Assembly: GCA_011389815.1 (NCBI GenBank)
Contig: JAABTP010000012.1
Span: forward strand, 1 to 49,075
Direction of reading: 5' to 3'
Origin: Desulfobulbaceae bacterium
GTDB lineage: Bacteria > Desulfobacterota > Desulfobulbia > Desulfobulbales > Desulfobulbaceae
Length of the DNA: 49,075 bases
Shown here: one piece after another, positions 1 through 49,075 of the stretch
Position numbering within the stretch: position 1 is the first letter of the stretch
Layout of the letters: every line of letters starts with the position of its first letter
Position numbers and translations under genes: made by a program
Notes under the pieces: model-generated
The model's input: only the letters and a program-made list of their open reading frames with translations
What the model was told of the DNA's origin: nothing
Database searches by the model: none

Positions 1-13
1 ATGAATCTGAAGA

Positions 14-145
14 TTGAAAAACTTCAGCGAGCCGCATGAAATGCACCTATTCAGAGGGAAAGGTGTCGTTTTTGAGTCAATAAACATCGCCCTCTCTCTT
101 TACCGGGAGATCCGAAAGGGGCAACAAGAATTCATTGCAGCTTAA
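14..145 (+). other. possible small or truncated open frame at the window edge
   Basis: After a TGA at 8-10 an open frame runs to a TAA at 143-145. It could start at TTG 14 or at ATG 41, the latter giving 34 residues that begin MHLFRGKGVV. The amino-acid mix (aromatic, charged and aliphatic residues in protein-like proportion) is compatible with coding. No ribosome binding site precedes either start. It may be the tail of a gene that begins left of the window and has lost its frame, or a chance frame. I do not recognise it. Confidence 0.2.
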
Positions 146-189
146 AAGCAGGTTAGCTGATTGTCAAGATGAAAGCGCAGTAAAAGGAG

Positions 190-211
190 GGGCAGACCTG
201 CCTGTCTGCCC
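190..211 (-). terminator. hairpin terminator downstream of the dus gene
   Basis: Perfect 8-bp inverted repeat GGGCAGAC/GTCTGCCC with a 6-nt loop. Read on the minus strand it lies about 40 bases past the dus stop and is followed by CTCCTTTTA, a short T-rich tract. The position and shape fit an intrinsic terminator for the minus-strand gene. Confidence 0.6.
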
Positions 212-249
212 GGCATAAAAGGAAGAAATAATAAAGCAGGAAGAAAGTG

Positions 250-1182
250 TCAAGCAAGCTTGCTGAGAATATTCTTAATTTCTTCAAGTGACGGACTGGC
301 AATGATTCGCTTACGAATTTCCGCAGCCCCATGCACCCCATTAAAATAACGGCAGGTATGATTCTTGATGCGAAAGAGCAAACGTTTGCTGTCCAGATGT
401 TGTTCAGCAAGTTCTAAATAACGCCGAATCACCGGCAAGCGGGCCTCTATGGTTTCAGGTATCCCCTCGGAACGGAAAACCCAAGGATTGCCCAAAGCTC
501 CACGTCCGACCATGACCCCGTCACAGCCGGTCTCATCCATCATCTCCAGTCCGTCTTCATAGCAAAGGATATCTCCGTTCCCGATCACCGGGATACGCAC
601 AGCATCTTTCACCGCCGCAATGACTCGGCGATCAGCCTTACCCCCGAATTGCTGGGCCCAGGTTCGGGCATGCACTGTCACTGCGGCAGCCCCGGCTGAC
701 TCTACCATCCGGGCAAATTCTGGAGCTATGATGGTATCTTCATTCCAGCCGCTACGGAATTTAACAGTCACCGGACAGTCAGCATGGGCAACCACAGCCT
801 GGATAATTTTTTCTGCTGTTTCCAGTTTTTCTGCTTTCATCAGGGCAGCACCAGAACCCTTTTTAATAATCTTACGAACTGGACAGCCCATATTAATATC
901 AATATAATCAACGGGTCTTTGAGAAACCAGAGCCGCAGCCTGCCCCATGAGTTCCGGCTCATTGCCAAAAAGCTGGATTGCCCACGGTCGTTCTTCCGGA
1001 ACTGTTTGTAACATGAGCAGGGTTTTCTCCTGACCATAGACAAGCCCATGACAACTGATCATCTCCGATACGACCAGGTCGGCTCCCATTTCCCGACAGA
1101 TAAGACGAAAAGGCAAGTCAGTGTAGCCTGCCAATGGTGCCAAAACAAATGAGTTTTTATTAAGAAAAGGGTGGTTTTTCAT
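250..1182 (-). CDS. dus: tRNA-dihydrouridine synthase (DusB-like)
   Basis: FMN-dependent enzyme that reduces specific uridines in the D-loop of tRNA to dihydrouridine, in the cytosol. The 310-residue product has the usual family length. Visible family marks are the N-terminal LAPLAGYTDLPFR, the catalytic-cysteine motif DINMGCPVRKI with Cys100, KFRSGW near residue 142, TVHART near 170, and the phosphate-binding run IGNGDI...GVMVGRGALGNPW in the second half of the barrel. It stands alone on the minus strand, diverging from the TerB-like gene, with a hairpin terminator after its stop. No clear Shine-Dalgarno sequence precedes the ATG. The exact Dus subfamily (B versus other) cannot be fixed by eye, but the family assignment is secure. 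Confidence 0.93.
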   Translation of the reverse strand: MKNHPFLNKNSFVLAPLAGYTDLPFRLICREMGADLVVSEMISCHGLVYGQEKTLLMLQTVPEERPWAIQLFGNEPELMGQAAALVSQRPVDYIDINMGCPVRKIIKKGSGAALMKAEKLETAEKIIQAVVAHADCPVTVKFRSGWNEDTIIAPEFARMVESAGAAAVTVHARTWAQQFGGKADRRVIAAVKDAVRIPVIGNGDILCYEDGLEMMDETGCDGVMVGRGALGNPWVFRSEGIPETIEARLPVIRRYLELAEQHLDSKRLLFRIKNHTCRYFNGVHGAAEIRKRIIASPSLEEIKNILSKLA

Positions 1183-1365
1183 AACGTACTATTAGGCGGT
1201 ATATTTCCTGCAAAATAAATAAGTTTCCTGAAAAATTAAAAAGATGGGCATAAGTTTATTGAAATATAATAAATAATTGTCTACATTGCTGCAAATTACC
1301 TTTTTTCTCTTCAACACTTCCGTGACCCCTGGGTCGGGATAAAAAACATACTGGAGAATAAGAAT

Positions 1366-2307
1366 TTGGATTTTTTTAGAATAATTATGAAGTTTATGGC
1401 CTATGGGGCCGTGGCCTTCTCTCTTTCCGAAGCCTATCTTTCCCTGAACAAGCTCTGGAAAAGAAAGCACGAAAAGGTCGTTGCGGAAAGTATCTCCATT
1501 TCAGCTGTTAGTATAGGTTTATTTTCCAGCATGGTCTATTCCATTGACCTGACTATCAACCGGGCCTGGCCTTCATTCATTGATGCATTAATCTGGCTCG
1601 TCTTTGGTCTATTCGAGCTCTTTGTTGCTATTGGTTTCTGGGTTACAGGCGAACGCAGAAGTGCTCTCTGGAAAATGATGAAAAAGACCTACCACCAGGA
1701 ACGAAAAGAAATCGGTGAACTGGCGCAATCGGTTATTCAACCTTCACACAAGAAGGTAATCCTTGACATTCTCATCCAATTCTCCATGCTGGATAATAAA
1801 TTGGCAAAGGCGGAAAAAGTATTCATTCAGGAATTTGCCAACCGCTGGAATATAGATCTTGACTGGCAACAGATTAAACAAGATTGTCAACAAAAAGAGA
1901 ATCACGGTAAAATCCGGGAAAATATCATTGCCTATCTCAAAACCTCCCCTCCTGCCCAGCAGGTATCCCAATTCGGCGATATCCTCCGAATGCTCATTCA
2001 TATTGATCAGGATATTGACGAACGTGAACAGAGCATGATGGATGAAGTTTCGCGCCTGATAGAGCAGTATGTTCCTTCTGAAGAATGTCCACAGTATTAC
2101 GCAGCCGTTGTTCCTCAAGCTCTTGGTCAGGAAGATAGCGTAAAAACAATTTTTCCTCATCTTAAAAAACAAGAAAAGGTACTCGGGGGTTATGCATATC
2201 TTGATGGACCTTTTTTTTCCGAGCAATTTATTGTAACTGTCTGTAAAAAATATCAGAAAGTTGATTTGTTTGCGGTTCCGGTACGATCTGATCAATTATT
2301 TGAGTAG
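1366..2307 (+). CDS. membrane protein with a C-terminal TerB-like domain
   Basis: 313 residues. The N-terminal half carries two or three hydrophobic segments (about residues 8-25, 45-65 and 70-92), so it is probably anchored in the inner membrane. The second half (about 125-240) is helical and acidic, with ILIQFSMLDNKLAKAEKVFI and IHIDQDIDEREQSMMDEV. These two acidic D-x-x-(L/I)-x-x-x-E-x-x-(F/M) repeats are typical of TerB-like domains, which have been linked to metal binding and membrane stress sensing. The start is TTG at 1366, chosen because GGAG at 1353-1356 sits nine bases upstream. An in-frame ATG at 1387 lacks such a site. The partner and precise role are unknown. The next gene, a diguanylate cyclase, follows 88 bases later, so the two may be co-transcribed. 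Confidence 0.65.
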   Translation: MDFFRIIMKFMAYGAVAFSLSEAYLSLNKLWKRKHEKVVAESISISAVSIGLFSSMVYSIDLTINRAWPSFIDALIWLVFGLFELFVAIGFWVTGERRSALWKMMKKTYHQERKEIGELAQSVIQPSHKKVILDILIQFSMLDNKLAKAEKVFIQEFANRWNIDLDWQQIKQDCQQKENHGKIRENIIAYLKTSPPAQQVSQFGDILRMLIHIDQDIDEREQSMMDEVSRLIEQYVPSEECPQYYAAVVPQALGQEDSVKTIFPHLKKQEKVLGGYAYLDGPFFSEQFIVTVCKKYQKVDLFAVPVRSDQLFE

Positions 2308-2395
2308 CTTATGAAAGCACTCATCCCATTTTGAATATTATTCGCCCAAGGCGAGGCAGTAATCTTCTGGATTATCAACTCTGAAAAGAGGAGAG

Positions 2396-3982
2396 ATGAT
2401 GAAAAAAAAAGTTGGTAAATGGTCACTAAGACTAAAAATTGGCGTTATATTAATTATGGTTTCTCTGTGCTATGGAGCAGCAAGCTATGTTATGCATAGA
2501 AAAACCCTTTACCCAGCTTTTGTTGAGCTTGAATATGAAGAAGCGAAAAAAGATATCAACCGTATAACAGATGCTCTCAATAACGAGCTTAAGCATCTGG
2601 ATATGGTCTGTAGTGACTGGGCATTTTGGGACGATACCTCTCAATTTGCCGTAGATGGCAATAGCGAATACATTGAGAGCAATCTACCCGACGCTACATT
2701 TATAACGAGTGAACTTAATCTGTTCTATATCTTTGATGCTGACAAAAAGATTATTTGGGGAAAGATGTTCGACCTAAATAAGGAAGAGTCTATTCCACCT
2801 CCCCATCTGGCATCAAAAATTTTTGCTGAAGACTCCTTTCCAGAATCTTTTTACACAAAGCGAGTAGGAGATGGTCCCGACTGGGTTATTTCGGGCATCA
2901 TCAATACTTCGGATAAGATGATCCTCTTTGTTGCCCGTCCAATTTTGAACAGTGCCCTTGAGGGACCTCAGAAGGGTATCTTAGCAATGGGTTTTTTTCT
3001 GGATGAAGATATTATTGAACGTATCAAAGAACAAACGCATGTACAGTTTGAAATTCTCCAGGCCTCAGAAGAAATCAAACCAGAGTATAAAAATTTTATC
3101 CCTGCGAAAAACATTGCGACGAACAGCTCTTTTTCAATTACAGAGCAGGCTGACTTGGACTTGTCTATCAGCATTGATTTGTTGAATACCAAGGAAGAAG
3201 AGAGCCTGGTTGTTCAGGTAAAGAAAAAGGCACAAATTATAGAAAAAGGAAGAGCCACTGTGTTTACGCTTATGGAATCAGTGGTTATCTCTCTTGTTGT
3301 TTTGCTTCTGGTTATTGCCCTGTTTCTCAATAAAGTTATTCTTGAACCTGTCTCGAACTTGACCGAACATATAAAAGAAATCATTGGTACTGGAGACTTA
3401 TCCAAACAAATACGCTCTGACCGATCAGATGAGATTGGTCATTTGACCAGACAGTACAACCACATGCTGAGAGAACTCAACCGACAGAAAAACGAGTTGG
3501 AAGAACTGGCAGTGACTGATGGTTTGACCCGTCTGCTCAACCATAGAAAGGTCATGGAAGATTTACAGCGCGAGATTGAACGGTGCAGCCGATACGCACC
3601 AGAACTTGCTGTCATGATGCTTGACCTTGATTTCTTCAAACATATTAATGATACCTATGGACATAAGGCTGGAGATGAGATTCTGATAACAGTGGCAAAA
3701 ACCCTGCGAGAGTCTGTCAGGGAAACAGATATTGTTGGCCGCTATGGTGGAGAGGAATTCTTAATTCTCCTCCCCAATCAGGGCCGGGAAGAAGCAGAGC
3801 TGGTAGGCGAAAATATCCGTAAAAATGTCGAAAAATTGACCTGGCCCTATGATGGACTTAAAGTAACTGTGAGCGGCGGCATTAGTGTTTATGATGAAAA
3901 AACCGATGATTTATTGATTGAGGCAGACAGGCGGCTTTATAAAGCAAAAGAACAGGGACGGAACCAGATTGTTTCCCAATAA
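2396..3982 (+). CDS. CHASE4-HAMP-GGDEF diguanylate cyclase
   Basis: Membrane-bound sensor that makes cyclic di-GMP from two GTP. The 528 residues read as follows: transmembrane helix (about 12-32), periplasmic CHASE4-type sensor (about 40-285, with the signature CSDWAFWDDT near 72-81), second helix (about 293-312), HAMP linker (313-366) and GGDEF domain (370-528). The catalytic motif is GGEEF at 451-455, an active variant. The allosteric inhibitory site RETD (442-445) stands exactly five residues before it, so product feedback inhibition is expected. The metal-binding MLDLDFFKHINDTYGH is also intact. The start has two overlapping ATGs (2396 and 2399) behind a GAGGAGAG ribosome site. The ligand sensed by the CHASE4 domain is unknown. 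Confidence 0.92.
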   Translation: MMKKKVGKWSLRLKIGVILIMVSLCYGAASYVMHRKTLYPAFVELEYEEAKKDINRITDALNNELKHLDMVCSDWAFWDDTSQFAVDGNSEYIESNLPDATFITSELNLFYIFDADKKIIWGKMFDLNKEESIPPPHLASKIFAEDSFPESFYTKRVGDGPDWVISGIINTSDKMILFVARPILNSALEGPQKGILAMGFFLDEDIIERIKEQTHVQFEILQASEEIKPEYKNFIPAKNIATNSSFSITEQADLDLSISIDLLNTKEEESLVVQVKKKAQIIEKGRATVFTLMESVVISLVVLLLVIALFLNKVILEPVSNLTEHIKEIIGTGDLSKQIRSDRSDEIGHLTRQYNHMLRELNRQKNELEELAVTDGLTRLLNHRKVMEDLQREIERCSRYAPELAVMMLDLDFFKHINDTYGHKAGDEILITVAKTLRESVRETDIVGRYGGEEFLILLPNQGREEAELVGENIRKNVEKLTWPYDGLKVTVSGGISVYDEKTDDLLIEADRRLYKAKEQGRNQIVSQ

Positions 3983-4259
3983 TCTTTACCCTCTCACTGG
4001 AGAAGGGCACAAAAAAAGAACATTGGATCAAGCAGTTCAAAGAAGTTTGAAAGCCTGCCCTGTACTTTCACGCAATACAAGATCCACTTCCATACCTCTG
4101 ATGAAAAAAGCACTATTCAGCAATTCAAGAACGTATCTTGGAACCCTGGAAAAATACTTTTTTTGCCGGTGTGTTTTCCGGTCAGGTGCATCTCATTCCC
4201 TATGGTCTGAAGTCTGAGGTCTGAGGTGCCGTGATAACATATTATGAACAGGGAGAACT
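3982..4259 (+). pseudogene. possible decayed coding stretch interrupted only by TGA
   Basis: Between the diguanylate cyclase and speD, one frame (starting at 3982) reads protein-like runs such as KKEHWIKQFKEV, KPALYFHAIQDPLPYL, YSAIQERILEPWKNTFF and AGVFSGQVHLIPYG. These are broken by several in-frame TGA codons and no TAA or TAG. Near 4203-4227 the unit GTCTGAGG is nearly repeated in tandem. I do not recognise the protein. A degraded gene remnant is the simplest reading, and chance is not excluded in under 300 bases. Confidence 0.2.
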
Positions 4260-4679
4260 ATGATGAAAAATATATGGGGGCAGCATCTGCTCTTAGATCT
4301 TGCAGATTGTAATACCAATGTTTGTAAAAAAGAGGCTATTGCCACCTTTGTCCAGGAGCTGGTCGAAGCCATTGACATGAAGGTATATGGCGAGCCTGTC
4401 ATTGTCCATTTTGCTGAACACAGCTATGAGGCAGCTGGTTATTCTCTGGTGCAACTGATTGAGACCTCAGCTATTACGGGTCATTTCAGTGATAATAACC
4501 GGGATGCTTATCTGGATATTTTTTCCTGCAAAACATTTGCTGAACATGTGGTAATCCAGGTAGTAAAAAAGCATTTTAACCCGCAGGAGATATTTTCCGC
4601 CTTTCTGGATCGTGGCGCAACTCTGCCTGAACGGGGGCCGTTTCGGCAATGGAGGCAAACTGAAAAGGAGTGGAAATGA
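4260..4679 (+). CDS. speD: SpeD-like S-adenosylmethionine decarboxylase family proenzyme
   Basis: Member of the small pyruvoyl-dependent AdoMet decarboxylase family, 139 residues. Such proenzymes cut themselves before a serine, which becomes the pyruvoyl cofactor. Here the segment LIETSAITGHF places the expected serine at Ser70, the conserved histidine at His75 and the catalytic cysteine (DIFSCK) at Cys90, so the self-processing machinery looks intact. In the classic SpeH motif the serine is preceded by Glu and followed by His. Here these are Thr69 and Ala71. A ribosome site GGGAG (4251-4255) favours the second ATG at 4263. The stop overlaps the start of the carboxynorspermidine decarboxylase gene (ATGA). 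Family members make decarboxylated AdoMet for aminopropyl transfer, but no spermidine synthase gene is present here, so the substrate is open: AdoMet by family rule, arginine or ornithine by context. Confidence 0.8.
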   Translation: MMKNIWGQHLLLDLADCNTNVCKKEAIATFVQELVEAIDMKVYGEPVIVHFAEHSYEAAGYSLVQLIETSAITGHFSDNNRDAYLDIFSCKTFAEHVVIQVVKKHFNPQEIFSAFLDRGATLPERGPFRQWRQTEKEWK

Positions 4680-5800
4680 GATATCCCACTCCTTATTATC
4701 TGATTGATGAGCGAAAGCTCCTCAAAAACCTCAAACGAATTCAACAAGTCCGTACTCAGGCTGGGGCAAAATCTGTCCTGGCCCTGAAATGCTTTTCCAC
4801 CTGGCCTGTTTTCAACCTCATGCGCCAATACATGGATGGAACCACCAGCAGTTCTTTGTATGAGGCCCAGCTCGGTTACGAAGAATTCGGCAAAGAAGTC
4901 CATGCCTATAGCGTTGCCTTTTCTGAGCAGGATATTGAACAGCTATCCTCTATCTCGGATAAAATCATCTTCAACTCTATCAGCCAACTTCAGCAATTTG
5001 CTGAACAAACAAAGCATCTTGCCAGAGGGCTGCGCCTCAATCCTCAGCTGAGTTATTCAGAGTATGATCTGGCTGACCCGGCCCGGCAGTATTCCCGGTT
5101 GGGAATTATTGGACCTCCACCACCCGAGGCCAATGCATTAATTAATGGGGCTATGCTTCATTATAATTGTGAAAATACTGATTTCGAAAATTTTTCTTCT
5201 CTGTTGAACCAGATTGGAAAGCAATACAGTACGTTATTTTACAAGCTGGATTGGTTGAGCCTTGGTGGGGGCATCTATTTCACCCGTGATGATTATCCGT
5301 TGGAAGAATTTATTAAAAAACTCAAGGCATTCAGTGAACAGTTTGATCTGCAGATTTATCTGGAACCGGGCGAAACAGCCATCACCGATTCCACCACCCT
5401 TGTCACCACAGTCTTAGATATCGTCCACAACGAACGTGACATTGCCATCGTTGATAGCTCCATTGAAGCCCATATGCTTGACCTGTTGACCTATCAGGAA
5501 ACGGCACAAGTCAAAGATTCTGCAAAAACAGGGGAACTCCATTACATCATTGCGGGAAAATCCTGTCTTGCTGGTGATATCTTCGGAGAATATCGCACAA
5601 ACACTCCTCTCAAACCAGGAGATCAGGTCAAACTTTGTGATGCGGGTGGATACACTATGGTCAAAATGAACTGGTTTAATGGCCTGAACATGCCGTCAAT
5701 TATTATCAAACGACTGACTGGTCACTACGATACAGTGAAGACCTTTTCGTATCAGGATTTTAAAAATAATCTCGGGCCAAGCAGAGGATCATCAAGATGA
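4676..5800 (+). CDS. nspC: carboxynorspermidine/carboxyspermidine decarboxylase
   Basis: PLP-dependent fold-III (alanine racemase-like) decarboxylase that removes the carboxyl group from carboxyspermidine or carboxynorspermidine, the last step of the aspartate-semialdehyde-dependent polyamine route. 374 residues, normal length. The PLP lysine is Lys38 in VLALKCFS. Other marks are HYNCEN near 163, the glycine-rich LSLGGGIYF, the phosphate-binding LEPGET, the C-terminal active-site cysteine in GKSCLAGD and the closing DAGGYTMVKMNWFNG. The start is ATG 4676, not the in-frame GTG at 4670, because the AAGGAG ribosome site (4665-4670) overlaps that GTG. The gene is coupled by ATGA overlaps to speD upstream and to the first synthase gene downstream. 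It could instead act on carboxyaminopropylagmatine, a related substrate in some bacteria. Confidence 0.9.
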   Translation: MRYPTPYYLIDERKLLKNLKRIQQVRTQAGAKSVLALKCFSTWPVFNLMRQYMDGTTSSSLYEAQLGYEEFGKEVHAYSVAFSEQDIEQLSSISDKIIFNSISQLQQFAEQTKHLARGLRLNPQLSYSEYDLADPARQYSRLGIIGPPPPEANALINGAMLHYNCENTDFENFSSLLNQIGKQYSTLFYKLDWLSLGGGIYFTRDDYPLEEFIKKLKAFSEQFDLQIYLEPGETAITDSTTLVTTVLDIVHNERDIAIVDSSIEAHMLDLLTYQETAQVKDSAKTGELHYIIAGKSCLAGDIFGEYRTNTPLKPGDQVKLCDAGGYTMVKMNWFNGLNMPSIIIKRLTGHYDTVKTFSYQDFKNNLGPSRGSSR

Positions 5801-7014
5801 AAAAAAACGTACTCATTATCGGGGCCGGTGGGGTTGCACAGGTTGTAGCCCATAAATGCGCCCAGCATAACCATATTCTGGGTGACATCTGCATTGCCTC
5901 CAGAACGCAGGAAAAATGTGAGGCCATCATAGAAAGCGTCCAGAAGAAAGGAAGTCTGAAAAACAAAGACGGCCAGTTGTACTCCTGCCAACTTGATGCC
6001 TTGGATATTCCGGCGACCAAGCGGCTTATTGAAGAAACCAAATCGGACATAGTCATCAATCTGGGCACGGCCTTTATTAATATGTCGGTTCTCCATGCCT
6101 GCCTGACCACAGGGGCTGCCTACATCGACACCGCCATTCACGAGGAACCGGATAAAATCTGCGAACAACCTCCCTGGTATGCAAATTATGAGTGGAAATA
6201 TCTGGATGCCTGCCAGGAAAAAGGGGTGACCGCTATTTTGGGGATTGGATTTGATCCAGGCGTGGTTAATGCCTATTGCGCTTATGGGGTGAAGCATTAT
6301 TTTGATACCGTTGACAGCATAGATATCATGGATGTCAATGCCGGTGATCATGGTAAATATTTTGCCACTAATTTTGACCCAGAGATCAATTTCAGGGAAT
6401 TTACCGGCCAGGTTTGGACCTGGATTGATCGCCAGTGGGTGGCGAAACCTGTGCATTCAGAAAAACAGGTCTATGATTTTCCGGTGGTGGGTGAGCAGAC
6501 CATCTATCTGACCGGCCATGATGAGTTACATTCCCTGTATAAAAATATTGATGCCCGCCACATTCGTTTCTGGATGGGCTTCAGCGACCATTATATCAAC
6601 TGCTTCAATGTCCTGAAAAATATCGGTCTCCTTTCTGAGCAGCCCGTAACAACTGCGGAAGGGCAAGAGGTTGTGCCGCTGAAAGTTGTTAAGGCCTGTT
6701 TGCCTGATCCTGCTTCCCTGGCACCGGGATATACTGGTAAGACCTGTATTGGTAATCTTATCAAAGGACAAAAGGATGGCAGGAATCGTGAAGTGTTCAT
6801 CTATAATGTCTGTGATCATGCAGCATGTTATCAGGAGGTCGAGTCCCAGGCTATCTCCTATACAGCCGGAGTTCCACCAGTTGCCGCTGCCCTCCTTATC
6901 GCAGATGGGAGATGGGATGTCCGTCGCATGGTGAATGTGGAAGAACTTGATCCTGATCCTTTCATTACACTGTTAGATAGCATTGGGCTGCCGACTTATG
7001 TTGAGGAAAAATAA
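5797..7014 (+). CDS. carboxynorspermidine synthase (saccharopine dehydrogenase family), copy 1
   Basis: NAD(P)H-dependent reductase that condenses aspartate beta-semialdehyde with a diamine (putrescine, diaminopropane or, in relatives, agmatine) to give the carboxylated polyamine consumed by the preceding decarboxylase. 405 residues. The N-terminal Rossmann fold is clear (VLIIGAGGVAQVVAHKCAQ, then DICIASR at the end of the second strand). GFDPGVVNAYCAYGV near residue 150, DVNAGDHGKYFATNF near 180 and the GYTGKTCIGNLIKG and YTAGVPPVAAALLI runs are characteristic of this subgroup. It starts inside the nspC stop (ATGA). It is followed ten bases after its stop by a paralogue about two-thirds identical by eye, so this is a recent or functionally retained tandem duplication. 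Which diamine each copy uses cannot be told from sequence alone. Confidence 0.87.
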   Translation: MKKNVLIIGAGGVAQVVAHKCAQHNHILGDICIASRTQEKCEAIIESVQKKGSLKNKDGQLYSCQLDALDIPATKRLIEETKSDIVINLGTAFINMSVLHACLTTGAAYIDTAIHEEPDKICEQPPWYANYEWKYLDACQEKGVTAILGIGFDPGVVNAYCAYGVKHYFDTVDSIDIMDVNAGDHGKYFATNFDPEINFREFTGQVWTWIDRQWVAKPVHSEKQVYDFPVVGEQTIYLTGHDELHSLYKNIDARHIRFWMGFSDHYINCFNVLKNIGLLSEQPVTTAEGQEVVPLKVVKACLPDPASLAPGYTGKTCIGNLIKGQKDGRNREVFIYNVCDHAACYQEVESQAISYTAGVPPVAAALLIADGRWDVRRMVNVEELDPDPFITLLDSIGLPTYVEEK

Positions 7015-7024
7015 CTTCAGAGAA

Positions 7025-8287
7025 ATGAAAAAAAATGTTTTGATCATCGGGGCTGGTGGTGTAGGATCTGTTGTGGCCCATAAATGCGCTCAGCATAATG
7101 ATCTATTGGGTGATATCTGCCTTGCTTCAAGAGCACAAAGCAAATGCGAGGAAATCATTGCCAGTATTCGGGCAAAAGACAAACTGAAGGATGCTGAAAA
7201 AAAAATCTTCAGCAAACAGGTGGATGCCAGTGCAATTAATAATGTGGTCCAGCTGATTAAAGAAACCGAGGCAGAGATCGTAATCAATGTTGGCTCCACC
7301 TTTATTAATAAATCCGTCATAGATGCTTGTCTTGCCACTGGGGCGGCCTATATTGATACCTCCGTGCATGAGGATAGCGAGTCCCTGAACCTTCCCTATC
7401 CTTGGTATGCGCATTTTGAGTGGCAACGCCAACCGCTGTTTGCAGAAAAAGGCGTAACAGCGGTGCTCAGTGCGGGATTTGACCCTGGAGTGGTGAATGC
7501 TTACTGTGCTTATGCCGTGAAACATGAATTCGACAGAATTCACAGTGTCGATATCATGGATGTCAATGCCGGAAATCATGGCAAATATTTTGCCACCAAT
7601 TTTGATCCAGAGGTGAACTTTCGCGAAATTGTGGAAGAAGTCGGGTATTGGGAGGATCGGCAATGGAAGGTGTGTCCACCTCATTCACGGGCAATGGAGT
7701 TTGATTTTCCCGGAGTGGGCAGGCGTAAGGTCTATCTCATGGGGCATGATGAACTCCACTCCCTGCCGCAACATATTGATGCCGAGCATATCCGTTTCTG
7801 GATGGGATTTGGTGAACATTATCTCAACTGCTTTAATGTGTTACGAAATGTTGGTCTGCTCAGTCACGAACCGGTTACCACGGCAGAGGGGCTGGAAGTA
7901 GTTCCTCTGAAAGTGGTGAAGGCATGTCTGCCTGATCCGGCTTCTCTGGCTCCCGGTTATACCGGAAAAACCTGTATTGGTAATCTGATCAAAGGTGAGA
8001 AGGACGGGCAAGCAAAGGAAATTTTTCTCTATAATATCTGCGACCATCAGCAATGCTATGAAGAGGTCGGCTCCCAGGCTGTATCTTATACAGCAGGTGT
8101 ACCTCCAGTTGCAGCTGCTCTCCTTATCGCCAATGGGAGATGGGATATGGGGGCAATGAAGCATGTGGAAGAGTTGGCCCCGGAACCTTTTCTTGAATTG
8201 TTAGGGAAGATGGGCTTGCCAACGGCAATGAAAATACTCAGTTCCTGCATAGAACGGACAGAACAAGGTGTAATCAGATGTTATTAG
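7025..8287 (+). CDS. carboxynorspermidine synthase (saccharopine dehydrogenase family), copy 2
   Basis: Second paralogue of the same NAD(P)H-dependent enzyme, 420 residues. The dinucleotide-binding run is IGAGGVGSVVAHKCAQ. The catalytic-domain blocks FDPGVVNAYCAY, GHDELHSL, ACLPDPASLAPGYTGKTCIGNLIKG and YTAGVPPVAAALLIA are shared almost letter for letter with copy 1. Differences cluster in the segments around residues 45-75, 118-135 and 205-235, and in a C-terminal extension of about fifteen residues (SSCIERTEQGVIRCY) absent from copy 1. ATG 7025 is chosen because homology to copy 1 begins there. An upstream in-frame ATG at 6983 lies inside copy 1. The last ten bases overlap the SET gene. The ribosome site is weak, so translation may depend on copy 1. 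Confidence 0.86.
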   Translation: MKKNVLIIGAGGVGSVVAHKCAQHNDLLGDICLASRAQSKCEEIIASIRAKDKLKDAEKKIFSKQVDASAINNVVQLIKETEAEIVINVGSTFINKSVIDACLATGAAYIDTSVHEDSESLNLPYPWYAHFEWQRQPLFAEKGVTAVLSAGFDPGVVNAYCAYAVKHEFDRIHSVDIMDVNAGNHGKYFATNFDPEVNFREIVEEVGYWEDRQWKVCPPHSRAMEFDFPGVGRRKVYLMGHDELHSLPQHIDAEHIRFWMGFGEHYLNCFNVLRNVGLLSHEPVTTAEGLEVVPLKVVKACLPDPASLAPGYTGKTCIGNLIKGEKDGQAKEIFLYNICDHQQCYEEVGSQAVSYTAGVPPVAAALLIANGRWDMGAMKHVEELAPEPFLELLGKMGLPTAMKILSSCIERTEQGVIRCY

Positions 8288-8655
8288 TCAAGACCTATCT
8301 TGATAAGAGTACCATTCACGGAGTGGGCGTTTTTGCCGGTGAATTTATTCCCAAGGGCACCTTGGTCTGGAAATTTGATCCCCTGATTGATATTATCCTC
8401 AATCCAGAGCAGGTGGGCGGAATGCCTGAAGCAGCAAAAGAGTTCGTCCTGTCCCATTCTGTTCCCTATCCCTATGGTGCAGATAATTATTGCATGACCC
8501 TGGATAATAGCCAGTACATAAACCATAGTTCGGAGCATAATCTTCAGCCGGATAGCGAGGGTGACCGGGCCCTTATTGATATCCCTGCTGGCATCGAGTT
8601 GACGGTTGATTATTTTTTGGAAGATCATCGAACCACTGAGGCGGATATCTCCTAA
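8278..8655 (+). CDS. small SET-domain protein (putative protein lysine methyltransferase)
   Basis: 125 residues that are almost entirely a minimal SET domain, the AdoMet-dependent lysine methyltransferase fold. The SET marks are STIHGVGVFAGEFIPKGTLV at the N-terminus, YINHSSEHN with the AdoMet-contacting Asn82-His83-Ser84, and IPAGIELTVDYF with the catalytic-region Tyr112. No pre-SET or post-SET zinc cluster is present, as usual for bacterial stand-alone forms. The gene overlaps the end of the second synthase by ten bases, so it is a translationally coupled last gene of the polyamine operon. Its target is unknown. A link to polyamine metabolism is suggested only by this position. Confidence 0.82.
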   Translation: MLLVKTYLDKSTIHGVGVFAGEFIPKGTLVWKFDPLIDIILNPEQVGGMPEAAKEFVLSHSVPYPYGADNYCMTLDNSQYINHSSEHNLQPDSEGDRALIDIPAGIELTVDYFLEDHRTTEADIS

Positions 8656-8685
8656 AACGAAATCACCCCTTCTATTTCTTTCTCA

Positions 8686-8713
8686 TTGTCTTTCTGGAAC
8701 ATTGTATTATAAC
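8686..8713 (+). promoter_or_regulatory. possible sigma70 promoter for transketolase
   Basis: TTGTCT (8686-8691), a 16-bp spacer and TATAAC (8708-8713), placed 130 bases before the transketolase start. The match is partial (4-5 of 6 per hexamer). Transcripts starting here would include the leader hairpin at 8792-8811. Confidence 0.3.
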
Positions 8714-8791
8714 GGGTTGCGTGTACTCTCATGTTCAGAGCATACACAGGAGAATGCGCCCTATCTCCTTTGATCACGTATATGAATTAAC

Positions 8792-8821
8792 CGAGCAATC
8801 TTCCTTGCTCGAATTTTTTTT
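8792..8821 (+). terminator. terminator-like hairpin in the transketolase leader
   Basis: Seven-base stem CGAGCAA/TTGCTCG around a 6-nt loop, directly followed by GAA-free-running T8 (8814-8821). It has the form of an intrinsic terminator. It may simply end the polyamine operon, but it stands only about 20 bases before the tkt start codon. Any transcript that expresses tkt must therefore read through it, unless it starts inside the 20-base gap. This makes attenuation possible. Confidence 0.5.
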
Positions 8822-8842
8822 ATTATATAATAGGAGTTTCTG

Positions 8843-10780
8843 ATGTCCCTGACTTTTGACCTTTCCGCACCCGAATTAACGGCTGAGGAAATCGCAACCC
8901 TGAAGGAGATGCGCACCCGCTGTGCAAAGCGTATCTTATTATCCACCTCCTTGGCCGCCTCAGGCCATCCTGGTGGTTCCCTGTCCTCCCTGGACATGCT
9001 GCTGGTAGCCTACGGTCTGCTCAATCATGATCCTGCCAATCCCCGCATGCCAGAACGTGACCGCATGGTAGAGTCTATCGGCCATATTTCACCTGGTGTA
9101 TACAGTGTGCTGGCTGAAAATGGCTATTTTAGTGAAGAGGATTTTCTTATTGGTTTTCGTCGCACAGGTTCAGGATTCCCCGGCCATGTGGAATCAATCG
9201 TCCCTGGTGTGGAATGGGATACTGGCAACCTGGGCCAAGGCCTGTCCACTGCTGTAGGTATGGCCCATGCCTTTAAAATTCAGGGCAAAAAAAATCGGGT
9301 CTTTTGTCTGATGGGTGATGGCGAGCAGCAAAAAGGACAGATTGCTGAAGCCATCCGCCATGCAGTCAGATATAAGCTGGATAACTTGACCGTGCTGATT
9401 GACCGCAACAAACTTCAGATTTGTGGGAGTACTGAAGATATTATGCCTCAGTGTATGCAGAAACTCTACGGCGGGCTGGGCTTCAACCCGGTGGTTGTCA
9501 AAGACGGTCATGATTACCAAGCCCTGTATCAGGCCATGCGGGATGCCTACCGTAATATCAGTGGAGTGCCCACAGTCATTATTGCCAAAACAACCATGAG
9601 TAAGGGCATCTCCTTTATGGAAAATAAGGCCAAGTACCACGGTTCACCGCTACCAGCAGATATGCTGGCTGATGCCTTGGCGGAACTGGGCGTGGATAAT
9701 GATTTTGAAGAGTGGAAAGCACGGCGCAACGAACCTGTAAGCACAGCAACCATTATGCCACCACGGGCTGATTATCCTGAGATCCAGCCAGGAGAGCCCA
9801 TTGTCTATGCAGCGGATGAAAAGACCGATTGTCGTTCTGGTTACGGTAATGCCCTGCTGGGATTAGCTGAGGCCAATAATAAACCCGGTGAAGCACCCGT
9901 GATTACCGGAATATCCTGTGATCTGGAAGGCTCTGTGAAAATGGGTGGTTTTCATAAGCACTCTCCTGGGGGCTATTTGGAGCTGGGCATTCAGGAGCAT
10001 CATGCTGCTGGTGCTGCTGGTGCCATGAGCTGCGAAAATATGGTGACCTTCTTTTCCACCTTTGGTTCCTTTGCTGTATCCGAGGTCTATAATCAGAACC
10101 GCTTGAACGACTTCAATCATACGAATCTTAAGGTCGTGGCAACCCATGTGGGCCTGGATGTGGGTGAAGATGGTCCCACCCATCAATGTATTGATTATCT
10201 GGGCCTGATGAAAAATTACTTCCGGTTTTCCGTCTTCATGCCCTGTGATCCCAACCAGACAGATCGGATTGTTCGCTATATCGCTACCCAACCAGGTAAT
10301 CATTTTGTCGGCATGGGCCGCTCCAAGACCCCAACCATCACCAAAGAAGACGGCTCTGTGTTCTATGATGCAGACTACGTCTTCACACCGGGCAAGGCCG
10401 ATTGGCTGCGCCAGGGAACTAATGCCACCATTATCACCTATGGGGCAGTCACTCCGGCCTGTATTGAGGCTTGGCAGATTCTTAAAAAAGCTGGTAAATC
10501 CGTTGCAGTACTGAATATGGCTTCTTTGATTCCGCTGGATGAGGAGGCCATTGTTGAGGCTGCGGCCATTGGTCCCATTATAACGGTGGAAGATCATCAT
10601 GCTGATACTGGTCTGGGTGCCTCTGTTGCCATAACTTTGATGGATAAGGAACTGTCTCCGAAACTACGTCGCCTTGGGGTCAGGCAGTATGGCGGTTCTG
10701 GAAGCCCGGCTGACCTGTACAAACAGCAGGGACTGGATGGCGCATCCATCGCAGCTACTGTACAAGAACTGCTTGGTTAA
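8843..10780 (+). CDS. tkt: transketolase
   Basis: Thiamine-diphosphate enzyme that moves two-carbon ketol units between sugar phosphates in the pentose phosphate pathway. 645 residues, full length and unsplit. The N-terminal domain has SGHPGGSLSSLDML (about 39-52), HISPGVYS, GNLGQGLSTAVGMA and the ThDP/Mg motif GDGEQQKG...IDRNKLQ (about 155-190). The middle domain carries ELGIQEHHAAGAAGAMS with the catalytic glutamate, then FSTFGSF. The C-terminal domain has VEDHHADTGLGASVA. Ribosome site AGGAG (8832-8836) is six bases before ATG. The gene is monocistronic, with a terminator-like leader hairpin before it and a strong terminator after it. Confidence 0.95.
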   Translation: MSLTFDLSAPELTAEEIATLKEMRTRCAKRILLSTSLAASGHPGGSLSSLDMLLVAYGLLNHDPANPRMPERDRMVESIGHISPGVYSVLAENGYFSEEDFLIGFRRTGSGFPGHVESIVPGVEWDTGNLGQGLSTAVGMAHAFKIQGKKNRVFCLMGDGEQQKGQIAEAIRHAVRYKLDNLTVLIDRNKLQICGSTEDIMPQCMQKLYGGLGFNPVVVKDGHDYQALYQAMRDAYRNISGVPTVIIAKTTMSKGISFMENKAKYHGSPLPADMLADALAELGVDNDFEEWKARRNEPVSTATIMPPRADYPEIQPGEPIVYAADEKTDCRSGYGNALLGLAEANNKPGEAPVITGISCDLEGSVKMGGFHKHSPGGYLELGIQEHHAAGAAGAMSCENMVTFFSTFGSFAVSEVYNQNRLNDFNHTNLKVVATHVGLDVGEDGPTHQCIDYLGLMKNYFRFSVFMPCDPNQTDRIVRYIATQPGNHFVGMGRSKTPTITKEDGSVFYDADYVFTPGKADWLRQGTNATIITYGAVTPACIEAWQILKKAGKSVAVLNMASLIPLDEEAIVEAAAIGPIITVEDHHADTGLGASVAITLMDKELSPKLRRLGVRQYGGSGSPADLYKQQGLDGASIAATVQELLG

Positions 10781-10807
10781 CCTGCTGTACGAATCAATTT
10801 TCTGTTC

Positions 10808-10839
10808 AAAGGGGTACTGCTTTGCGGTGCCCCTTTTTT
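10808..10839 (+). terminator. intrinsic terminator of transketolase
   Basis: A stem of about ten pairs (GGGG..., two G-T wobbles) with a TTT loop closes at CCCC and is followed by six T residues. Three flanking A residues can pair into the T run. It lies about 30 bases after the tkt stop. Confidence 0.85.
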
Positions 10840-10873
10840 GTTGCAGTAATACAAATAGATTGAAAGTTCCTGT

Positions 10874-11055
10874 TTATAACGGATTCTGTTTATTTTACTT
10901 TCTACATATAAACCAAACTGTTATGGATGCAAATAATACCGGTGATATTCCGTTTTAGACGTTTTTGAGGACACAGTTGCCGAAAAATGAGCTAGCGCTT
11001 CAATTATTAATCATAAGAAAACAACGCGTTGCCGTATCAACAGAATCCGTTATAA
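10874..11055. repeat. perfect 17-bp inverted repeat, arms 148 bases apart
   Basis: Arm 1 is TTATAACGGATTCTGTT (10874-10890). Arm 2 is its exact reverse complement (11039-11055). The shorter piece CGTTATAATCAG, covering the outer part of arm 2, recurs near 12166-12177 in front of the VCBS gene, also over a -10 box. The arms could be a regulator operator pair or the ends of a small inserted element. The enclosed 148 bases code for nothing obvious. Confidence 0.55.
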
Positions 11056-11056
11056 T
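11029..11056 (+). promoter_or_regulatory. sigma70-type promoter for the barrel-like protein gene
   Basis: TTGCCG (11029-11034), 16-bp spacer, perfect TATAAT (11051-11056). Transcription would start near 11063 and leave a leader of about 230 bases before the gene at 11291. The -10 box is embedded in the right arm of the 17-bp inverted repeat. Confidence 0.55.
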
Positions 11057-11290
11057 CAGTGGTTCTTTACCCACTCTAAAAGTGATTTTCAAAAAAATGA
11101 TCGTTTCTTTTGCCTGATTGTCCGAGAAATTTTATGAGGGCATATTGCCGTGTTTTTTTCTACTCGCCCATACAAATCAGTTTTCTTTTTTACGACTACT
11201 ACTTTGTACAGTTTTTTGTATTGCCATTTCAAAATTCAAGCTGTATAGTAAATTATAGTCACGAGAATAACTATATTCCTGAGAAAAAAA

Positions 11291-12034
11291 ATGGTCCTCA
11301 AAAAAATTTCATATCTGTGTATTGCACTGACAGCATTATTAAGCGGCACGGAATCTGCTTGTGCTGAAAATGCCAAGCAGAATATCATCGCCAGCAGCTA
11401 TAATGAGAGTGCGGTGAGCAGTTTCTTATTGGCCGCTGGAATGTACGGAGGCCTTGATAACGAAAGCTCATCAAGGGAAAGCTCATCAGGGGTAACCGTG
11501 TCCCTTGGTCAATCTAAAGACATGATGAAAGGTTTATTTACCGATCAAGGTCAATTTGATGGTCAGGACATCACGCTCTCCTATAAAGGTTCACCAGGTC
11601 GCCTTGGCTTTTCTGCTGGTTATATCTACACCACCGAAGATCCAGACAAAAACAGGGGATCTGTCTTCCTTGGCTTAGAAAATTACAACAAAAACACCTT
11701 GAGCAATATTGAGGAAAGGCCTTGGTACGTAACCCTTGATATTTCACGTTCGTTCCAGCTCAGCAATAGCCTGGCCATTGGCGTTGGCTCAAAAGCAACA
11801 CTGCTGGCAAACAACCCTGACGACAATAATGTAGCGAACAAAGCTGTTTCCATGTCGCTGAATCTTCCGGTTTCCTATAAAGGATTCCTGACAGTGACCC
11901 CAGAGTTCCAATGGTCCCGTTCTCTACAGGCAAATGACGAACAGGGAAGCGCAAATGACATGAACAACTTCTTTGATCCTGAGGATGGACAAAATGCCTT
12001 TTACGGTGGTATGTCTATCAGCTTTTCCTATTAA
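11291..12034 (+). CDS. exported protein of probable outer-membrane beta-barrel type
   Basis: 247 residues with a signal peptide (basic start MVLKK, hydrophobic core, likely cleavage after ACA at about residue 25). The mature part is rich in Gly, Ser, Asn and aromatic residues. It shows alternating beta-strand patterns such as DITLSYKG, LGFSAGYIYTT, WYVTLDIS, LAIGVGSKATLLA, VSMSLNLPVSY and LTVTPEFQW. It ends in GGMSISFSY, whose terminal aromatic is the classic recognition signal for outer-membrane barrel assembly. A Ser-rich stretch (ESSSRESSSG) lies near residue 60. I do not recognise a family. The gene stands alone between a TATAAT promoter and a strong hairpin terminator. The ribosome site is weak, and the start is set by the signal peptide. 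Confidence 0.6.
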   Translation: MVLKKISYLCIALTALLSGTESACAENAKQNIIASSYNESAVSSFLLAAGMYGGLDNESSSRESSSGVTVSLGQSKDMMKGLFTDQGQFDGQDITLSYKGSPGRLGFSAGYIYTTEDPDKNRGSVFLGLENYNKNTLSNIEERPWYVTLDISRSFQLSNSLAIGVGSKATLLANNPDDNNVANKAVSMSLNLPVSYKGFLTVTPEFQWSRSLQANDEQGSANDMNNFFDPEDGQNAFYGGMSISFSY

Positions 12035-12051
12035 ATCAACTTCTGCCCTCC

Positions 12052-12086
12052 ATCTCTTGCAGTGACTCTATGTCACTGTAAGAGAT
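12052..12086 (+). terminator. long hairpin terminator after the barrel-like gene
   Basis: Fifteen-position stem (ATCTCTT-G-CAGTGAC against GTCACTG-T-AAGAGAT, one G-T pair) with the 5-nt loop TCTAT. It is followed by a C/T-rich tract ending in TTTTT, and sits 18 bases past the stop codon. Confidence 0.75.
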
Positions 12087-12144
12087 ACCCTTTCCTCCTT
12101 TTTAGCAAAAAACCGCGCTAAAGCCCACTGAAGAACCCTACTTG

Positions 12145-12173
12145 TCGACAAGAATTACTGCTTGCGTTATAAT
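12145..12173 (+). promoter_or_regulatory. sigma70-type promoter for the VCBS-propeller gene
   Basis: TCGACA (12145-12150), 17-bp spacer and TATAAT (12168-12173), about 95 bases before the next start codon. The -35 box is part of the 10-bp palindrome TTGTCGACAA. The -10 context CGTTATAATCAG is shared with the promoter at 11051, which hints at common control of the two genes. Confidence 0.5.
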
Positions 12174-12268
12174 CAGAGGATACATCCTTACGCTTTTGCA
12201 AAGTAATTCCTACGGAGTACTCTTTAACGTACTGCGCGACCTATTCACTATCAGGATATTAACGAGTT

Positions 12269-14023
12269 ATGAATTCATATCATTGTCCTTTTTTTGCTCT
12301 TCGCCTGCGGACTCGGGCCCCCCTTCTTTTGTATGTACACGTCATTCTCATAACCTGCTTTGGCACAATAGCAACACTGCCAAGCACAGGACAGAGCACT
12401 GAACCAGCATCAAGCATTCAAAATACTCAACACGAAATCATTATCCCGCCTTTTACGGTACAAACTACAACTCCACAGCCGCACCTGCAAACCGGGCTTG
12501 CTAATATTCTGGCAACCCGCATAACCCGAAAAACAGGGCATATTGTTACCTCACAGAGCACAGGTACAGACAAGCTGACCAACCTGCTTCGCCAACAAGA
12601 CTATGCTGCTGTACAAAAAATAATACAAAAAATGGAGAACACCTCTTTGTTGGCAGGTACTCTTCAAGAAAAAAAGCAAGGCTATAGAATCATTATCCAT
12701 GCCTTTGACCATAGATCAACAGCGCATATTTCGATATCGCAATCATTCAATCGACTTGATCAGGCATTATCGGCTTTAGACGAGCTTTCGCTTGATATTG
12801 CTGAAAAAATATTTTCCATTCCCCGACCTGAAAAACCCCATCCTGTTGCAGAAAGCAACGGACTTGAAGGCTTTCATACTGCACATCCAGAACGTCTTTT
12901 TAAAGAAAAAAAATACAATGAAGTCAACCAAGATATTCTTGAGCCAGTAGAGATAAAGAAGAGGGAATTCGGTATACTGTCATCAAAAAAGATGATATTC
13001 CTCTCTTCCAAACCCTTAGCAATGGCTGTTGGTGACCTCAATAATGACGGGACAGAAGAATTCGTCATTCTGGAAAGGGCCAATATAGTTCTCTATCATA
13101 AAAGGCCAGATGCCTCTTTTCAACGTATCGCATTTCAGCCCCTTGCTCGTCACCTTGGTCTGCATACAGTGCATCTCGCAGATCTCGACAATAACGGGTT
13201 ACAGGAAATCTACATAGGTGCCAGCAATGGCACCACCCCTGCATCACAAATTCTGGAATGGGATGGAACCTTCCGTGTTCTTTATCAAAATGCCCCCTAT
13301 TATCTACGCCCTGGTGTTGACACAGAGGGACGTCCCATCCTTCTTGGTCAGGAAAATGTTTTTCAGGAAAACGGAAGCAGGGCTTTCTATAGTCTCCAGA
13401 GAAAAGCCAACACGTCTCTAAAAAAAGTACAACGTATTACCGTACCATCTGGATTTAATATCTATGACTTTCTCAGAGTGGATCTGGATCTGGACGGAGA
13501 CCTGGAGTTTGTCGGGATCACCCGGAGCAATAAACTCACAGTGATCAATAATACAGGACAAACCGTATGGAAAAGCGAAAAAAATTATGGGGCTAGCAAG
13601 GAAATTCTTGGGACTTTGTCACGCACAATAGACGGTGATCGCTATCAATCGAACAATCCAGAATCCGTCTATATGCATACACGCATCATGACCCAGGATC
13701 TGAATAGCGACGGGGCACCTGAAATCATTCTCGGACGTAATCGTTTGTTGGCAAAGATCACCTTTTTCAAACGGTTACGATCTTTTGAGGGATCATCAAT
13801 TACAGCTTTGAGCTGGGATGGCAACACTATGAGCACCTTCTGGGAAAGCCCAAAGGTCCAAAACTATACTATCGACTTCCACATGCTGCACAGACAGAAT
13901 CAACCTCATACTTTTACTCTTTTCTCCCTTGAGCAGGAGTATTCAGGCAACCTGATACCATTCTGGAATGGTACCAAAGAGTCTCTGCTTCGCACCTACA
14001 CTCTTGAAAAGAAAAAGGATTAA
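12269..14023 (+). CDS. exported VCBS/FG-GAP beta-propeller protein with N-terminal TolB-like domain
   Basis: 584 residues. A hydrophobic segment (about 19-42) should export or anchor it. Residues 55-190 resemble the N-terminal alpha/beta domain of TolB/FlgT-type proteins (IIIPPFTVQ, repeated short helices, IIIHAFDHRST). From about 245 onward come FG-GAP/VCBS repeats with calcium-binding DxDxDG-like loops: DLNNDGTEE, DLDNNGLQE, DLDLDGDLE and DLNSDGAPE. These build a propeller normally used for extracellular protein or glycan contacts. A likely site is the periplasm or cell surface. The ATG at 12269 has only a poor ribosome site. The gene is monocistronic, preceded by a promoter and followed by a hairpin shared with the convergent nuclease-like gene. 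The specific role is unknown. Confidence 0.7.
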   Translation: MNSYHCPFFALRLRTRAPLLLYVHVILITCFGTIATLPSTGQSTEPASSIQNTQHEIIIPPFTVQTTTPQPHLQTGLANILATRITRKTGHIVTSQSTGTDKLTNLLRQQDYAAVQKIIQKMENTSLLAGTLQEKKQGYRIIIHAFDHRSTAHISISQSFNRLDQALSALDELSLDIAEKIFSIPRPEKPHPVAESNGLEGFHTAHPERLFKEKKYNEVNQDILEPVEIKKREFGILSSKKMIFLSSKPLAMAVGDLNNDGTEEFVILERANIVLYHKRPDASFQRIAFQPLARHLGLHTVHLADLDNNGLQEIYIGASNGTTPASQILEWDGTFRVLYQNAPYYLRPGVDTEGRPILLGQENVFQENGSRAFYSLQRKANTSLKKVQRITVPSGFNIYDFLRVDLDLDGDLEFVGITRSNKLTVINNTGQTVWKSEKNYGASKEILGTLSRTIDGDRYQSNNPESVYMHTRIMTQDLNSDGAPEIILGRNRLLAKITFFKRLRSFEGSSITALSWDGNTMSTFWESPKVQNYTIDFHMLHRQNQPHTFTLFSLEQEYSGNLIPFWNGTKESLLRTYTLEKKKD

Positions 14024-14072
14024 GAAGACAAAACAGAAGCAGCTTCTACCCGCCAGTCCTAAAACAGATTTC

Positions 14073-14106
14073 CCCACCCGGATTTTCATCCCTACTTCCG
14101 GGTGGG
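14073..14106. terminator. possible bidirectional terminator between convergent genes
   Basis: Perfect 9-bp inverted repeat CCCACCCGG/CCGGGTGGG with a 16-base loop, located between the converging VCBS gene and the nuclease-fold gene. No long T tract follows on either strand, so termination efficiency is uncertain. Confidence 0.45.
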
Positions 14107-14125
14107 ACAACACCAACAGCATAAT

Positions 14126-14902
14126 TTAGCGGCCAATAATTGTTGTATCTTTACCATATCTGGAGCGTAATCCATTCTCAACAGGATTATAACCTTGTTG
14201 AAGATTGCGCCGTTGCTCTTGGGACATTGCCCGCCACAACCAAGGTGCAATCGCCTCTGAGTAAGACCAGATCCCCTTTTTCGCATCCTTGGCCTTCTGC
14301 TGGAAAGAGCGCCAATCAGAACAAAATGACTCGTAGCAATATTCTTGTTTAACCCAAGCATGCCCACCCTTCACAAGCAGCTCATTCACATTCCTCTTGC
14401 CTGCAGAAACAAGCGCCAAACAACGACGCTGTTCTCTGTCTGTATCATAAATCTGTAGTTGAATCTTTTTTCGCTTGAGTAATTTTGTCAGTGCCTGAAC
14501 TGCCTGCATACCGTGTGGCTGTGTTCGTTCAGGGCTGTCAATACCGTACAGGGTCACTGTAAACGGAGTATCATCCAAAAGAACACGTATTGTATCACCA
14601 TCTTCAACCTCAACCAATACCGCAGACTGAAGCGGTCGCGGCTCTGGCAAGGTGTAAACAAGCTTATTTTGCTCTTTGCCCCATCTATAAGAACCTGCTC
14701 CAGAACTTGAGGAACTATGAGTTTTTGAACTCCTTTTTGGAGACGGTACTGAACCTGTCTGGCTTCTTGAGGCAGAATAGTCTTTCAGGCTTTTCCGTAA
14801 GGCTTTTTTACTCTCTGGATTCACGCTCAACGCACAAGCCTGTTGAACAGAAAACATCCAGAGAAGCACACAAGCATAACTCAAAGTTTTATAACGCAGC
14901 AT
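14126..14902 (-). CDS. exported thermonuclease (SNase)-fold protein
   Basis: 258 residues with a signal peptide (cleavage near ACA, about residue 24) and a Ser/Lys-rich linker (about 30-75). A staphylococcal-nuclease-type domain (about 92-215) follows, plus a C-terminal basic tail. Family marks are EVEDGDTIRV (Asp103 equals Asp21 of the Staphylococcus enzyme), LYGIDSPE (Asp122 and Glu125 equal Asp40 and Glu43) and RCLALVSAGKRNVNELLVKGGHAWV (Arg160 equals Arg87). The first catalytic arginine (Arg35) is replaced by Thr117 in my alignment, so activity may be low or altered. It is the last gene of a minus-strand series, 90 bases after the EAL gene. The expected location is periplasmic or secreted. 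Confidence 0.82.
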   Translation of the reverse strand: MLRYKTLSYACVLLWMFSVQQACALSVNPESKKALRKSLKDYSASRSQTGSVPSPKRSSKTHSSSSSGAGSYRWGKEQNKLVYTLPEPRPLQSAVLVEVEDGDTIRVLLDDTPFTVTLYGIDSPERTQPHGMQAVQALTKLLKRKKIQLQIYDTDREQRRCLALVSAGKRNVNELLVKGGHAWVKQEYCYESFCSDWRSFQQKAKDAKKGIWSYSEAIAPWLWRAMSQEQRRNLQQGYNPVENGLRSRYGKDTTIIGR

Positions 14903-14992
14903 ATTAAATCACCAGTCACTTTCATAAGTTGTAATCCCACCCCAAGGGCAGCAGGATGAGTTTATTTTACCAAAACTGCTTGTTAAACTTTT

Positions 14993-17365
14993 TCACCCTT
15001 CCTTGAGTTTCTGCAAGGGTTTGGAAAAATAGTACCCTTGCAAAAAGTCCACCCCAAGAGCTGTTGCGAGTTCAGCAGTGTCTTTATCATAGACAAACTC
15101 AGCAACTGTTTGTACCTCGAGTTTTTTGGCAACCGCAACAATGGTTTCAACAATGGTTTGCGAAATATCATCAGAAGTCAATTTCTTTAAAATAGAACCA
15201 TCAATCTTTAAATAATCGACCTGAAGTTTGAGAAGTCGTTCATAGTTTGAATGACCACTACCAAAATCATCAATGGCTATCTTACAACCCATCTCTTTCA
15301 TTTCTCTAATAAAACAAGCCACTTCGTCGTAATTCTCAAATCCTTCTGTCTCGACGATCTCAAGAATTGCCCGTTGCGCTATAGAGGGATCCTGTAATTT
15401 CATTTTCAAGTGCTTGACAACAGCGAGGTCAAGAATATCCTGGGTCGATAAATTCAGAGAAAAATCCATTGCTGAATCTGCAAAGGCGGCACAGGCACTG
15501 TCAATGACAGCTATTGTTATCTTAGTATAAATTCTTGCTTTTTTAGCTGCATCTAAGAATTGACTAGGTGGAATAACAGTCCCATCCTCATCAATAATCC
15601 GAACTAAACACTCGTACTTATCAATCTCTCCTGTTTTCGAACAGATAATCGGTTGAAAAAAGGTCACAACCCGCCCCTCATGCAAGGCATTTTTGATATC
15701 AACAGCAATGGAATGCCTTTTTTCCAGTTCCAACATGATGTTGCCGCTTTCCTTATTAACAACATACTGTTGTCGATTCTTTTTGGCCTGTTTCAGAGCA
15801 ATATCTGCCTCAAGAAGAGCATTTTTTTCAACATTCCAGGCAATACCACAGGTTACATGAACGGCTATCTCACTCTCGTTAATATAAAAAGGTTTTAGCG
15901 TAATGCAATCTATAAGCTGTTCTACAGTTGCCTCAACTTCTCTTAAGGACCATTGCTCCTTAACCAACAGGACTGTTTGATCACCTGGCAGTTTATAGAG
16001 TTTGCAAGGTTTTCTCTCACATTCCCGCTGAAGGCGACGTACAAACTCAACCAAAATACTATCGCCTGTTTCTATGCCAAAATAATCATTTATATCGGCA
16101 AAGGCATGGATGTCAAAAAGTATAACCGTTGTCAGTTCCTGCTCGCCAAGATCCAGGAGCATTTGATACCGATTAGGAATTCCTGTTAAACTATCTGTTG
16201 TTAACAGGGTTTGCATCTCCCGACGATTTTCAACCAGTTCTGTCACATCAGCTCTGGCAGTAATATACTCAACAATTTCTCCGGTATTATCCAGAATGGG
16301 GCAGACTGTTGTCTGTGCCCAGAAATGATTCCCGTCCTTTTTACGGTTTTTCAGCAATCCTTGCCAGATCTTCTTCGACTGAATATTCTTCCATAAATCA
16401 ATAAAGGCATAATCATCCATTTCTGAATACTGCAAAAATGAATGTGGCCTGCCAACAAGCTCGTCCGATGCATACCCAAAGACCTGGCACATCTTTTCAT
16501 TTACATAGGTGATGTTCCCCTGAAGGTCTCCTTTGGAAACAATCAGGCTTGCATCAAGAACTTTTGAATATTCACTCAATAGATTAACCTGCTCCTGCAA
16601 CGTGCCTGTTTGTTTTTGCACGGTCTCTTCAAGCTGCGCTGTATACTGAATATCCTGTATCTTTAATTTACGGATCAAAAAGAAAATAACCGTTAAAAAA
16701 AGAATGCTGCCTGCAATGGTGACAAGGGTGGTTTTCACAAAAAAGAGGCTAATCAATTCATCTCTAATGTTCGCCTCTTTGGTCTTTATACTAACCACGC
16801 CACGTAACTCTCCTTCCTTATAACCAAGGGCGGTTGAGTATTTCTCTGCCACATGGGGTAACACCTCTTCCCTTGATCCATGACACTGCAGACAGATCTT
16901 CTTTATATAAAAGGGTGATGCGTAAAAATAAAACTGCTCATTTTCAGAAGAAATTTTCTCAAAATATTCCTTCTTATCAGTATTATTTTTAAAAAATCGT
17001 ATAGCCTTCTGCTCAACATCGTCAGCCTTATTATTGAGATTTCTAGGTCTATCAGTCACAGCATTAACAGTGACCTTTCCTCCTGTTACTTCGGCAAACT
17101 TTTCTGAAATTCTGGTAATCGCCATTGTTGGAAGAAGGTACATATTTGCTTCGTCCAAAGAGATATGATTTTCAATAAAGGCTTGCTGATAAACAGAACG
17201 GTATGCTTCAATAAAATTTTTCAGAACCTTGGAATCTTCATAATAAATCTTTGTTTCCAACAAAGAAATATTCCTGTAGTCGTCAACTATCTTCAGTGCG
17301 ATAAAGATACAAAAAAATGTAACAATACAAACAAACAGGCTATTTTCTTTTATCAGCTTTATCAT
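14993..17365 (-). CDS. DUF3365 haem-sensor / PAS / degenerate GGDEF / EAL phosphodiesterase
   Basis: 790-residue membrane sensor expected to degrade cyclic di-GMP. Order: helix (about 8-27), periplasmic DUF3365/Tll0287-like domain with a c-type haem motif CLQCHG (Cys158-Cys161-His162), second helix (about 210-233), short coiled coil, PAS domain (about 265-385), GGDEF domain (about 390-535) and EAL domain (about 550-785). The GGDEF motif is PGDQT, so no cyclase activity is expected. In the EAL domain the signature reads ECL, and the metal and catalytic residues appear kept (SLNLS, EIVETE, IDDFGSG, YLKIDGS, AEFV, QGYYFSKP). Haem in the periplasm suggests redox or gas sensing. The gene follows the frameshifted small gene by only about 20 bases if that gene is read to its likely original end. 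Confidence 0.88.
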   Translation of the reverse strand: MIKLIKENSLFVCIVTFFCIFIALKIVDDYRNISLLETKIYYEDSKVLKNFIEAYRSVYQQAFIENHISLDEANMYLLPTMAITRISEKFAEVTGGKVTVNAVTDRPRNLNNKADDVEQKAIRFFKNNTDKKEYFEKISSENEQFYFYASPFYIKKICLQCHGSREEVLPHVAEKYSTALGYKEGELRGVVSIKTKEANIRDELISLFFVKTTLVTIAGSILFLTVIFFLIRKLKIQDIQYTAQLEETVQKQTGTLQEQVNLLSEYSKVLDASLIVSKGDLQGNITYVNEKMCQVFGYASDELVGRPHSFLQYSEMDDYAFIDLWKNIQSKKIWQGLLKNRKKDGNHFWAQTTVCPILDNTGEIVEYITARADVTELVENRREMQTLLTTDSLTGIPNRYQMLLDLGEQELTTVILFDIHAFADINDYFGIETGDSILVEFVRRLQRECERKPCKLYKLPGDQTVLLVKEQWSLREVEATVEQLIDCITLKPFYINESEIAVHVTCGIAWNVEKNALLEADIALKQAKKNRQQYVVNKESGNIMLELEKRHSIAVDIKNALHEGRVVTFFQPIICSKTGEIDKYECLVRIIDEDGTVIPPSQFLDAAKKARIYTKITIAVIDSACAAFADSAMDFSLNLSTQDILDLAVVKHLKMKLQDPSIAQRAILEIVETEGFENYDEVACFIREMKEMGCKIAIDDFGSGHSNYERLLKLQVDYLKIDGSILKKLTSDDISQTIVETIVAVAKKLEVQTVAEFVYDKDTAELATALGVDFLQGYYFSKPLQKLKEG

Positions 17366-17473
17366 TTTCAGTTTGTTGAGTATATCTATTCTCTTTCTGT
17401 ATTTTTACCTAAGATATCGTTATTCAAGAATTCACGCGTAGGCAATTCATCTTTAAAGGCTGTAACAAGACTA

Positions 17474-17887
17474 TCAGGAAATTTCCCCTGGGTACCAAAG
17501 CGTAATTGTCGAGTAGCCGTCTTTATATGCTGTAGCAGAAATCTTACTGCGTGCAGCCTGAATATCTGCTAAGGAATCAAGCAGCGATTTAATTTCCTGA
17601 TACATTTCTTCTTTAAACCGCTCAGTATCCCGATCATGAGCGATTGTATTCACATCGCTCTTTATCCATTTCCCCATACTGTTAACCGCTGGTAAGGAAA
17701 GGGTGTCATCTGGATAATAGAGAACTGCACGGGCTGCTCCTCCAATAACATTTGTCATAACGACTTTTGCATATTCAGCTCTCAGACCTAAATCTTCCAA
17801 TTTTTCTTTGACCAGAAGTTCCATTTCTGTCACTCCTTCCCTTCCAGAATTCGTTGATTCGAATGCTTCATAGCTCCAGCTCGTCAT
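17474..17887 (-). CDS. unknown protein, apparently shortened by a frameshift
   Basis: I do not recognise this protein. As read, 137 residues start at ATG 17887, chosen for GGAG five bases upstream. Starts further upstream, up to 17968, have no ribosome site. The chain is charged and mixed alpha/beta (EMELLVKEKLEDLGLRAEY, VVMTNVIGGAARAVLYYPDD, FKEEMYQEIKSLLDSLADIQ). It stops after TLWYPGEIS, but the neighbouring frame stays open and protein-like to a TAG at 17386-17388 (KFPDSLVTAFKDELPTREFL...). Removing one C from CCCC at 17485-17488 joins both frames into about 167 residues. The joined end would lie 20 bases before the EAL gene, as in an operon. It may be a sequencing error, a real mutation or a recoding site. 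Confidence 0.55.
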   Translation of the reverse strand: MTSWSYEAFESTNSGREGVTEMELLVKEKLEDLGLRAEYAKVVMTNVIGGAARAVLYYPDDTLSLPAVNSMGKWIKSDVNTIAHDRDTERFKEEMYQEIKSLLDSLADIQAARSKISATAYKDGYSTITLWYPGEIS

Positions 17888-17995
17888 CATTACTCCGCTT
17901 TTTGATATAAGATATTTAGAAAGATACCGTAGGGACAAAGCTTTGTATTTGCCCTTTGTTACTGCCATAATTATTATTGAAAAAAAAATAGGGTT

Positions 17996-20611
17996 TCACT
18001 GCTCGTTAACGAGGTTACTCAGAGTTGTATAGTCTGTCTTCCCAGTCCCAAGAAGAGGTATTTCGTCAACCTGGCGAACAGTGCGAATATTATGCAACGG
18101 AGACAAACCTGCCTCACGAAGTGCCTGATTAGCCTCCTGCCTGTCTGTATCCAACACCGTGAGCAAGACCAATTCAGGGTGCTGTTCATCGTCAGTAGCA
18201 GCCACAGCTAGAACCGGTCCTTCATCGGTGGGATAATGAGCCTCAAGAACCTGTTCAATTGCAGGCAGGGAAATCATTTCACCACCCATTTTGACAAATC
18301 GCTTCAAACGCCCGGCAAAGACCAGCACCCCATCCCGTTCAAACATCAAATCTCCAGTATCATACCAAGATTTTCCAGCAAAGTCGACAAAGGGAGTGGG
18401 TGAATCACCAATATATCCAGAAAAAACATTAGGCCCTCGCACTAAAAGACGACCATTCTTTCCTGGCGAAACAGGTTGATTATCTTCTGGATCAAGCAAA
18501 ACGTATTCCATTGACGCCAATATCCTGCCAATAGTCCCAAGTTGGGGAGCATCTGGAGAATTGACCGTGATAACAGGAGAACACTCTGTCACACCATAGC
18601 CTTCGCAAAGCACTGTCTGTGGACAGAATTCCCGAAGAAGAGCAAAAACATGCTCTGGACATTTCTCAGCCCCAGAAAAAACCAAACGCAACGAATGGAG
18701 AAGATCTGGTTTCCCGGCTCGGAGAATCCCGTGCAAAAAGGTTGGAGTGCTGATCAACGTCGTAACACCGTAGGCCCCGATCATCCGGGCAAGCTGGCTT
18801 CCTTCGGTGGGATTGGGCCAATATACTGTACGCAATCCAGTGCAAAGGGGAAGAATAATCGTACCTGCCAAGCCAAGGGAATGAAAAACCGGCAAAATAC
18901 CTAACAGGCGGTCATGGGAGGATAACGATAATATCTGGGAAAAATCCCGGGCATTGGCTAAAAAATTGGCATGGGTCAGGGGAACAGCTTTAGGCCGGGC
19001 TTCCGAACCAGAAGTAAAGAGAATCGCAGCATTTTTCGCAATCTCTGCCCGATATAATTTCCTCCACAACAGCCTGCTTTTAAGCAAGGCCATAATTTTT
19101 CGACCCGCATGTATCCGGGCCGCAATTTCTTCAAGATACAACCAAGTGACACCGATAGCATCCAGTGCAATTCCACGCTGTTCCAGTTGGCTGGTCAGGG
19201 CCTTGGCAGTAATAACCTGCTTAACGCCCACTGCCTGCAAAGAATACTGGATATTACTGATCCCGCTGGTCCAGTTGACCATTACAGGTTCTTTGCCGCT
19301 GAACATCACAACCAGCCAGCTCACAACCGCACTCACAGAGGCTGGCATCATGATACCAACTCTTTTATCGGGAATATTTTCAAGCTCCGGTAACAACGCA
19401 TATACTCCCATAATCAGCTGTCGCCAGGTTTTATCGCCGCTGAGCTGATCAGAGAGAATAACCTGATCTGGATGCTGACAGGCCTGGGCAAGAAAAAGCA
19501 CAGCAATATTTTCTCCCGCAGGAAAACCTAATTCTCGTTTATCAACCTGGGTAAACCATTTCGAAGAAACCGGCTTGAGTGGTACCCCAGATAACACCGG
19601 CATAATGCCACCAGCAGCAAGAATACAGTCCGAGACTGTTTGCAGTACCTCCAGATTTTCCGTTGCCACGCCAAATTCCTGATGCAGCCAGGAACCAAAC
19701 TCTGCCAAAACCAGGCTGTCCATCCCCAGATCCGCAGCCAGTTTATCACTCTCTTCCACCTTGTCCACACCAGAAAGCTCTGTCAAACGTGCAAGAACAA
19801 GGCTTCGAATACTTTCCGGGATACTGGCCGTGTCTTGGGCGGCAAACACTGGACGGGGATCATCATGATAAATAGGTTGCGATCCCTGCCACCAGTACGA
19901 AGGTATTTCTGTATTCCTGTCCGGTTCAACATTATAAAACGCTTCAAGATACTGGTTTATTGCTTGCTTATCCCCACCTCTTGGAAAATCATCTGGCTCA
20001 ACAATTTCAAGATGCACCGGCCTCCGTGGCATAAACAGGATGCCATTGGCCAGTACCCTGAGAAATAATTTACCCACCTCTCCAAAGAGTACAGGAAGTC
20101 CTCTGGCCCGACTAAAACGACTCCCCCAGAGCCCACCCATACGTATAAGGACAATCCGTGCTTCTGGAACTCCATGGGTAACAGAAACAGCACCGCTATT
20201 GGCACCGATAGCTTCCAGTTTTCCTCGGGAAATGCGCCCTGACGGGTACATAAGAACGTTTTCACCACGCTTAAGACTTGCAACAATCTCTTCAATCCCG
20301 GCAAAGACCTGCTCTTTTGCATCCCGGCCGCTCATATTGAGATCCGGAATAAAAATAGCATTAACCATCTCCATAAAATATTTCGCCACAGGATGATCAG
20401 ACTGTTTTTCATCAACCAATGGTCGCGGTGTAAAACGAGAGTACAGCAGGCTCATGACAATAACCGGGTCAATCAATGCCTGATGGTTGGAAAAAAATAA
20501 AAAAGGACGATTATCTTCGCTCTCTTGCTGAAGTTCCTTCAGCCCGGTGACGGTAAGACGGTAGCGAAGACGAAGGAGAGCTGACAGAGAAAAACTGATC
20601 AATTTTTTCAT
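17996..20611 (-). CDS. PlsC acyltransferase - acyl carrier protein - AMP-dependent acyl ligase fusion (Aas-like)
   Basis: 871-residue three-part enzyme probably acting at the inner membrane in lysophospholipid re-acylation or phospholipid acyl exchange. The N-terminal PlsC acyltransferase (about 1-230) has NHQALID with the catalytic His43 and Asp48, and YPSGR in place of FPEGTR. A central acyl carrier domain (about 265-335) has DLGMDSL, where Ser299 would carry phosphopantetheine. The C-terminal adenylate-forming ligase (about 365-870) has LFTSGSEARPKAVPLTH, the EGYGVTECSP motif, YDTGDL and a final lysine region GTGKTDY. Escherichia coli Aas has the first and last parts but borrows free ACP. 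Here the carrier is built in between them. The next genes downstream are the unknown frameshifted gene and the EAL protein. Confidence 0.85.
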   Translation of the reverse strand: MKKLISFSLSALLRLRYRLTVTGLKELQQESEDNRPFLFFSNHQALIDPVIVMSLLYSRFTPRPLVDEKQSDHPVAKYFMEMVNAIFIPDLNMSGRDAKEQVFAGIEEIVASLKRGENVLMYPSGRISRGKLEAIGANSGAVSVTHGVPEARIVLIRMGGLWGSRFSRARGLPVLFGEVGKLFLRVLANGILFMPRRPVHLEIVEPDDFPRGGDKQAINQYLEAFYNVEPDRNTEIPSYWWQGSQPIYHDDPRPVFAAQDTASIPESIRSLVLARLTELSGVDKVEESDKLAADLGMDSLVLAEFGSWLHQEFGVATENLEVLQTVSDCILAAGGIMPVLSGVPLKPVSSKWFTQVDKRELGFPAGENIAVLFLAQACQHPDQVILSDQLSGDKTWRQLIMGVYALLPELENIPDKRVGIMMPASVSAVVSWLVVMFSGKEPVMVNWTSGISNIQYSLQAVGVKQVITAKALTSQLEQRGIALDAIGVTWLYLEEIAARIHAGRKIMALLKSRLLWRKLYRAEIAKNAAILFTSGSEARPKAVPLTHANFLANARDFSQILSLSSHDRLLGILPVFHSLGLAGTIILPLCTGLRTVYWPNPTEGSQLARMIGAYGVTTLISTPTFLHGILRAGKPDLLHSLRLVFSGAEKCPEHVFALLREFCPQTVLCEGYGVTECSPVITVNSPDAPQLGTIGRILASMEYVLLDPEDNQPVSPGKNGRLLVRGPNVFSGYIGDSPTPFVDFAGKSWYDTGDLMFERDGVLVFAGRLKRFVKMGGEMISLPAIEQVLEAHYPTDEGPVLAVAATDDEQHPELVLLTVLDTDRQEANQALREAGLSPLHNIRTVRQVDEIPLLGTGKTDYTTLSNLVNEQ

Positions 20612-20848
20612 AACAGAACACCTTGAATTTTACACAAAAAATACCAGTTAGCCTATTGATTCGTCATTCATATGCATTATTTATGTATGTATATTCTCTC
20701 CAGGAAAAGGATAAAATGGACAGTCAGGGTAACCAATTGTAAATCAGGTAAAAATAATCAGCGCATCATTATGTTATTGAAAACAGAACTTACCCCCTGT
20801 AACTGTTCGATATACTCTGAAAAACACGTTCCCCCACAAAACAGAGGG

Positions 20849-20864
20849 GCAGGATGAATCCTGC
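20849..20864 (-). terminator. compact hairpin after exonuclease I gene
   Basis: GCAGGAT/ATCCTGC separated by two bases, 15 bases past the sbcB stop on the minus strand. It is followed on that strand by CCCTCTGTTTTG and by a second weak CCCC/GGGG pairing (20831-20849). No long T run is present, so this is a tentative terminator. Confidence 0.4.
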
Positions 20865-20878
20865 GAAACGTACAAGGC

Positions 20879-22297
20879 TCACTGCACCCACTCCACCAGC
20901 TTTTTCAACAGATCCTGCCTGTTCTCTGGTATTCCATGTTGCGCCATTCCTTCCAAGATATCCTGATATTTCTGCAAGGTGAGCTGATTACCAAATTCAC
21001 CAGCAAGAAGACGAGCTTCGCAGAATTGCCGCCACAGATCTTTCTCTTTTTCATCCAGGCTTTCAGGCCAATTTCTTGCACGATAACGAAAATATAAAGA
21101 AAGCAAACGCTTATCTTCAAAATCAGGATTCCATTCTGCCAGCTGCTCAGGTGACTTTTGTAAGAGGGCATTACAAATTCTGCGATCATTAGGTGAAATA
21201 AAGCCCTTATAAAGCGCAGTATCAACATCAAAGGCCGCAACATCAGGTGTGCGGCTGTACAGCTCAGCAAGCCGAGTCTCTAAGCTGCTTTCTGCAAGCA
21301 GTAAACGACAATGCTGTTCAATCTGCTGCCAATTAATCTGCCATTGCTCAGCCAGCTCTGGACTCAGGGTATTGATTGGAGCTAAGGCCGGTGATTTATT
21401 CAAATGCACTCCTTTCAGGCCAATTCTTTGAACCCCTTCAGGTAAATCCTTTGCACGGGTATACAGGTTTGCCTCCATCTCATCCACTGTCATCCCCAAA
21501 AATTCTTGTGGATCTTGACGGAGATCATAAACAATCAGTTCATTCTTATTGCGCGGATGTTGGAGCAGCGGCACAACCGGCGCAATACATCCATGCTCAG
21601 CAGGATACATGCCACTGACGTGGAGAATGATTCCATGCTCCCGAAGGTCCAGCATTCGGGCAGCCTCATGTTTACTGCGTAAATTGAAATAATAAGTATA
21701 AAGACGGGGCTTACGCTCTTTGATAAGCCGGGCCAGAGCAATGGTTGCCCGCACATCAGCCAAGGCATCATGGGCACCATAATGCTCTATTCCGTTGGCA
21801 GCGGTCAACGCTTCCAATTTGAAACTGACACGACCATCTTCTTTCTGCGGCCAATGGATATCTTCAGGCCGCAAAGCATACGCCATGCGCACCAGATCAA
21901 TAATATCCCAACGACTATTACCGTTCTGCCATTCACGGGCATAGGGATCAATAAAATTCCGATAAAAACCAAAACGCGTCACTTCATCATCAAAACGAAT
22001 GGAATTGTACCCTACCCCACAGGTTCCGGGTTGAGAAAAAACCACATTGATTTTTCTAAAAAAACTTGCTTCATTCAGGCCTTTTGCTGCTGCCTTCTGA
22101 GGAGAAATGCCAGTCAACATTACTGCTTCAGGATGGGGAAGAAAATCATCAGCAGGACGACAGTACAGTGTAATCGGTTCTCCCACCTCTTCCAACTCAG
22201 TATCTGTTCGCAGAGCTGCGAACTGGGCAGGCCGATCCTGGCGGGGATCAGCCCCCCAGGTCTCGTAATCATGCCATAATAAGGTTATATCAGACAT
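20879..22297 (-). CDS. sbcB: exodeoxyribonuclease I
   Basis: Processive 3'-to-5' single-strand DNA exonuclease used in mismatch repair and recombination. 472 residues, almost the same length as the Escherichia coli enzyme. The N-terminal DEDDh exonuclease domain begins LLWHDYETWGADP with metal ligands Asp10 and Glu12. It continues with RPAQFAALRTD, YNSIRFDDEVTRF and ENGIEHYGAHDALADVRATIALARL (DEDDh Asp/His pair; the first letters shown loosely from AANGIEHYGAHDALADV). The C-terminal half carries RARNWPESL and the SH3-like and helical region typical of ExoI. It sits singly between the MltD-like gene and the acyltransferase fusion, with gaps of over 200 bases on both sides. Confidence 0.93.
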   Translation of the reverse strand: MSDITLLWHDYETWGADPRQDRPAQFAALRTDTELEEVGEPITLYCRPADDFLPHPEAVMLTGISPQKAAAKGLNEASFFRKINVVFSQPGTCGVGYNSIRFDDEVTRFGFYRNFIDPYAREWQNGNSRWDIIDLVRMAYALRPEDIHWPQKEDGRVSFKLEALTAANGIEHYGAHDALADVRATIALARLIKERKPRLYTYYFNLRSKHEAARMLDLREHGIILHVSGMYPAEHGCIAPVVPLLQHPRNKNELIVYDLRQDPQEFLGMTVDEMEANLYTRAKDLPEGVQRIGLKGVHLNKSPALAPINTLSPELAEQWQINWQQIEQHCRLLLAESSLETRLAELYSRTPDVAAFDVDTALYKGFISPNDRRICNALLQKSPEQLAEWNPDFEDKRLLSLYFRYRARNWPESLDEKEKDLWRQFCEARLLAGEFGNQLTLQKYQDILEGMAQHGIPENRQDLLKKLVEWVQ

Positions 22298-22320
22298 ATC
22301 TCATTAATTTAAATTCACCC

Positions 22321-22503
22321 TCACAACATACCAATGCCTATTGTTAGGCCACCAACAACAACCAGCATGATATCCAGCCATCTATAACAAAAAATAACAA
22401 AAAACAAGCCTTTCAAAGAAAGAACCACCAGGCAAACTGTTAATACCATCCCAAGCAAAAAAAAGCCCGATCCAACAGTGAACCTTACGCCAGTTTCTTC
22501 TAC
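22321..22503 (-). other. possible small membrane protein frame without a normal start
   Basis: On the minus strand an open frame of 60 codons ends at 22321 and encodes two hydrophobic helices (GFFLLGMVLTVCLVVLSLKG and MLVVVGGLTIGIG) separated by FCYRWLD. It looks like a genuine two-helix membrane protein. The frame is closed by TGA just upstream. The first usable start codons are TTG near 22458 or ATG near 22449, inside helix one. One base fewer in the stretch after ATGAGT (about 22500-22507) would give a start MSEETGVRF. It is therefore either a non-standard start, a broken gene or chance. Confidence 0.3.
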
Positions 22504-22514
22504 TCATTCATAAT

Positions 22515-24392
22515 TTAACTCTTCTTAATAACCAATTTTTTTCCAGGATGAAGCAAATTATTATCCAGTTGATTCCATCGTTTAATATCCTGGGTGGAAA
22601 CCTGATGTTTCCGGGCAATGGACCACAGGGAATCGCCATCACGGACTTTATAATAGCTAATAATCATGCCCTTTTCTTTTGTACCTTGCTTACCTGTCCT
22701 GACATCGGCTTTTACATTGGGGTACAAAGCAAGTTTGCGACCAGCCCGAATTCGCCGGGCATCAGCAATATTATTCCATTGCATAATCATATTGACCGAA
22801 ACATTATACCGTTTTCCTACCCTGGATAAGGTTTCCCCCCTGCGGAGGCTATGGACAACCTTAATTTTCTCATCAGCAAGAATCTGTTGAAGATTTGCAG
22901 CAATTCGAGTGCTGGTTCCTGCTGGCACCCGAAGAGAATAGGTACCCTTGACCCGAGGTATCTTGTTTTTGAGCAGCTCTGTATTCAATTGTCGAACTTT
23001 TTCAACCGAATATCCCCCAGCTGCTGCAATCGCTGATAACGGCGTCCCGGGCGGTACATCAACAGTCTCATACTGCACGTCTTTAGCACGAACAGGCTGA
23101 AATCCATATCGTTCTGGTTCATGAGCTATAAGGATAGCAGCAATCAACTTTGGCACATAGCGCTTTGTCTCAAGAGCGAGGTAATCCTTGGCAGCAAGAT
23201 CCCAGAAATTCTTTGCCTTATATTTCTCCAATCCTCGCTGGATTTTCCCCTCTCCTGCATTATAGGCAGCAACAGCAAGTTGCCAATCTCCAAATCGTTT
23301 ATACAAAGCACTCAGGTAGGATACTGCTGCCCTGGTTGCCTTTTCCGGATTCCGGCGTTCATCCACCCAGGAGTCAATACGTAATCCGTAACTCAGAGCA
23401 GTGCTAGGCATAAACTGCCACAATCCAGACGCACGGGCAGGTGAATAGGCAACAGGATTAAAACCCGACTCAATCATGGCAAGATACACCAAGGCCTCTG
23501 GCAACTTCGCCTTTTTCAATTCATCCTCAATCAATGATAAATAAAGAGCTGAACGGTCTAACCAACGTTTAAACGTTATTCGTTGCCGATTTTGAAATTG
23601 ATCCAGATAAAACTCAACCTGCTTATTAATAATAATTGGAAAATCACAAACCAACTTTTTCGAAGATGTTACCTGCTTCGAATCGACAGGGCCCTTTCCT
23701 TTGGCAACAGAAGAGAGAAAATCTCCATCTAAATTAAGTTGAACAGGGGCAAAAGACTTAGGAAGGTCACATTGGATTCCATAGGATGAAAGTATGCCAT
23801 GTTTTCCTTCACCACTATCACTCCAATCTCCTGTTTTTTCCAGCGCAGTTAACTCTTCTTTGAGTTCCTGTTCAGATTGCACAGGGGTATACAATGGTGG
23901 TGGGGCTTGGTCATGTTGCAATATCTCTGTATATTCAGTCCTGGCCAGTGCCTCAGCAACTGATTTCGTCAGGCCTTTGCTTTTACTTTGCGGCTTCGGG
24001 AAATTCTGTAAAAATGGCAGGGATGACGTTTTTTTTCTCACCTGACCAAGCGACGCCCTCTTCTCTTCGGCTGCATAGTCTTTCGTGTCATTTTCTTTCG
24101 TGTCTTGGACATCAGGAGATGCCATAACAGGTATCAGCTCAGAACTATAAACAACAAGGGCCTGACGCATGCCTCCAGCTTCTTCTTCCCTTGTAAGAGT
24201 TTCAGGTACTTTTCGTACTTTTTCTTTTTTCCACGTTGTATTATCTTCTGTAGGTTGTTTATGGTCTGCATGGGAACGGGTGGCAATTTCTTCCTCTTGA
24301 ATATCCTGATGCGAATCAATCTTGTGAAGAGCAGGAGCACAGGCAGCAAAAAAAGGAAGCGAGACAAGGGGAACAATCAAAGATACTTTCAT
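22515..24392 (-). CDS. mltD: MltD-like lytic transglycosylase lipoprotein with LysM repeats
   Basis: Membrane-bound lytic murein transglycosylase that cleaves peptidoglycan glycan strands. 625 residues. The signal ends in a lipobox (PFFAAC, Cys18), so it should be a lipoprotein. Residues 30-240 form a long charged, low-complexity stretch not seen in typical MltD. The catalytic SLT domain (about 275-425) has AMIESGF with catalytic Glu308, SGLWQFMPSTA, AVSYLSALYKRFGDW and VAAYNAGEGKI. C-terminal LysM modules bind peptidoglycan. Two are clear (RRGETLSRVGKRYNVS... and RDGDSLWSIARKHQVS...), preceded by a degenerate one near 455-505. It is divergently oriented to the large penicillin-binding protein gene, 460 bases away, which fits joint cell-wall remodelling. 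Confidence 0.9.
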   Translation of the reverse strand: MKVSLIVPLVSLPFFAACAPALHKIDSHQDIQEEEIATRSHADHKQPTEDNTTWKKEKVRKVPETLTREEEAGGMRQALVVYSSELIPVMASPDVQDTKENDTKDYAAEEKRASLGQVRKKTSSLPFLQNFPKPQSKSKGLTKSVAEALARTEYTEILQHDQAPPPLYTPVQSEQELKEELTALEKTGDWSDSGEGKHGILSSYGIQCDLPKSFAPVQLNLDGDFLSSVAKGKGPVDSKQVTSSKKLVCDFPIIINKQVEFYLDQFQNRQRITFKRWLDRSALYLSLIEDELKKAKLPEALVYLAMIESGFNPVAYSPARASGLWQFMPSTALSYGLRIDSWVDERRNPEKATRAAVSYLSALYKRFGDWQLAVAAYNAGEGKIQRGLEKYKAKNFWDLAAKDYLALETKRYVPKLIAAILIAHEPERYGFQPVRAKDVQYETVDVPPGTPLSAIAAAGGYSVEKVRQLNTELLKNKIPRVKGTYSLRVPAGTSTRIAANLQQILADEKIKVVHSLRRGETLSRVGKRYNVSVNMIMQWNNIADARRIRAGRKLALYPNVKADVRTGKQGTKEKGMIISYYKVRDGDSLWSIARKHQVSTQDIKRWNQLDNNLLHPGKKLVIKKS

Positions 24393-24852
24393 TCTCTCTC
24401 ACGTTGTCGTATCATAGTAATTTACATCTCTCCACTTTAAGGGAGACAATAAAAATGAAAGCAGATCAGGCCGACCCGGCAAGGAGCCATCCCATACTTT
24501 CAAAAACATTTTTCCGATTGGAACCGAGCCAATTTATTTTTTTATTTTAGCGCTTGCATAAAATAACTCCAAACCGAAAAAATACCCTGAATAAGAGACT
24601 ACCACAGACGAAGAATATTTTACAAGGAAAAACATACTGTTGACAACCGCTCCGGTTTTGATTTACAAATAGAGTATGTTAACGATTACATTCAGCCTCT
24701 TCCAGCTTTGCAGAGAGACAAATTTCTCCTTGGGCAAGGACAACCAAAAAATAAAGATTGATCAGACAATCTTAATGGGCTACCTGATAGGTTACAACAA
24801 CAGATATTGACGCTGAATCTCAACTCATATTTCCTCAAACTATAACTCATAC
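24393..24852. other. divergent intergenic region between lytic transglycosylase and penicillin-binding protein genes
   Basis: 460 bases without a convincing gene. AT-rich, holding a good promoter for the right-hand gene at 24640-24669. The leader after it contains a small hairpin AAGATT/AATCTT (24754-24773). No clear promoter for the left-hand gene and no recognised RNA element were found. Confidence 0.5.
24640..24669 (+). promoter_or_regulatory. sigma70-type promoter for the class A penicillin-binding protein gene
   Basis: Perfect TTGACA (24640-24645), 18-bp spacer and TACAAA (24664-24669), about 185 bases before the start codon. The overlapping TTACAA at 17-bp spacing is an alternative -10. 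Confidence 0.45.
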
Positions 24853-27800
24853 ATGCGCCGTTTTTTTCGATTTACCCTTAAGACCTTCTTTTTCTTTTCT
24901 TTTTTAGGACTCCTTGCTGCTGCTGGCACCTTGGGCTGGGTATATTACCTGGTCACTGAAGTTCCCAGCCCAGAAATGACTCAAGAAAATATCTCCTCAA
25001 TTCTGGGCCACGAAAGCCCTGTTTACTATCGCGATGGTAAAGAAAAACTCGGCGTATTATTTGAAGATATCCATCGTCAATATCTGAAATACGATCAACT
25101 CCCGGAAAAATTCATCAACGCTATTATTGCTGCGGAGGACGATCAATTTTTCAACCATTACGGTATTGATTTCTTTGGCATTGCACGGGCAATGATTGCA
25201 AATTTCAAGGCTGGTCGTATCGTCCAGGGAGGCAGCACCATCACCCAGCAAACAGCTAAGAATCTCTTTAAGCGCGAATCGCGCAGCTATGAAGCAAAAC
25301 TCAAAGAAATGCTCCTTGCCCTGCGCTTGGAATATCGTTTTTCAAAAGAACAGATTCTTGAGTTCTACTGCAACCAATTCTATGTCAGCGGCAATGGTCA
25401 CGGCTTGGGTGTTGCGGCCCGCTACTATTTTAACAAAGAACCAAACCAACTCACACTGCTGGAGGCTGCCTTTATTGCTGGCTCAGTCAAACAGCCCAAT
25501 TATTATAATCCATTCATTAAAACAGACAGCGACGACGCCTTAAAAGCCCGTTCAAGGGCCAAAAATCGGGCTCACTATGTTCTCGGCAATATGCTCAAAC
25601 TGGGAATGATCAGCCAGAGTGAATATGATGATGCTGTGAAAAAAGAGAATGATATTATTTTTAACCGTGGAAAAACCCGGTTTGCCCTTAACACTATTAT
25701 GGATTTAGTTAAAGAGGGCTTGGAGTCCAAGGTCATCACCAATGCCCTGCAAGAGCATGGGATAAATAATATCTCCACGTCCGGGGCACGGATCATCAGC
25801 ACTGTTGATCATACCTTACAAACAGAAACCTTATACAGCCTGCGTCGCGATCTTTCCCGTCTTGATGTCCGATTACGTGGCTATAACAGAGAAGAAGTGC
25901 AGCTGGAATACCAGGATCAAAAAGGTGACCGGGAAATCATAAAAAAAGCATTCCTTTTTGGTACGATTAAAGACATTGATGCAACCGACCCGGAGCAACC
26001 GGTTATCTCTGTCAGCTTTGGACCTAAGCACCCAGAAGGCTTTATCGACCGCAAGGGCCTGGAACGCATCCTTGTCGCCTTGGTAAAATACCGTAAGCAA
26101 CGCTGGACAAAACCAGAGAAAAAAGATCTGAAAGAATTGTTAACCCGTCTCCAGCCTGGTGACAAGATTTACGTGAGTGTTCGGGAAGTTGATTTCTTTG
26201 ACGGCACCCCTACCCTGGATCTTGAGCGTTACCCTGAACTGCAGGGAGCAGCTCTGGTTCTTCAACAGGGCATGATTCGGGCTATGGCTGGTGGTATGAA
26301 AAATCGTTTTTTTAACCGAGCTGTTTCTGCAAAACGTGTCATGGGCTCAACCTTTAAAACATTCTTATTTGCAGCTGCTCTTCAACTGGGCTGGAGTCCC
26401 CTGGATAAACTGGATAATCAAAGAAACATGTTCCTTTTTTTGCAAGAACCCTACTTTCCCCGACCAGATCATAAAAGTCCATTTGATTATGTTTCCATGA
26501 ATTGGGCTGGGGTCAAATCAGAAAACGTGGCTGCTGTCTGGCTTCTCTATCATCTGACAGACCGACTTAATCCGGCACAGCTCCTCGAACTTGCGACTTT
26601 CCTGGACATGGCTCCCCGTGTTACTCAGGAAAAAAAGGAGACCTATCAAGAATTCAGCAGCCGTATGCGCGACACATTTGGCATCCGCATCACCTCTGAC
26701 ACCCTTGATCGAGCCGCCTATGAGCTGGCGATACAAAAATTAGAAGCAGACTTTGTCTTTGATGGTCGTACCAGGGAATATCGCCAATGGCAACGACTCC
26801 ATTACGGCCTTGACTTCCCTAAATTTCGTTCAAGAATATACCAAAAACTCCAACAAAAAGGCCTGAAGGCCCGCCAACGCTCTGAATACTGGATCCGCAT
26901 CTCTATGCTGCATGATAATTTTCTGCAATTCAAAAAAGTTCATCAGGCTGTCCAGAAATACCGCCAATATATTGAAGAACTTCCTTCATGGTTTGGCAAT
27001 CCCTTTGCTTTTTTTAACCAGCAGCCTCCTGAAGGAGCTGAAAAAGAACGTCCTGCAGGAACCCTTGCCCAAAACCAGAAAGGACAGCTTATTTACACAC
27101 TCAAGAGCAAACTCCCTGAAAGCTGGCAGCCGGTCAGCGACCTTGCTCTGCGTCAGCAATTAGCCCGACTTTTTTCAGCGAAAAAAGAAGCCTTGTGGGA
27201 TAATATTCTTCTGGAAGGCAAGGTCAGCTCAGCTGGGTTGAAGATGGTGGAAACCCAGATGCGGACAGAACGTGAGGCCTTGACAGCACAAAAAAACTAT
27301 TCCATGGAGGTGTTGACTGCTCTCCCTGACTATCGGGTCATGCTCGGTATACAGTACCTGGTCCGCTTTGGCCATGAATGCGGGATCTCCACCCAGCTTG
27401 ACCCGGTTCTTTCCTTTCCTTTAGGCTCCAATGTGGTGTCTCTTCTGGAAGCAGTACGTATGTACGAAACCTTGGTAACAGGAAAAAATTATGCTGTTGA
27501 GCTGCCTCATAAGAGCATTGATACAGAAACAGGCCCTGCTCAGGAACAAGACGGGCTCGCTATTATTGAGCAAATTGTGGGCGCAGACGGTGAGATTATT
27601 TATGCCCGGCAAACAGCAGCTACCCCGGTGGTGGACCCCAAAACCAGTAATGAGTTAATCAACATTCTTCATAATGTTATTCGCTATGGAACTGGACGCT
27701 ATGCCTTAAAAAATGTTCGCCTCACAAGTACTGATGATGAACGAAATACCAAATTGCAACAGCTGGACCTCCCCCTCCCCCTTATGGGAAAAACAGGGAC

Positions 27801-28269
27801 TGCCAATGACTTCCGTAATGCTGCTTTTCTCGGATATGTACCAACAAAAACCGGACAGGAGGGAAACGTACTGCTCACGCAAGGTGGTTATGCAGTGGGC
27901 GTATATGCTGGGTTTGACGACAATGATCCCATGAAAAAAGGCTCTACCCGCATTAGCGGGTCTCAGGGTGCTCTGCCAACCTGGAGTAAAATTGCCCAGG
28001 CCCTGTACTCTCTTGAAAACGTTGCTGAGCATCTGGATCCGGTTGATCTCGCATTTGAGGGCATCTCTTTAAAATACTCAGATACAGGCCAGTATTTCAC
28101 CTCTGTACAGCATAAAAATGGAGGCATCAGGTCAGGAAGGAATGCCGGGGAAAGAACTACGATCAACCCAAACAATCCTGTTGCCTTAGAGCATGGAACA
28201 ATAAGAAGAAACACCGGATTTACGGTTGAACGTCGGTTCATTCCCTTCTGGCGCAATCAACAGCCATAA
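24853..28269 (+). CDS. large class A penicillin-binding protein (GT51 transglycosylase plus transpeptidase)
   Basis: Bifunctional peptidoglycan synthase at the inner membrane: it polymerises lipid II and cross-links stems. 1138 residues against about 800-850 for common PBP1A/1B. One N-terminal helix (about 12-33). GT51 domain with AAEDDQFFNHYGID (catalytic Glu95), GGSTITQQTAKN and EILEFYCNQ-like ILEFYCNQFY. Transpeptidase domain with the active serine in GSTFK (Ser499, Lys502), SEN (556-558) and KTGT (980-983). The stretch between SEN and KTGT is about 420 residues, far longer than usual. It contains a helical, charged, Gln/Arg-rich insertion (about 590-870). No good ribosome site precedes the ATG. 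A promoter lies upstream and a 16-bp-stem terminator downstream, so it is a single-gene unit. Confidence 0.9.
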   Translation: MRRFFRFTLKTFFFFSFLGLLAAAGTLGWVYYLVTEVPSPEMTQENISSILGHESPVYYRDGKEKLGVLFEDIHRQYLKYDQLPEKFINAIIAAEDDQFFNHYGIDFFGIARAMIANFKAGRIVQGGSTITQQTAKNLFKRESRSYEAKLKEMLLALRLEYRFSKEQILEFYCNQFYVSGNGHGLGVAARYYFNKEPNQLTLLEAAFIAGSVKQPNYYNPFIKTDSDDALKARSRAKNRAHYVLGNMLKLGMISQSEYDDAVKKENDIIFNRGKTRFALNTIMDLVKEGLESKVITNALQEHGINNISTSGARIISTVDHTLQTETLYSLRRDLSRLDVRLRGYNREEVQLEYQDQKGDREIIKKAFLFGTIKDIDATDPEQPVISVSFGPKHPEGFIDRKGLERILVALVKYRKQRWTKPEKKDLKELLTRLQPGDKIYVSVREVDFFDGTPTLDLERYPELQGAALVLQQGMIRAMAGGMKNRFFNRAVSAKRVMGSTFKTFLFAAALQLGWSPLDKLDNQRNMFLFLQEPYFPRPDHKSPFDYVSMNWAGVKSENVAAVWLLYHLTDRLNPAQLLELATFLDMAPRVTQEKKETYQEFSSRMRDTFGIRITSDTLDRAAYELAIQKLEADFVFDGRTREYRQWQRLHYGLDFPKFRSRIYQKLQQKGLKARQRSEYWIRISMLHDNFLQFKKVHQAVQKYRQYIEELPSWFGNPFAFFNQQPPEGAEKERPAGTLAQNQKGQLIYTLKSKLPESWQPVSDLALRQQLARLFSAKKEALWDNILLEGKVSSAGLKMVETQMRTEREALTAQKNYSMEVLTALPDYRVMLGIQYLVRFGHECGISTQLDPVLSFPLGSNVVSLLEAVRMYETLVTGKNYAVELPHKSIDTETGPAQEQDGLAIIEQIVGADGEIIYARQTAATPVVDPKTSNELINILHNVIRYGTGRYALKNVRLTSTDDERNTKLQQLDLPLPLMGKTGTANDFRNAAFLGYVPTKTGQEGNVLLTQGGYAVGVYAGFDDNDPMKKGSTRISGSQGALPTWSKIAQALYSLENVAEHLDPVDLAFEGISLKYSDTGQYFTSVQHKNGGIRSGRNAGERTTINPNNPVALEHGTIRRNTGFTVERRFIPFWRNQQP

Positions 28270-28600
28270 TACAAGCTGAGAAACTCTTTCCTGCCCTGTT
28301 TTATGAGTGCTGTCTCAGTACTCATAAAACAGGGCAACTATATTTTTTCCACACCGAACAAAAAAAGGAATTGTACAGACTCCCGTTTTCTGATAGCTTT
28401 CTTTCGTGGTAAGAGTCTTCACCAAGATAAACCAGCAACAACGAACAACGCTCTGCCTTTCCACTCGCATCTTCGACAAAGAACAGCGTCGATATCAGCG
28501 CGGAACAAGAGCGGATTAAAAAAAATCATTTAAGCTTAAACAGATTAACATCGTTTACACATACCCACTATCCCGATCCAACGGGCCGGGACAAAAAAAC
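28270..28600 (+). other. intergenic region after the penicillin-binding protein gene
   Basis: 331 bases. The first 80 hold the terminator at 28293-28348. The rest is A-rich, with the 12-bp palindrome TTTAAGCTTAAA at 28529-28540 about 60 bases before the next start. No gene or clear promoter is seen. Confidence 0.45.
28293..28348 (+). terminator. strong intrinsic terminator of the penicillin-binding protein gene
   Basis: Perfect 16-bp stem (GCCCTGTTTTATGAGT, 28293-28308, with its complement at 28320-28335) and an 11-nt loop, followed within ten bases by six T residues (TATTTTTT). Confidence 0.85.
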
Positions 28601-30541
28601 ATGAAAACATATACTTCGTCTTTCTCCTTACGCTTCAATTCCAGGCTCCTGTTTTTTGGAGTAACGTCAGTATGTATTCTTTCCCTGCTTCAAGGATGCA
28701 CAGCTGGCAGGGACAGGGTACAGATACAGCCTTATAGAGACAAGCCAGTACCTCATGAGACCTCACGTATGCAACCAAGTGCCCCTTATCAACAATCTGC
28801 GCCTGTCCAGCGACAACAATATACTTCCCAGCCCTCTATTGTTGAGCAACCCGCTTCCAGGAAACCAAGAAATACGGAACTGTTGCAACCTATAAGCACA
28901 ACCGTACGCAACCGGGTCTCCTTCTATGGGCAACGGGCAAAAGCCTGGCATGAACTGGAGCAGAATAAATCCCGATATCGCACTCCTGAACAGTCCAGAA
29001 AACTCATTTCCTGTCAAAGTAAGGTTGCTGCCTTACATGATGCCTATACAGAACTACAAATTCAACTCTTTAATGAGCGAAACCTTCCTGGTTCTCACGA
29101 AAAAATTCTTGTTACTCAACAACATCTCCAGCATAAAGATTTTTCCTACCTTGAGGGGGCATGTCCTGCTTTATTTAAACAATTATCCACATCTCACAAA
29201 CGATTTATACCTGAAGCAGTGGCCCAGCCTGAAGGAGTACGTAGGCCAGCGATAAACTTTGGTCGTAACATTTTCTCCTCAGATCGACCTCATTCTACGA
29301 CAACCCCCCAATACCAAAATCAATACGAGCAAAGCCGCAAATCCCCACAAAAAGATTTGATCACACCACCAGAACCAGCTCCCAATTACGAGGAACGGTA
29401 TCAGTACGCCCAATCCTTACTCAAGCAGGGAAGAGAAGAAGAAGCACGACGTATTCTCAGTGATCTGCTTGCCAGTGTTCGCCAGACTGGAAACAGCACT
29501 CTTCAGAGAAAAATACTAAAAAACATAGCAGAGCTTGAATTTGCCCTGCGAAACTATCTTCCAGCAAGAATACTCTATGAAGAGCTTGAGCAACTGAACG
29601 CGCCTTTTGACAGACAGCATCTTTTGGCCTTACAGGCTATTGATACTCACCGGGAAGAGGTTGATGCCTATGCAGCCTTACTTCTGAGTACAATGACATT
29701 TGATCCTGCGCAGGACGGTTTCACAGTTCCTCAGCAAGGACGTGCCTTTTTACATAATTTTCCCACTTCACCACTGCGCTCTCATGTCAAAAAGCTGGTG
29801 ACAAAAGCTGAACAGGAGGCTGAACAATGGTTCCAGCAACTTATACAACAATTCGACCGCTTTGTCATCAATCAACAACCCAATGAAGCACTGACCTTAC
29901 TGCAAAAGGTGCCCCTTGATATACTCCCTCTTGATAAACAGGAAATCATACGACAGAGAAAAGACGCTCTCACTGCCCCACCCCCTGTGGAAGATTCGGC
30001 CCCGGTAGCAGCACCAGCCAACAACAGCACGATCAACGAAAAAATATCTGAACAGGCTCCGGAAAAGCGAGAAACTCTTAATCAGGAACAGCCTGAAGCG
30101 CAGACCGTTCCCCAGAAAACAGCAGAAAATGCATCTGAGCGCAGAAAAAAAGCCTCAAGCCCGCAAAAAAAGCCTGCGGAAACAGCCTTGCAAAAAAAAT
30201 GGAACAAGGCTGAAGAGGCATTGCAAGCTACAGAATACGATAAAGCCATTACCCTGTTCTCTGATTTACGTAATACCTCTTTAAACACACAAGCTCTCAA
30301 AAAACTAAAAAAAGCCTCACAAGCAGCAGGCCAGGAGGCACGGAGAAAAGCAGCTCACTTTTTTCAACGAGCAAACAGCGCAACAGATCCTGATGTTAAA
30401 AAACAGCATCTTCTTTCTTCCAAAACGATTCTTGAAGATATCCTGCAAAAATATCCCCTTGCCGGACTTGATGCCAAGGTAAAACGGAACCTCAGCCGTG
30501 TTGATAAAGAATTATCCACCCTTGACCATATGCCTGAATAA
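28601..30541 (+). CDS. lipoprotein with helical (TPR-like) repeats
   Basis: 646 residues. The signal ends in lipobox LLQGC (Cys33), so a lipid-anchored envelope protein is expected. Residues 40-90 are Pro/Gln-rich. Residues 265-345 (NYEERYQYAQSLLKQGREEEARRILSDLL..., LEFALRNYLPARILYEELEQL) read as TPR-like helix pairs. Two further helical blocks follow (about 395-455 and 530-640, with KKWNKAEEALQATEYDKAITLFSDL), joined by a Pro/Glu/Gln-rich linker (455-530). I do not recognise a named family. TPR lipoproteins of this kind usually serve as scaffolds for outer-membrane or cell-wall machinery. The coiled-coil gene follows 106 bases later and may belong to the same unit. Confidence 0.65.
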   Translation: MKTYTSSFSLRFNSRLLFFGVTSVCILSLLQGCTAGRDRVQIQPYRDKPVPHETSRMQPSAPYQQSAPVQRQQYTSQPSIVEQPASRKPRNTELLQPISTTVRNRVSFYGQRAKAWHELEQNKSRYRTPEQSRKLISCQSKVAALHDAYTELQIQLFNERNLPGSHEKILVTQQHLQHKDFSYLEGACPALFKQLSTSHKRFIPEAVAQPEGVRRPAINFGRNIFSSDRPHSTTTPQYQNQYEQSRKSPQKDLITPPEPAPNYEERYQYAQSLLKQGREEEARRILSDLLASVRQTGNSTLQRKILKNIAELEFALRNYLPARILYEELEQLNAPFDRQHLLALQAIDTHREEVDAYAALLLSTMTFDPAQDGFTVPQQGRAFLHNFPTSPLRSHVKKLVTKAEQEAEQWFQQLIQQFDRFVINQQPNEALTLLQKVPLDILPLDKQEIIRQRKDALTAPPPVEDSAPVAAPANNSTINEKISEQAPEKRETLNQEQPEAQTVPQKTAENASERRKKASSPQKKPAETALQKKWNKAEEALQATEYDKAITLFSDLRNTSLNTQALKKLKKASQAAGQEARRKAAHFFQRANSATDPDVKKQHLLSSKTILEDILQKYPLAGLDAKVKRNLSRVDKELSTLDHMPE

Positions 30542-30647
30542 TTTATCAGCGTGGTTACTCCCGTCATTGTTATATCTCGGAGCCTCTGAGACAAGATAAC
30601 ACGGTTATTTGAGGCACAACTTTTCATAAAAAAATAGGAGTTAGCTC

Positions 30648-31562
30648 ATGATGAACAATTTTTTAAACAAAAACTCTCTTATTGGAGTATTGATCGTCCT
30701 TTTACTGCTGTCCTCTTGGTGGGGCCAAAGTGAAAGCGGAGCCAATAAGCAGCTTGTTGAAGAAAAGGAGGCTGCTGAGGCACAAATCTCCTCAGCAGAA
30801 ACAAAGGCAGCAGAATGCCAGCAAGCACTGCAGGATAAAACTGCTGCACTCACCAAGGCAGAACAACAACTGAATAAGGCAACGAAAAAGAATCAAGGGC
30901 TGGAAAAAAAGCTCTCTGAGAAAAAAGCTGCCCTGGCGGCTCTTGCTCAAGAAGAAAAAATCCTTCTTGAAAAAATCAATACATTGGAGCAATCCCTTGA
31001 TAAAGCAAAGGCTCAACAACAGCAGCAGAAGCAGCAAAATCTCCAGAAAATTGCTCAGGATCATAAGAAAACTCTGATGCAATTAAAAGACGCGAGAGAG
31101 CAGATCGCCCAGCTCCAACAAAGGCACGCTGAGATAAAAAAACAAGCCGATATCCGGATTGCTGAACTGCACAAAAAACAGGCTACGGCTCAGAAACAGG
31201 CTGATGCCCGGATTGCCAAATTGCAAAAGCAACAGGCAAAGATGAAAACCCAGGCTGATGCCCGAATAGCCCAGCTTCACAAAAAACTGAATGAAGCAAC
31301 AGCAGAAACAGAATCCCTCCGCGCTCAGGTCATCGGCTTTGAAAAAGTTGTTGAAGAAAGAAATGCAGCCCTTGCAGACATAAGCAGCGAGTTGCAGTCC
31401 TGTAAGGTCAACACAAAAGTTTTGCTTTCTAAAATTACCGAGCAGGAAAGTGCTCAACAGGGTATGGCAGAAACAATGCATCTTATGGTGCAGGATCTTG
31501 CTGAAGAAGTACAAGAAGCAGGACAAGCTGAGCAGGCCCAACAACAGGCAGAGTCAAAATAA
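30648..31562 (+). CDS. membrane-anchored coiled-coil protein with 18-residue repeats
   Basis: 304 residues. An N-terminal helix (about 10-25, LIGVLIVLLLLSSWWG) anchors it. Residues 32-300 are almost one continuous coiled coil rich in Ala, Gln, Lys and Glu. Inside it lie three consecutive 18-residue units of pattern QADxRIAxLxKxxAxxxK (about 164-217), evidence of recent internal duplication. A poly-Gln patch (AQQQQQKQQ) lies near residue 125. No enzymatic motif is seen. Two start ATGs at 30648 and 30651 follow TAGGAG (30635-30640), favouring 30648. A role as a structural spacer in the envelope is likely but unproven. A hairpin terminator follows. Confidence 0.65.
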   Translation: MMNNFLNKNSLIGVLIVLLLLSSWWGQSESGANKQLVEEKEAAEAQISSAETKAAECQQALQDKTAALTKAEQQLNKATKKNQGLEKKLSEKKAALAALAQEEKILLEKINTLEQSLDKAKAQQQQQKQQNLQKIAQDHKKTLMQLKDAREQIAQLQQRHAEIKKQADIRIAELHKKQATAQKQADARIAKLQKQQAKMKTQADARIAQLHKKLNEATAETESLRAQVIGFEKVVEERNAALADISSELQSCKVNTKVLLSKITEQESAQQGMAETMHLMVQDLAEEVQEAGQAEQAQQQAESK

Positions 31563-31612
31563 AATAATACTTTCAACGGTTCTGACAACGTTACGTCAGA
31601 CCAACAGGCGTT

Positions 31613-31662
31613 AAGGCTCAGACTGCACAGAGGCGATTCATCTGTACAGACTGGGCCTTTAT
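31613..31662 (+). terminator. long hairpin terminator after the coiled-coil gene
   Basis: Arms 31613-31631 and 31641-31659 pair over 19 positions with two mismatches and one G-T pair (AAGGCTCAG against CTGGGCCTT at the base). They are followed by TTATGTTTG. A smaller hairpin TCTGAC/GTCAGA (31581-31600) lies just before. Confidence 0.65.
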
Positions 31663-31735
31663 GTTTGTCCAGGTAAAAGCTGAGACGCTGTCTCTCATGC
31701 CGTATTGAACTTTTTTTCTTTTTCCGGAGCCATAT

Positions 31736-32266
31736 GTGCAGGCAATAGTGGATTGGTTTTACTCATTCTATGCCATCACCCTTGCCAACGCTCATGTTTG
31801 GGGCTTTCTGGCAAGTCTTCCCTTTATTATCGGAGGACTGGTGGGGACGGTTTTCCCCGCCCTTCCGGGAACGGTATTGATTCTCGTCGGTTTTCTGATC
31901 TACGGATTGATCACAGGATTTGATAGCCTTACGATTTGGTTTTTTTTCGGTCAGACCGTACTGGTCACCCTAAGCTACCTGATTGAATTTCTCGCCACTG
32001 CCTTTGGGGTCAAGATGTTTGGTGGTTCAAAGGCCGCAGCCTGGGGGGCGGTACTTGGTTCCTTGCTGGTCTTTGTTCTCGGCCCTATTGGTATCGTTGT
32101 TGGTCCGCTGCTGGGGGCAATTGCCGGGGAACTTATCATGGGTGAGCAGATCAAACAGGCCCTCCATTCCGGTTTCGGCTCCTTTCTTGGTTTTATGGGA
32201 GGAGTGATTGCGAATTTGGTTATTTCCGGCCTGATGATTGCCTGGTTTATTTGGGAAATAGTATAG
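31736..32266 (+). CDS. DUF456 family membrane protein
   Basis: 176 residues, nearly all hydrophobic, with about five membrane helices. The family marks are IIGGLVGTVFPALPGTVLI in the first half and FGGSKAAAWGAVLGSLLVF...GPLLGAIAGELIMG in the second, a glycine-rich motif pair typical of DUF456. The function of this family is not established. The start is GTG at 31736, supported by GGAG at 31726-31729. The ATG two bases earlier is out of frame. The topoisomerase gene follows after 57 bases, so the two may be co-transcribed without an evident functional link. Confidence 0.85.
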   Translation: MQAIVDWFYSFYAITLANAHVWGFLASLPFIIGGLVGTVFPALPGTVLILVGFLIYGLITGFDSLTIWFFFGQTVLVTLSYLIEFLATAFGVKMFGGSKAAAWGAVLGSLLVFVLGPIGIVVGPLLGAIAGELIMGEQIKQALHSGFGSFLGFMGGVIANLVISGLMIAWFIWEIV

Positions 32267-32323
32267 TAGAACAGAGGCAGATCCCCCATCTCATCAATCA
32301 GAAAAACCAAAGAAAAAAGAAAT

Positions 32324-34834
32324 ATGAGCCAAGAGTTTAAACTCCCTTGGCCCTCAACAAAAAACACCATGGGAAAAACACTCATCATCGCAGAAAAACC
32401 CAGCGTGGCCGGAGACATTGTCAAGGCCCTGCCTGGTAATTTTAAAAAATCCAAAACCCATTTCGAGGGGGACAACTACATCGTCTCCTATGCAATCGGG
32501 CATCTTGTCTCTATTGGTTTCCCAGAGGAGATTGACCCAAAATTCCAGAAATGGACCTTGGACAATCTACCCATCCTGCCAGAAGAGTTTCCCCTGAATG
32601 TCCTGCCCAACACCAAAAGCCAGTACAACGCCCTGAGCAAACTCATCCGTCGCAAAGACGTTGATGTCATTGTCAACGGCTGTGATGCGGGTCGCGAAGG
32701 TGAGTTGATCTTCAAGTACATCCTCAAACATGCCTCTACCCCCTCTGTGGCTGAAAAATCCATTCGCAGGCTCTGGCTTCAATCCATGACCCTGGATTCC
32801 ATCCGGACCGGGCTACAGAATCTTCGTGATAATGAAGAAATGTTGAGCCTTGAAGCAGCAGCCCTTTGCCGTTCTGAGGCAGACTGGCTCATAGGTATCA
32901 ACGCCACCCGTGCCCTGACCTGCTATAATTCCCGCCACGGTGGCTTTCGTAAAACCCCTTGTGGTCGGGTCCAGACCCCTACCCTCTCCCTGTTGGTCAA
33001 ACGGGAAGCAGAACGACGGGCCTTTGTCTCCACAGATTACTGGGAACTCCATGCTGATTTCCTCTGCGAGGATGCCACGTATCAAGGCATCTGGATTGAT
33101 CCTGACTTTAAAAAAGACCCTGAAAATCCCCATGCAAAGAAAAAACGTATCTGGGATGAAAAGCAGGCCACAGCAATTGCTGAAAAATGCCGGGGCAAAG
33201 AAGCGGAGGTTGAGGAAACCCATAAAAACTCCAAGCAGGCTCCTCCACAACTATATGACCTGACCTCTTTGCAACGTGAGGCCAACTCCCGGTTTGGATT
33301 TTCAGCAAAAAATACCCTGGGTCTTGCCCAGGCCCTGTATGAACGCCATAAGCTGATTACCTATCCCAGAACTGACAGCCGTTGTCTGCCAGAAGATTAT
33401 CTTAATTCGGTCAACGAAGTCCTTGATCGCCAACAAGAATGGCAATACGGAGCCTTTGCCAAAGAGGCCCTGAGTAAAGAGTATCTGCAAAAGAATCAAA
33501 AAAATAAACGCCTGTTTAATGATAAAAAAATAAGCGACCATTTTGCCATCATTCCCACCTCTGGTCTGCCTGGCAGCCTCAGTGAGCCAGAGCTGAAAGT
33601 CTATCAGATGATCGTGCAGCGTTTTCTGGCGATCCTTTTTCCGCCAGCAGTCTTTCACAATACCCGTCGCCTTTCCCTTGTGGAGCAGGAAACCTTTCTC
33701 ACCGAAGGAAAAATACTTGTGGAACCAGGCTGGAAGGCCGTGTACGGGGCCAAAGCAGGAGCTGGAGATACCAACACCCTGGTGGCCCTGCCTGAAGGCA
33801 AGCCTGTGCTCTGCAACGAAATCGAACAGAAAAAACTGGCCACCAAACCGCCAGCTCGCTTTTCTGAGGCCACCCTGCTCTCGGCTATGGAGCATTCTGG
33901 TCAGCTGGTGGATGATGAGGAACTGGCCGAGGCCATGAAAGAACGCGGACTCGGTACCCCGGCAACCCGGGCCGCTATTATTGAAAAATTGCTCAATGAG
34001 AAATACGTTGTTCGGGAACAAAAGGAGCTCATCCCCACAGGCAAGGCATTTGAGTTGCTCTCCCTGCTGGAGACCCAGGATATTGATGTCCTTGCCTCAC
34101 CGGAATTGACTGGTGAATGGGAATATAAGCTTAACCAAATCCTGCGGGGCAAAATAACCCGTGAACAGTTCATGCAAGAAATCCGGGAACAGACAGCCAA
34201 GATCGTTAAGCAGGTAAAAACCGGCGAAGAAGCTACGCAGCGCGAAGCACCCTTTTCTCCGGTTGATGGAGTCACATTCTTTGAAAATGCCACGGCCTTT
34301 CAATCCGAAGATGGAAAGCTTATGATCCGCAAGATCCTTGGCGGCAGGATCATGGCAGAAGAAGAAATCGTCCGCCTGATTCGCGGAGAAACCGTGGGCC
34401 CATACACTGATTTTCGCTCCAAAAAAGGAAAACCCTTTACTGCTTCAGTCTGTATCAAAGATTCCAAGGTCTCTTTTCAATTTGCTGATTCCACAGATGG
34501 GCTTGATCTTGAAGCAATTAAAAAACAGGACCCCCTTGGCACCTCACCCGTGGATCAGACCAAGGTCTTTGAAACTCCTATGGCTTATATGTCAGAGTCT
34601 GCTCTGGAGGGCGATCGAAAAAAAGGACTCCGCATAGGAAAAATTATTCTGGAGCGCACCATCAGCCAGGAGAATGTCACTCAGCTGTTGACTAAGGGAA
34701 AAACCGAACTGATTAAAGGATTTATATCCAAGAAAAAACGACCCTTTGACGCATATCTCTGCATGGACAAGAAAGGGAAGATCACCTTTGAATTTCCGCC
34801 GAGAAAGCCGAGAGCAAAGAAAGGGAAAAAATGA
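32324..34834 (+). CDS. topB: DNA topoisomerase III (type IA)
   Basis: ATP-independent type IA topoisomerase that relaxes negative supercoils and decatenates DNA through a 5'-phosphotyrosine link. 836 residues. The Toprim domain begins LIIAEKPSVAGDIVKAL and holds NGCDAGREGELIF (about 118-130). The active tyrosine is Tyr347 in LITYPRTDSR. ATSGLPGSL-like HFAIIPTSG and ERGLGTPATRAAIIEKL are further family marks. The C-terminus has two topoisomerase C-terminal repeats (about 640-720 and 755-830; GRIMAEEEIVRLI...GPYTDFRSKKGKPF and ERTISQENVTQLL...GFISKKKRPF) instead of zinc fingers. The real start could be the ATG for Met16, where homology begins. Neither start has a strong ribosome site. Confidence 0.93.
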   Translation: MSQEFKLPWPSTKNTMGKTLIIAEKPSVAGDIVKALPGNFKKSKTHFEGDNYIVSYAIGHLVSIGFPEEIDPKFQKWTLDNLPILPEEFPLNVLPNTKSQYNALSKLIRRKDVDVIVNGCDAGREGELIFKYILKHASTPSVAEKSIRRLWLQSMTLDSIRTGLQNLRDNEEMLSLEAAALCRSEADWLIGINATRALTCYNSRHGGFRKTPCGRVQTPTLSLLVKREAERRAFVSTDYWELHADFLCEDATYQGIWIDPDFKKDPENPHAKKKRIWDEKQATAIAEKCRGKEAEVEETHKNSKQAPPQLYDLTSLQREANSRFGFSAKNTLGLAQALYERHKLITYPRTDSRCLPEDYLNSVNEVLDRQQEWQYGAFAKEALSKEYLQKNQKNKRLFNDKKISDHFAIIPTSGLPGSLSEPELKVYQMIVQRFLAILFPPAVFHNTRRLSLVEQETFLTEGKILVEPGWKAVYGAKAGAGDTNTLVALPEGKPVLCNEIEQKKLATKPPARFSEATLLSAMEHSGQLVDDEELAEAMKERGLGTPATRAAIIEKLLNEKYVVREQKELIPTGKAFELLSLLETQDIDVLASPELTGEWEYKLNQILRGKITREQFMQEIREQTAKIVKQVKTGEEATQREAPFSPVDGVTFFENATAFQSEDGKLMIRKILGGRIMAEEEIVRLIRGETVGPYTDFRSKKGKPFTASVCIKDSKVSFQFADSTDGLDLEAIKKQDPLGTSPVDQTKVFETPMAYMSESALEGDRKKGLRIGKIILERTISQENVTQLLTKGKTELIKGFISKKKRPFDAYLCMDKKGKITFEFPPRKPRAKKGKK

Positions 34835-34839
34835 TCCCG

Positions 34840-34855
34840 GCCTGCTTGAGCAGGC
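34840..34855 (+). other. small hairpin just ahead of the rsfS ribosome site
   Basis: GCCTGC/GCAGGC with loop TTGA, immediately before GGAG (34859-34862). There is no T tract, so it is unlikely to be a terminator. It may affect translation of rsfS or stabilise the transcript end after topB. Confidence 0.35.
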
Positions 34856-34874
34856 ATAGGAGTTATATCATACA

Positions 34875-35276
34875 ATGCGACAACTGAAAAAAAAACACCG
34901 TCAACGAACCCCGCTGGAACTGGCAGAAATCTGTGCCCGCACTGCGCTGGAGACTAAGGCAGAAGACCTTGTTATCCTGGACGTTCATGCCTCCTCTTCC
35001 TTTACTGATTATTTTGTTGTTATGAGCGGTCGCTCCAGCCGTCATGTTCAGGGACTGGCAGAGGCTATTGAAGCAGAACTGCGTTCCAAACGAGTCACCA
35101 GTACCCATTCAGAAGGACTTAAGGAAGGTTTATGGGTGCTGCTGGATTTTGGTGATATTGTGGCTCATATATTTTATAAGGACGAACGGGAATTTTATGA
35201 CCTGGAAGGGCTCTGGCATGATGCACCACGAGTGGATCTTAAAGAACTGGGACTTGAAGAGCAGGAGGAGGAATAA
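34875..35276 (+). CDS. rsfS: ribosome silencing factor RsfS
   Basis: Binds ribosomal protein uL14 on the large subunit and blocks subunit joining when nutrients are short. 133 residues, usual length. Family marks: KAEDLVILDVHASSSFTDYFVVMSGRSSRHVQGLAEAIE and EGLKEGLWVLLDFGDIVAHIFYKDEREFYDLEGLWHDAP. A basic N-terminal extension (RQLKKKHRQR) and an acidic tail (EEQEEE) flank the core. The stop overlaps the gpmI start (TAATG), so the two are translationally coupled. Coupling of RsfS with a glycolytic mutase recurs in bacteria. Confidence 0.95.
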   Translation: MRQLKKKHRQRTPLELAEICARTALETKAEDLVILDVHASSSFTDYFVVMSGRSSRHVQGLAEAIEAELRSKRVTSTHSEGLKEGLWVLLDFGDIVAHIFYKDEREFYDLEGLWHDAPRVDLKELGLEEQEEE

Positions 35277-36838
35277 TGGCAGACAACAGGCCGGTAGTCC
35301 TGGCAATCCTGGACGGCTGGGGCATTGCTCCAGCCTCAGCAACCAATGCGGTTTCCGTGGCCAATACGCCGAATATGGATCGCTGGGCCGCAGAGTATCC
35401 AACAACCAGTCTGATTGCCCATAATGGCTTGGTCGGCTTACCTGAAGGCCAGATGGGTAATTCCGAGGTCGGGCACCTCAATATTGGCTCTGGTCGCATT
35501 GTCTATCAAGACTATACCCGCATCAACCAAGCCGTGAAACAGGGCGAACTTGCCCAAAACCCAGCTCTGACCAAGGTCATGGATCAGGTCAAGGCTGCGG
35601 GCAACCGGATTCATTTCTGTGGCCTGCTCTCAGACGGTGGGGTCCATTCTCATATCAAACACCTGGAAGCACTGCTGGCAATGGCAGAGGACAGAGGATT
35701 AGAGGCAAATATCCACTGTTTCATGGATGGCCGGGACACCCCACCCTCCAGTGGCGCAGGATATATGAAAGACCTGCTTGCCGCCATTGAGCGCATCGGC
35801 TGCGGACAGGTGGCAACGATCTCTGGTCGTTACTGGGCTATGGATCGGGACACCCGCTGGGACCGGGTGGAAAAGGCATGGCAGGCCATGGTTGGAGGCC
35901 AGGGAGTAACAGCTGAAGCCCCTTTGCAGGCCATTGAGGATGCCTATGCACGGGAAGAGACTGATGAGTTTATCAAACCCACAGTCCTGCTCAATACGAC
36001 CGGAGAACCTGTGGGCAGAATTGCTGATAACGATGCCATTGTCTTTTTCAATTTCCGGGCTGATCGGGTACGGGAACTCTGCCATGCCTTTTCTGATAGC
36101 GATTTTCAGGGCTTTGATGTCAGTGATCGGCCCAAGCTGCTGGAACTGGTCACCATGACCGAGTATGAGGCTGACTTTACCTTTCCCATTGCCTTTCCGC
36201 CCCAAAGCCTTACCCGCATTCTCGGAGAAGAAACCAGCAAGGCAGGCATGCACCAGTTACGTATTGCCGAGACAGAGAAATACGCCCATGTGACCTATTT
36301 TTTTAACGGTGGCGGAGAAGAGCCTTTTCCAGATGAAGATCGTATCCTCATTGAATCACCACGGGATGTGGCCACCTATGACCAAAAACCTGCCATGAGC
36401 GCAGTGGAGGTGACAGACCGGTTACTTGCTGCGCTGAACGATCAGGCAGAGGCTGGCACGCCCTACGATCTGGTGATCCTCAATTTTGCCAATGGCGATA
36501 TGGTCGGGCATAGCGGGGTGCTGGAGGCGGCAGTGCAGGCATGTGAAACCGTGGATACCTGCTTAGGACGAATCGCTGAGAAAATCCAACAAATGGGTGG
36601 TTCCTTACTCATCACAGCAGATCATGGCAATGCCGAGACTATGGTCAATCTGGAAACAGGCCAGCCTCATACAGCCCATACCCTCAATCCGGTACCGCTG
36701 ATTCTGGTCAGCGAGGAGCATAAGAGCTGCACCCTGAAGGACGGCGGTGCGCTCAAGGATATCGCCCCGACCCTGATGCATTTACTGGGATTAGAGCAGC
36801 CTGAAGAGATGGAAGGGAACAGCCTGATTGTTAAATAA
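35276..36838 (+). CDS. gpmI: 2,3-bisphosphoglycerate-independent phosphoglycerate mutase
   Basis: Manganese-dependent enzyme converting 3-phosphoglycerate to 2-phosphoglycerate in glycolysis and gluconeogenesis. 520 residues, normal length. The alkaline-phosphatase-like start VVLAILDGWGIAPAS holds metal ligand Asp13. GNSEVGHLNIGSGR carries the phosphorylated Ser63. MDGRDTPP, NFRADRVRE, FNGGGEEPFPDEDR and ITADHGNAETM (metal-binding Asp-His pair) follow in family order. Ribosome site GGAGGAGG precedes an ATG that overlaps the rsfS stop. Confidence 0.96.
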   Translation: MADNRPVVLAILDGWGIAPASATNAVSVANTPNMDRWAAEYPTTSLIAHNGLVGLPEGQMGNSEVGHLNIGSGRIVYQDYTRINQAVKQGELAQNPALTKVMDQVKAAGNRIHFCGLLSDGGVHSHIKHLEALLAMAEDRGLEANIHCFMDGRDTPPSSGAGYMKDLLAAIERIGCGQVATISGRYWAMDRDTRWDRVEKAWQAMVGGQGVTAEAPLQAIEDAYAREETDEFIKPTVLLNTTGEPVGRIADNDAIVFFNFRADRVRELCHAFSDSDFQGFDVSDRPKLLELVTMTEYEADFTFPIAFPPQSLTRILGEETSKAGMHQLRIAETEKYAHVTYFFNGGGEEPFPDEDRILIESPRDVATYDQKPAMSAVEVTDRLLAALNDQAEAGTPYDLVILNFANGDMVGHSGVLEAAVQACETVDTCLGRIAEKIQQMGGSLLITADHGNAETMVNLETGQPHTAHTLNPVPLILVSEEHKSCTLKDGGALKDIAPTLMHLLGLEQPEEMEGNSLIVK

Positions 36839-36917
36839 AAGTGTACTCAGGGAGCCGGGCATGCCTGCTTGGCTGTCCACATTATAACCACGATGTATTG
36901 ATGAAAGAGGTCATTGT

Positions 36918-37874
36918 ATGAAACAAGTTCTTATAACCGGCGGTGCTGGCTTCCTTGGATCCCATCTTTGCGAACGACTCTTGAATGACGGGCATGAAGT
37001 CCTTTGTGTTGATAACTGCTTTACCGGTAATAAGCAGAATATCATGCATCTTATGGATACCCCACGTTTTGAGTTTATCCGTCATGATATCACCTTCTCT
37101 CTTTATCTGGAAGTAGACGAAATTTATAATCTTGCCTGCCCGGCATCGCCAGTACATTATCAATATGACCCGGTGCAGACCACCAAGACTACCGTACACG
37201 GCGCAATCAACATGCTGGGGCTTGCCAAGCGTATTCAGGCCAAAATACTTCAGGCATCGACCTCAGAGGTGTATGGAGACCCATCTGTTCATCCGCAACC
37301 AGAGACATATTGGGGGAATGTTAATCCCATCGGGATCCGCTCCTGTTACGATGAAGGCAAACGTTGCGCTGAAACCCTCTTTTTTGATTATTACCGTCAG
37401 CATCAACTCCGCATTAAAGTTGCGAGAATTTTTAATACCTATGGGCCGCGAATGCATCCTGATGACGGCAGGGTGGTTTCCAACTTTATTGTTCAGGCTC
37501 TCAAAAATCAACCTATCACGGTATACGGAGACGGTTCTCAAACCCGTTCTTTTTGCTATGTGGATGATATGATAGAGGGGTTTATCAGGTTGATGGGGAC
37601 AGATGACGGCTTCACCGGCCCTGTAAATCTTGGCAATCCTGGTGAGTTTACTATCCTGGAATTGGCTGAACAGGTTTTAGAGATGACCGGGTCAAAATCT
37701 GAGATTCAGTTTAATCCGTTGCCTCATGATGATCCTAAGCAAAGAAAACCGGATATTTCACTGGCTGGAAAAGAATTAGATTGGCAACCAAAAGTGAAAT
37801 TGAAAGAAGGGCTTGTAAAAACGATACAATATTTTGACAACTACCTGAAAGTCAATGGTGCTTCTAATATTTGA
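36918..37874 (+). CDS. uxs: UDP-glucuronate decarboxylase (UDP-xylose synthase)
   Basis: NAD-dependent short-chain epimerase-type enzyme that converts UDP-glucuronate to UDP-xylose for surface polysaccharides. 318 residues. Rossmann motif [15 protein letters not shown] at the N-terminus, [23 protein letters not shown] near 57-77 (characteristic of UXS), [10 protein letters not shown] near 113, catalytic Tyr144-x-x-x-Lys148 in [31 protein letters not shown], and [22 protein letters not shown] seven bases before ATG supports the start. It stands 79 bases after gpmI. The following 80 bases lead into the 23-bp repeat array. Confidence 0.92.
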
Positions 37875-37956
37875 AGTCCACTTGTTGAACATTACTGAAA
37901 AAGAGACAGCGTATAGGCACGGGTGCAGGGCAGAATGCAGGTGATAGAAAAAGTGG

Positions 37957-38117
37957 ATGCTAACATGAAGCGATTCTCCATGCTGGCATTGAGATATTCT
38001 CCATGCTACGTTCGAGAGTCTCTCCATGCTACGTTGGAGACTCTCTACATGCTAGCATGGAGACTTTCTCCATGCCAGCATCAAGATTATTTACATGCCA
38101 GCATGGACTGAAACTCC
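37957..38117. repeat. seven contiguous 23-bp dyad-symmetric tandem repeats
   Basis: Units begin at 37957, 37980, 38003, 38026, 38049, 38072 and 38095, with no spacers. Each begins with a 10-base block near the palindrome ATGCTAGCAT (perfect in unit 5; ATGCCAGCAT in units 6 and 7; ATGCTGGCAT in unit 2; ATGCTACGTT in units 3 and 4). In most units a 13-base block near GGAGAnnnTCTCC, itself an inverted repeat, follows. The two palindromes alternate, so the whole array can fold into a row of hairpins or bind a dimeric protein every 23 bp. The period is not a multiple of three, so it is not a coding repeat. Confidence 0.85.
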
Positions 38118-38149
38118 TCCTCATCCCCCTTCCCTTCCCCCTTTTCCTG

Positions 38150-38178
38150 TTGACAAAATCTCTGAGTCCTCCTACATT
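38150..38178 (+). promoter_or_regulatory. sigma70-type promoter for the thioredoxin-like gene
   Basis: Perfect TTGACA (38150-38155), 17-bp spacer, TACATT (38173-38178). It starts about 30 bases after the last 23-bp repeat, so a protein bound to the array could act on it. The leader would be about 180 bases. Confidence 0.55.
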
Positions 38179-38183
38179 AGTTG

Positions 38184-38297
38184 ATGAAGCAATTACAGCC
38201 TATTGTTGAACGTTTGCTGCGACCGATCAAGGTTCCGTCGCTCGGTCGAAACGTTGCCGGTTATCTCCTGCACCCGATAATATCGCTACGGTCTTGA
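38184..38297 (+). other. possible 37-codon leader frame with internal hairpin
   Basis: ATG 38184 to TGA 38297 reads MKQLQPIVERLL..., a basic, moderately hydrophobic peptide of 37 residues. There is no ribosome site, but the promoter just upstream would start transcription within a base or two of the ATG, so a leaderless message is conceivable. Inside it CGACCGA (38220-38226) and TCGGTCG (38242-38248) form a stem. It may equally be an untranslated structured leader. Confidence 0.25.
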
Positions 38298-38367
38298 AGA
38301 ATGTCCCACCTGGAAATTCCACAGACAAGTCCCTCACAACTCGGTCCAACAAAAAGGAAAGAGAGAA

Positions 38368-38826
38368 ATGAACAAAAGCCCCGCATCAGCCTTTCTGCTA
38401 CTCCTTGCTTTCATCGTCGCAACCTTCCTCAGCATCCCACACACCGCAGAGGCCGTGACCACCAGTAAATGGTACAAAAAGGCATCCAGCTTTGAAAAAA
38501 TAGAAAAGGCAGCAAAGCAAAAAGACAAACCCTACATCGTCTTCTTTTACACAGACTGGTGCGGCTACTGCAAAAAGATGAACAAGAAATACCTCAGCAA
38601 CACAAAGGTAAAAAAGGTTTTATCAAAATATTACAGGATTAAAATTAAAACAGATGGCAGTGAGAAAGCAAAAGCCTTGGCTCATAGAAAAGGCGTTCAT
38701 GGGATTCCTGACTTCAGGGTAGTCCACCCTGACGGCAGAAATCTTCGAATCCACCCTTTTGGAAAAAACGGTGCAGTGGAAGTCGAAACATTTATCAAAG
38801 CATTGAAAGCAGCCCTGAAGGGCTGA
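38368..38826 (+). CDS. periplasmic thioredoxin-like protein
   Basis: 152 residues. A signal peptide with probable cleavage after TAEA (residue 29) sends it to the periplasm. The rest is a thioredoxin fold with the active pair DWCGYCKKM (Cys65, Cys68) after the strand KPYIVFFYT, and the cis-proline strand GIPDFRVV. The CxxC sequence CGYC differs from that of classic thioredoxin (CGPC) and resembles DsbD-gamma and thioredoxin-7-type proteins. It is a likely disulfide reductase or exchange factor for exported proteins. Ribosome site AAGGAAAGAG precedes ATG. The unknown gene at 38840 follows 13 bases after its stop. Confidence 0.8.
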   Translation: MNKSPASAFLLLLAFIVATFLSIPHTAEAVTTSKWYKKASSFEKIEKAAKQKDKPYIVFFYTDWCGYCKKMNKKYLSNTKVKKVLSKYYRIKIKTDGSEKAKALAHRKGVHGIPDFRVVHPDGRNLRIHPFGKNGAVEVETFIKALKAALKG

Positions 38827-38839
38827 AGCGGAGAATTCC

Positions 38840-39451
38840 ATGAAGCTGGCTGACAGTGATTCTCGGTTAGGCAGAAAACTGGGGAAAATTCTTCCTTCTG
38901 ATGAGGAAGAGAACAAAACAAAAAGACATAACTTTGGTTCAATGGACGAGCCGGAAACAAAACTCGAAAAAAAAATCAAGCAATGGTTCACAGATGAGGA
39001 GAAACAAGAACGCCCCCTGATCATTAAAGAAAATGTAGGATTCCCCCTCAAAATCCTCGTGATCACCTATTATCGGGCCATCCTTTTTGAGGCAGGAGTC
39101 TTATGTCGCCTAAAAGATATCAGTGACAAGGTCTGGCGACAATTTGTTTCAGTTCACCTCACTGAGAATACCCTTTCTTCCACCTTGGAACTTGGTTTCT
39201 TCCGTTACCACGATTCCCTTTTTTATCATAATCCATATAAAGACACCAGCCCATACATGGAAGAGACGGAATTCAAGCTTGATAGCTGGAAGCTGGAACG
39301 ACTCAGCAAGAAAGAAGCGTCTTATATATACAGCGTGTTAAAAGATAAGCAACTCTATTGGCAGGAAACACGCCGCAAAGAACACATTGAGCAGATCGGG
39401 TCCTTGAATTCAAAGCCACCCGGAGGATCGCCACCTAAAAAGAAAGAATAA
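38840..39451 (+). CDS. unknown cytoplasmic protein
   Basis: 203 residues, not recognised. It is highly charged with no signal peptide. The first 60 residues are acidic and basic in blocks (LPSDEEENKTKR, KLEKKIKQWFTDEEKQER). The centre (about 66-160) has strand-rich hydrophobic runs (FPLKILVITYYRAILFEAGVLCRL, VWRQFVSVHL, LELGFFRYHDSLFYHNPY). The C-terminus is a basic helix plus a Pro/Gly/Lys tail (PPGGSPPKKKE). GGAG at 38830-38833 supports the start. It shares a transcript with the thioredoxin-like gene (13-base gap) and converges with the bat operon, whose last stop lies 9 bases away. Confidence 0.6.
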   Translation: MKLADSDSRLGRKLGKILPSDEEENKTKRHNFGSMDEPETKLEKKIKQWFTDEEKQERPLIIKENVGFPLKILVITYYRAILFEAGVLCRLKDISDKVWRQFVSVHLTENTLSSTLELGFFRYHDSLFYHNPYKDTSPYMEETEFKLDSWKLERLSKKEASYIYSVLKDKQLYWQETRRKEHIEQIGSLNSKPPGGSPPKKKE

Positions 39452-39459
39452 TCCTCCCA

Positions 39460-40260
39460 TTACTCTTTCACCAGCTCGACAACCAAAGCAAAACTTTCTT
39501 TAGCCAACCAACCGGTCTTACCGTTTTCCGTCTCAACAAGCACATAATATCCGTGCTCTTTTCCCGGTCGGACTAATCTGCCCGCCTTAATATCACCAGC
39601 CAGCGTTGCATCAGCAAAGGGCGAAATCAACAAATGGGTGTCCTCCGCCAAAACCACCCCAACCTTCCAGTCCTGATAGCGCAAAAATGCCAGAGGTAGG
39701 GTGAGAAGGCACAGGATCAACGCACCTGTCATCAACCAGCTTTTTCCATTTCCTCCCTTGCCTGTCCTCAAGCTTGCCAGCAAGGCAGAAAGCGAAAAGA
39801 ATAAAAAAGCACAACCAGCAATCAACAACCATTGATCTGCCCCAAGCAGACCAGCCAAACGCCTGTGCAATGCTTGATCATCACGATACAGACCTGCGTC
39901 CTTACGTACCTGTTCCAGATTTCCCTGAATATCTGCATCGCCAGGAGCCAGATGCCGGGCCCGCTCATAGTTGAGCACTGCCTGCCCAACCTCTCCGGCA
40001 GCAGCATAGCTGTTAGCCAGATTATACAATAAAGAAGCAGACACACCTTGTTTGCTGATAATATTGGAATACTGGGCAATAGCCTGCTCAAACTCTCCCT
40101 GGGTAAAAGAGATATTTGCCTGTTCAAATAATGCCGCAGCGTTTTCCTGTTCTCCGGCAATAACCAGAGTTGATAAGCCTAGTATGATCGCTGGCAGAGC
40201 CACCTGCACTATTCGGAGTAGTACTCGTAACAACATGGAGGGTAATATATTTCGCTTCAT
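39460..40260 (-). CDS. batE: BatE-like TPR and SH3 protein
   Basis: 266 residues, last gene of the Bat operon. Signal or anchor helix (about 12-35), TPR pair (about 38-105, ALFEQANISFTQGEFEQAIAQYSNII and ASLLYNLANSYAAAGEVGQAVLNYERARHLAPGDADI), two membrane helices (about 140-160 and 172-192), and a C-terminal SH3-like domain (about 200-262, VVLAEDTHLLISPFADATLAGDIKAGRLV...GKTGWLAKESF). This order is that of BatE proteins, which have been linked to envelope stress and aerotolerance. The start overlaps the batD stop by four bases (ATGA). Confidence 0.85.
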   Translation of the reverse strand: MKRNILPSMLLRVLLRIVQVALPAIILGLSTLVIAGEQENAAALFEQANISFTQGEFEQAIAQYSNIISKQGVSASLLYNLANSYAAAGEVGQAVLNYERARHLAPGDADIQGNLEQVRKDAGLYRDDQALHRRLAGLLGADQWLLIAGCAFLFFSLSALLASLRTGKGGNGKSWLMTGALILCLLTLPLAFLRYQDWKVGVVLAEDTHLLISPFADATLAGDIKAGRLVRPGKEHGYYVLVETENGKTGWLAKESFALVVELVKE

Positions 40261-42158
40261 GCCAGTTTATCCAATTCGTTTTTGGTGGTTTGCAAAATTT
40301 CTTCCAGCTCTGCCTGGGGCAGCTGCTCACCAGCATATCCGCTTTGTTCCAAACGGGTAAAGACAACTCGTAACGGTGCCTCAGCTGGCAAGCGTTGTTC
40401 CAGATCTGCCAATGTCACAGCCTCTGGAGCAAGCCCCCAAGCCTCACCAGTACGCTGTTGAATTGCAGCCCGACAATGTTGATGAAAGGTCTCCTGATCT
40501 GGAATCGCCAAGGCCCTGTTCATTTCCTCATAATGGAGAGCCAAATGCTCCTGCACCTTTTTCCGGCGGAGAATACTTGGGTCCCGTGCCAATCTTTGCT
40601 GCTTCAGATACAGTACCAAGGCGATCAAAAGACAAAACAAGGCAAAAACCATAAGCAGCTGAAACCAGAGTTTCTGATATAAGGGCTGAATGGCTGGAAT
40701 CAGTTTCCCTACATCAGGATGCAACGGGGCAAGATGTTGACCAGGATGCGTACCTGCAATTTGCCCACCAATAGCTTGCGTGTCCTTTTGCTGATCAGAC
40801 AATGCGGCAGAGGCTTGCTTCTTTTCTGTCTGAAGAGTTGATTGCCCCACAGACTGATCCGGGGCAGTCTCTAAGGACAACGGAATAGGATCACTGCTCA
40901 ACGTCACATATTCCTCAGCTTGGGGATCAAAATACGAAAATCGCATTGAAGGGACAGCGGTTATTCCCTGTTGTTTCGGGATAAGGGCCTGTTCAAAGGT
41001 CTTTATACCTTTACCTGCGCCCAGATCCTGCACAGTTCCTGAAGCCGGATAAACCTTCCAGCCTGCCTTTTCCTTTAGGTCCGGGGCCTGAACCAGAGCA
41101 AAATTACCCTTGCCCTCAAGCTGCATCTTCACGGTGATCGGATCACCTGCCTTACCGTCCAGCGGCGAAGCAGCCACAGCCAGACTAAAGGTACCAATGG
41201 CACCACTGAAATTATCAGGTTGGTTTTCTGTTGGCAAATCCAGCACTGTCATCTCTTGTTCCTTGCTGATCAGCGTAATATCACGTCGGGAATAGTTGCC
41301 CAAAATACCCGAAAAGAAAGGATCATCTAACAGCGAGGAACCAAAAGGATCTCTGCGAGAGCGAGAACGAACCAGTACCTCAGCATCCATTTCCATGATC
41401 AAAGGAAAACTCCCTTCCTTGACCGCAGCCAGGGTTCCCTGCCAGGTCAAAGCGGTATACACAGTGCCATTCACCTGTTCTTGTTGCTGTTGCGGTTCTT
41501 CATCCAGCGATTGAAGGAGAAAATTTTCTCCACTCAGACGTGGTGTAGACTTGAGCGTAACTCGCCGTCCTGGGGTAAAATAGGCTTTCAATGTAAAGGG
41601 CACCACCTGGCCCGAGTACATACGCTCGGTTTCCGGCATAATCCGCAGAAAACCAATCTTCTTACTTTCATCAGCACCAAGAGGAACACCAGTGGTACCG
41701 GACCTGGAAGAATTACCACCGGCTTGACCAGAGTTCTGCGCTGGCAGTACTGTACACTGTACAGGTTTGCTGGTGTAGGTCTTGCCGTCGATACTCACCT
41801 TGACCGGGGCAATGGTGAAATCGCCAGCTTTATCTGCCTGTACCAGAAAATTATACGAGATTGAGGACGTTATATTGCCGTTTACCCAGGAAGTCTGGCT
41901 GCTCTGGCCCTGATAGGTAAAATGAAGCCCCTGGGCCACAGGCATATCCGGTTCTGCTGACCGGGCCCCGATCACGGTGACAATAAATCGGGCTGCCTGA
42001 TCTTTAGAAAATTTTCCAGGTTGCAGCGTTGCCTCCACCTGAATCTCTGCTGCCAAGGCTATCGCAGGAAAAAAAACAGCGCAGAGCAAGGCAACCACGA
42101 GCCAGTTCCGCATATATCTTCGACTATACAAAGAAAATAAGGTCATCATTCCTCGCAT
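40257..42158 (-). CDS. batD: BatD-like oxygen-tolerance membrane protein
   Basis: 633 residues. N-terminal signal peptide (cleavage near ALAA, about residue 37), then several immunoglobulin-like beta domains facing the periplasm (VEATLQPGKFSKDQAARFIVTVIG..., FTLKAYFTPGRRVTLKSTPRLSGENFLLQSLDEEPQ), a transmembrane helix (about 515-535, LWFQLLMVFALFCLLIALVLYL) and a cytoplasmic helical tail. This is the BatD layout. I use ATG at 42158, which overlaps the batB/C stop as TGATG. An internal ATG at 42146 behind GAGGA is also possible, and a TTG at 42164 is less likely. A proline/Ser/Gly-rich linker (QNSGQAGGNSSRSG) is present near residue 143. Confidence 0.87.
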   Translation of the reverse strand: MRGMMTLFSLYSRRYMRNWLVVALLCAVFFPAIALAAEIQVEATLQPGKFSKDQAARFIVTVIGARSAEPDMPVAQGLHFTYQGQSSQTSWVNGNITSSISYNFLVQADKAGDFTIAPVKVSIDGKTYTSKPVQCTVLPAQNSGQAGGNSSRSGTTGVPLGADESKKIGFLRIMPETERMYSGQVVPFTLKAYFTPGRRVTLKSTPRLSGENFLLQSLDEEPQQQQEQVNGTVYTALTWQGTLAAVKEGSFPLIMEMDAEVLVRSRSRRDPFGSSLLDDPFFSGILGNYSRRDITLISKEQEMTVLDLPTENQPDNFSGAIGTFSLAVAASPLDGKAGDPITVKMQLEGKGNFALVQAPDLKEKAGWKVYPASGTVQDLGAGKGIKTFEQALIPKQQGITAVPSMRFSYFDPQAEEYVTLSSDPIPLSLETAPDQSVGQSTLQTEKKQASAALSDQQKDTQAIGGQIAGTHPGQHLAPLHPDVGKLIPAIQPLYQKLWFQLLMVFALFCLLIALVLYLKQQRLARDPSILRRKKVQEHLALHYEEMNRALAIPDQETFHQHCRAAIQQRTGEAWGLAPEAVTLADLEQRLPAEAPLRVVFTRLEQSGYAGEQLPQAELEEILQTTKNELDKLA

Positions 42159-44317
42159 CACCAATCTTTATCCACTGATTCATTATTCCCCATACCCTGC
42201 GGGATGAAGTTGAGTTCCCCCTGCTCATCCTTGAGGCTGTTGAGCAGATTCTTTGCCTCTTGCTCAGTCATTTTACCCATTATTCTCCGCTCCATATCCT
42301 CAGCACTCAGCTGCTGCTGTTCCTCTCCCGGCTCCTCCTGCTCTTCTTGCTGGGCAGCTGCTTGCTGAATCTCTTCTGCGGTAGGAGCTTCCTCTTTTTC
42401 CGGTTCAGCTGGTTCAGACACAGCCTTTTGCTTTTCTGCCTGCTCCTGATCTTCTTGTCCCTGTTCAGAAGTGGGCTGTTTTTCCTGTTCCTGCGTATCA
42501 GCCTCTTGCTCCTTTGCCGGGCTGTTTTGATCCTCCTGTTCCTCCTGCCCCTCTTGTTTTTCTTGATCTGAAGGCTGCTGGGATTGCTGATCTCCTTGCT
42601 CTGACTGGCTGTTGCTCTGTTCCTCCTTATTCTGCTCTCCCTGCTCCCCCGGCTCATCCTGACGCTTCTTTTCCTGGTCCTTTTGCTGATCTTTTTGCTG
42701 ATCCTGTTGCTGGTCTCCGTTCTCTCCTTCCTGGGGATTATCGCACTGTTTCCCGGACTGACGCATCTTTTCTTTGAGCTGTTCCAGCTTCTTGGTGACC
42801 ATTTCCAGATTATGCGCAGCAGCCTTATCCTCTGGTTCCAGTTTCAGAGCTGCCTCAAAAGATTTCTTTGCCGCATTCCATTGTTTCAGGGCCTGCTCCT
42901 GATCTTCTGCCGCACTTGCTGCCCCCAAAAAAAACTGACTATTCCCCCGATTATAATAGCTCTGGGCCTGAAGTGAAAGGTCATCACTGCTCAGAGCCTG
43001 GGTAAAGGCAGCAGCAGCTTGGTCATATTTCTGCTGACGATACAGGCTCCCTCCGAGATTAAAGTATAAGGCTGGGTCGGTGTTCTCTTCTTTCAAAGCT
43101 TGCTGATAATAGGACTCTGCCCCGGCATAATCCCCGGACTTAAAAAGTTCTTCCCCTTGAGAAGCTTGTGCTTGCTGCATAATGAAGCTACTCAACCCAC
43201 TGAGTGTTATCATAAAAATAACTGTCAATGCAACCCGCTTCTTTCGCCTGCCAGCGGTTTTGACAAAGGGCAGTCCCAAGGAGCGACCACTCCGCCTCCC
43301 GGTGATAAGGAAATCCATGCTCAACAATAATACAGCAACACCCAAGGGCCAGGGAAAACGCTCAATGGGAATCTTTCGACGCCGTTGTCCATGCTCCTCT
43401 TTCGGGATCAGGGCCAGTTTCTCTTGATAAATAGTATCAAATCCTTGCCCCATATTACCTAATGGAACATAAAGACCACCTGTCGTCTCAGCAAGTGCGG
43501 TCAGGGTTTGCTCATCCAACCTGGAGGTAATAAAATTCCCCTGTTTATCCTGTATAAATCCTCCCTCCTGTCCTTGAGAAACCGGTATCAACTCACCTTC
43601 AGGTGTCCCCACGCCAATGGTGTACACGGTCATATTCTGTTCTTTGGCCTGTTCAGCAGCTTTCAAAGCCTCTTCACTCAGATCTTCACCATCAGTGACC
43701 AAGACAAAAATCTTATGATTGGCCTCATTGGACAAGACCTCCCCGCCCTGCCTGATGGCCAACCCGATATCTGTTCCCCCTTTAGGAATACTCCCTGCAT
43801 CCAGAGTCGTCAGCGAAGCATTAAAAGCCTCATAATCTGTCGTCAGAGGACACATGAGAAAGGCCGTACCAGCAAAGGGCAACAGCCCTACCCGATCACC
43901 TTCCAGTTGGGCGACAAAATCCCGGATAGCGAGTTTTGCCCGCCCCAAGCGACTGGGTTTAATATCCTGAGCAAGCATGGAATTGGACACATCTACCCCG
44001 ATAAGAATATCAATTCCTTTACGTCGTACCTCAATCCAACGCTCACCGTATTGGGGTCTGGCCAGAGCAAAAAACAAACAGGCCATACCACCAACAAAAA
44101 GCATATTTTTCCATCGACGACGAGAAGAGGAAACATTATTAGTCAGGCCAGCTAACAGCTTGGGAGCAACAAATTTTCCCAGCTCATTCTTTCTCCGTCT
44201 GGTAGTAAAAAACGAAAAAGCAAGGAACGCAAGGCAGGCAATCAAGCCAATCAACAACCAAAAAGGTTGGGCAAGGGTTGGTAAGAGAGACATAGAATAC
44301 ATACTCCAGAATTTCAT
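42158..44317 (-). CDS. batB: fused BatB-BatC protein: von Willebrand A domain plus TPR
   Basis: 719 residues. N-terminal helices (about 15-35 and 70-85) frame a short loop. A von Willebrand A domain (about 100-300) follows, with an intact MIDAS metal site DVSNSM, the threonine in GGTDIGLAI and DGED. A third helix (about 320-338) precedes a periplasmic-type TPR unit (about 393-510, ELFKSGDYAGAESYYQQALKEE, LYFNLGGSLYRQQKYDQAAAAF) and a long Gln/Glu/Asp-rich tail (about 520-690). The first part is BatB and the second BatC, usually separate genes. The listed start is the longest. GGAG ten bases upstream favours Met9 (44293). No BatA, DUF58 or MoxR gene lies upstream. Confidence 0.87.
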   Translation of the reverse strand: MKFWSMYSMSLLPTLAQPFWLLIGLIACLAFLAFSFFTTRRRKNELGKFVAPKLLAGLTNNVSSSRRRWKNMLFVGGMACLFFALARPQYGERWIEVRRKGIDILIGVDVSNSMLAQDIKPSRLGRAKLAIRDFVAQLEGDRVGLLPFAGTAFLMCPLTTDYEAFNASLTTLDAGSIPKGGTDIGLAIRQGGEVLSNEANHKIFVLVTDGEDLSEEALKAAEQAKEQNMTVYTIGVGTPEGELIPVSQGQEGGFIQDKQGNFITSRLDEQTLTALAETTGGLYVPLGNMGQGFDTIYQEKLALIPKEEHGQRRRKIPIERFPWPLGVAVLLLSMDFLITGRRSGRSLGLPFVKTAGRRKKRVALTVIFMITLSGLSSFIMQQAQASQGEELFKSGDYAGAESYYQQALKEENTDPALYFNLGGSLYRQQKYDQAAAAFTQALSSDDLSLQAQSYYNRGNSQFFLGAASAAEDQEQALKQWNAAKKSFEAALKLEPEDKAAAHNLEMVTKKLEQLKEKMRQSGKQCDNPQEGENGDQQQDQQKDQQKDQEKKRQDEPGEQGEQNKEEQSNSQSEQGDQQSQQPSDQEKQEGQEEQEDQNSPAKEQEADTQEQEKQPTSEQGQEDQEQAEKQKAVSEPAEPEKEEAPTAEEIQQAAAQQEEQEEPGEEQQQLSAEDMERRIMGKMTEQEAKNLLNSLKDEQGELNFIPQGMGNNESVDKDW

Positions 44318-44517
44318 ATACAGAATTCGCTTCTTCCTGTCACGAACTCATTCTTGTTCAGCCTTTTCTTTCTGCTACGTCCAAAAATCGTTGACAGTAT
44401 TTTCTCATCCGTGTTATAGCATTTCAGCTTCTTCTTGCGGGCAATAATGATCCTGAAAACAGCTCGCTAAAACTACTTATCAGAGAGCAATCTCCAGCAG
44501 AAACCATTTCGTCTTCC

Positions 44518-44916
44518 ATGCCAGCAAAGAATCTCCAATACCATAACGACTATCCCTATTTTTTCAAGAGTGATGCCTGTAAATCCTGCGGAGGAAAATG
44601 CTGCCGGGGCCAACAAGGGTATATTCGGATCAACATGGAGGAATTGGGAAACATGGCGAATGCAAAGGGATTATCTCCAAAGGAATTTGCCCGCCAATAT
44701 GTTCGGCAAGTCACGGGAGGATTATCTCTTCAGGAAAGAATCATTAATAATGAACACTTCTGCTGCTTCCTTGACCCTGTTGATCATTACTGCACCATTT
44801 ATCAGCAGCGGCCAGAGCAATGCAGAACCTTTCCTTTTTGGGAGGAGTTTAAGGAGGAGCCTGAGAAACTTTTTCTCAGCTGCCCTGGGATTATTAGCGT
44901 TCCCAAACCGACATAA
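44518..44916 (+). CDS. YkgJ-family cysteine cluster protein
   Basis: 132 residues with the cysteine pattern of the YkgJ/UPF0153 family, which is thought to bind zinc or an iron-sulfur cluster: ACKSCGGKCCRG near residues 20-31, CCFLDPVDHYCTIYQQRPEQCRTFPFW near 82-108, and a last Cys near 122. It has no signal peptide. The biological role of the family is not settled. Some members have been proposed to act in oxidative or metal chemistry. It diverges from the Bat operon across a 200-base gap. The ribosome site is not evident. Confidence 0.85.
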   Translation: MPAKNLQYHNDYPYFFKSDACKSCGGKCCRGQQGYIRINMEELGNMANAKGLSPKEFARQYVRQVTGGLSLQERIINNEHFCCFLDPVDHYCTIYQQRPEQCRTFPFWEEFKEEPEKLFLSCPGIISVPKPT

Positions 44917-45085
44917 TTTTTATATCCTTCCTGGAAACTTCGGAATAAAAAATGTTTTTTATACGGCAAAGTGGTATGCTATTATTGTTTGTTAGAAGGA
45001 TATGACATTTTCGGCTTGCTCTGTTGAAAATACGCCTCATAACGAGAAGAAAAATAGAATGCATTATCTGTCAGGAGACCATAAG

Positions 45086-47806
45086 ATGAAGCGATACCAG
45101 ATGATTATAAATTTAAATAGATTATTGATTTTGCTTTTTTTAATACTGTCAGTCATTGTTTCGACAGGATGTAAGAAAGATAAAGAAAATAAACAAGATG
45201 AAACTCAGAACGTGACAGAAGGAAATCCCCCTGCGGTTAAGAATGATAAGACAAATGAAATTTCTATCAGCAACGGTTCGGTGACAGAAGGGGATGAAGG
45301 AAATACAACCCTCAAGTTGACTGTATCCTGCTCAGCGAATCCTCGTAAAAATAGCGATATAACAGTAAAGTGGTCGACATCGGATGCAACAGGAACGAGT
45401 GAAGCCCAAGCTACAGCGGGAGAAGATTATACAACGAATAGCGGAGTGTTAACCTTTAAAAAAGGAGAAAGTCTGCAACAGGATATAGTCGTCACTGTGA
45501 AAAGCGATACTGAAGCAGAAGAAGATGAGCTTTTTTTAGTTACACTTGAGCAACCTGTTAATGCGACTATTGTAAATAGTGTTGGGGAAGCGTTGATATT
45601 GAATGACGACAATGGTGGTACGCCTGAACTCTCTAATGAAACAAAATATGCGAATCTACCGGTGGGGACTGTTATTGCTGATCACTTTAATGATTTTAGC
45701 CAAAAGGATTATAATGATAATGCTGAGTATAGTATAGTATCAGTTTCAGGGCAACCGTTTACGGAAGCTGTACAGATCAAGATAACCACAGAACCTTCTT
45801 CAGATTCCCGAGTCAATATGACGATTGACTCTCCTATTCAGCTGCATGAAAATGATGTTATTTTGGCATCATTTTATGCCAGGACAATCTCACCTGCACC
45901 GGGCGGCTCTTCTGGACACCTGGAATTTTTACTACAGCATGATAGCGACCCATGGACAGAGTATGTAACTTGGCCTCAGGATATAGGGACGAGTTGGAAG
46001 AGATATTATATACCTTTGACCGTCCAGGTTTGGCGTGGAATGCGATCAGAAGTTTATGTTCCCGCACCATCAGATGGAGACGATACAACCTTTGGGATTG
46101 GGGAAGTGCGCTTTCGCTTTTCCCTTGGGTACTATCCGCAGACAATTCAATTAGCTGATATGCGAATAGTGGATTATGGAACTACAGTAACCGGATCTGA
46201 ATTACCCGTTACCCTTCTTCCTGCTAAAACTAATAACTTCATTATACCGGGGAATTCACCTAGTACTGGCGATACTAACTGGACACCTAAATTACTTGCT
46301 CAAGCTGAAGCTGGAAATATGTATCTCCCTGATTTCAGCTATGCCGGATATCGTAACGGTGAAGAGGTGTTACCGACCGGTGACGGCTGGACAGTAGTTA
46401 ATGTACTTGATTATGGAGCAACTCCTAATGATGAAACTGACGATACAGCAGCGATCAAAAATGCCATTGCTGCAGCTGAGAAAGTAGCGGGATCGGTAAT
46501 ACTTGCCTTTCCTGCCGGAAAATTTGTCATCAGTGATATTTTGATAATACAGAGGAAAAATTTTATTTTTCGAGGAGCAGGAAGTCATGACGGAGGTACA
46601 ATTATTGCTCCTTCAAAACCAATGAAGGCTATGACAAAGCCACCATTGATACAGGATATTGAGCAACAGATAATTTCTTCCAACCGAAAGACGAGCCATG
46701 GTGAACTGTATTCACCATTTTCTTGGTCGGGTGGAGTCATTTGGGTGGGGAGCCCAAAGGCACACGGAGATAGCGGTGCAACGGGTACTGCTACACGAAC
46801 TACCGGAACAGCAAGCCGAGGTGGACATACCATATTAGTAGATGACGCATCCAATTTGATACCGAGTCAAGTAGTCCAGTTGAGGTATTATGATAATTCG
46901 TCGGCTAATCCTCTATATGACCATATTTTTGATTGCACCGCTTCTGATCTTCCCGAAGGGTATGGTGCCAGTCTCTCTGAGGACCCTGAAGTGCGTCAGA
47001 GTGTTACCGTTCAAAGCGTTTCTGGCAATAGTGTAACTTTTAAGGAACCACTAAATCATGACATTCAAGAGGGATGGCATTGCGAGTTAAAAACAGTGAA
47101 TTGGTTTTCGACTATAGGAGTCGAAGGTATTGCTATTGAGTTTCCAAAGGTTAATTATGCAGGTCATCATGTTGAACATGGTTATAATGCTATCTATTTA
47201 AATGATGCGTTAAATTGCTGGATAGATGATGTCAAAATAACTAATGTTGATTCAGGTATTCTTATAGAGAACAGTAAAAATGTCACTGTTAGTAATGTTA
47301 TTGTCAATGGGCGAGGAGGGCACTATTCTTTAATGGCAACTGATTCTGATCAAATTTTGTTTCGTGATTTTCAATCAGATAATCGTTCTTGTCACTCCTT
47401 AAGCTTTAATACGGATGCCAGGACGGTAGTATATACACATGGAATGGTGAGAGACGTTACCTTTGATCAGCATAACGGGATGAACCATCAAAATCTATTG
47501 GACGATCTTGATGTCAGAGGAGAAGTACGTCATCTCTGGCACCATGGTGGAGCAAGTTCAATGAGCCCGGCGCATGGAGCTTTCAATACAGCTTGGAATT
47601 TGAGATTCATTCCTGCAGGACAGGTTCCTGTTCTGGGTACTCCTATTAATGATGGGCCAAATGCATATTTGATAGGGCTTTCGAGTGATGCAACCTTGAT
47701 GTTTAAATACGGTCCAAATGCGTACACTGAAGGGTTCGGTCGCCGTGATATTGCGGTTCCCTCGCTCTATGAATATCAACTTAATCGCCGCATGCAATCT
47801 GATTGA
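45086..47806 (+). CDS. lipoprotein with Calx-beta, carbohydrate-binding-like and pectate-lyase-fold domains
   Basis: 906 residues from ATG 45086, chosen for AGGAG eight bases upstream and for the signal ending in VSTGC (lipobox Cys29). An upstream in-frame ATG at 45002 has no such support. A Calx-beta domain (about 50-170) has SVTEGDEGNTTLKLTV, TAGEDYT and DTEAEEDELFLVTL. A beta-sandwich (about 185-365) resembles CBM4/9-type modules (VILASFYARTI, SLGYYPQTIQLADMRIVDYG). A right-handed beta-helix of the pectate-lyase-3 superfamily (about 430-850) opens with VVNVLDYGATPNDETDDTAAIKNAI and continues with repeated short strands (IYLNDALNCWIDDVKITNVDSGILIENSKNVTVSNV). It is probably a surface polysaccharide lyase or binding protein. 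The gene is AT-richer than the rest of the window, which may mark transfer. Confidence 0.75.
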   Translation: MKRYQMIINLNRLLILLFLILSVIVSTGCKKDKENKQDETQNVTEGNPPAVKNDKTNEISISNGSVTEGDEGNTTLKLTVSCSANPRKNSDITVKWSTSDATGTSEAQATAGEDYTTNSGVLTFKKGESLQQDIVVTVKSDTEAEEDELFLVTLEQPVNATIVNSVGEALILNDDNGGTPELSNETKYANLPVGTVIADHFNDFSQKDYNDNAEYSIVSVSGQPFTEAVQIKITTEPSSDSRVNMTIDSPIQLHENDVILASFYARTISPAPGGSSGHLEFLLQHDSDPWTEYVTWPQDIGTSWKRYYIPLTVQVWRGMRSEVYVPAPSDGDDTTFGIGEVRFRFSLGYYPQTIQLADMRIVDYGTTVTGSELPVTLLPAKTNNFIIPGNSPSTGDTNWTPKLLAQAEAGNMYLPDFSYAGYRNGEEVLPTGDGWTVVNVLDYGATPNDETDDTAAIKNAIAAAEKVAGSVILAFPAGKFVISDILIIQRKNFIFRGAGSHDGGTIIAPSKPMKAMTKPPLIQDIEQQIISSNRKTSHGELYSPFSWSGGVIWVGSPKAHGDSGATGTATRTTGTASRGGHTILVDDASNLIPSQVVQLRYYDNSSANPLYDHIFDCTASDLPEGYGASLSEDPEVRQSVTVQSVSGNSVTFKEPLNHDIQEGWHCELKTVNWFSTIGVEGIAIEFPKVNYAGHHVEHGYNAIYLNDALNCWIDDVKITNVDSGILIENSKNVTVSNVIVNGRGGHYSLMATDSDQILFRDFQSDNRSCHSLSFNTDARTVVYTHGMVRDVTFDQHNGMNHQNLLDDLDVRGEVRHLWHHGGASSMSPAHGAFNTAWNLRFIPAGQVPVLGTPINDGPNAYLIGLSSDATLMFKYGPNAYTEGFGRRDIAVPSLYEYQLNRRMQSD

Positions 47807-47880
47807 GCGGAGAGAACAGAATATTTGGGTGGTAAGCGACTTTATTGTATGCCCAATTATTAGAATAAAAACATATTATT

Positions 47881-49002
47881 ATGAATAGAAATTTTCCAAG
47901 ATACCTAGATTTTAACCCGAAAGTTCCTGTGTGGTGCGTCACACCTGATCATCCCGGATGTATTCACCGTTTTTTCGATACATCCCCTATTAGCCCTTCA
48001 GGAAGATATCTTGCCGCTTTCCAACTGCCTATTGAAGACCGATTACCGGACCCGGGTGAATTGGGGAAGATTTGTATTGTAGATTTGGAAAGCGGAGAAA
48101 CGAACTTCATTGCGGAAACTTGTGGTTGGGGGGCACAGATGGGTGCAAACATAAACTGGGGGGCAAGCGATCACGAACTTTTTTTTAATGATGTTGATAC
48201 AAACATTTGGCATCCTTTTGCTTGGAAAATTAATCCGTTAACCGGGAAACGCTATAAAATGGAGGGAACAGTCTATCATGTTTCCCCTGATGGACGATGG
48301 CTTCTATCAGCAAATTTGACGACTATGACCAAGACTCAGGTCGGTTACAGTGTATGTTTACCTAATAATGGTACAGTAAAACGTAATATAGGCCCCTCAA
48401 AAACGGATGGTTTTTATTTGACTGACACAGCTACTGGCAAGAAACATTTATTGGTTAATATAGCTGATTTATTAGCAGACTTCTCTCATTCATGGGGTAT
48501 TTCTGATTTTGACCAACAGGAGATTTATGGTTTTCACTGTAAATTTAATCCCCAAGGTGATAAAGTTATGTTAAGTTTGAGATGGTTTCCCGTCTCTGAT
48601 AACCCTAATGATAATATGTTTCATGCAAATTTTTCAGCAATACGTTTCGCCTGGATCACAATGAGCCTTGACGGGAAAGAAAAACATTGTGCTGTTGGCC
48701 CTGATCAGTGGGAAAAAGGAGGACATCATGCTACATGGTTCCCTGATGGAAGGCGAATCTCTATGAATTTGAACATTGACAGGGATGGTATGCGTTTTGT
48801 CGCAGTCAATGCGGACGGGAGCAACTTGCATACAATGTTACCAGATGCAATAGGAACTGGTCACCCAACAGTTCACGCTGATGGTAGACATTTAATGACT
48901 GATACCTATACATGGGGCGCTACATCATTCGGAGATGGAACTATACCCTTACGTTGGATTGACTTAGAGAATGGGGAGGAGGAAGTTATTGTTCGGATGT
49001 AA
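47881..49002 (+). CDS. beta-propeller protein resembling oligogalacturonate lyase (PL22)
   Basis: 373 residues, no signal peptide. Repeated blade motifs are visible: PISPSGRYLAAFQL, INWGASDHELFFND, HVSPDGRWLLSANL, KFNPQGDKVMLSLRW, HHATWFPDGRRISMNL, TVHADGRHLMTDTY. These are typical of TolB-like and WD40-like propellers. Histidines in GGHHATWFPDG and GHPTVHADG recall the metal-binding histidines of PL22 oligogalacturonate lyases, which split unsaturated disaccharides in the cytosol. The preceding gene encodes a pectate-lyase-fold lipoprotein 75 bases away, which strengthens a uronic-acid polysaccharide theme. I am not sure of the enzymatic assignment. A non-catalytic propeller is possible. No clear ribosome site precedes the ATG. 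Base composition is AT-rich like its neighbour. Confidence 0.5.
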   Translation: MNRNFPRYLDFNPKVPVWCVTPDHPGCIHRFFDTSPISPSGRYLAAFQLPIEDRLPDPGELGKICIVDLESGETNFIAETCGWGAQMGANINWGASDHELFFNDVDTNIWHPFAWKINPLTGKRYKMEGTVYHVSPDGRWLLSANLTTMTKTQVGYSVCLPNNGTVKRNIGPSKTDGFYLTDTATGKKHLLVNIADLLADFSHSWGISDFDQQEIYGFHCKFNPQGDKVMLSLRWFPVSDNPNDNMFHANFSAIRFAWITMSLDGKEKHCAVGPDQWEKGGHHATWFPDGRRISMNLNIDRDGMRFVAVNADGSNLHTMLPDAIGTGHPTVHADGRHLMTDTYTWGATSFGDGTIPLRWIDLENGEEEVIVRM

Positions 49003-49075
49003 CCGTTCACCCCCCTCATTCCACACAAAAAAAGATTGGACAAAAAAAGAAGATCACGATAGTTTAAGGGTCACA

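Follow-up and report, generated by a model that had tools for sequence, protein, structure and literature searches.

Tandem 23-bp palindromes as candidate operators of HU-HIG proteins in Desulfobulbaceae

The stretch of DNA analysed here (the window, 49,075 nucleotides; contig JAABTP010000012.1 of the Desulfobulbaceae assembly GCA_011389815.1) carries, 3' of a uxs-like gene (36918–37874), an array of short palindromes followed by a promoter, which raises the question of what the palindromes are for and what, if anything, binds them. A first-pass annotation had described seven head-to-tail 23-bp units built from two alternating palindromes and had taken them to be non-coding. This description was borne out, with the bounds refined to 37952–38109. 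Each unit is a 20-bp palindrome, the unit starts are spaced exactly 23 bp apart, the best-preserved form reads TCTCCATGC NN GCATGGAGA followed by a 3-bp linker, and the two dyads, ATGCNNGCAT and GGAGANNNTCTCC, alternate every 11.5 bp. CGTT replaces GCAT in two half-sites (units 3 and 4), the outermost half-sites diverge from the consensus, and no protein-coding family was found over the array. The promoter, which had been placed 32 bases past the array, is also there, but its distance from the refined end is 40 bp (TTGACA-N17-TACATT, beginning at 38150). The features of the locus are as follows.

37952–38109, no strand: array of seven 23-bp units, proposed from its match to the array at G000:C26 (see below) as a trans target of the HU-HIG paralogue encoded there
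37952–37971, no strand: unit 1, left terminal, divergent, outer half AGTGGATGC
37975–37994, no strand: unit 2, one mismatch to the consensus palindrome
37998–38017, no strand: unit 3, CGTT variant in the right half
38021–38040, no strand: unit 4, CGTT variant in the right half
38044–38063, no strand: unit 5, one mismatch
38067–38086, no strand: unit 6, two mismatches
38090–38109, no strand: unit 7, right terminal, outer half GGACT
38150–38155, plus strand: −35 box TTGACA, also present at the orthologous loci L046 and L047
38173–38178, plus strand: −10 box TACATT after a 17-bp spacer; TACACT in L046 and L047
38368–38826, plus strand: thioredoxin-like gene (Pfam Thioredoxin_2, Thioredoxin_7) with a putative signal peptide, the presumed target
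38840–39451, plus strand: next gene, 203 aa, without a Pfam family; order kept in L046 and L047

Identity at lag 23 reaches 39/46, whereas no other lag between 17 and 30 gets beyond 30 anywhere in the window; in 1000 Markov shuffles of the 900 bp around the array, no lag between 15 and 39 gave more than 29. Tandem Repeats Finder reports the array as 37974–38107 (period 23, score 107) and finds no second period-23 array in the whole window; a 54-bp repeat (2.8 copies) is located at 31138–31287.

A genome search of the kind that the first-pass annotation had suggested, carried out by BLAST with the array region, returned a single further locus in the same genome (G000:C26) besides the self matches of the palindromes, and this second array stands before an HU-HIG gene. 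Matches were found in eight of 57 genomes, the source genome included. A degenerate two-unit pattern was present in 6/73 genomes of the bacterial family (two of 14 genera) with no control matches, a lower bound, as this strict pattern misses the arrays in genomes G001, G004 and G007 that BLAST detects; a looser pattern was noisy (up to 16 control matches per genome) and served only for picking regions.

The C26 array lies 175 bp upstream of the HU-HIG gene (G000:C26:3407–4480), which encodes a protein of 357 aa with an HU/IHF-like N-terminus and an Ig-like DUF4469 domain, although Pfam alone shows only the latter (24.7 bits, cut-off 22.6). The closest solved structure to the profile is 4fmr (BVU_2165; E 5e-5, aligned profile positions 26–223). 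The same structure, a 'putative bacterial DNA binding protein BVU_2165', came first (E 1e-12) in a fold search with an AlphaFold2 model (mean pLDDT 91, pTM 0.63), in which the N-terminal part also matched HU chains such as 6n2l. Among 78 full-length family members, the HU-superfamily N-terminus was recognized by PF14848 in 54, PF18291 in 40 and PF00216 in 25 (E ≤ 1), and DUF4469 (PF14734) was found in 57. The C26 locus also contains a CRISPR array (L002:494–1166), with a 37-bp repeat starting GTCTTAATACCC, about 280 bp before the palindromes.

The family is present in 12 of the 73 genomes. These fall into the two genera (out of 14) that also have the arrays, which are probably those of cable bacteria, Electrothrix and Electronema. 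Ten of these 12 genomes have 12–28 or more matches (fragments included), G003 has seven and G006 two; the number of paralogues per genome is about 15–28. Among 297 genomes drawn across the phylum, relatives were seen only in the source genome itself.

The association of arrays with HU-HIG genes is nearly general. To 80 paralogue loci picked by protein matches alone we added the six already found, and for each of these 86 loci the best of the periods 15–39 was determined over the 500 bp preceding the start codon. The best period was 23 in 76/86 loci (70/80 of those picked by protein) and in 15/20 loci of a later set, one of which had only 72 bp upstream. Control open reading frames in array-bearing loci gave 23 in 34/313 cases; 18 of these adjoin a strong array, leaving 16/295. 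In the source genome, arrays of unrelated sequence precede all 15 family loci examined. Fourteen of the 86 loci (lag-23 score < 28) were dropped from the motif and promoter counts. Of the resulting 72 arrays, 57 have dyad symmetry with z > 2, and 69 are followed by a promoter-like site (64 with an exact TTGACA, 62 with a spacer of 17), as against a fraction of 0.26 in shuffles. The distance from the −35 box to the ATG has a median of 87 bp, with the central 80% at about 85–90 (n = 67).

Promoter and array are also in register. The distance between them varies widely, but the −35 box holds one phase, 3.3 bp, relative to the 11.5-bp dyad lattice (R 0.71, n = 67), with Rayleigh p < 0.01 in each of five genomes separately. 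The start codon, intended as the phase control, turned out to be phased itself (R 0.53) because its distance from the −35 box is nearly fixed; promoters re-paired with other arrays were used instead and gave R of at most 0.51 in 2000 trials. The phase could also have a neutral origin, through in situ decay of ancestral units. The promoters of the thioredoxin-like loci do not all follow the family phase (4.5 in the window, 9.5 in L046 and 10.5 in L047, against 3.3), which counts against the operator reading. Six C26-type arrays (L048, L049, L050, L051, L045 and L055) have a second TTGAC[AG] promoter, 44.5–45.5 bp off the terminal dyad, and when the gene downstream of the array is an HU-HIG gene, this promoter is divergent.

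Geometry is thus shared by the paralogues and motif sequence is not. Over 416 same-genome paralogue pairs, the mean motif similarity was 0.39, compared with 0.38 for a column-permuted null (sd 0.03, maximum 0.505), and the lone pair above 0.6 is a recent duplicate (95% identity). Protein pairs of at least 80% identity (n = 18), however, averaged 0.606, and several cross-genus pairs with 63–70% protein identity still have the motif in common (0.61–0.68); orthologues that keep one palindrome sequence across the two genera include L210/L221 (0.68), L006/L051 (0.63) and L359/L216 (0.72). The palindromes are private to each paralogue, kept with the protein across species and changed between paralogues, and the array would therefore be a platform for a dimer of its own HU-HIG protein. 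In some close pairs the motif has been switched, as in L198/L258 (83% identical, similarity 0.35). In another such pair, L222/L223 (78% identical), the HU part is the more diverged (52/125 residues, versus 28 in the rest), and over pairs of at least 60% identity r was 0.62 for arm residues 67–125, 0.37 for the helices and 0.50 for the Ig part. These comparisons are suggestive, not decisive, of the HU-arm residues as specificity determinants. A regression over all pairs did not single out the HU arm, the Ig part predicting equally well, which speaks against the operator reading.

We consider it likely that the array is a DNA-level operator for an HU-HIG protein, most probably that of C26, under whose control both the C26 gene itself and, in trans, the thioredoxin-like operon would fall. 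The first-pass annotation had listed arrays of dimer-binding sites and an operator array among its suggestions, and this line of thought is the one that the comparative evidence backs; the HU-HIG partner family was not visible to it. As far as sequence comparison can tell, the HU-HIG protein would bind the array and binding would regulate transcription. Dimers of one sequence-specific protein may occupy the palindromes side by side in 23-bp steps; the C26 protein would act on its own promoter through its own array of the same motif and on the thioredoxin-like operon at 38368 through the array in the window. With a palindrome of its own for each paralogue, every genome would contain a set of largely orthogonal protein–array pairs. 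Auto-repression or silencing appears somewhat more likely than activation because the TTGACA is perfect and the arrays reach up to the promoter.

The motif comparison supports C26 as the partner: the window array matches the C26 array at 0.64, and the next paralogue of the genome at 0.50. An array of the same type also stands before the orthologous thioredoxin-like gene in two congeneric species, G007 (L046) and G004 (L047), where the promoter is kept as TTGACA-N17-TACACT. As the gene order is also the same in both, the 203-aa gene is probably part of the operon. In G004, iPGM adjoins the array upstream, whereas in the window the uxs-like gene sits between the two. This gene, the nearest named relatives of whose product are spread over many phyla, is probably a recent insertion. 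Two observations do not fit well. The orthologous array in G004 has irregular spacing and no good cognate, the best reaching only 0.47, and the G007 orthologue of the C26 gene (L045:9074–10144) has an in-frame TAA although the arrays persist.

Further trans targets can be recognized in the same way. Outside the family genes, 24 arrays were compared with the paralogues of their own genome: eight match one at ≥ 0.57; nine have no match among the fetched paralogues of their genome, which are a subset, and the other seven, from later-fetched genomes, are likewise unmatched within a fetched subset. A paralogue with an ATGC-type motif, predicted for G026, G088 and G089, was absent among 20 fetched loci. 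The L253/L190 motif is found between nifD and nifK, inside the operon, in G034, G026 and G088 (L052, L276 and L278) and, in addition, G034 and G016 carry it between metK and ahcY (nifK was named by Pfam; nifD, metK and ahcY by reading the sequences). In G007 and G004 and also, outside their genus, in G026, the L200 motif stands before a leucine-rich-repeat protein identified by eye; G000 and G004 have it before a hydantoinase too. A TPR gene has a C26-type array upstream in G001, and one shortened to two units in G007. For arrays within operons (nifD–nifK, metK–ahcY) or in a convergent gap (L156), a role as promoter operator is less obvious.

Some other factor, or a general architectural protein that reads the 23-bp palindromic geometry, might bind the arrays, with the HU-HIG link being incidental. 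Such a reader would account for the period, phase and promoter distance being common to paralogues whose array sequences are not, and for the cognate paralogues missing among those fetched. We nevertheless regard it as unlikely, as it leaves unexplained why orthologues across two genera keep one palindrome sequence and why trans arrays match one particular paralogue.

Still less probable are selfish palindromic repeats, with each HU-HIG gene maintaining a small dispersed array family in the manner of RAYT and REPINs. The resemblance is genuine: in both cases, a protein gene is accompanied by its own family of extragenic palindromic repeats, here the gene's own motif plus a few dispersed copies, some of them lying within operons or a convergent gap. 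Unlike RAYT–REPIN systems, the HU-HIG arrays come in few copies, about two to five loci per motif per genome (two for the C26-type motif in the source genome, according to BLAST). They also hold a steady position upstream of promoters, their target genes are the same in several species of two genera, and no nuclease or transposase domain was found by Pfam in the partner family.

The first-pass annotation had also offered a hairpin-rich transcript end, and an RNA-level element (tandem hairpins serving as a terminator or mRNA stabilizer after uxs) would suit palindromes that could fold and the arrays that lie between genes of one operon. We give it very little credence. The array is 5' of a conserved promoter, and in G004 the gene upstream is iPGM, not uxs. 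Over 51 distinct units, the halves of the palindromes combine freely without compensatory pairing, with a significant excess over permuted halves at 0/9 positions (lowest p 0.058); such free mixing fits recognition of half-sites in DNA and not RNA stems. No Rfam family reached its gathering score; the matches under that score were discarded as chance fits of the palindromes. Replication iterons, or a parS-like nucleoid or partition site, which the 23-bp iteron-like spacing had brought to mind, are hardly credible, given the many arrays per chromosome with unrelated, paralogue-specific sequences, which stand before HU-HIG and metabolic genes and not by one replication gene.

How does the proposed operator system of HU-HIG proteins compare with known ones? 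HU-HIG or BVU_2165-like proteins (PF18291, PF14848, PF14734; 4fmr) have the same architecture and fold and form a similarly large paralogue family; we know of no cognate DNA site described for them. Burroughs and others are said to have proposed in 2017 that the HU expansion of Bacteroidetes recognizes invasive elements, not operator arrays. In having dimer sites before the protein's own promoter and a few trans targets, the arrays described here resemble autoregulated regulators with tandem palindromic operators. They differ from these in the HU fold, in the 3–11 head-to-tail sites at 23 bp and in the many same-genome paralogues with unrelated sites. The N-terminal domain shares its fold with HU and IHF, whose sequence specificity is classically weak or indirect. 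This counts against an operator, whereas the paralogue-specific arrays suggest that specificity is sharp here. A search of one open-access library returned no paper describing HU-HIG arrays, nothing on DUF4469 and nothing relevant on HU-HIG or BVU2165. Passages from cable-bacteria papers, including PMC10926707, refer to IS elements and to tandem repeats within proteins but to none of these arrays.

More broadly, we lean slightly towards the view that HU-HIG proteins constitute a previously unrecognized class of sequence-specific regulators in at least two phyla, in which the HU fold has branched into many orthogonal specificities per genome, each with its own array of two-turn palindromes upstream of the promoter. 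If so, DUF4469/HU-HIG proteins, which some genomes of Bacteroides and, probably, of cable bacteria encode in large numbers, would gain a function. The array of each gene would be a readable record of the specificity of its protein, and together these arrays would provide naturally matched protein–DNA pairs from which a specificity code of the HU fold could be derived. The thioredoxin-like, TPR, leucine-rich-repeat, nifDK and metK–ahcY targets would be the first predicted regulons of cable bacteria.

Cable bacteria cannot be cultured; arrays in Bacteroides open the idea of HU-HIG operators to genetic testing at once. Bacteroides sp. GM023 has 41 matches to PF18291, and 13 of 21 loci have a best upstream period of 22 (11 loci) or 23 (two loci) with a score of at least 28. 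Such arrays are present before all 12 genes of at least 190 aa and before one of nine shorter ones, and their motifs, compared by eye, differ from gene to gene. Four of 33 control open reading frames (from the GM023 loci and L130) also reached this score and period, all within loci of counted arrays or a neighbour. In L264, some 400 bp separate the repeat from the start codon. L336, a locus with a short Bacteroides HU-HIG gene, has no 22–23-bp array and carries upstream a 15-bp tandem repeat of the TAACAAGTTTGTTAC type.
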